A program made the position numbers and the translations under genes. 26,803 nt of DNA from a virus: positions 1 to 26,803 of IMG/VR virus record IMGVR_UViG_3300045996_001670. The stretch is one strand, 5' to 3'. The notes beneath the pieces are model-generated. The model did no database searches and was not told where the DNA came from. It saw only the letters and a program-made list of their open reading frames with translations. Shown here piece by piece: positions 1-26,803 of this stretch (positions are counted from its first letter, which is position 1; each line of letters opens with the position of its first letter).

Positions 1-1372
1 CAATCACCTTGCGCGCACTCTTGGCTGGGCGGATGTTTTTCTTCAAATCGTCTGCAGAACTAGTTTGGTAAGCAACCAGTCCTCCAGTGCGGTTATAGAC
101 AATCCCGCCCCGCTCGGTGCCGTTGCCAGAAGCGTCTGTAGCGAAACGTATAAATCCGCTGTCCCCTGCTGAGCCAGCATTGGTGATGTTTACAGTGTGA
201 GTGCTAGAGCTGCCCGCGTTATTTTCAAAATGGGCCACGCCCACGTTGTTGGCTGTGCCAACTACAAGCCTTGCGCTGTTTACGGCAGTGGGAGATGTCC
301 CAATCCGGAAGGCACCAGATGAGTTTGTGGGGAAAGTTACCGTATCAACTGTGGTGCCCGTGCGGTCTACCGTCATGATCGTGTTTCCGGTACCGCTAGA
401 GTCAGTCGCGCGAAGGCGCAACTGCTCGGCCTGGGCATCTAGCACCCAATCCTGATTGCTGGCAGCACCGTCGCTTTCACGAAGCGACAAACCCGGGAGA
501 TTGTTACGCAGGCTAAGCGGGTAATCCGTTCCGCTGCCAACCAGCGAGAAGATATGCTGTGCGCTCCAGGTTGGCGCAATAGACTGACTAAGTGACGGGG
601 CGGCATCTGAGCGCATGAAGGTTGTAGCGACCCCGTTCACTGTACTCAGCCCGATACTGGTAGTTGGATTTGCTGCAGCCGGGGCAGCAGCTCCATTAAT
701 GTTAGTAGTGGTGATGTTAGTAGACGTAATATTTGTTGTTGTGAGCGTCCCTGTGGTTACATCGCCAAGATTACCGCTGTTTGGATTGAGTAGGATCCAG
801 TCATCGCCGCCAGTGTCCAGCACCAGATACGCAGGCACGCCTGCACGCAGGTCATTGGCCACGATATTAGCCTGTGCTCCGCTCACCCACTTCTGCACAT
901 CCAGTGCCCCGATGGAACTGATGTTGAGCGTCGCGGCCCCGGTGTTGGCACTCGCTGGGATCAGCACCACGTGCATGCCGGCCACATATGCCGTCGGCGC
1001 CGGTGACAGGGCTGCAGTGATAGTGTCGGCGCCAGCGACCGAGCTCAGGGTCACATACTCACCATCCTGGATGTTGTCTACGGTGCCATACTGGCTGCGC
1101 ATCGTCGGGTTGCCGACACTGGTGTGCCGGAAGCCCCCCATGGGCAGGTTCGCCGTCGGCGTGGTCTGGCCATCTTTGGCGATGGATGCCGTGAGCGCTG
1201 TTGCGATATCAGACATGGTGTTGTTGTGCACCGTGCTCGATATCGTAGTACCGCTGACCACTGGATTTCCTGCAGGTAAGCTAAATGTTCCTGAGCCATT
1301 GCGCGGCGCCATGATCAGCGGCACAGAGGCCAGCGACAGGCAGCACAGGGCCAGCTTTGCGTATCGGTTCAT
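1..1372 (-). CDS. Tail fibre protein, C-terminal end cut by window edge
   Basis: The frame is open from the ATG at 1372 to the window edge, about 457 codons, with no stop. The body is Ser/Thr/Gly/Asn-rich and has blocks typical of podophage tail fibres: PRNGSGTFSLPAGNPVVSGT near residues 23-42, NTGAATLNISSIGA, and a Thr/Asn-rich stretch (TTTNITSTNITTTN). The last visible residues, DDLKKNIRPAKSARKVI, match the start of an S74-type intramolecular chaperone (usual form SDxRLKxNI), so perhaps 80-120 residues are missing. The ATG overlaps the stop of the upstream gene (ATGA) and has GGAG 7 nt upstream. The first 20 residues (NRYAKLALCCLSLASVPLIM) look like a secretion signal, which is odd for a fibre; a start at M21 would remove it but has no clear ribosome site. 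Role by family: host-receptor binding. Confidence 0.85.
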   Translation of the reverse strand, partial: MNRYAKLALCCLSLASVPLIMAPRNGSGTFSLPAGNPVVSGTTISSTVHNNTMSDIATALTASIAKDGQTTPTANLPMGGFRHTSVGNPTMRSQYGTVDNIQDGEYVTLSSVAGADTITAALSPAPTAYVAGMHVVLIPASANTGAATLNISSIGALDVQKWVSGAQANIVANDLRAGVPAYLVLDTGGDDWILLNPNSGNLGDVTTGTLTTTNITSTNITTTNINGAAAPAAANPTTSIGLSTVNGVATTFMRSDAAPSLSQSIAPTWSAQHIFSLVGSGTDYPLSLRNNLPGLSLRESDGAASNQDWVLDAQAEQLRLRATDSSGTGNTIMTVDRTGTTVDTVTFPTNSSGAFRIGTSPTAVNSARLVVGTANNVGVAHFENNAGSSSTHTVNITNAGSAGDSGFIRFATDASGNGTERGGIVYNRTGGLVAYQTSSADDLKKNIRPAKSARKVI

Positions 1373-1617
1373 CGCTCTACTCCAATCTCAATTCGTGGAT
1401 CTGCGGCGCGCTGAGTCGCCGCCGCAATCTCGGCCTCGGCTGCAGTGATCAACTCGGCCAGCAGGTCATAGCGGTCCCGCTTACGGTCCTCGCGCTGTAT
1501 CACCGCCTCGATGCGCGAGCGCTCCTGCTGCCACTGCGCAATACGTGCCTGCAGCCCAGACACGATCTCTTCGGAGACGTGCTGGCGGGCGCGTTCACGG
1601 GCTTGGTTGGCGGCCAT
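1369..1617 (-). CDS. Small helical coiled-coil protein of the tail region
   Basis: 82 residues, almost entirely charged helix (Arg, Glu, Gln, Ala) with heptad-like spacing, for example SGLQARIAQWQQERSRIEAV and the AELITAAEAEIAAATQ segment. No cysteines, membrane segment or known motif is seen. It starts on the A of the upstream stop codon (TAATG) and its own stop overlaps the tail-fibre start (ATGA), so it is translationally coupled on both sides. I do not recognise the family. Position between the ejection proteins and the fibre suggests a virion or fibre-assembly accessory protein, but this is inference only. Confidence 0.75.
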   Translation of the reverse strand: MAANQARERARQHVSEEIVSGLQARIAQWQQERSRIEAVIQREDRKRDRYDLLAELITAAEAEIAAATQRAADPRIEIGVER

Positions 1618-3425
1618 TAGCGGCGCTCCTTGCGGCGTTGGGTTGCTTCTTGGAAGGCGAGCGCCAGACGCTCTTGGTCGCTGAGGCTGTCGACCAGCTG
1701 ATTCGTGGCGCCTTGGCGTGCTGCCTGCCCAGGCTTTATGCCGGCGAGCGCAGATGCGATGGCGCGCTGCGTGTCAGTGTTGCCGGCGGCGAGGCGGCGG
1801 CCGGTTTGTGTGGCCGCTCCTCCAAGGATCACCGGGCTCAGCAGAGCCCCGATCGGAAGCGCCGCGAGCCGGGCGCCGTTAGCCGGGGCGCGCGTCTCCA
1901 ATGCGACAGTTGCGTCATCGGCCAGCTGCCGAACAGGCCCCCCGCCGCCTCGCGCGTACTGCCCAAGGTTGTCGCCGCGGTTCGACTGCTTCACGGCCTT
2001 CGAAAGGTCGAATGGCGTAAACCCATCGGGCTTCGTTGATCCGGTGTAGACGGCCTTTTCCACGGTCTTGTAATCGCCGTACTTGGCGTCTGCGGTACGC
2101 AATGCTCTAAGCGCATCAGGTGGCAGCTGAGAGTCCAGCGCCTGAGTGATTGCGGCGTCGGCATCGTCCAGGATCTGAGCCTGCGCTGATTGGCCCGAGG
2201 CGCTGGCGGCTCGGGACTCCGCGCGCACAGCTGCTCGGATGTTCAGCAGGTCATCGGAGCTCTGCAGTGGCTTGGTGAGCTGATCATCCAAGAAGCCCTG
2301 CACTGCGGCGCGATCATCTGCGGTGGCCCGGATGCCTCGGTTTGCAACAGCGCCGGCCAAAGCCCGATCCAGCGGGACATTGGGGCCGCTGGCATTCATG
2401 ATCACCGGGCGAACCGGAAAGCCCTTCGCCTGATCGTAGAGCGGCTGAAACGACCTGTAGGCCTCGTCCAGCATCTGGGCGGGATTTCCTTGGGCCACTG
2501 CTGTGCCTGGGGCCGAACCTTCCTGAGCTGCCGCCCTCTGGAACGTGCTGCGCGCATTATCCCTGGCGCCGCGCACCACTGGACCGACAAGCGGAGCGGA
2601 CTGCACCGTCTCTTCCAGCTGGTTCACAAACCCTTTCGGGTTGAGCTGCCCAGGCGTCAGGTCCACACCGGCATCCAACAGGCGTTGCGCTTCTGGCGTA
2701 CGCGACAAGCCGCTCCCAACTTTCTGCGCGGCTCCCGTAACAGCGCCCGGGAACATGCTGCCTAGCACGCCGGCCACAGTCTGCCCGACAGGGCCAGCGC
2801 CAAGGTCCCTGGCTCCCTCACTGGCAACCGGCCCGGTCACAGCCTGGACGCCCTGAAGCGCTGGCTGTGCCGCGAACTGGGATCCAACGGCGCCAGTGGT
2901 GCCACCAGCGCCCGCAGCGAGCGTGCCCAGCCCAATGCCGCCAAGCGCCCCGCCGACGCCCTGAGTCACAGCGCTCGCGTAGCGCTCGGCCTTGTTTCGC
3001 GGGGCCAGCGACTTACCGCCATCGCTCCCGAGTTCCTTCAGGGAATATGTCGCCGGCAGCCGAAGGTTGGCGCCGGCCAGGTTTGCCGCTGCAGCGGGCA
3101 CGCTGGCTGCAAGTCTTGGCAAGGCCGTCACACCATCCGCAAGATCAACCGCGCCACGCAGGAGCGGCCGCGCATAGCCAACGGCAGTTTCTGTCCGCTC
3201 GAGCGTCTTGCCTGCCTCGTCGGCGGCAGCCAAGTCGCGCTTGAGTTGATCCTCAAGCCTCCAGCGCTCCGGAGTCTGCAAAGGCTGCTGCGCGGGCGCA
3301 TTCGGATCGTCGAGCACAAAACCTGGCGGCAGTGGCGGCGGTCCAGCACTCTGAGGCTGCTGCGGCTCGTCCAGCTTGAAGCCCGGCGGCAACGCCGGCA
3401 GTTGATTTACTGCAGCGGTTGCCAC
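1617..3425 (-). CDS. Large putative internal virion/DNA-ejection protein
   Basis: 602 residues, GTG start at 3425 with GAGGA 7 nt upstream; it overlaps the preceding gene by 19 bp. The N-terminus has two copies of a Pro-rich motif, LPPGFKLDEP (12-21) and LPPGFVLDDP (32-41). Residues about 150-205 form a Gly/Ala-rich, weakly hydrophobic stretch (GVGGALGGIGLGTLAAGAGG and onward), of the kind found in phage proteins that enter or cross the host envelope during DNA injection. The remainder is predicted mostly helical, with a basic tail (TQRRKERR). It is the last of three large proteins between the tail tube and the fibre, the usual place for podophage ejection proteins such as those of P22. Assignment rests on position and composition, not on a recognised domain. 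Confidence 0.7.
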   Translation of the reverse strand: MATAAVNQLPALPPGFKLDEPQQPQSAGPPPLPPGFVLDDPNAPAQQPLQTPERWRLEDQLKRDLAAADEAGKTLERTETAVGYARPLLRGAVDLADGVTALPRLAASVPAAAANLAGANLRLPATYSLKELGSDGGKSLAPRNKAERYASAVTQGVGGALGGIGLGTLAAGAGGTTGAVGSQFAAQPALQGVQAVTGPVASEGARDLGAGPVGQTVAGVLGSMFPGAVTGAAQKVGSGLSRTPEAQRLLDAGVDLTPGQLNPKGFVNQLEETVQSAPLVGPVVRGARDNARSTFQRAAAQEGSAPGTAVAQGNPAQMLDEAYRSFQPLYDQAKGFPVRPVIMNASGPNVPLDRALAGAVANRGIRATADDRAAVQGFLDDQLTKPLQSSDDLLNIRAAVRAESRAASASGQSAQAQILDDADAAITQALDSQLPPDALRALRTADAKYGDYKTVEKAVYTGSTKPDGFTPFDLSKAVKQSNRGDNLGQYARGGGGPVRQLADDATVALETRAPANGARLAALPIGALLSPVILGGAATQTGRRLAAGNTDTQRAIASALAGIKPGQAARQGATNQLVDSLSDQERLALAFQEATQRRKERR

Positions 3426-4708
3426 TGCCCGTTCCTCAGTACCAGCTTTTCACCGTTCGGCCCGGTCGCAGTCATCTCAGGTTGTTGCGGCAGCGGCGGA
3501 GCGCCACCATTCGAAGCGAGCGCGGCAGACGGCGGCGTGCCAATCGGGGGCGAACCGCCCGGCGTGAACGCAGTCTCGGGCCGCGTCCCAACAATCTGGC
3601 CGGGGTCGGCGCCGATGTCACGGGCATAGCCGCCGTACGTCTCATAGTCACGGCTGTACGCCTGCTGGTAGCCCTGTACGCGCTGGTCAAGCATCCCCAC
3701 AAGATCCTGCCGGGTCTGAGGCGTGAGACGGCCCTGCCCGCTGAGTTCGGCGCGTGCCTTGCCGATGACCTTCTGCAGGAACGGCGTTGCGTTCTGCGTG
3801 AGCTGGAGCTCGCCTTCGCGAACCACCGAGTTCGGGTCGAGGACCTTGCCGACGCTGTAGATGACCTGCAGGTCGCCGGCCGGCGTGTCGGGCGCATTAC
3901 GCGCAGTCTCGACGATGGGCAACGAGGTCTCGTATTCTTTCACCGAAGGCAGCCCGCGGAACTCCTTGCGCAGGCTCGCGGTATCACGTCGTGACTGTTT
4001 CCCGGCAGTTGCTTCCTGGCCGGCCAGCGCGGTGGCTTGCGTGATGTCCTGACCGCGGCGCTGCGTCTGGCTGGAAAGCTGTGCGTCTGGGCTCACACTC
4101 TTGTCCAGGGTGTTCTTCGGGAGCCCGGTCGTCGGGTCAACAAAGGCCACGCCAGCGCCGGTGTCTGCCTTCTCCAGCAGCGGCGACACGGATGCAATCG
4201 GCTTGCCGTCGGCGCCGAATCGCTGCTGCCCTGGGGTCAGCGTGAACTGCTCTTGTTGCTTCGCGACCTGCGCGACGGGCTTGCCTGCCGCGTCGAACCG
4301 CTGCTGACCCTCGCTGAGCGTGAACCCCTCCTGCGGCTTCATCTTGCCCATGGCCAGCTGCGCCAGCGCCTGCTGCTGCTGCTCGAGCGGCAGGCCTTGC
4401 AAGGCCGCGGTCGCGCCAGGGTCTCCGCCGAGGCCCGCAAGAGCTTTGGCGATCGCCTGTTTCTTTTGGTCGTCAACGCCCATCTGCTCTTGGCCGGCTT
4501 TGCGCTGCTGCCAGCCAGCAATGCCACCGGCGAGCGCAGAAGCGATGCCGCCCCACGGCCCTGAGAGCCCAGTGCCCTGCTGGCCGACTTTCATGAGCGC
4601 TTCGGCCATCGCCCGACGGCGATCGACACCCTGCTGAGTTGGCATGCCGGGCGCAGCCGGAGCTCCAGTGCCCTGCCCGCCGCGAAGCCATGGAGGCACG
4701 AAAGCCAT
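3407..4708 (-). CDS. Putative internal virion/ejection protein with internal repeat
   Basis: 433 residues. It starts on the A of the upstream stop (TAATG at 4708). The N-terminal 70 residues include a Gly/Ala-rich hydrophobic segment (GPWGGIASALAGGIAGW, about 50-66), followed by a Gln-rich region and two tandem copies of a roughly 20-residue repeat, FTLSEGQQRFDAAGKPVAQV (129-148) and FTLTPGQQRFGADGKPIASV (155-174). The second half is charged and helical (LRKEFRGLPSVKEYETSLPI region), ending in a Pro/Gly-rich linker and a short tail with NGEKLVLRNGQWQPL. No enzyme motif is seen. It belongs to the block of three large proteins after the tail tube genes, which in podophages commonly holds the ejected internal proteins. 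Function is inferred from context. Confidence 0.7.
   Translation of the reverse strand: MAFVPPWLRGGQGTGAPAAPGMPTQQGVDRRRAMAEALMKVGQQGTGLSGPWGGIASALAGGIAGWQQRKAGQEQMGVDDQKKQAIAKALAGLGGDPGATAALQGLPLEQQQQALAQLAMGKMKPQEGFTLSEGQQRFDAAGKPVAQVAKQQEQFTLTPGQQRFGADGKPIASVSPLLEKADTGAGVAFVDPTTGLPKNTLDKSVSPDAQLSSQTQRRGQDITQATALAGQEATAGKQSRRDTASLRKEFRGLPSVKEYETSLPIVETARNAPDTPAGDLQVIYSVGKVLDPNSVVREGELQLTQNATPFLQKVIGKARAELSGQGRLTPQTRQDLVGMLDQRVQGYQQAYSRDYETYGGYARDIGADPGQIVGTRPETAFTPGGSPPIGTPPSAALASNGGAPPLPQQPEMTATGPNGEKLVLRNGQWQPLQ
4187..4324 (-). repeat. Two-copy protein repeat inside the ejection-like gene
   Basis: These bases encode two 20-residue units separated by 6 residues, aligned FTL(S/T)xGQQRFxAxGKPxAxV. 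Twelve or more positions are identical between copies. The unit GQQRFxxxGKP recalls short beta-hairpin repeats, but no named family is claimed. Confidence 0.7.
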
Positions 4709-6036
4709 TACGCATCCTCCATTTCACGGGTGGTGACGATGCCGTAGTCCACCATGTCGAAGCCGCTCTCGTGCCTGACCACGGCATCCGGGTACAGCCG
4801 CTTCACCTCATCCGCCATAGCACCCAGCTGGCGTTCGCCGCCGGCCTTGTAGCGATAGCTGTAGATGCCCAAGCCGCTCGGCGTGCTGCCCTCGCGTTTG
4901 ATGTCGGTCTTCAAGCGGCGATCGGAGAAGGCCAGCGCTGTGGCAATGGATGCGAGCGCTGCTTGCTGCTGCTGCGCCGCCTGCGCTTGCTGCGAGTACA
5001 CGCCGAACCGGTTGTTGTAGTCGCCCTGGATTGCGCCTTGGATATCGGTCGGCGCAACCTGCCCTGCACTGCCTGGTGCATTGGCTTGCGGCCCCATTGC
5101 GCCGCCGCCTCCGTACAGGAAGTCCAGGCCCTGTAGCGTCTGCTGCTGATTCGTGACCTGCTCGCCGATGCCTGCATCGCGCTGCTGGTTGCCCAGCTGT
5201 GCGTTCGCGAGCCGCTGCATGAACTCTTGCTGCTGAGCCTCGTTGAAGAAACCAGAGCGCGCGAGTTCGTTCTGGAAGTTCTGGTTGGCCGACTGGTTGG
5301 CGAACTGACCTTGCGTTGTCCGCTCGCCGAAGCCCTGTTGCCGGGCCTGCAGCTGATCTCCAAACAGGCGGGACTGCTCCTGTCCGCCGGCCAGCACTGC
5401 ACGGTCTCGCAGGTCGCCATAGGCATCCGTACGCGCTTCATTCAAGTCGCGCATCTGCCGTTCGTATGCCTGCGTGCCCTCGATCAGGCCGCTCGCGAGC
5501 AATCGGGAGCGCTCAGACTCCTCTCGCCGGCCAAACTGATCATCCAGGCGGCGCGCACTGCGACCGTACAGCGCATCCTCGACTCGCTGCCGATCGCCGC
5601 TGAAGTCGTTCTGACCCGGCAGCTGTGGCAGGCCCATCGTGCTGATACGTCGCTGCGCAACGCTGTCGGCATTGATGCCCGTCTGCTGGTCCGTCGGGTT
5701 GGCTGAGAATTGCCGGGCCGGCAGGCCGCTAGTGTTGATGCCCTGACCGAGATTCTGACCGTAGAGATTGAAATTGCGCTGCCCAGCCTGAGCGCGATCA
5801 CCGGCAGATGCCGTCTGCGCGTCATAGATGCGCTGCTGCTCAGGCGACAGTGTCGTCGTCTGGGTAAACGAGTCCTTGTTGTTCGGGTCTTGCGAGAACG
5901 TGACTGTGCCGCCCGGGCCGGCTTGGTTCACACGATTCAGTGCCGCTGTGGTGCGCGCAGCTTCAATATTCTGCTGCCCCTGTTCGCGGGCGGCGCCGAT
6001 CGCGTCTGGTGCCTTCGGAGCTTTTGGGCTGCTCAT
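4708..6036 (-). CDS. Virion protein ending in an S74-type chaperone domain
   Basis: 442 residues; ATG one base after the GNAT stop codon. Residues 1-350 are Gln/Asn/Ala/Arg-rich helix with repeated ARQ/QQ runs (EQGQQNIEAARTTAALNRVN; LQARQQGFGERTTQGQFANQ), unlike a fibrous beta protein. Residues 371-442 begin with SDRRLKTDIKREG and continue with GIYSYRYK and GAMADEVKRLYPDAV, the signature of the S74 (endosialidase-type) intramolecular chaperone that normally trimerises and then cleaves itself off tail spikes. The domain is short here (about 72 residues). Lying with two other large ejection-like genes, this could be an internal protein or an elongated tail appendage whose assembly uses the chaperone. 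The S74 call is firm; the role of the rest is open. Confidence 0.8.
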   Translation of the reverse strand: MSSPKAPKAPDAIGAAREQGQQNIEAARTTAALNRVNQAGPGGTVTFSQDPNNKDSFTQTTTLSPEQQRIYDAQTASAGDRAQAGQRNFNLYGQNLGQGINTSGLPARQFSANPTDQQTGINADSVAQRRISTMGLPQLPGQNDFSGDRQRVEDALYGRSARRLDDQFGRREESERSRLLASGLIEGTQAYERQMRDLNEARTDAYGDLRDRAVLAGGQEQSRLFGDQLQARQQGFGERTTQGQFANQSANQNFQNELARSGFFNEAQQQEFMQRLANAQLGNQQRDAGIGEQVTNQQQTLQGLDFLYGGGGAMGPQANAPGSAGQVAPTDIQGAIQGDYNNRFGVYSQQAQAAQQQQAALASIATALAFSDRRLKTDIKREGSTPSGLGIYSYRYKAGGERQLGAMADEVKRLYPDAVVRHESGFDMVDYGIVTTREMEDA

Positions 6037-6037
6037 G

Positions 6038-6490
6038 TCAGGCCGCCTTCGCTATGGGCTTGTATCGCAAATCGCGTAGCCATCGACACTCCGACTTCAA
6101 CATCCGAAACTGGATCTGATCCCCGTTCGGAGCTGCGTCTGTGAGGGTCGCCTCGCGGACAAAGCCCAAATGCTCGACGAGTGCGAGCGAGCGAACGTTA
6201 TCACAATTCACACGTGCCGTGATACGTCGGCAGCCTAGTTGTTGGAACGGGTAGTAGAAGGCGAACCAGATGCTGGCTCGATTGAACACGCGGCGGTCTT
6301 CGACGGCGAAGCCAAGCTGTATGTCGGCGCCGGTGTGGGCGGTGTAGATCGCGCCGGCCTTAAGCAGACCGTCGAATGTGAAGCCGATAGCACTGCCGCA
6401 GCCGGGGTACCACAGCCCGCCGGTACGCTCGCAGACCCATTGCCCAACTGCATCCGGCTGGTCCTGGATGAGGCCCCAGCGCGCACTCAC
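6038..6490 (-). CDS. GNAT-family N-acetyltransferase-like protein
   Basis: 150 residues from a GTG at 6490 whose bases overlap the stop of the tail gene upstream (GTGA); a longer reading to 6598 is possible but would run well inside that gene. The C-terminal half has the GNAT pattern: LGFAVEDRRVFNRASIWFAF, then QQLGCRRITARVNCDNVRSL, ALVEHLGFVREATLTDAAPN, matching the N-x2-S-x4-E-x-LGF-x2-E block that closes the acetyl-CoA fold in RimJ/RimL-like enzymes. A GNAT gene embedded among virion genes suggests acetylation of a structural protein or a host target, but the substrate cannot be read from sequence. The acetyl-CoA P-loop (Q/RxxGxG/A) is not obvious, so activity is uncertain. Confidence 0.75.
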   Translation of the reverse strand: MSARWGLIQDQPDAVGQWVCERTGGLWYPGCGSAIGFTFDGLLKAGAIYTAHTGADIQLGFAVEDRRVFNRASIWFAFYYPFQQLGCRRITARVNCDNVRSLALVEHLGFVREATLTDAAPNGDQIQFRMLKSECRWLRDLRYKPIAKAA

Positions 6491-8061
6491 AGCGTGCTGC
6501 CCCGCTTGTACGCGATGTCCACGCTCGAGATCGACACCCAAGTCGTCTGCGTCACCTCCACCACGATATGGAAGCTCAGCGCATAGCCGATCGCGCACGC
6601 CGTCAGCCAGTTGGATTGGACAACTGGCTCGCCACCCCAGAAGCCCTCATCCCATTCGGCGATGTCCCACGTGGAACCTGCCGAGGACACGCTTACGATG
6701 TCGCTAGTGGGCGCCTTGACGTTGAAATCCGCATCGATGCCAACCTTGATCGATGCTGGTGCCGAGTCCCATCGCATGATTGGACGCATAAGCGTCGTCT
6801 GCTTCAGGCTCGTGCGGTCGCCAAAGTAGGCGAAGTTGAATACGGCCTCGGCACGGACCAGCTCATCAACGTCCTGCACGCCCGTCCAGGCTTTGCGGAC
6901 CTCGCCCGCCATGCCGAAGTACAGCTCGCCGTTGAGCTCGGCGAAGCAGTTGGCCGGCCAGTCGGTGAACCGACACCAGGCCTTGGTGAAGCTGTTCATC
7001 ACAAATTGCACCTGCTCGGTGTCAACTGGCACGTTCAGCAAGAGCATGCTGGCCTCGCTGTACAGGAACAGTTCCCAGCCAAAATTGGTGCTGTAGGCGC
7101 TCACGGCATCCGCCATGGCGCCCTGGATGATCTCTGTGACCGCGACTCCCTGTTCCTTGCGTTCGCGGGACACCAGCCGTGACATGGGGATTACCCCGTC
7201 GGTGGTGATGATCAGCAGGTCGCCAGCGAACTTGAGTAAGCAGCGCCGCCCGATCGGCTTACCGGTGCGGTACACGCCGACCAGCGCAAAGTCGCTGGCT
7301 GGATCTGTGCCGCTGTATACGACTACCTCGCCCTCGCTTGTGATGGTCACCAGGAAGTCATCTGGCCCGTTACCGGCGTCTCGCGTCCAGCTGCCGGCGG
7401 CCATCAGGTATCCGCCTGACTGTATGTACGAGCGGATCGGGAACGAGTTCAGTGCACCGGCAAACGCGCCAGCCGCGGCATACCACAAGGTGAGCGAGTC
7501 CACCTCGATGTAAAACGCACGCTCCTTGAAGATGAAGGCGTGAATCAGGTCGGTCGTGAGGACGTTTGTGATCGAAGGCACGGAGGCGCCATCGATGCTG
7601 GCCCATACCGTGCCGTTGTACAGCTGCAGTTCGTCCTCACCATTGACCGCAATCAGGAAGTCGCCGCCCGCAGTCTTGAAGTTGACCACCTGCCAGCGGG
7701 CATTGGTCAAGCCCGTGACCGCAGCAGCCCCCACGCCGCCGGCTGCGGTCACGTTGTAGATGCTGTCGTCCGCCCAGGCCCACAGCGACTGCGCGCCGCT
7801 CTGGGGCTTGTAGGTGATCAGCGTCTCAACCTCTGCCGGGTCAACGCCCGCCATGATGTCAGTGACGTGCTCCGCCGAGCCTTTGCGCATCCGGATCTCG
7901 GCGGTCAGCGGGAACCAGTTGTCTAGGGTGACGGCGAACCCAGCCTCCATGTTGGCGATGCCGTCTCGAGCATTCCAGCCTCGCACGGGCGCGAGCTGGC
8001 TGCTGGTAGTCACGACCCTAGCCCTGCCAGGATTCGTGCGGCGTGCGGCTTGGCGCATCAT
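6487..8061 (-). CDS. Tail tube/tail stabilisation protein (P22 gp10-like role)
   Basis: 524 residues; start on the A of the preceding stop (TGATG). Sequence is beta-rich with repeated short strands and aromatic residues: LAPVRGWNARDGIANMEAGF near the start, then LDNWFPLTAEIRMRKGS, LQLYNGTVWASIDG, FAGDLLIITTDGVIPMSRLV and FTDWPANCFAELNGELYFGM. This pattern is typical of the large tail tube/nozzle or stabilisation proteins of BPP-1/P22-like podophages, which attach below the tail adaptor and form the DNA channel. Order adaptor then tube then ejection proteins fits. The start motif with an N-terminal W-N-x-R-D is common in this family. Confident as a tail structural protein; the exact equivalent is inferred. 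Confidence 0.85.
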   Translation of the reverse strand: MMRQAARRTNPGRARVVTTSSQLAPVRGWNARDGIANMEAGFAVTLDNWFPLTAEIRMRKGSAEHVTDIMAGVDPAEVETLITYKPQSGAQSLWAWADDSIYNVTAAGGVGAAAVTGLTNARWQVVNFKTAGGDFLIAVNGEDELQLYNGTVWASIDGASVPSITNVLTTDLIHAFIFKERAFYIEVDSLTLWYAAAGAFAGALNSFPIRSYIQSGGYLMAAGSWTRDAGNGPDDFLVTITSEGEVVVYSGTDPASDFALVGVYRTGKPIGRRCLLKFAGDLLIITTDGVIPMSRLVSRERKEQGVAVTEIIQGAMADAVSAYSTNFGWELFLYSEASMLLLNVPVDTEQVQFVMNSFTKAWCRFTDWPANCFAELNGELYFGMAGEVRKAWTGVQDVDELVRAEAVFNFAYFGDRTSLKQTTLMRPIMRWDSAPASIKVGIDADFNVKAPTSDIVSVSSAGSTWDIAEWDEGFWGGEPVVQSNWLTACAIGYALSFHIVVEVTQTTWVSISSVDIAYKRGSTL

Positions 8062-8789
8062 CAGCCGAGATTCGATACGTTCCAGGAGCCGTACGGCACG
8101 CCTGGCGCGCGAATGGAGGACATCAGGGTATCGAGACGGATGCGCCGCGCGGTCTTGTCGTCCGTCATCAGCGCCGCGACCATTTCCTCGTAGTCGTCGA
8201 AGTCCTGCTGGAAGTCCAGGCCCTTAGATGACTTCCAGCGCCATTTGAGACCAGCCAGTAAAACTTCGTCATCGAACAACGGCAGGTCATCATCAAGCGT
8301 GAAACGCGCCTTGCGCGTCACGCTGTCTGCAGTCGTCGCCCAGTTGAAGCTGACGTATTCGAAGTAGCAGGTCTCACCAGCAGCCGGCACAGGATCAAAG
8401 AAGAGCGTGCCGTTGCGGATGCGGTACTCAGGGTACGGTCCAGCCGTCGTGACGGCGAGCCTGCCCTGCCACACTTCAGGCTGCACCGGACCGAACACGA
8501 TAGTCCCCGTGGTTCGGTTCCAGATCGTCTCGTCGATGATCTTCCGGAAGTTGGCCGAGGCGCCGATTATTGACGCCAGCGTGCCCTGGGATGCCGCGGC
8601 GAGCGTCGTGAACGTCGCCTCATCAATCAGCAGCTGCCACTCGTGGCGCCGCGCGAGTTTGCTCCCCTCCTCATTGAGGATGGACAGCATCTGGATGATC
8701 TGGAAGTCGGTCGATGAGACCGCGGTATTGGGTTGCGCAAGACCCAGGCTGGCACAGGCCTCCTGGACGATCTGTACGCAGGTGCGCAT
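8061..8789 (-). CDS. Head-tail adaptor / tail accessory protein (P22 gp4-like role)
   Basis: 242 residues; start codon shares its A with the upstream stop (TGATG at 8789). The N-terminal part is helical (VQIVQEACASLGLAQPNTAV, then FQIIQMLSILNEEGSKLARR and HEWQLL), followed by a beta region and then an acidic helical C-terminus (LFDDEVLLAGLKWRWKSSKG, DFDDYEEMVAAL). The sequence order, SLGL...LLNEEG..LARRHEW.. and ..LKWRWK..KG.D.., is that of the podophage tail adaptor family which sits on the portal ring and connects it to the tail tube. Position directly before the tail tube gene supports this. Confidence 0.85.
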   Translation of the reverse strand: MRTCVQIVQEACASLGLAQPNTAVSSTDFQIIQMLSILNEEGSKLARRHEWQLLIDEATFTTLAAASQGTLASIIGASANFRKIIDETIWNRTTGTIVFGPVQPEVWQGRLAVTTAGPYPEYRIRNGTLFFDPVPAAGETCYFEYVSFNWATTADSVTRKARFTLDDDLPLFDDEVLLAGLKWRWKSSKGLDFQQDFDDYEEMVAALMTDDKTARRIRLDTLMSSIRAPGVPYGSWNVSNLG

Positions 8790-9409
8790 CAGCCGCGCGC
8801 CCGTCTGCCACTGACCGGCGGTTCAGCGGGCGATGCAGCCTGTGAGCGAAGCTCTGAAATCTGGCCCTGCATCTCGTCCTGCAGCTGCTTCAGCGCCTCG
8901 TTCTCGCTTCGAAGGTTGGCTAGCTCAGAGGCTGCTCCGTTGGTGGCGCGCGCCTCCAGGAATGCCCGAGCCTTCTGCTGGAGTGTGCGCGAGCCCAGCC
9001 CGAGCTGTCGCAGAACCTCTTCATTCGCGTGCGCGATGTCCTCCACAGCGTGGATGCCGCACCGCGCGCAGTTCTTGGCCTCGGCAGGAGTAATTGCTGG
9101 CCAGTTCTTGATTGGATACCCGTCAACCTGGCATTCCTCGCCCTTGCGAAACGCCTCGTAGACATCTCGAAATTGCTGCACCCAGCGGCTGTTCATCTCG
9201 CGCGGACGGTCCCGTGCGGCCTTTGCCATCTGTTCAATCCACTGCAGGGCCGGAAACTCAGACTCATCCCTGCTACCGCGCTGCTGGACGATCACCCAAT
9301 CCTCGTCTTTCATCACGATCGCGCCGGCAAGCAGGGAGCCTTCGCGGTCCTCAACGGCCCTGCGCTCGTAACGAAAGGCCGGCGGCCTTGCTTCTGATGG
9401 GAAGTCCAA
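8789..9409 (-). CDS. Helix-hairpin-helix and coiled-coil virion-region protein, TTG start
   Basis: 206 residues from a TTG at 9409, chosen because GGAG lies 7 nt upstream (GGAGAACTAAA then TTG); an alternative TTG at 9463 has no ribosome site and would put the terminator hairpin inside the gene. Residues about 90-150 contain CARCGIHAVEDIAHANEEVL and then RQLGLGSRTLQQKARAFLEA, a helix-hairpin-helix-like pair, followed by a leucine/glutamate coiled coil (LANLRSENEALKQLQDEMQG). Cysteines at the ARCG motif could bind metal. Found between decoration protein and tail adaptor; similar small proteins occur at this place in related phages but their role is not known to me. Directly downstream of an intrinsic terminator. 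Confidence 0.75.
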   Translation of the reverse strand: MDFPSEARPPAFRYERRAVEDREGSLLAGAIVMKDEDWVIVQQRGSRDESEFPALQWIEQMAKAARDRPREMNSRWVQQFRDVYEAFRKGEECQVDGYPIKNWPAITPAEAKNCARCGIHAVEDIAHANEEVLRQLGLGSRTLQQKARAFLEARATNGAASELANLRSENEALKQLQDEMQGQISELRSQAASPAEPPVSGRRARG

Positions 9410-9420
9410 TTTAGTTCTCC

Positions 9421-9452
9421 AAAAAGAGGCTGCCGGTAGCGATCCGGCAGCC
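9421..9452 (-). terminator. Intrinsic terminator after the capsid genes
   Basis: On the minus strand a perfect 9-bp stem GGCTGCCGG/CCGGCAGCC (9444-9452 and 9428-9436) with a 7-nt loop is followed by TCTTTTT. It lies 11 nt beyond the stop of the decoration-like gene. The T tract runs straight into GGAG, the ribosome site of the next gene, so there is no room for a promoter in between and downstream genes must be read by transcripts that pass the terminator. Confidence 0.85.
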
Positions 9453-9463
9453 GGGTTGCCCAA

Positions 9464-9925
9464 TCAGTAGGGGAACTGGCACATCACGATCTTTGCCGAG
9501 GCATCCACCGCGTATGCACAGATCGCATCGGTTGCCGCAGCAGTGACGTCCAGGGTGCCGTCGGTTGAGCCGGTGGGAGTCAAAGGATCGCCATCTGCGC
9601 CCGCGGTGAGCGCGGTCGTGAGAGTTGCGACGCCGGTGACCTGAATCCAGCAGTACTGGCCGTCGGTCGGAGCAGAGAGCAGAACACCTGCGCCGATCTC
9701 TGCGGAGTCGGACAGATCGGAAGTGACCACCGCAGATGCACCTGCGGAAGTGCCGCCGGGTGCATAGATGTAGCAGACGTTACCTGCCACTGCCGCGACA
9801 GGCCCTGCCCCAGTGTCGTACTGCACGTATCGGTAGATCTTCCCGGTGTAATCCTGAAAGATCGATCCAATCGGATGCAGCGCATCGGTGGAAGCAGCTG
9901 TGAGATTTACGCCAACGCCAAACAT
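9464..9925 (-). CDS. Capsid decoration/head-stabilising-like protein
   Basis: 153 residues, ATG with AAGGAG 8 nt upstream, 12 bp after the major capsid gene. The protein is small, beta-rich and poor in charge, with many Ala/Thr/Gly residues: GSIFQDYTGKIYRYVQYDTG, AGVLLSAPTDGQYCWIQVTG and TLTTALTAGADGDPLTPTGS. This resembles the cement/decoration proteins encoded next to phage capsid genes, which bind the outside of the mature head; the Ala/Gly-rich T-G-x-D-G-x-L motif near the end is common in that group. A terminator follows, so it shares the high-expression segment with the capsid. Assignment by composition and position. Confidence 0.7.
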   Translation of the reverse strand: MFGVGVNLTAASTDALHPIGSIFQDYTGKIYRYVQYDTGAGPVAAVAGNVCYIYAPGGTSAGASAVVTSDLSDSAEIGAGVLLSAPTDGQYCWIQVTGVATLTTALTAGADGDPLTPTGSTDGTLDVTAAATDAICAYAVDASAKIVMCQFPY

Positions 9926-9937
9926 TGTTGCTGCTCC

Positions 9938-10924
9938 TTATGCCTTGACCAAGCCCTGAAGGCTTCGGTTAGTGACGATCAGGTTGCCCATGGTGATGAT
10001 CGGCATCACGACGGCTTCCTGGTTGACCGAGTTCTTCTCGTCCAGCATCTCCATCCAGGCATCCTGGTGAGCGACGAACTTGAAGAAGTCGGTGTTGATG
10101 AAGTACATGTGCGCCGACGGGATGCCGGATGCAGCGGTGTCGTGCCACACCTCGGCCTGCTTGTACCGCAGCTTCACCATGCCGCCCTGGCCGTCATCGT
10201 TCGGCGCGTACCGCTTCAGCGAGGTCTGGGACTGCTCGTAGAACGTGAAGTAGTCTTCCGATGCGATGATGAGGTCAGGGTGATCGGCGCCACGCGTCAG
10301 ACGCAGCCACAGCGGAAGCATCAAGGACTCGATGGTCGTGGCGCTCGGAGTGATGGCGCCGCCACCCTGAAGGGGGGCCGCCGCGGATTGCACGATGTTC
10401 TTCCAGAAGGTGAAGGTCGTGCTATTGATGCCACCCACAGTGCCGGTGCCGGCATCGGAGATCAGGGCTTGCAGGCCGTTGATCTGGTTGGTCAGCGAGC
10501 CAGCCGAGTAGAAGTCGGCCGACATGCCGTTCGCCATCGAGCGCTTCGCGTTCTGAAGGCGCGACTTCACCAGGTTGACGATGCGAGATTCACCGCTGTT
10601 CTTGCGGATTTCCTCGCCGCTCGCCGTCACGTGAATGGCGATCTGCCGCCACGCGAACTCGACCGAGCTCAACACCTCGCTGTTGGTGATGTTGAGCTCG
10701 TCGTACCCGCTGTAGCGCTGGTAGGTCTGGTTATCCTCGAAATCGATGTTTCGAGTGATCGAAAGGCCGCCGTCTTCTTTCTCGACGCCGCCTTTCTCGG
10801 TGATGCGCCGGAACAGCGCGTTGTGGTTCGAAACGTTATCGACGAACTCGCCCTTGTGGTTGCGATAAGTCGTCGAAACAAGCTCTGTGAACGTCGTGAA
10901 TGACGTAGAGGCAGGTACTGCCAT
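9938..10924 (-). CDS. Major capsid protein
   Basis: 328 residues, ATG with GGAG 9 nt upstream. The sequence follows the major capsid protein pattern of BPP-1-like podophages: an N-terminal arm (FTELVSTTYRNHKGEFVDNV), a middle helix region KSRLQNAKRSMANGMSADFY, the segment NQINGLQALISDAGTGTVGG and INSTTFTFWKN, then LRLTRGADHPDLIIASEDYF and a C-terminal NTDFFKFVAHQDAWMEM. By family it forms the icosahedral shell with an HK97-like fold. It is preceded by the scaffold gene and followed by a decoration-like gene and terminator, as expected for the most abundant virion protein. Confidence 0.92.
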   Translation of the reverse strand: MAVPASTSFTTFTELVSTTYRNHKGEFVDNVSNHNALFRRITEKGGVEKEDGGLSITRNIDFEDNQTYQRYSGYDELNITNSEVLSSVEFAWRQIAIHVTASGEEIRKNSGESRIVNLVKSRLQNAKRSMANGMSADFYSAGSLTNQINGLQALISDAGTGTVGGINSTTFTFWKNIVQSAAAPLQGGGAITPSATTIESLMLPLWLRLTRGADHPDLIIASEDYFTFYEQSQTSLKRYAPNDDGQGGMVKLRYKQAEVWHDTAASGIPSAHMYFINTDFFKFVAHQDAWMEMLDEKNSVNQEAVVMPIITMGNLIVTNRSLQGLVKA

Positions 10925-10957
10925 TGTTCAAGGCTCCAAACACGTGTGAATCCTCCA

Positions 10958-12046
10958 TCACGCGCGTCCTTCAGCCTTCATCTGGCTAAAAGTCGCTCTG
11001 ATGGTGTCATCCATCGTGCCCTTCGCTGTTGAACCGGCAGGGGTCGCCCCGCGGGTGCGAACATTAATCGAAGAAGCTCTCGCGGCCTTGGCAGCTAGGT
11101 CTGCCTTCTGCTTCGCCTGCTCTTGCTGCTTGCGCTGCTCGAGCGTGGCTACCACAGTGTCACTCAGCCTGCACGCCTTGTCGTAGGCGACCTTCAGGTC
11201 CCGAGTGGCGCCGCTCTTAATCAAGCGTTCCATCTCTGCAATGACTTCCGGGTCTCCCAGGAACTCGTTCTTCGGGTCAGCGAAAAACGCTTCGGTCTGA
11301 GAAATGTACGGAGCCAGCTGCACTTCGCTCAGTGCTTTCCTCGTCTGCTCCAGCTCTCGTGAGAGGCTGTCGTAGCGCGGATCCTGAGCCGGCGCTCGCT
11401 GAGGGTTGTTTAGACCATCAACGATCGCCTGCGGATTGATACCAACATTGGAGGCAATTTGCAACAGCGTGTAGACCTTTTCTTGGTCGCTGCCGTTGTA
11501 GAGAGTGCGTTGGAAGTTCAACAGGCCGCTGATGTTCTCGACAGCGTTCTGCCCCGCCACCTGAAACACGTCGGAGTGCGGACGGATCACCGCGTCGAGC
11601 GTGTCGAAGGTCGCAGCTTTCCCGCGGTACTTCTCGATACCCTGGTGGAAGTCCTCCTCGCGCCGGTGGATCTCCTCGCGCACAGTTGGCGGGAGTGTCG
11701 CCCATTCGGCCTTGCGCTCCGCCTTCCAGGACTTCGGGGCCTCGCCGAACTTGTCGGCTACTGGAGCGTCGGTGGTGGCAGCCGTCTCGGCTTTGACAGC
11801 TGCAGCGCCTGGCTGACCGTCATCAGCAACAGCGGGCTTTGCGAACTTGCCGGCAGGGTCCCGAGCTCGGCCTGTGCCGCTCTCAGGATCCTTCGCAACA
11901 GCCGGCGCTCCCGCTTGGTCATCGCTGCCTCGCGTCTTGATGTCCGCCAGGGTGCTGCGGATCGTCTCTTCCATCGAAGGTGCCGCTGTCGTCTCGACGG
12001 TGGCACTCGTGGATGTTTCGGTGGTACTCGGTTCGTTGTCTGCCAT
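10958..12046 (-). CDS. Capsid scaffold protein
   Basis: 362 residues, highly charged, acidic N-terminus rich in Thr/Ser/Ala and unlikely to be globular. A conserved-looking core reads FGEAPKSWKAERKAEWATLP, PPTVREEIHRREEDFHQGIE, a motif common in phage scaffold proteins (KSWxxE.+..W..LP...+..I..RE.....GI). The middle and C-terminal parts are helical (YDSLSRELEQTRKALSEVQL; TLEQRKQQEQAKQKADLAAK). It ends with DTIRATFSQMKAEGRA, and a matching segment EETIRSTLADIKTRG occurs near the N-terminus (about 27-41), a possible repeat. Its place directly before the capsid gene fits. By family it guides procapsid assembly and is then expelled. Confidence 0.85.
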   Translation of the reverse strand: MADNEPSTTETSTSATVETTAAPSMEETIRSTLADIKTRGSDDQAGAPAVAKDPESGTGRARDPAGKFAKPAVADDGQPGAAAVKAETAATTDAPVADKFGEAPKSWKAERKAEWATLPPTVREEIHRREEDFHQGIEKYRGKAATFDTLDAVIRPHSDVFQVAGQNAVENISGLLNFQRTLYNGSDQEKVYTLLQIASNVGINPQAIVDGLNNPQRAPAQDPRYDSLSRELEQTRKALSEVQLAPYISQTEAFFADPKNEFLGDPEVIAEMERLIKSGATRDLKVAYDKACRLSDTVVATLEQRKQQEQAKQKADLAAKAARASSINVRTRGATPAGSTAKGTMDDTIRATFSQMKAEGRA

Positions 12047-12049
12047 TGG

Positions 12050-12403
12050 TCATCCAAGGTGGCGCCGCTTCTGCGGCGAAAGCTGGTAATACGCGCGCCG
12101 AACAGCCTCATCGAGGCGCTTCTCGTAGCGATGCTCTACGTACTGCTGCTGGCGCTGGGCGTGCTCCTTCTCGGCCGCCATCCCCTCCCATGGACGCGAA
12201 CCGGTTCGAGCAAGGTCATCTCGACGGGCTTTGGCGCCTTCCACCCATTTTCCAGTGACCGGGCTCACGTAGCCAGGGGTGTCGCTGCGCACGTAGTGCA
12301 CGTCGGCAGGCTGCTGGTAGTCGGCTGTCACCTCGACCATCGCGCCTTGACTGCCGTCTTCGCGGGTGGCGCGTGGGTCCCAGATGTATCTACGGCGCGG
12401 CAT
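12050..12403 (-). CDS. Small conserved phage protein beside the scaffold gene
   Basis: 117 residues from the ATG at 12403, which has GGAGG 6 nt upstream; an upstream ATG at 12436 lacks such a site. It starts MPRRRYIWDPRATREDG and contains YVRSDTPGYVSPVTGKWVEG followed by KARRDDLARTGSRPWEG. The pattern D-x-P-Y-x-SPxTGKxxxxxxxRRDDLxRxGxRP is widespread in small proteins encoded between portal and scaffold genes of podophages. The C-terminal half is a basic helix with RxEKRxDEAVRRAYYQL. Function of the family is unknown to me; a virion-assembly role is likely from position only. The gene overlaps the preceding one by 14 bp. Confidence 0.8.
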   Translation of the reverse strand: MPRRRYIWDPRATREDGSQGAMVEVTADYQQPADVHYVRSDTPGYVSPVTGKWVEGAKARRDDLARTGSRPWEGMAAEKEHAQRQQQYVEHRYEKRLDEAVRRAYYQLSPQKRRHLG

Positions 12404-12581
12404 CTTTGCCCTCCAACTGCACTCTGGTGCGTCCATCGCGCAATATGCATTGAGGCATTGTGCAAGACGGCCATTGCTTCCATTTGGAGCCGCACGTGCA
12501 GTACCGATCTCCGTCAGCGCCCATGGTTTGGTCGTCCGGCTTCAGGTCGGCCTTCCAATTGTCCATCCCGCCGTTGCTCAT
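12390..12581 (-). CDS. Small cysteine-cluster protein
   Basis: 63 residues from the ATG at 12581, which overlaps the upstream stop as ATGA; GAGG lies 8 nt before it. The centre carries a cysteine cluster, YCTCGSKWKQWPSCTMPQC, four cysteines arranged to bind one zinc. Third of three small cysteine-rich genes in a row between portal and scaffold. Nothing indicates an enzyme. Possible roles are virion-assembly or early-to-late regulatory functions; none can be shown. Confidence 0.75.
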   Translation of the reverse strand: MSNGGMDNWKADLKPDDQTMGADGDRYCTCGSKWKQWPSCTMPQCILRDGRTRVQLEGKDAAP

Positions 12582-12787
12582 GGCTTCGACCTCGGATCTT
12601 TCTGGAACTTGCCACACCAGTGATTGGCATCAACATCCGGCCATGCATTCCATGCATGATGCGGAGGGTTGTACCGGCATTTGCCACCAGGCAAGTGCGA
12701 CCCAGGAGGCTCGCTGCTCTTGAAGAATGAGCAATCCTCGCATCTCGCAAGATCCCGCCAATGCGGTCGCAGATTCGGATGGATCAT
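12578..12787 (-). CDS. Small zinc-binding-like protein, paralogue of the next upstream gene
   Basis: 69 residues. Cysteine pattern C16-x2-C19 (CEDCSFF), C37 (CRYNPP) and C58 in HWCGKF. The same order CxxCxFF ... CR(Y/F)xPP ... WCG(E/K)(F/Y) occurs in the gene immediately upstream (12806-13036), so the pair are probable paralogues of a phage zinc-ribbon family. A GGGGAG 11 nt before the ATG is the likely ribosome site; it lies in a stretch that resembles the portal gene 3' end. The stop overlaps the next start (ATGA). Function unknown. Confidence 0.8.
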   Translation of the reverse strand: MIHPNLRPHWRDLARCEDCSFFKSSEPPGSHLPGGKCRYNPPHHAWNAWPDVDANHWCGKFQKDPRSKP

Positions 12788-12822
12788 GCGTCGACCAACT
12801 CCCCGTCAATCTCGCCCATCTG
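12784..12822 (-). other. Echo of the portal gene 3' end
   Basis: In a frame different from the gene that covers it, this stretch reads QMGEIDGELVDA then a stop. The true portal gene ends QMGRIEGELADV then a stop (13210-13248). Eight of twelve residues are identical and the rest mostly similar; the bases agree at roughly 24 of 39 positions. In both places the segment also carries the purine-rich ribosome site for the next gene. Likely a relic of duplication or recombination, or chance; not translated in this frame as far as can be seen. Confidence 0.45.
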
Positions 12823-13036
12823 GTTCTTCTGAAGACTCCCGCTTTGGGAACTCTTCCACGGTGTTCTCCCCGTACTTGTATTCACCGCACCAATCCCAGT
12901 AGCGAACAATCGGGAAGTCACCTGGCCTGTTGGTTGCAGGAGGAAACCTGCGACAGAATGCAGAATCAGTTCCGATATCGTCACGGTTGTGCTTTTCATC
13001 AAAAAACATACATTCGCAGCAAGCATACTTAGCCAT
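12806..13036 (-). CDS. Small zinc-binding-like protein
   Basis: 76 residues; ATG with GGAG 9 nt upstream, overlapping the preceding gene by 8 bp. Cysteines at 6, 7 and 9 (YACCECMFF), C28 (CRRFPP) and C50 in WDWCGEY. The order of motifs matches the downstream neighbour at 12578-12787. The last 16 residues (rich in Glu, Ser and Asp) are encoded by bases that, in another frame, resemble the portal gene C-terminus, so the tail of this protein may be a recent addition. An 80-residue ORF in a second frame over the same bases lacks conserved features and is taken as a shadow. Confidence 0.8.
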   Translation of the reverse strand: MAKYACCECMFFDEKHNRDDIGTDSAFCRRFPPATNRPGDFPIVRYWDWCGEYKYGENTVEEFPKRESSEEPDGRD

Positions 13037-13217
13037 CCGAATCGTCTCCTTCCCGGACGAAGTTGACTATCAGCGTGTCATCGCCAAACACCGCTGCGCT
13101 TTCAGCCACGAAGCCGGCGCGAGCCAATTGTCTGGGATCGATCTTGATGAACATCCGTTCTTCATCAACGACGACCGTTGCTTTAATCTCGAACTGCTCT
13201 TTGGTTGATCTAGACAT
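13029..13217 (-). CDS. Small hypothetical protein after the portal gene
   Basis: 62 residues from the ATG at 13217, which sits inside the last codons of the portal gene (8-bp overlap); GGAG is 9 nt upstream within the portal coding sequence. The protein reads as a compact alternating beta/alpha unit: EIKATVVVDEERMFIKIDPR then LARAGFVAESAAVFGDDTLI and VNFVREGDD. No cysteines, membrane segment or known motif. Unknown function. Confidence 0.7.
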   Translation of the reverse strand: MSRSTKEQFEIKATVVVDEERMFIKIDPRQLARAGFVAESAAVFGDDTLIVNFVREGDDSDG

Positions 13218-15216
13218 CTGCAAGCTCTCCCTCAATACGACCCATTTGGTCGGCTTGCGCGCGAATACGCTTGGGCTTCTTCAGCGTCTCCATGATCGGT
13301 TTCAGCATCAGTTCCATCGCTCTGCCGTCCGGCGAAGGCTCTTGAGGCTGCTGAGGCGCCGGCATCTGGATCTGCTCAATGGCGTCTTCCACGGCCGAGC
13401 CCATGCGTGCACGACGCGCGATGGACAGCGCCACCGACTTGATGAGGTCGATGCTGATCATCCCCGACTGCAGCCCAGGCATCGCGCCCTTGATGAAGTC
13501 CATGATCGCCGTCAGAGCCTCCTGGACGCCGGCCATGTCCATCTCCAGCGTCTCGGCGATAGTGCTGTCGGTCTCGATGTCGACCTTGTAGCAGCGCTGC
13601 CTGTCGGACTTCATGACCTCGCTGATCTCTTCCCAGCTCGGTGACTCTGCAGCTTTGACGGCCTTCGGGTCCGGTTGTGGTGGCGGCATGGGCTGACCGG
13701 TTCCTGGATCGACCTGCGGCGGCGCCATCTGTGCCTGCTGGAGTTGCATCTGCGCGGCCTGCTTCTCCTGGGCCGTCGGGTACTGCAATCCGGTGATCTC
13801 GGCGAACGTCTGCCAGTCGTACTTGGAGCACATCACGTCGGCGATCAGACGCATGACTTCGCGTCCGAAGCGCTTCACCTCGCGCTGGAGGGTCTTGAGC
13901 CGCAGTCCGCCGAACTGTGCCTTGAGGCGCTGCGCGGTAGCAGTCTCGCTCGCCTCGGTGGCGCCGCGGATCACGTCCGAGATCCCAGTCAGTTCGTAAA
14001 TCGTCTGCTTGCACTCGTTCTGGGCCGAGTAGAGCGCGTCCAGCACGTTCGCGATATCGCCCACCGGCATCATCCAGATTGCCTTGGCCAGCCCGCCCAT
14101 GCGGTAGTACTTGGCCGTGTTCTGCACCGGAATCATGTCCGTGTTGTCGGCCTCGTCCAGGAGCTTCGTCACCTCGCTCATGGTGGCATCGTAGACACCG
14201 CGCACCTTGCACACGCGCACGATCGCGTTGATGCGCTGGCTGATCCGCTCGAGCTCCCGGGCCTTGACCTCGTACATGTGGTACAGCGGTCGCGGGACAA
14301 TGCTGCGGCCGTTCTTGATGGCCATGAGAGGCTTCGGGATGGGCCAGAAGCCGTCGATCTCCATTGGGTCTTGCTCAACCAGCAGCGGGCCATCCTTCCA
14401 GCCGGTGCTGATGAAGATCACCTGCATCGTGTCCTTGTCCCAGATCTCGATGACCTGGGCGGTACCGAAAGCGCGCTTCTCATCGTCCTTCCACTTGTTC
14501 ATGCCCTCGGGATAGTTCAGCGGCACCTTGTCCGCCAGGTCCTGGCCGAACATCTCCACAAGCTGCTCGTGGGTGAAATCGTGCTCGAAGCCTATCCAGG
14601 GCACATGCCGCCAGCGCTTGCCAGGCCCACGGCGGAAGCGATCCCACTGCACGTGCTCAATGACGCACTTTTCACTGACCTTCTGCTCCATCGGCTCGGG
14701 CTGAGCGTCAGGACCAGCATCAGGCGGCGGATCCTTCATCATCGGCTCGCCCTTCTCATTCATGATTGGCGCAAACTTCGGCTCGTACTTCACCCGCACG
14801 ATACCGCGGCCGGTCACGATGCAGTCGAGCACTGCGTCTTCCAGGGTGTCGTAGAAGTCCTCGGTGTCGATCGCGTACGAAAGCGAGCGCTCGAGCACCT
14901 GCGAAACCGCCTTGCCCAACGGATCGGCATCACGGAAGCGCCTACGTACATCAGGCTGCGGCGCGCTGTTGTATACGGCCGGTAGCAACGTCTCTGTGTT
15001 GCTCCACAGGATGTTGAAGCTGCGGTCACTGCGCGCGTGTCCATCCTTCGTCGGCTGCCCGCCTTCGTAGATCTGGTAGCAGTGCTTCGCCTGCTCGCGC
15101 CACGACTTCTCGTTGCTGTCGGCGAGCGTCCATTCCGTCAGCCAGCGGCGCACGAAGTCGGCCGGCTTCTCCTCTGCCGGCTTGCGCTCTATCTGCTCTA
15201 CCTGCTCCTCGCTCAA
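13210..15216 (-). CDS. Portal protein
   Basis: 668 residues. Start is a TTG at 15216 overlapping the upstream stop as TTGA, with GGAG 7 nt upstream; no ATG lies near. The length and sequence suit a P22/BPP-1-like portal: N-terminal WREQAKHCYQIYEGGQ, SFNILWSNTETLLPAVYNSA (the typical N-x-x-x-S-x-x-x-T-L-x-P-x-x-Y segment), VIEHVQWDRFRRGPGKRW, a long stem region MYEVKARELERISQRINAIV, then TGISDVIRGATEASETATAQ and a helical barrel with Gln/Pro-rich C-terminal extension. By family it forms the dodecameric ring through which DNA enters and leaves, and which binds the terminase. Preceded by the terminase pair. Confidence 0.93.
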   Translation of the reverse strand: MSEEQVEQIERKPAEEKPADFVRRWLTEWTLADSNEKSWREQAKHCYQIYEGGQPTKDGHARSDRSFNILWSNTETLLPAVYNSAPQPDVRRRFRDADPLGKAVSQVLERSLSYAIDTEDFYDTLEDAVLDCIVTGRGIVRVKYEPKFAPIMNEKGEPMMKDPPPDAGPDAQPEPMEQKVSEKCVIEHVQWDRFRRGPGKRWRHVPWIGFEHDFTHEQLVEMFGQDLADKVPLNYPEGMNKWKDDEKRAFGTAQVIEIWDKDTMQVIFISTGWKDGPLLVEQDPMEIDGFWPIPKPLMAIKNGRSIVPRPLYHMYEVKARELERISQRINAIVRVCKVRGVYDATMSEVTKLLDEADNTDMIPVQNTAKYYRMGGLAKAIWMMPVGDIANVLDALYSAQNECKQTIYELTGISDVIRGATEASETATAQRLKAQFGGLRLKTLQREVKRFGREVMRLIADVMCSKYDWQTFAEITGLQYPTAQEKQAAQMQLQQAQMAPPQVDPGTGQPMPPPQPDPKAVKAAESPSWEEISEVMKSDRQRCYKVDIETDSTIAETLEMDMAGVQEALTAIMDFIKGAMPGLQSGMISIDLIKSVALSIARRARMGSAVEDAIEQIQMPAPQQPQEPSPDGRAMELMLKPIMETLKKPKRIRAQADQMGRIEGELADV

Positions 15217-15521
15217 CCTTCGGCTCCAAAGAACGCCACGTCCAGGATTGCGCCAGCCGCCTGTGCGATAAACTGGATTCGCGCGAAGTCCGAGGTAAGC
15301 CGCAGCTCTGCGCCAATGGCTAGAGGCTGGCCAATGGCTGCGGTGGGGGCCGTGCCGTCAGCACGCCACCGGACAGCCTGCGCGGTGCACTGGATAAGCG
15401 CTAGGGCTGTACCGGCAGGGATTCCGCCGGTGATGGTCGAAAGCAGCACTGCATTGTTGATTGCGCCCACCGCGAACTGCGCATGACCGAGACATCGCTC
15501 TGATCGAAAACCATTCTGCAT
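15213..15521 (-). CDS. Small hypothetical protein between terminase and portal
   Basis: 102 residues; ATG shares one base with the terminase stop (TAATG), GGAG 7 nt upstream. Alanine/glycine-rich beta protein with few charges: FAVGAINNAVLLSTITGGIP, GTALALIQCTAQAVRWRADG and FIAQAAGAILDVAFFGAEG. This composition resembles small head or decoration-type proteins. Proteins of this shape occur between the terminase and portal genes of some podophages. No specific function is recognised. Its stop overlaps the portal TTG start. Confidence 0.7.
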   Translation of the reverse strand: MQNGFRSERCLGHAQFAVGAINNAVLLSTITGGIPAGTALALIQCTAQAVRWRADGTAPTAAIGQPLAIGAELRLTSDFARIQFIAQAAGAILDVAFFGAEG

Positions 15522-17017
15522 TACCAGGCTCCTTCTGCCGAGCGACGCCTACGGCCGTGCTGGGCAATCATTTCGGTGATTGTTTGCTGGGCCGGCCACT
15601 TTGGCTTGGCGGCAGCAGGCTTGTCTTTGACGAATGGCCTCGACATGCACGCATAGCGCGTCTCGTCGGCCGCGTGATCCTCGGCATCGGTGTCGATGTC
15701 CTCGGGCCGAAGGTCGTCATGCTGCAACGCCGGTATGGTCCGAATCGTGTGCTCGCAGGTGCTGAAGAAATACAGCATCGGCTGGCCGGTATCCCACAGC
15801 ACCGAATTCGTCTGCTCATCGCGAGCGCAGGTGCCGACCAGGCGGGCACGCAGCTGATCCCAGCCGCCGAGCGAGCCCTTGCGCGCGACACGCTTGTTGT
15901 CAGCCTCGCGCCACTCCACCGGGTACATGTCCTCAGCGATGCTCGGGCCACCGTCCACAGCGAACGCCGCAGGGTCAAGCACCCAGTCCTGACACTCGCC
16001 GGGCAGCTCGCGCTCCTTGATGCCGCGGCCGACTTCCTTCGCCGTCATCTTCAAGCCCTGGTTGGGGATGTAGCGCCCCTTCTCGTCCTTCGCGCAGCCG
16101 TACCACTCTCGGTACTTGATCAGCGCGCCACGCGGAAAGCGCCTGTCTTCGCCGTCGGCCACGGCATACCAGCCGATGGAGAACGGTCGCGCGCTACCCC
16201 AGTCGCCAGCTCGAATGCGGGTCCAGTGGGCCGGGATCTCAAACGGCGCAACGACATGGCGCTCCAAGCTGAACTCAGGAAAGAACGCCCCGGCGATGAC
16301 CGACCAGTCCCCCTCGAGCCAGGCTCGCACCAGCGCTTCGTTTCCTACTCGGAACAGGTTGGCAACGTACTGGCTTCCAAGGTACCGGTTGTCATTGACC
16401 TTGCTCGGGATGAACACCCGGCGCGTGGTCAGCATCTCGCCGTTGAACGGATTTTTGAACTGGTCCTCGAAGATGTGCATCCCGCGTGGATGCGTGTCCA
16501 AGCGATAGCGGGCCTTCACCCACTGATGCCCAGGGCCGCCAGGGTTGCACGTACCCTTCATCTGGCAGGGTACTCCATGCCCGCTGCGTAGCGTCGCCTG
16601 GAGCTTGTTGATAGGCGTCTCGCTCGGGAACGTGCCCATCTCCTCGGGGTAGATGCGCGTGTAACTGTGGCCCTGGTAGGCGTCCGCATCGCTATCGTTC
16701 TCAAGGTAGGCGAACCTCCAGCGCCCGCCCTTGGGCCCCACGAACATGCTGTCCTTGGTCTTCCACTCGTAGCCGAGCGGCGTCATGACCATCTTGGCCC
16801 GTTCCATCAGCTCGACGAGCTCGGTGCGCTGCTTGCGTACGGCCAGTGCGATTGCACACTCGCCGTACTGGTGCTCGTGGTTGATGAAGTCGCCAATCAC
16901 GCCGTCAGACTTGCCGCCGCCGCGCGCACCACCGAACGCAACGTCTTCAACCGGGCAGGTAATGAACTTCGCCTGCTGCGGCTGCGGCTCCCAGATTACT
17001 TTGATCTCTCTAGCCAA
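15521..17017 (-). CDS. terL: Terminase large subunit
   Basis: 498 residues with a TTG start at 17017, overlapping the small subunit gene by 22 bp; AAGGA lies 9 nt upstream. ATPase domain: adenine-binding Gln near PQPQQAKF (12-18), Walker A GGARGGGKS (29-37), Walker B-like RIYPEEMGTF (121-130), coupling motif CNPGG (157-161). Nuclease domain with acidic residues at GDWGS (D272), WVLDPAAF (D348) and the DAEDHAADETRY segment near the C-terminus. All motifs of a working packaging motor are present. By family it cuts concatemeric DNA and pumps it through the portal. The basic tail (QHGRRRRSAEG) could contact the portal or DNA. Confidence 0.95.
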   Translation of the reverse strand: MAREIKVIWEPQPQQAKFITCPVEDVAFGGARGGGKSDGVIGDFINHEHQYGECAIALAVRKQRTELVELMERAKMVMTPLGYEWKTKDSMFVGPKGGRWRFAYLENDSDADAYQGHSYTRIYPEEMGTFPSETPINKLQATLRSGHGVPCQMKGTCNPGGPGHQWVKARYRLDTHPRGMHIFEDQFKNPFNGEMLTTRRVFIPSKVNDNRYLGSQYVANLFRVGNEALVRAWLEGDWSVIAGAFFPEFSLERHVVAPFEIPAHWTRIRAGDWGSARPFSIGWYAVADGEDRRFPRGALIKYREWYGCAKDEKGRYIPNQGLKMTAKEVGRGIKERELPGECQDWVLDPAAFAVDGGPSIAEDMYPVEWREADNKRVARKGSLGGWDQLRARLVGTCARDEQTNSVLWDTGQPMLYFFSTCEHTIRTIPALQHDDLRPEDIDTDAEDHAADETRYACMSRPFVKDKPAAAKPKWPAQQTITEMIAQHGRRRRSAEGAW

Positions 17018-17367
17018 TCGTCAGCATCCTTCACAGGGGCTGGCATGTGGGCGACGTAGCTAACGGCAATCTCGCCATCGAGCTTCACTTCGCTGCGAGC
17101 GAGCTTGGGCACGTGATACTCGAGCAGATCTCGGACCATGTTGAAAGCCTTCTCCGGATCTGGCTTGATGATGAAGCGGCCCTTCTTTGGGGCTCCAGTA
17201 TCATCCAACTCCGGCACGCCTTCCGCGATCTGATCGAGCCAGCCCTGCAGTCTGTCTGCATTGCTGTTCACGAAATCTGCAACAGCGATTCTACCGTCTG
17301 TTGTAGCACGATTGGGAGTACCTTTTACACGACCGCCGTATCTTTTATGTCCCTTCGGTGCTGGCAT
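16996..17367 (-). CDS. Terminase small subunit-like protein
   Basis: 123 residues, ATG at 17367 with GGAAG upstream. The N-terminus is basic with GGRVKGTPNRATTD, the conserved G-G-R-x-K-G-T-P-N-(K/R) motif seen at the start of small terminase-like proteins, probably a DNA contact. A helical core follows (VADFVNSNADRLQGWLDQIA; PEKAFNMVRDLLEYHVPKLA) and a C-terminal region rich in Lys/Asp/Glu. It overlaps the large subunit start by 22 bp, so the two are made together. By family it recognises the packaging site and loads the large subunit. Recognition motif and position both fit. Confidence 0.85.
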   Translation of the reverse strand: MPAPKGHKRYGGRVKGTPNRATTDGRIAVADFVNSNADRLQGWLDQIAEGVPELDDTGAPKKGRFIIKPDPEKAFNMVRDLLEYHVPKLARSEVKLDGEIAVSYVAHMPAPVKDADDWLERSK

Positions 17368-17381
17368 GAAACTACTTCCAA

Positions 17382-17777
17382 CTACTCTTGTTTAGAAGAC
17401 AAGTCAGGATGCTGATTCCCCACCGCCACATTGGTCGCCGTGTACTGCGCTACTGACTGCACCGCGTTGATGGTGACGAACTCGATGCACCTGGCGACAT
17501 CGGTCTTGCCTTCGATGCGGACGGCTGCGCGCGCCTGCTCGAGCGTCTGGCCGTGCTTGGTGCGCAGGATCTCGATGGCCTTGGCTTCCAGCTTGGGGAT
17601 GTCGGCGACTTCGATCTCGAGGATGAGCGTGGAGGTGTGCTTGGCGCCGAATGCAGGGTGCTCCTCAGCACTCGCCAACTTGGCGCCAGCGATCATGCCA
17701 AGCATGAAGATCACGATCGCTGCCAGCGCATATTCCAGCGGCCCCAGTTTGAATCCTGAGATTTCTTCGTCTTGCAT
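17382..17777 (-). CDS. Single-pass membrane protein of unknown function
   Basis: 131 residues from the ATG at 17777, chosen for AGGAG 6 nt upstream (a start at 17804 lacks one). A hydrophobic helix spans about residues 15-36 (YALAAIVIFMLGMIAGAKLA), with a short negatively charged N-terminus, so the rest probably faces the periplasm. The soluble part is helical/beta with KLEAKAIEILRTKHGQTLEQ and DVARCIEFVTINAVQSVAQY. No lysis-type motif (no SAR/signal arrangement, no second helix) is seen, so holin is not claimed. It stands alone between the late-type HTH gene and the terminase genes. Confidence 0.75.
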   Translation of the reverse strand: MQDEEISGFKLGPLEYALAAIVIFMLGMIAGAKLASAEEHPAFGAKHTSTLILEIEVADIPKLEAKAIEILRTKHGQTLEQARAAVRIEGKTDVARCIEFVTINAVQSVAQYTATNVAVGNQHPDLSSKQE

Positions 17778-17800
17778 CAAAGTCTCCTGTTGCTGAAAGT

Positions 17801-18139
17801 TCAAAGGCCGCGACTCGGGGCAGTTCCGGGACGCAGGTCTGTAACGGCTGCCCGGTTACTGGATCTGTCGCGGCCTTTGGTGTGGTTGCTGGCTGCATAC
17901 AGCGCGACCAGCTGAAAGTTGGTACCGAGGTTTAGGCGCTCGCGAGCGATGCGCATCTGCGTGATGACGGTGCGGAAGTCCTTGCCGAGCTTTTCGGCGA
18001 TCTTCCTGATGCTCATGCCTTTGGCGGCGAGCGCGAGTATCTTCTGCTCGGCCTGGGTGATGTAGCTGCTACCCAGTGGCACGCGCTTATCGGCCATCCG
18101 TGGTGGAGCTTTGCCGCAGTACTTGCAGGCTGTGCTCAA
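17801..18139 (-). CDS. Small LuxR/GerE-type helix-turn-helix protein with N-terminal CxxC
   Basis: 112 residues from a TTG at 18139 overlapping the upstream stop (TTGA), with GGAGG 5 nt upstream. Residues 5-8 are CKYC, a possible half zinc knuckle. Residues 28-82 read ITQAEQKILALAAKGMSIRK, IAEKLGKDFRTVITQMRIAR and ERLNLGTNFQLVALYA, the LuxR-type HTH (first helix after TxxEQxILxLxAxG, recognition helix TVxxxxxxxRxxL, closing N-x-x-Q-L-V-A). No receiver or ligand domain is present. Lying just before the membrane protein and terminase genes it could be the switch to late transcription, an inference. C-terminal 25 residues are basic and disordered. Confidence 0.85.
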   Translation of the reverse strand: MSTACKYCGKAPPRMADKRVPLGSSYITQAEQKILALAAKGMSIRKIAEKLGKDFRTVITQMRIARERLNLGTNFQLVALYAASNHTKGRDRSSNRAAVTDLRPGTAPSRGL

Positions 18140-18483
18140 GCGCTCCTCCCCGCCGCGCCGGGCGGTTGAAGTCTGCGATCAATGGCTGCTGCGAGCGCAA
18201 GTACGACCTCTTCACGAGTCGTGACCACGGGCGTCGATGTCTCCTCGATGAAGCGCATCTGCTGCTCCTGCCTGTTGCTGGTCTTGCGCGCGTGTTCGTT
18301 CGCAGTCCCGTCCTTGCGGCAGTACTCGGGATTCTTGATCTCGATGGACTGCCACAAGTCGTATCCGGGATGGTATGCAAAGCCATCGCAGGGCCACCCA
18401 GTCTGGTACCACTTCCAGCCGGCGGCATAGATGGTCTCCACGATCTCGCCTGCGTTGGCGTCGGTTTTGGCGGCGCGTCTCAC
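18136..18483 (-). CDS. VRR-NUC-like nuclease (PD-(D/E)XK fold)
   Basis: 115 residues, GTG at 18483 overlapping the upstream stop (GTGA); GGAG lies 5 nt before. The N-terminal DANAGEIVETIYAAGWKWYQ is the usual VRR-NUC opening (D-x-N-x-x-E-I-V), followed by G-Y-D42 and then E48-I-K50 (the WQSIEIKNPE segment), the acidic-Lys catalytic core, and a later NRQEQQMRFIEE helix with the Gln typical of the family. So the D/E-x-K triad is intact. By family these phage proteins are thought to be Holliday-junction or flap-type nucleases acting in recombination or before packaging; here it is close to the terminase genes. Substrate unproven. Confidence 0.75.
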   Translation of the reverse strand: MRRAAKTDANAGEIVETIYAAGWKWYQTGWPCDGFAYHPGYDLWQSIEIKNPEYCRKDGTANEHARKTSNRQEQQMRFIEETSTPVVTTREEVVLALAAAIDRRLQPPGAAGRSA

Positions 18484-18845
18484 ACTCGCTCCAGCCGAGA
18501 TACAGCGCGCTCGATGCGAGACATGGCCAGATCGGTGCAGTTGAAAGCGTTGTCCAGCCTGCCCGCTTCTCCAGAGCCACAAAGGGCGTTGACTGCGCCG
18601 CCTGTGCTTTCAGCGTCCTCGCCAAAGACTCGGTTTGCGATGCTCTCCAGGCGTTCGGCGAACGAGTACAGCGCGGCGCATCGATCCTGCAGGCGGGCCG
18701 ATGCGAGCGCGATGAAGGTTTCGTTGATCGGTGAAGGCACTGATGCCATCGACTGAAGCTTGATCGCCTCAGCCTTGGTGAGTTCTCCAAGGCTAGCGCG
18801 ATGAGCTGCACCAATGGCGTGGTCATATGGGTTGAACTGAGACAT
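18480..18845 (-). CDS. Hypothetical helical phage protein
   Basis: 121 residues; ATG with GGAG 5 nt upstream. All-helical appearance: HAIGAAHRASLGELTKAEAI, PINETFIALASARLQDRCAA and FAERLESIANRVFGEDAEST. Sequence contains a DRCAALYSFAERL segment typical of small phage proteins found in early-late border regions, but no named family is claimed. One other cysteine pair (ALCGSG and NCTD) is not arranged as a zinc site. Overlap with the nuclease gene suggests co-production. Confidence 0.75.
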   Translation of the reverse strand: MSQFNPYDHAIGAAHRASLGELTKAEAIKLQSMASVPSPINETFIALASARLQDRCAALYSFAERLESIANRVFGEDAESTGGAVNALCGSGEAGRLDNAFNCTDLAMSRIERAVSRLERV

Positions 18846-18853
18846 TGAAACTC

Positions 18854-19045
18854 CTATCGCAGCGGCTGCTGCGGTTGGGGGATTGAGGGAATATCGCTGG
18901 CCTTGAGGGCGCGGCTATAAGGCACATAGGTCCAGCGGACAGCCCATTGCTTGAGCTCGATGACGATGCGGCGCCGCCGGCCGCACGGCTGAACCCAACG
19001 GGCCAGAATGCATCGCGTTGTTTGACGGGCAAGCCATCGCCTCAT
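18854..19045 (-). CDS. Small basic hypothetical protein
   Basis: 63 residues from the ATG at 19045 overlapping the upstream stop (ATGA). Strongly basic and aromatic: MRRWLARQTTRCILARWVQP, CGRRRRIVIELKQWAVRWTY. The net positive charge suggests nucleic-acid or membrane contact, but there is no recognised motif. The stop lies 8 bp before the next gene. Kept as a gene because of the coupled start and the otherwise gapless operon. Confidence 0.6.
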   Translation of the reverse strand: MRRWLARQTTRCILARWVQPCGRRRRIVIELKQWAVRWTYVPYSRALKASDIPSIPQPQQPLR

Positions 19046-19398
19046 GAGCGCACCTGCCTGACGTACTCCATTGCATCGACGCCATCCCATGCGTTGCCGG
19101 CTACTTTGGCGAGAGCTTCAAAAGCATCGATTGGAGACCTACCCTCGCTATGGGTCGGGTTTTGAGAGATCTCGTCCGCCAGTGTTTCTGTCAACGATCT
19201 GGCGGCCCTTCCCTTCTCAATCCAAAACCCCGCCGCGTTCTTCAGATAGCCCTTGGCCAGCATCTGGTCGACCGTGAGGCAGCGCCGGTTGGCTCCACGC
19301 TCCTGCCAGTCACCGGCGCGATGCCGGTCGAAGATCGAAACCGAGTTGAAGTACTCGCCGCATCCGCTGCATCGACAACGATTCCCAGTCAGTCGCAT
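19042..19398 (-). CDS. FDXHR-type zinc-finger protein
   Basis: 118 residues. Zinc site C10-x2-C13 ... F23-D-R-H26-R ... C40: RCSGCGEYFNSVSIFDRHRA then a cysteine in NRRCLTV and the closing GYLKNAAGFWIEKG. This order (CxxC, FDxHR, later C, then a G-x-W) defines the FDXHR zinc-binding phage family. The C-terminal half is helical and acidic. Gene is part of the early operon; the family function is not established. Start ATG at 19398. Confidence 0.85.
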   Translation of the reverse strand: MRLTGNRCRCSGCGEYFNSVSIFDRHRAGDWQERGANRRCLTVDQMLAKGYLKNAAGFWIEKGRAARSLTETLADEISQNPTHSEGRSPIDAFEALAKVAGNAWDGVDAMEYVRQVRS

Positions 19399-19401
19399 GT
19401 C

Positions 19402-19641
19402 TCAGGCCTCCGTGTTGGTTGTTTGTGCCGCATGCCGCTCGCAGGCGGCCTTGCAGTTGGCCACGTCTAAACCCTGGTGCAAATGCTTGCTCTTGTGCGG
19501 CTCGCCGGCCCACGCGTTGTAGACCCAAATTCGGGCTGCACCGCGCGCGGCCGTGATCACATGGCCGAGGTTGGAGCGGGTCCGCGCATTCCCCGATTCC
19601 GTCAACCACGTCAGGCTCGGCAGTCCGTTGGAGCGGGTCAT
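19402..19641 (-). CDS. Small hypothetical protein
   Basis: 79 residues from the ATG at 19641 overlapping the upstream stop (ATGA). Middle segment reads LGHVITAARGAARIWVYNAW then AGEPHKSKHLHQGLDVANCK and AACERHAAQ. The cysteines and histidines near the end (CKAACERH) could bind metal but the pattern is short. No family recognised. Coupled on the upstream side; 3-bp gap to the FDXHR gene downstream. Confidence 0.65.
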   Translation of the reverse strand: MTRSNGLPSLTWLTESGNARTRSNLGHVITAARGAARIWVYNAWAGEPHKSKHLHQGLDVANCKAACERHAAQTTNTEA

Positions 19642-19844
19642 GGCTGCACCCCCGTGCCTCTGCAGTCGAAGCAAACCTTGGTGCCGCAGATCAGCGCTCG
19701 ATTGGGCACCAGGCCTCTACCCGCGCATGAGGTGCATGCTGGCTTGTCGAGCAGCTTCGCCATCTCCTCCATCCCCAAGAACCCACCGCCTCCCTGGCGG
19801 GCTCGGCGGGTCGCGGCGGCGGTCTTTTCGGGGCGTCGGGTCAT
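19638..19844 (-). CDS. DnaJ-type zinc-motif small protein
   Basis: 68 residues; ATG overlaps the previous stop (ATGA) and GGAG is 7 nt upstream. The C-terminal half has two CxxCxGxG units, CTSCAGRG (37-44) and CFDCRGTG (58-65), the zinc motif of DnaJ central domains. No J domain is present. N-terminal half is basic and Gly-rich. By comparison such stand-alone zinc modules are common in phage early operons; a chaperone-adaptor or nucleic-acid-binding role is speculation. Confidence 0.8.
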   Translation of the reverse strand: MTRRPEKTAAATRRARQGGGGFLGMEEMAKLLDKPACTSCAGRGLVPNRALICGTKVCFDCRGTGVQP

Positions 19845-20413
19845 GGCAGTCTCCTTTGGTGGACGGGCAGTTTTGGCGCTTCGCCAATCACTCCGCGGCC
19901 TCCAGCAAGTGGTGCGGCAATCGCAGTGAACTTCCCGTCGCGAAAGTTGATGCCAGGTGCAGGTGTGAGATGCGGCAGGGCTTGGCGGACGGTTTCGACG
20001 TCGTCCTGCTCCTCGTAAGCCTCCTTGAACCGTCGCTCGATGTGCGGCAGTGCGCTCTCGAGGTCTGCCATGGCGATCGCTCGGTATCCGCCGATGGCCA
20101 TCACAGCGCGCTCGATGGCGTCGTCCCAAACTTTGCCAGCGCGCCACTGCGGGCAGCGTCGAAGCGCCTCGGTCCAGGCCTCCCCGACTGTCGGCTTGGT
20201 GGCCTTTCGGAGTTCCTCGAAGTGAAACGGGCTCGGCATGAACTCGACGGAACTCGCCAGGTGCGATGCGGCCGTCACGAACTCCTCGATGGTCCAACCG
20301 CGCATCGATGACCACCAGATCTCGAGCGCCTCTGGCGTGAGCTCCTTGCCGGGCTTGACGGCTGCCAGTCCGGCGAGGGTTGCGACGAATTTTTTCCGGT
20401 CAGTGGCTTGCAT
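19841..20413 (-). CDS. Putative replication accessory/helicase-loader-like protein
   Basis: 190 residues; ATG at 20413, overlap of 14 bp with the DUF1376 gene. N-terminal region reads KFVATLAGLAAVKPGKELTP then EALEIWWSSMRGWTIEEFVT and AASHLASSVEFMPSPFHFEE, matching the pattern ELSxExLxLWWxxLxxYxxxxVxxAxxxxxxxxxFxPxPxxI found in phage proteins that follow a replication initiator and are often likened to lambda P or helicase loaders. The second half is helical (EAWTEALRRCPQWRAGKVWD). No Walker motif, so it is not a DnaC-type ATPase. Placed directly after the DUF1376 initiator-like protein, a loading role is plausible. Confidence 0.65.
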   Translation of the reverse strand: MQATDRKKFVATLAGLAAVKPGKELTPEALEIWWSSMRGWTIEEFVTAASHLASSVEFMPSPFHFEELRKATKPTVGEAWTEALRRCPQWRAGKVWDDAIERAVMAIGGYRAIAMADLESALPHIERRFKEAYEEQDDVETVRQALPHLTPAPGINFRDGKFTAIAAPLAGGRGVIGEAPKLPVHQRRLP

Positions 20414-21221
20414 CGTTGGCCTCCTGTTGCTCGAGCCACGTTTGCGCGGCGCTGATGTTTCGGTTCTGGCGTAGCTGGCCTCGGGTGGGCGGCGGCTGCC
20501 ACAGGTGTTCGAGATTTTCGTCAGCGTTCAGGAACGTGGCGGCTTGCTTGACGTGCTCGGCGCCTTCATCGCCCTTGGCTCGCACGAAGGCTGCGTAACG
20601 CCTGACCGCGGCTAGTATTTGCTCGTGGCTTTGGCCTGATTTCAGCCTACGCCGGTAGGTCTGCTCGGCCTGCTTCCAGCGTTGGTCACCGGCCCGTTTG
20701 GGGTAGGCCATGCGCACTTCCTCGAATCGATCCGGCAAGCGCGCGCCGCGCGTCAGCGCGGTATCTGTTTCTGACTCTGAGTTCTGACATCTGACGTCTG
20801 AAGTCTGACTAAGGTTTTGTGTGGGTTCCGAGTGGGTTTCTTTTGGAACCGACGAATAACCCAGTGGGTTTTCTGTGGGTTCTGTTTCGGTTTTGTTTTT
20901 CCTCGGTCTGCCGCCCTTCCCGCCGTTGTTTCGGTTTGCCTCGGCCTTCTTTCCGGAAGCGGCGATCTCGGCGTCACACCTCTTGTTGTGCCAGCCATCC
21001 GACTCGAGCGTGAAGAACTCCCGCAGCACCGACTCGACGGCTTCCCGCTCCTGCTTGGTGTTGGCTCTGATGAGCCGGCAGGCCTGACCAATCTCGCCAG
21101 GGATGGGCTGCTCGCGCCGGTAATAGAGGCGCATCAGGCGGGTGTATGCCATGTCCTCCAGCCATGACAGGTGCGCTGTGTCGCCGTCGTAATCGCCGAG
21201 GTAGTGCTTATAGAAGATCAT
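20400..21221 (-). CDS. DUF1376 (YdaU-like) replication protein
   Basis: 273 residues; ATG overlaps the upstream stop (ATGA). The first 95 residues give the DUF1376 signature: YKHYLGDYDGDTAHLSWLED, AYTRLMRLYYRREQPIPGE and FFTLESDGWHNKRCDAEIAA. A basic Gly/Asn/Lys linker (NNGGKGGRPRKNKTE) follows, then a helical C-terminus (RFEEVRMAYPKRAGDQRWKQ; QAEQTYRRRLKSGQSHEQIL) resembling the DNA-binding/loader half of phage replication proteins. Such proteins are found where lambda-like phages place gene O; it is therefore a candidate initiator. The origin may lie in the linker-coding region, which has locally T-rich sequence on the plus strand (20810-20910). Confidence 0.85.
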   Translation of the reverse strand: MIFYKHYLGDYDGDTAHLSWLEDMAYTRLMRLYYRREQPIPGEIGQACRLIRANTKQEREAVESVLREFFTLESDGWHNKRCDAEIAASGKKAEANRNNGGKGGRPRKNKTETEPTENPLGYSSVPKETHSEPTQNLSQTSDVRCQNSESETDTALTRGARLPDRFEEVRMAYPKRAGDQRWKQAEQTYRRRLKSGQSHEQILAAVRRYAAFVRAKGDEGAEHVKQAATFLNADENLEHLWQPPPTRGQLRQNRNISAAQTWLEQQEANDASH

Positions 21222-21463
21222 GGCTTCACCCGTGCCCAGCAGCTCAGACCGTCACAATTTGGCCCGCAAGGGCATTGATCGACAGGCGCCCGCTGTCCAG
21301 CGCGGTAACCGTTTCTCTCTGCCCAGATACCAACTTGCACGAGGTTCTCCATTCGAAGCTTGCTCTTGATGTTGTGCACGTGCTGCCACAGTGTGGATTG
21401 CGCGATCCCGAGTGACTCGGATATCCGCGCTTGAGGGAAACCTGAAACCATCATTGAAAGCAC
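21218..21463 (-). CDS. LuxR-type HTH protein, probably 5'-truncated
   Basis: The open reading from a GTG at 21463 gives 81 residues: VSGFPQARISESLGIAQSTL, WQHVHNIKSKLRMENLVQVG, IWAERNG, a LuxR-type HTH with the closing L-V-Q-V-G-I-W. The usual first helix (here LSERERQVLSMMVSG) is coded upstream in the same frame but its start is lost: the coupled ATG at 21565 is followed after three codons by TAA. From that TAA to 21463 there is no ATG, GTG or TTG. So either the gene is a pseudogene, or translation begins at this GTG and yields a shortened domain. Second of three LuxR-type HTH genes in the early operon; its C-terminus carries a Cys cluster (CPCGPNCDGLSC). Confidence 0.6.
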   Translation of the reverse strand: MLSMMVSGFPQARISESLGIAQSTLWQHVHNIKSKLRMENLVQVGIWAERNGYRAGQRAPVDQCPCGPNCDGLSCWARVKP

Positions 21464-21565
21464 CTGCCGCTCTCGCTCGGAGAGTTCTTTGGACGCAACC
21501 CGAGGTTTACGCCTCCATGTAGATTGCGTCTTGCCGATGCCGAGATCCTTGTATTAGACGCTCAT
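21464..21565 (-). other. In-frame 5' extension of the HTH gene, broken by TAA
   Basis: ATG at 21565 overlaps the HNH stop (ATGA) and is in frame with the HTH gene: M-S-V then TAA at 21554-21556, then YKDLGIGKTQSTWRRKPRVA and SKELSERERQV before the GTG at 21463. The last part is the missing first helix of the HTH domain, so the frame is genuine coding sequence. A single base change (for instance GAA to TAA) would explain the break. Confidence 0.6.
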
Positions 21566-22011
21566 TCTTTGGCCAGGTCTTTGTATTCGATCACCCCGAA
21601 CTGATCTCGCGCCTCTTCCACGGCTTCAGGCGAAACCCCAAGTGCCAACGCCACGCCTTCAACCGCCTCACGGCTTTGCACGCCGATGTATCGGACGCCG
21701 GCGGTCATTGTCAGGCCAGCGGCAAAGCCGCAAAGCTTGCTGATCTGATGCATGTCGAGATCGACGATGCACTTCAGGAGGAAGTTCTTCAGGTTGTGCC
21801 ACCTTTCGTGGCAACCGTCACACAAGCACGAGAGCTCGCTGAGTTCGTATTCCCAAGGAGCGTGCCCTTTGTGGTAGATCTTGTGGTGAGCGTGCAGCTG
21901 CTCGGTTGTCGAGCCGCACTCCTCACACTTGAAGCCAGCGCGCTCGAAGACCTCAAGGCGCTTGCGTTGCCACTCAGGCCGCTGCAGCAGTTTCCAGTAT
22001 TCATTGCTCAC
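21562..22011 (-). CDS. HNH endonuclease-like protein
   Basis: 149 residues; GTG at 22011 overlaps the upstream stop (GTGA). Zinc/nuclease motif: C29-EE-C32, LHAHH at 39-43 (catalytic His-His), WEYELSELSCLC (53-64) and C67-H68, i.e. the CxxC...HHxxY...ELxxLCxxCHxxxH form of HNH enzymes. The second half is a helical region with LDMHQISKLCGFAAGL and an unusual EAVEGVALALGVSPEAVEEA unit. HNH proteins in phages often act in packaging (near terminase) or as nicking enzymes; here it is in the early operon, so a DNA-processing role is possible. All zinc ligands and the HH pair are present. Confidence 0.85.
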   Translation of the reverse strand: MSNEYWKLLQRPEWQRKRLEVFERAGFKCEECGSTTEQLHAHHKIYHKGHAPWEYELSELSCLCDGCHERWHNLKNFLLKCIVDLDMHQISKLCGFAAGLTMTAGVRYIGVQSREAVEGVALALGVSPEAVEEARDQFGVIEYKDLAKE

Positions 22012-22220
22012 TTCCGCGCCCCCTGCTCGATCTGCCACTCGAGATCATTCGACCTGCGCAGTACTTCCTGATACTCGTTGGAGGTACCGAAACGGCGAAC
22101 GTGGTCGAGCTCGACGCGGGTCATGTTCAGCGCTGTCACGAGTTCCACATCGGGGACGTACTCCCGCAAATCCCGCGCCAGGGTCACGGCGTCTTGGAGT
22201 CCTGAAGCTAGAACCCGCAT
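22008..22220 (-). CDS. Small helical hypothetical protein
   Basis: 70 residues; ATG inside the end of the PP-loop gene (13-bp overlap), GGAGG 6 nt upstream. Acidic and helical: LQDAVTLARDLREYVPDVEL, ALNMTRVELDHVRRFGTSNE and EVLRRSNDLEWQIEQGARK. No motif recognised; the strong ribosome site and coupled overlaps support it as real. Confidence 0.7.
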   Translation of the reverse strand: MRVLASGLQDAVTLARDLREYVPDVELVTALNMTRVELDHVRRFGTSNEYQEVLRRSNDLEWQIEQGARK

Positions 22221-23002
22221 GCGCAGCCTCCGATCTCGTATTGGTCGTATTCACCGCCTGCCTGGACCCGCTTGCGAAAGTCTTGAAGGGTCAGAGTTGT
22301 GGCGCCGCGTGCTTTGGCCGCCTTGGATCGGTCCCGCAGGATGGAGTGGTCCCCCACGCGAGTTCGCATTTCCTGCTCCCACTGCTCCCAGTCGGCATAG
22401 CGTTGCGGGTCAAGTTTCAGAAGCTTTGCCCACTGCCCCTGCCCTGCCTTGATGCAGGCGCCGCCGCAGTTGTTGTGCTCGAAGCCGTGGCGGTAGAGAT
22501 ATGGAAGCTCAATGCCTTCGCGCTCGAGCATCGCCTTTGCATCGCTCTTGGAGACGAGCTGATCACAGAGTGGCGCTTCGGCACGCCAGGGAGCGATGCG
22601 AGAACAGAAAGTCTGTAATCGGTGGGATTCGGTCCAATCAATGCCTATATATCTAACGGTGGATGCGGGATCGCAGTTTTGCCGGCACCATCGATCCAGT
22701 AGCCTCCTTTTGAGGAGCTTGCTGCATGGATCTTTACGTGAATTGCCAATGAGAGCCTCATCGCTCATCACCTGGCGGGGCGTCCTGCCCTCGCTGATGA
22801 TGGTTACTGGCAAGCCGATGTTGGCCGCTCCCTCATGGAGGAAGCGGTATAGGTCAGGGTGTTCATCCTTCACGTCCGCGAACAGCAGAACCAAGTCGGC
22901 AATGCCGTGCTTTTGCGCCACGAGCTTTGCCGCGGCCCACGAGCCAACGCCCCCACTGTATTGGACAACGTGTTTCACGGCGTTCTGAATCTCGGCGCTC
23001 AT
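22208..23002 (-). CDS. PP-loop/PAPS-reductase-like (adenine nucleotide alpha hydrolase) protein
   Basis: 264 residues; ATG at 23002 overlaps the previous stop (ATGA), AAGGGG 6 nt upstream. PP-loop SGGVGS at 16-21 (the usual SGGxDS with Gly instead of Asp, a form common in phage members), then LVLLFADVKDEHPDLYRFL, the Asp-containing second motif. Later PCSKLLKRRLLDRW and GFEHNNCGGACIKAGQGQWA with a CxxxC pair that could carry a metal or Fe-S site; C-terminus GGCACGF. By family it activates a substrate by adenylation or handles a sulfur/thio group. In phages these proteins are often in early operons near nucleotide-metabolism genes; sulfate reduction itself is unlikely. A role in DNA or tRNA modification is possible but unproven. 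Confidence 0.85.
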   Translation of the reverse strand: MSAEIQNAVKHVVQYSGGVGSWAAAKLVAQKHGIADLVLLFADVKDEHPDLYRFLHEGAANIGLPVTIISEGRTPRQVMSDEALIGNSRKDPCSKLLKRRLLDRWCRQNCDPASTVRYIGIDWTESHRLQTFCSRIAPWRAEAPLCDQLVSKSDAKAMLEREGIELPYLYRHGFEHNNCGGACIKAGQGQWAKLLKLDPQRYADWEQWEQEMRTRVGDHSILRDRSKAAKARGATTLTLQDFRKRVQAGGEYDQYEIGGCACGF

Positions 23003-23190
23003 CGCATACCCCTTCTGTCTTCGAGCAGATCCGCGACCTCGGCGCACTTGCCTGGGCTCAGCGCCTTCGCCGCATGCTGCGCCGCTCGCCGCAGGAGCTC
23101 GCGTGCGTAGGCAGGATTGACCTTGCGCTGCTGCTCGGCCTGGTTTCGCAGGCAGGCGGCTATGGAGGCGTAGACGTCGCGTTCGGTCAT
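22999..23190 (-). CDS. Small hypothetical protein
   Basis: 63 residues; ATG overlaps the stop of the DUF6378 gene (ATGA). Entirely helical and basic/alanine-rich: DVYASIAACLRNQAEQQRKV, YARELLRRAAQHAAKALSPG. No family recognised. Coupled at both ends. Confidence 0.7.
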   Translation of the reverse strand: MTERDVYASIAACLRNQAEQQRKVNPAYARELLRRAAQHAAKALSPGKCAEVADLLEDRRGMR

Positions 23191-23444
23191 ACGAGCTTTT
23201 CCGCTACCAGCTTTGTGTAGCCGATGATGTCGTGCCAGGAATCGTGATAGTTCGGGTCGCCGTTGAGGATTCGGCCGATCTTGTGCGCGGCCATCTCGAG
23301 CGCCTCTTTCTTGTCATCACTGAGAGATGACCAATTCGGCGAGTCCTGCATGGCCCGCTTGATGTTCTGGGTGATGCGCGCGTGCTCGGCGAACTCACCG
23401 TAGCGGGAGCCGCGCTGCGCAAGGGTTGTGTCGATGTCAGTCAT
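23187..23444 (-). CDS. DUF6378-like phage protein
   Basis: 85 residues from the ATG at 23444 overlapping the upstream stop. The sequence LAQRGSRYGEFAEHARITQN, KKEALEMAAHKIGRILNGDP, NYHDSWHDIIGYTKLV fits a common small phage family (DUF6378) with the pattern L-x-x-R-G-x-R-Y-G-x-F and H-K-I-(A/G)-R-I-L-x-G-(D/N)-x-x-x-x-D-S-W-x-D-I-x-G-Y. By family it is linked to nucleotide metabolism or nucleotide-binding (MazG-like helical fold), consistent with the DUF4406 gene upstream. Function not demonstrated for this protein. Confidence 0.85.
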   Translation of the reverse strand: MTDIDTTLAQRGSRYGEFAEHARITQNIKRAMQDSPNWSSLSDDKKEALEMAAHKIGRILNGDPNYHDSWHDIIGYTKLVAEKLV

Positions 23445-23740
23445 GCCAGCCACTCCGCCAGGGTCTTCACCTGCATGCCTAGGCTGACGGCTAGCTGCCG
23501 TTCGATGTTTGCGCCGCGGCTGTTCTCCCAGCCCGGGAGCATGCAGACGGCATTGCAGTCCATCAGCATCTTTATGTCTGCGCGCATGTGCTGCTCCCAG
23601 GTGTGATCATGGGTGAGCTTGTTGTCGAAGGGGATGCGGACCTGGTAGCGCAGGGATCGCAGTGCTGCGCGGGCCTGGATGAAGGCTGGGACGTTTCCGT
23701 CCGGCATGCCGCTGATCGGGCCGGAGATGTAGATCTTCAT
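23441..23740 (-). CDS. DUF4406 nucleoside 2-deoxyribosyltransferase-like protein
   Basis: 99 residues. N-terminal KIYISGPISGMPDGNVPAF is the DUF4406 signature (YISGPxxGxxDxN), then RSLRYQVRIPFDN, a W-x-x-H-M-R-A-D-I block (WEQHMRADIKMLMDCNAVCM) and LPGWENSRGANIERQLAVSL, the GxExSxGAxxE motif that in this fold carries the catalytic Glu of nucleoside deoxyribosyltransferases. Length is normal. By family it may act on nucleosides or nucleotides during phage infection. ATG overlaps the stop of the 34-residue gene upstream (ATGA). Confidence 0.85.
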   Translation of the reverse strand: MKIYISGPISGMPDGNVPAFIQARAALRSLRYQVRIPFDNKLTHDHTWEQHMRADIKMLMDCNAVCMLPGWENSRGANIERQLAVSLGMQVKTLAEWLA

Positions 23741-23841
23741 GCGCCACCGTGTTGTTGGAATTCGAGGTGGCTACGGATGATATAGATCAGGTCCGTACCC
23801 GCCACAAAACGACCATGGTTTGGCTTGGAAACCCGAGTCAT
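23737..23841 (-). CDS. 34-residue small ORF coupled on both sides
   Basis: ATG at 23841-23839 overlaps the stop of the HTH/zinc-ribbon gene (ATGA), and its own TGA at 23739-23737 overlaps the DUF4406 start (ATGA). The peptide begins MTRVSKPNHGRFVAGTDLIY and ends LEFQQHGGA. No family known. The exact coupling on both sides and absence of any other gene in this gap make it a likely real small gene. Confidence 0.6.
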   Translation of the reverse strand: MTRVSKPNHGRFVAGTDLIYIIRSHLEFQQHGGA

Positions 23842-24251
23842 GCGTGCTCCACCGGCTCATTGAGATTGTGAGCAAACAAGGCCGACTCGTCCCTGCGACT
23901 TCCGCGATCCTGAAGATCCGCGTATCCGCGCAGCGCCGCCCACGCCGTGAGATGGTGAGAGTTGATGCAGCCGGTGATGTCGAGCATCTCGGCTCGACGG
24001 TGCTTTACATAGCCAAGGTTGAGTCCCAGGCGGCTTGCAATCTGTACGCTCTCCAGGCCCTGGCACATGAACTGCAGGATCTTCACGTGCAGCGGCAGGA
24101 ATCCGTAAGCGTCACGGACAATGACAGTCTTGGGAGGATTGCCGGCAGCTCTGCGAGCGCGCCTGTACTGGTTGTCGCAGCGGGCGCAATAGGCTCGATT
24201 GAGCTTCGGGCGAATCGCGCACTTCGGACACATGCCATCTGTGCGCCTCAT
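23838..24251 (-). CDS. Zinc-ribbon plus LuxR-type HTH protein
   Basis: 137 residues; ATG at 24251 overlaps the upstream stop (ATGA). Zinc ribbon: C8-PK-C11 and C22-AR-C25 (CPKCAIRPKLNRAYCARC). LuxR-type HTH at about 52-110: LHVKILQFMCQGLESVQIAS, RLGLNLGYVKHRRAEMLDIT, with the closing segment HHLTAWAALRGY. A basic linker joins the two. No receiver, autoinducer or PAS domain is present. Third member of the same kind of regulator in this phage. Lying early in the operon, it is a candidate transcription switch or antiterminator; which one is not known. Confidence 0.8.
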   Translation of the reverse strand: MRRTDGMCPKCAIRPKLNRAYCARCDNQYRRARRAAGNPPKTVIVRDAYGFLPLHVKILQFMCQGLESVQIASRLGLNLGYVKHRRAEMLDITGCINSHHLTAWAALRGYADLQDRGSRRDESALFAHNLNEPVEHA

Positions 24252-24583
24252 GCCCGCACCTTCCGCGGATGCACGGTCTGGTACCGGGCGTTGTAAGCGC
24301 TCCTGCAGGGCTTGCAGTAAGGGCCGCTCTGCCGGGGCGCAGTGCCGCACTCGGCGCAGGGCTTCGCGCCGGTAGGCGGCGCAAGACCCATCAAGGCAGC
24401 AGCCCGTGCATTGCCGCGCTTCCTGCTGCGCGCCTCTCGTTCGATGTCGACATCTGCGAGCAGAGTCCGGGCATGCACTGGCTGCAGCGTCGAGCCGCAG
24501 TGAACGCAGCTCGATGATGCGTGCAGCGTGTCGCTGCGGCACGTGCGGCAATGCAGGCGCGTGAGGGCGGCGCAGGTGGTCAT
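24248..24583 (-). CDS. Double zinc-ribbon protein, first gene of the long early operon
   Basis: 111 residues from the ATG at 24583. Two zinc ribbons: C12-x2-C15/C26-x2-C29 (LHCRTCRSDTLHASSSCVHC) and C77-x2-C80/C91-x2-C94 (KPCAECGTAPRQSGPYCKPC). The middle is basic/helical (DIEREARSRKRGNARAAALM). The start codon lies only 9 nt downstream of a T-rich tract following a stable hairpin, and the ribosome site is weak (GGTGA). The second ribbon resembles that of its downstream neighbour (PKLNRAYCARC / RQSGPYCKPC), suggesting related origins. Probably nucleic-acid binding. Confidence 0.75.
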   Translation of the reverse strand: MTTCAALTRLHCRTCRSDTLHASSSCVHCGSTLQPVHARTLLADVDIEREARSRKRGNARAAALMGLAPPTGAKPCAECGTAPRQSGPYCKPCRSAYNARYQTVHPRKVRA

Positions 24584-24592
24584 GGTGTCACC

Positions 24593-24628
24593 AAAGAAAA
24601 GACAGCCCGCCGAAAGCCAACGGGCTGT
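24593..24628 (-). terminator. Terminator-like hairpin just before the early operon
   Basis: On the minus strand a perfect 8-bp stem ACAGCCCG/CGGGCTGT (24621-24628, 24602-24609) with an 11-nt loop, followed by CTTTTCTTT. The ATG of the double zinc-ribbon gene follows 9 nt after the tract. Either an attenuator/antitermination site or the end of the short transcript from the upstream gene at 24825-25103. Confidence 0.7.
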
Positions 24629-24633
24629 GAAGG

Positions 24634-24656
24634 GCAAGCCGATGAGGAGGGCTTGC
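24634..24656 (-). other. Second hairpin next to the terminator
   Basis: A perfect 7-bp inverted repeat GCAAGCC/GGCTTGC encloses a 9-nt loop. On the minus strand it precedes the terminator stem by 5 nt, making a tandem stem-loop. On the plus strand its loop and right arm contain GAGGAGG, the ribosome site of the small plus-strand ORF at 24658. Confidence 0.6.
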
Positions 24657-24657
24657 G

Positions 24658-24858
24658 ATGGGGGAAAATGGATGCGCTTCGCGAGAGCAGGGAGATATCG
24701 CGACGTACGCGCGAGTCGGACTCTCCAAGCGCAGCTGGCCGATGTTGTGCATGCCGCGAGTCGATGCACAGGGCCGGGTCGTCTCGTACCAGTCGACGGT
24801 GGGCCGGCTCTTTGAGATTCGGGATCAGGTGGCGGGCTGTGCCTGCGCTTTGGCTTGA
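24658..24858 (+). CDS. Possible small plus-strand gene (66 codons)
   Basis: ATG with a consensus AGGAGG 7 nt upstream, giving the peptide MGENGCASREQGDIATYARV and ending FEIRDQVAGCACALA. No motif recognised, and the 3' end overlaps the minus-strand gene at 24825-25103 by 34 bp. A second reading of the region has no gene at all; the minus-strand frames here are open but have no start signals. Kept only because of the strong ribosome site and the lack of any other gene. Confidence 0.3.
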   Translation: MGENGCASREQGDIATYARVGLSKRSWPMLCMPRVDAQGRVVSYQSTVGRLFEIRDQVAGCACALA

Positions 24859-25103
24859 CCGACCTGGAATGGCATCCACTCGCAATAGCCGCCGCTGGGC
24901 GCTTCTTCGTCCGGCTGGCGCAAGTAGACGCTCAGAGCTGGCCGCGCATTTCCGTTCGGGTCGATAACCTGCAGGTTGACCATCCGCTCGTTGTGAACGA
25001 AGCACACAGTGGCCGCCATGGGCTGAGTCGGCCGCTCCATGAATGCCGTCGACGGCCAGAACCAAACCTGACGACCGATCGTCGGGACGATGACTTGAGA
25101 CAT
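24825..25103 (-). CDS. Small conserved phage protein of the early region
   Basis: 92 residues from the ATG at 25103 with GGAG 5 nt upstream (a start at 25160 lacks one). MSQVIVPTIGRQVWFWPSTA, then QPMAATVCFVHNERMVNLQV and IDPNGNARPALSVYLRQPDE ending in CEWMPFQVGQAKA. This pattern (RxVWFxP, QPxAAxVxxVxxxRMVNLxVxDxxGxxxxxxxVxLxQ, WMPxQxGQA) is common in small proteins near phage regulatory regions; the function of the family is not known to me. It stands alone between cro and the zinc-ribbon operon, with a terminator-like hairpin downstream. Confidence 0.85.
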   Translation of the reverse strand: MSQVIVPTIGRQVWFWPSTAFMERPTQPMAATVCFVHNERMVNLQVIDPNGNARPALSVYLRQPDEEAPSGGYCEWMPFQVGQAKAQAQPAT

Positions 25104-25548
25104 GTGCCCTCCAGGGCAGTTGGGAACCTTCGGCACCGCCGCGAATTGCAGCCATGCCATGCGAAAAAGGGGGTGTGGTTAAACAAATGACCGACTGCCG
25201 GTCTGCTGCTGTCAGAACCCCCGCCGGCCGCACTAGTCCACTGCCCACCGGGCCGGCGTTCTGCGCGCCGAACGTCATTTGACTTACATTCGCGACATGA
25301 CGCAGCGCAGCGACGTGACCTTGGTACAGGTTCATCCCTGTCGGGGATTCCCTTAAGCTGCCGCAATGCACATGCAGCCTTTCCAAGCCGATGCGCGAGA
25401 AAGCTCGCGTACCCTCACACAAGCCCTCGGTATTGTCCGAAGTTGTCGACAATTGCTTACACGTGCAGCGTGTGTCGCCAAGGACAAACACAGTGCATTG
25501 ATGCGCGGACAGCGGGGAATTGGAGGGGGTTTTCATGGGCAAGCCACG
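25104..25548 (-). other. Untranslated or poorly understood stretch between cro and the 92-residue gene
   Basis: About 445 bp with no convincing gene on either strand: the ORFs here have no ribosome site or run antisense to known genes. It holds a perfect palindrome TTGTCGACAA (25443-25452) with a second TTGTC just to the left (25433-25437). Probably leader/regulatory sequence of the minus-strand early transcript; a very small regulator cannot be excluded. Confidence 0.4.
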
Positions 25549-25794
25549 TCAACCGTGGGTGCCAGCTCTTACGCTCGTGCCCGGCTGCGGAAGAGATCGG
25601 CCCGCAGCAGCGGAAGCAACAAGGTCATCTATAGACAAGCCAGTTCTGGCGGAAAGACGACGGAGATTGTGCAGAGAAGGGAAGCTCCCGCCGTTCACCC
25701 AATCCGAGACGCAAGGCTGCGAGACATCAAGGTCGCGAGCCAGGGCGGCCTGTGAGGTGCCGGTGCTTTCCAGCCAATCTCTGAGTACTTCCAT
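25549..25794 (-). CDS. Cro-like DNA-binding protein
   Basis: 81 residues. HTH at 14-36: SQAALARDLDVSQPCVSDWV followed by NGG, the Cro/CI-type fold, within the N-terminal EVLRDWLESTG...PSLHNLRRLSARTGLSIDDL frame. Opposite in direction to the repressor gene at 25868, as in lambda-like switches. The promoter-like TTGACG / TATTCT (25829-25824 and 25807-25802) puts the transcription start almost on the ATG at 25794, so the mRNA may have little or no leader. By family it represses the repressor gene and helps enter lytic growth. Confidence 0.85.
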   Translation of the reverse strand: MEVLRDWLESTGTSQAALARDLDVSQPCVSDWVNGGSFPSLHNLRRLSARTGLSIDDLVASAAAGRSLPQPGTSVRAGTHG

Positions 25795-25801
25795 AGCCCA
25801 G

Positions 25802-25829
25802 AGAATAAGCCATCCTTATGAAACGTCAA
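25802..25829 (-). promoter_or_regulatory. Probable cro promoter
   Basis: TTGACG at 25829-25824, 16 nt spacer, TATTCT at 25807-25802 on the minus strand. One operator-like copy overlaps the -10 region and spacer, a second starts at the -35 box. Start of transcription would be near 25795, next to the cro ATG. Confidence 0.55.
25805..25819. promoter_or_regulatory. Operator-like copy A
   Basis: ATAAGC-CAT-CCTTAT. Half-site ATA(A/G)GC with an inverted near-match after a 3-bp centre; same pattern as the three other copies in the window. Overlaps the -10 box of the cro promoter. Confidence 0.6.
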
Positions 25830-25843
25830 TAGGCGGAGCTTAT
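25829..25843. promoter_or_regulatory. Operator-like copy B
   Basis: ATAGGC-GGA-GCTTAT, 24 bp from copy A (start to start) and at the upstream edge of the cro -35 box. It differs from right-edge copy D by one base of the centre only. Confidence 0.7.
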
Positions 25844-25867
25844 CGCCCGGTCGTGCACGCTTTGGGG

Positions 25868-26287
25868 ATGACCAAAAAGCGCACAGTCTGGGCTCGAGTC
25901 CAGGAAGTTCTGATCGAGAACAAAAAAAAGGCCACTCAGGCTGCCGGTGCGGGCCTTGTGGGCTTGAAGCAACCCTCGGCTGCCCTTTGGAACAAGCCGG
26001 GCAATTATCCAGAAATGGAAGTGGCGGTTCGGCTAGCCGAAAAGCTTGGTGTGTGCGTGCAATGGCTACTGAACGAGGAAGGCCCGAAGCGCGTCCCGCC
26101 TGCCAATGATCCACATCTAGACGCGCTGTACCTGGTCTGGGCAGAGCTCACGGACGTGGATAAGCGAGACCTGGTTGGCTACGCAAGAGCCCGCGCCCAT
26201 ATGCTCAAGGAATCAACACAACAGCCAGCGGAGGTGAACAATGAAAAGCAGGTTGGCAGCAGTGGTGCTGCTGTCGGTGGCAATTAG
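25868..26287 (+). CDS. Short CI-like repressor
   Basis: 139 residues from the ATG at 25868 (a longer in-frame reading to 25520 runs antisense through cro and is rejected). HTH region: RVQEVLIENKKKATQAAGAG, GLKQPSAALWNKPGNYPEME, then VAVRLAEKLGVCVQWLLNEE, the usual layout of an XRE-type repressor. The C-terminal part (NDPHLDALYLVWAELTDVDK, RDLVGYARARAHML) is short and helical; no S24/LexA-type Ser-Lys peptidase is present, so RecA-triggered self-cleavage is not expected. Weak ribosome site (GGGG 0-4 nt from ATG); mRNA may be nearly leaderless. The 3' end overlaps the lipoprotein gene by 47 bp, implying co-expression in lysogens. Confidence 0.8.
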   Translation: MTKKRTVWARVQEVLIENKKKATQAAGAGLVGLKQPSAALWNKPGNYPEMEVAVRLAEKLGVCVQWLLNEEGPKRVPPANDPHLDALYLVWAELTDVDKRDLVGYARARAHMLKESTQQPAEVNNEKQVGSSGAAVGGN

Positions 26288-26558
26288 CGGGTGCACTTTC
26301 GCAAGCAAGACCTATGCGCCGGACGGCCGCCAAGCCTTCTCAATCAGTTGCGACGGTCTAGCAAATAGCTGGGCGGGCTGTTTCAAGAAGGCTGGCAGCA
26401 TTTGTAAGGAGCGCGGATACGACACATTCACGTCCTCCAGTGATGGTGGCGTGCTCGTCGCTGCGAATCCAGGCGCCTTGACGGCAGGCTCAGTGATAAA
26501 CCGCACATTGATCATCGCTTGCAAGGGGGCGCCAGTCATTCAGCCGGCGGGACAATGA
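26241..26558 (+). CDS. Small lipoprotein expressed with the repressor
   Basis: 105 residues; ATG with GGAGGTGAACA upstream, a near-perfect ribosome site inside the end of the repressor gene. Signal peptide MKSRLAAVVLLSVAISGC ends in a lipobox (AISGC), so C18 is lipidated. Mature part: TYAPDGRQAFSISCDGLANS, WAGCFKKAGSICKERGYDTF, then INRTLIIACKG with four more cysteines. The layout YAPDGRxAxxIxCxG...C..KAG..C...GY....IxCxx is a widespread proteobacterial lipoprotein family of unknown role. Located in the repressor operon, it is a candidate lysogenic-conversion or exclusion factor. Confidence 0.85.
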   Translation: MKSRLAAVVLLSVAISGCTFASKTYAPDGRQAFSISCDGLANSWAGCFKKAGSICKERGYDTFTSSSDGGVLVAANPGALTAGSVINRTLIIACKGAPVIQPAGQ

Positions 26559-26677
26559 TGCTTTGGTTCATCGTGATATTGATAATCCTGGTCGGCTGGG
26601 ACATAAACAGCAGGATCCGCAAGCTGGAATTGCAGCTCGAAGCCATATCGAATGCGATAGCTGATCTACGCCGCTAG
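26555..26677 (+). CDS. 40-residue single-pass membrane protein
   Basis: Begins at the ATG at 26555 overlapping the lipoprotein stop (ATGA). Sequence MMLWFIVILIILVGWDINSR then IRKLELQLEAISNAIADLRR. Hydrophobic helix 2-15, then a helical cytoplasmic or periplasmic tail with heptad leucines/isoleucines that could self-associate. Too short for most automatic calls. Last gene before the terminator of the repressor operon. Function unknown. Confidence 0.7.
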   Translation: MMLWFIVILIILVGWDINSRIRKLELQLEAISNAIADLRR

Positions 26678-26702
26678 CTCATCCACTCGAATCCGATCCA
26701 TG

Positions 26703-26727
26703 AACCCGGCCCAGCGCCGGGTTTTTT
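26703..26727 (+). terminator. Intrinsic terminator of the repressor operon
   Basis: Perfect 8-bp stem AACCCGGC/GCCGGGTT (26703-26710, 26716-26723) with a 5-nt loop, followed by a run of T (26722-26727). It follows the 40-residue gene by 25 bp and closes the plus-strand unit repressor-lipoprotein-membrane protein. Confidence 0.9.
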
Positions 26728-26745
26728 GTGCCCGCTCGAAAAAAT

Positions 26746-26760
26746 ATAAGCTCTGCCTAT
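26746..26760. promoter_or_regulatory. Operator-like copy C
   Basis: ATAAGC-TCT-GCCTAT, the same motif in the opposite orientation to copies B and D, ending at the upstream edge of the right-edge promoter's -35 box. Confidence 0.7.
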
Positions 26761-26788
26761 TGACGTCAATAATAGGCGGTGCTTATAT
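26760..26788 (+). promoter_or_regulatory. Promoter at the right edge, flanked by operators
   Basis: TTGACG (26760-26765), 17-nt spacer, TTATAT (26783-26788) reads rightwards out of the window. Copy D fills the spacer and -10 start; copy C abuts the -35. The palindrome ATTGACGTCAAT (26759-26770) also supplies a minus-strand TTGACG (26769-26764) with an AT-rich segment 15-17 nt away, so a weaker leftward promoter is possible. Confidence 0.7.
26772..26786. promoter_or_regulatory. Operator-like copy D
   Basis: ATAGGC-GGT-GCTTAT; identical to copy B except for one base of the centre. It is 26 bp (start to start) from copy C and covers the promoter spacer. Confidence 0.7.
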
Positions 26789-26803
26789 ACCTCCCCATCA
26801 ACC

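Follow-up and report, generated by a model that had tools for sequence, protein, structure and literature searches.

A single, self-cleaving repressor has usually been the setting in which the two-region operator logic of phage lambda is studied. The repressor of N15 and phiKO2, which lacks the conserved residues for cleavage, has three binding sites at OR and two at OL, and the CI and Cro proteins of phiKO2 differ in their site preference (PMC4997575). Phage 933W possesses five natural sites, which are 15 bp long and rotationally symmetric (PMC3317979), so that fewer than six sites is not unique to the locus described here. The whole stretch analysed (the window, 26,803 bases) is an entire virus contig, in which the gene order and orientation were those of lambda, namely cro, OR, cI, the rexA and rexB positions, and OL/PL. 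As in lambda, the repressor gene was flanked by two operator regions placed on outward-reading early promoters, one of which was the cro promoter.

The motif ATARGC-NNN-SCYTAT was matched with 0 mismatches at four sites only across the whole record. The initial annotation had reported this 15-bp motif at the same four positions with a pair spacing of 24-26 bp; the positions were exact, the start-to-start spacing within the pairs was 24 and 26 bp, and a spread over many unrelated positions was not seen. Its description of both promoters was also confirmed, with one pair on the cro promoter and the other on a plus-strand TTGACG-17-TTATAT. The cro promoter, equivalent to PR, was located on the minus strand at 25802-25829 (TTGACG at 25829-25824, a spacer of 16, and TATTCT at 25807-25802), where OR1 (25805-25819) overlapped the -10 and OR2 (25829-25843) abutted the -35. 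The rightward promoter, equivalent to PL, was located on the plus strand at 26760-26788 (TTGACG at 26760-26765 and TTATAT at 26783-26788), with OL2 (26746-26760) abutting the -35 and OL1 (26772-26786) overlapping the -10. Three of the four sites fitted the motif on both strands, and the site at 25805-25819 was off by one base on the minus strand. No third good site was found beside either pair. The contig terminated at the second promoter, 17 bp past the last site.

The cI operon was separated from the second promoter by a terminator-like hairpin with a T run (26702-26730, plus strand). A perfect palindrome, TTGACGTCAA (26760-26769), contained the -35 of the rightward promoter and also yielded, on the minus strand, a promoter-like match, TTGACG-17-TATTTT, that spanned the other operator. 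No position could be assigned to the cI promoter, and no Rfam match was found in the window.

Measured from the start of the -35, the operator centres were at -6.5 and +17.5 at PR and at -6.5 and +19.5 at PL, compared with -5.5 and +18.5 for O2 and O1 of lambda, whose own annotated operators were recovered by the same script as a positive control. Of the 12 measured promoters, 11 had the centre of the first operator between -5.5 and -6.5 and that of the second between +17.5 and +19.5, the exception being PR of the relative G006. At both promoters, as in lambda, O2 touches the -35 and O1 overlaps the -10, about 24 bp apart. The two sites per promoter in the window are therefore the O2 and O1 equivalents, and the absent one is O3. 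Two sites instead of three had been taken initially as a logic unlike that of lambda; the number holds, but the sites occupy the lambda O1 and O2 positions and several relatives keep an O3.

The cro-like gene (25549-25794, minus strand) was the first gene of the leftward operon and encoded an 81-aa HTH_3 protein (Pfam HTH_3, E 3.9e-9; phage repressor PHROGs) with a predicted five-helix fold (pLDDT 75); downstream of it on that strand lay genes whose relatives are of primosomal, terminase and portal type. The 139-aa product of the gene at 25868-26287 (plus strand) matched phrog_4 (E 3.8e-6), phrog_2328 (E 1.8e-5) and, weakly, Phage_CI_repr, and was composed of an HTH region and a short C-terminal part without a peptidase domain. 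Its position and these weak profile matches point, weakly but consistently, to a CI-like repressor. The single-sequence structure model of the repressor was of insufficient quality for a fold search, and the nearest matches of CI and Cro among solved structures were not significant. In the lambda rexA position lay a lipoprotein gene (26241-26558, plus strand; phrog_5685), 79% identical in the relative G001, which may have a role in superinfection exclusion or lysogenic conversion, and in the rexB position a small ORF of 40 aa with a hydrophobic start (26555-26677, plus strand). The loci L023-L039 were considered as switch relatives through the lipoprotein family and rejected, as in those examined the family adjoined tail genes with no switch alongside. 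In the leftward operon, small minus-strand proteins at 21218-21463 and 23838-24551 had, by eye, a LuxR/GerE-type helix-turn-helix look; similar ones were present in the leftward operon on the G001 side (L021 7367-7603 and 7534-7854), and one of these small proteins gave a weak sigma-factor profile match.

G001, the closest relative found (39,918 bases), reaches beyond the right end of the window. Its portal was 86% identical to that of the window by tblastn and 89% by alignment, and the DNA of the two phages was 77% identical over 25318-25451 and 80% identical over 26284-26677, which includes the small ORF. No DNA similarity was found in the intervening cI/cro stretch, and the repressor/cro pair of G001, between these conserved flanks, was unrelated to that of the window. 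The window's motif was absent from the G001 record. A different operator, TTTACCC-NN-GGGTAAA, was located just four times across that entire record when three mismatches were tolerated: one pair of sites fell in the gap between cI and cro, and a second pair at the promoter past the lipoprotein gene. As a fifth, weaker palindrome touched the cro-promoter -35, OR had three sites and OL two. In G001 the operators match between the two promoters, and they differ from those of the window together with the regulator genes. Such a joint change of both operator regions with cI and cro is expected if one regulator acts on the two promoters, and is not what a host regulator or chance predicts. The conserved stretch at 25318-25451 (minus strand), just downstream of cro, held no convincing gene and no Rfam match, and its conservation contrasts with the cro genes lying between it and OR, which are different in the two phages; a 38-nt core of it recurred in G002 at 82%, and it occupies the place of the lambda nut/terminator region.

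Relatives were gathered by portal alignment (80 viral loci), and an HTH_3 profile search was performed in 41 of their records. By this and a palindrome search, the same layout was found in five further relatives, each with an operator of its own: AATAGTG-N-CACTATT in G008, ATTAGAA-N-TTCTAAT in G043, ATAGG-N4-CCTAT in G031, ACAGG-N5-CCTGT in G006, and a further one in G019. Within each of the seven phages the two promoters carry matching operators, and these differ from phage to phage. Over whole records, the motifs of G008 and G043 were confined to the two operator regions, and the looser patterns of G006 and G031 had additional scattered matches elsewhere. When the palindrome search also required a -35-like hexamer next to the first site, a match was obtained in 13 of 126 real loci and in 5 of 378 shuffled loci. 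Six clear cases (the window, G001, G008, G031, G043 and G019) scored at least 4.64 and were bounded on either side by promoters pointing outward. The highest score of a shuffled locus was 4.08, and the remaining real matches, scoring 4.29 or less, were regarded as noise. G006 was taken from a relaxed scan and inspection, and its OR sites were spaced differently. An O3-like third site was present at OR in G001, G006 and G031, and a third site at OL in G008.

The repressors of five relatives, G001 among them, were 142-157 aa long; the one of G001 had no Pfam match and the others had HTH matches only, the HTH domains being clear in G006, G008 and G031. The G019 repressor had weak regulator-type matches. 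Neither an S24 peptidase nor a Bro-N antirepressor match was found in the seven records. The lack of a peptidase in the repressor, pointed out earlier as an oddity, was upheld as a fact; as an oddity it was not, since it is the rule in this group and has a precedent in N15/phiKO2. Beyond OL, a Sak4-like annealing protein was encoded in G001, G008 and G031, a phage SSB in G001 and G008, and a RecT-type annealing protein in G006; in these four the operon is the counterpart of the lambda PL operon, and the window's own right operon presumably carries recombination genes likewise. Integrases were found in G001, G031, G043 and G019, as expected of temperate phages. The cro ATG began 8 nt past the end of the predicted -10 in the window, and this distance was 6-8 nt in five of the seven phages (the window, G001, G043, G031 and G019); the regions concerned lay at 25794-25829 in the window, L021 6247-6284, L132 3929-3975, L133 560-610 and L073 1450-1495. 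With so short a distance the cro mRNA would be leaderless, whereas lambda cro has a normal leader.

Several other candidates were discarded. A palindrome-like repeat cluster in L145 was located inside a coding frame and left uncounted, and the matches in L135 and L143 were GC-rich repeats without the promoter layout. The exact motif combined with TTGACG returned four loci in viral contigs, each of them a fortuitous match within a gene of an unrelated contig. No relatives were found by searching viral contigs with the repressor or bacterial genomes with the lipoprotein, and no DNA match to the switch region was found in annotated phage records. In annotated phages and plasmids the repressor had just short, weak HTH matches, and MW202489 and BUCT555 shared the portal, yet no cI/cro pair was annotated in them.

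Given that the motif had been read off the sites themselves, a motif-free search was adopted, which required two clusters 250-3500 bp apart, each made up of a pair of similar imperfect palindromes at a distance of 18-32 bp. In the window its sole answer was these four sites, with any quadruple at all in 0 of 400 shuffles, and in 1.5 Mb of retrieved loci it returned only the counterpart quadruple of G001. This bears on the possibility that the resemblance is accidental and the motif picked after the fact, which could draw on the derivation of the motif and on the count with two mismatches allowed, unremarkable against shuffling. The mean number of exact matches expected in first-order Markov versions of the window was, however, 0.003, and the layout recurs in relatives, where the six clear cases outscore every shuffled one; already contradicted by this comparative result, chance has next to nothing left to recommend it. 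That a host regulator binds the sites, and by chance controls two phage promoters, is very improbable: the sequence by itself names no binder, but every relative has its own operator, and G001, with near-identical flanks, has a different palindrome at both promoters alongside a different cI and cro.

An unlikely reading, though less so than these two, is that the four sites bind the Cro-like protein only, for shut-off of early genes, with the 139-aa protein having its targets elsewhere or being no repressor. Cro is indeed the better supported DNA-binding protein by its Pfam HTH_3 match, and in phiKO2 the two proteins prefer different sites (PMC4997575). Nevertheless, the 139-aa protein matches phage repressor families and sits in the repressor position, HTH domains are clear in its G006, G008 and G031 counterparts, and no other operator candidate was present in the region.

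The locus is very probably a bipartite immunity switch of the OL/OR type, in which the short CI-like repressor would bind both palindromes at each promoter and shut both early operons. The initial proposal of one repressor for a leftward lytic and a rightward operon, much like OL/OR, gains support from the matched operator pairs in the seven phages. OR would serve the cro promoter and OL the promoter from which a second early operon is read; in the relatives this operon holds recombination genes. In a lysogen, the CI-like repressor would sit on two palindromes per promoter, the first in contact with the -35 and the second lying over the -10, and RNA polymerase would be kept off both early operons simultaneously; Cro probably shares some or all of these sites. 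In lambda, the operators are bound by CI as well as Cro, and OL is looped to OR by CI octamers. We infer CI and Cro as the putative binders of the four sites, and any cooperativity or looping between the window operators would be equally conjectural. Lambda-style self-cleavage through S24 is unlikely in this phage group because no S24 match was found in the seven records, and a repressor without a LexA-type peptidase domain would need an antirepressor or another route for induction.

A broader proposal, put forward tentatively and with considerable doubt, is that portal-related uncultured temperate phages keep the lambda O1/O2 geometry with short, peptidase-free and highly divergent repressors and exchange OR-cro-cI-OL specificities together. 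If so, the absence of O3 at both ends of the window would make a switch without the O3-based cI control of lambda and with a leaderless cro message. The same geometry in seven environmental phages, with varied operators, short peptidase-free repressors and an O3-like site in some, would offer a natural series for what O3, looping and repressor cleavage each contribute to the lysis-lysogeny switch, and matched operator/repressor sets could be used for predicting mutual immunity among phages.

N15/phiKO2 already provide a case of a bipartite operator served by a non-cleavable repressor. The window resembles their immB region (CB repressor and Cro) in having a non-cleavable repressor, an OR in the gap between the repressor gene and cro, and a second operator region beyond the repressor gene, at putative sites in the window; N15/phiKO2 have 16-bp palindromes and likewise two OL sites (PMC4997575; N15 record). 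Differently, N15/phiKO2 have three OR sites and the window has two, OL of N15 controls the plasmid replication gene repA whereas recombination genes and integrases lie beyond OL in the relatives of the window, and N15 is a linear plasmid prophage, unlike the phage of the window. The operators of N15 were not picked out by our palindrome search. Phage 933W belongs to the lambdoid CI group, and its likeness to the window is drawn from the description of site length and number. Compared to lambda, which has three sites per region and an S24 self-cleaving domain in CI, the window has two sites with no O3 at either end and a 139-aa repressor without S24; the operator sequence and arm spacing differ, a lipoprotein and a small ORF stand in the place of rex, and the centres of OL and OR lie about 0.94 kb from each other instead of 2.3 kb. 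Three sites per region and a self-cleaving repressor, both of them defining for the lambda arrangement, were looked for and neither was found, and the switch of the window was therefore classed not as a member but as a variant of the lambda-type immunity region.
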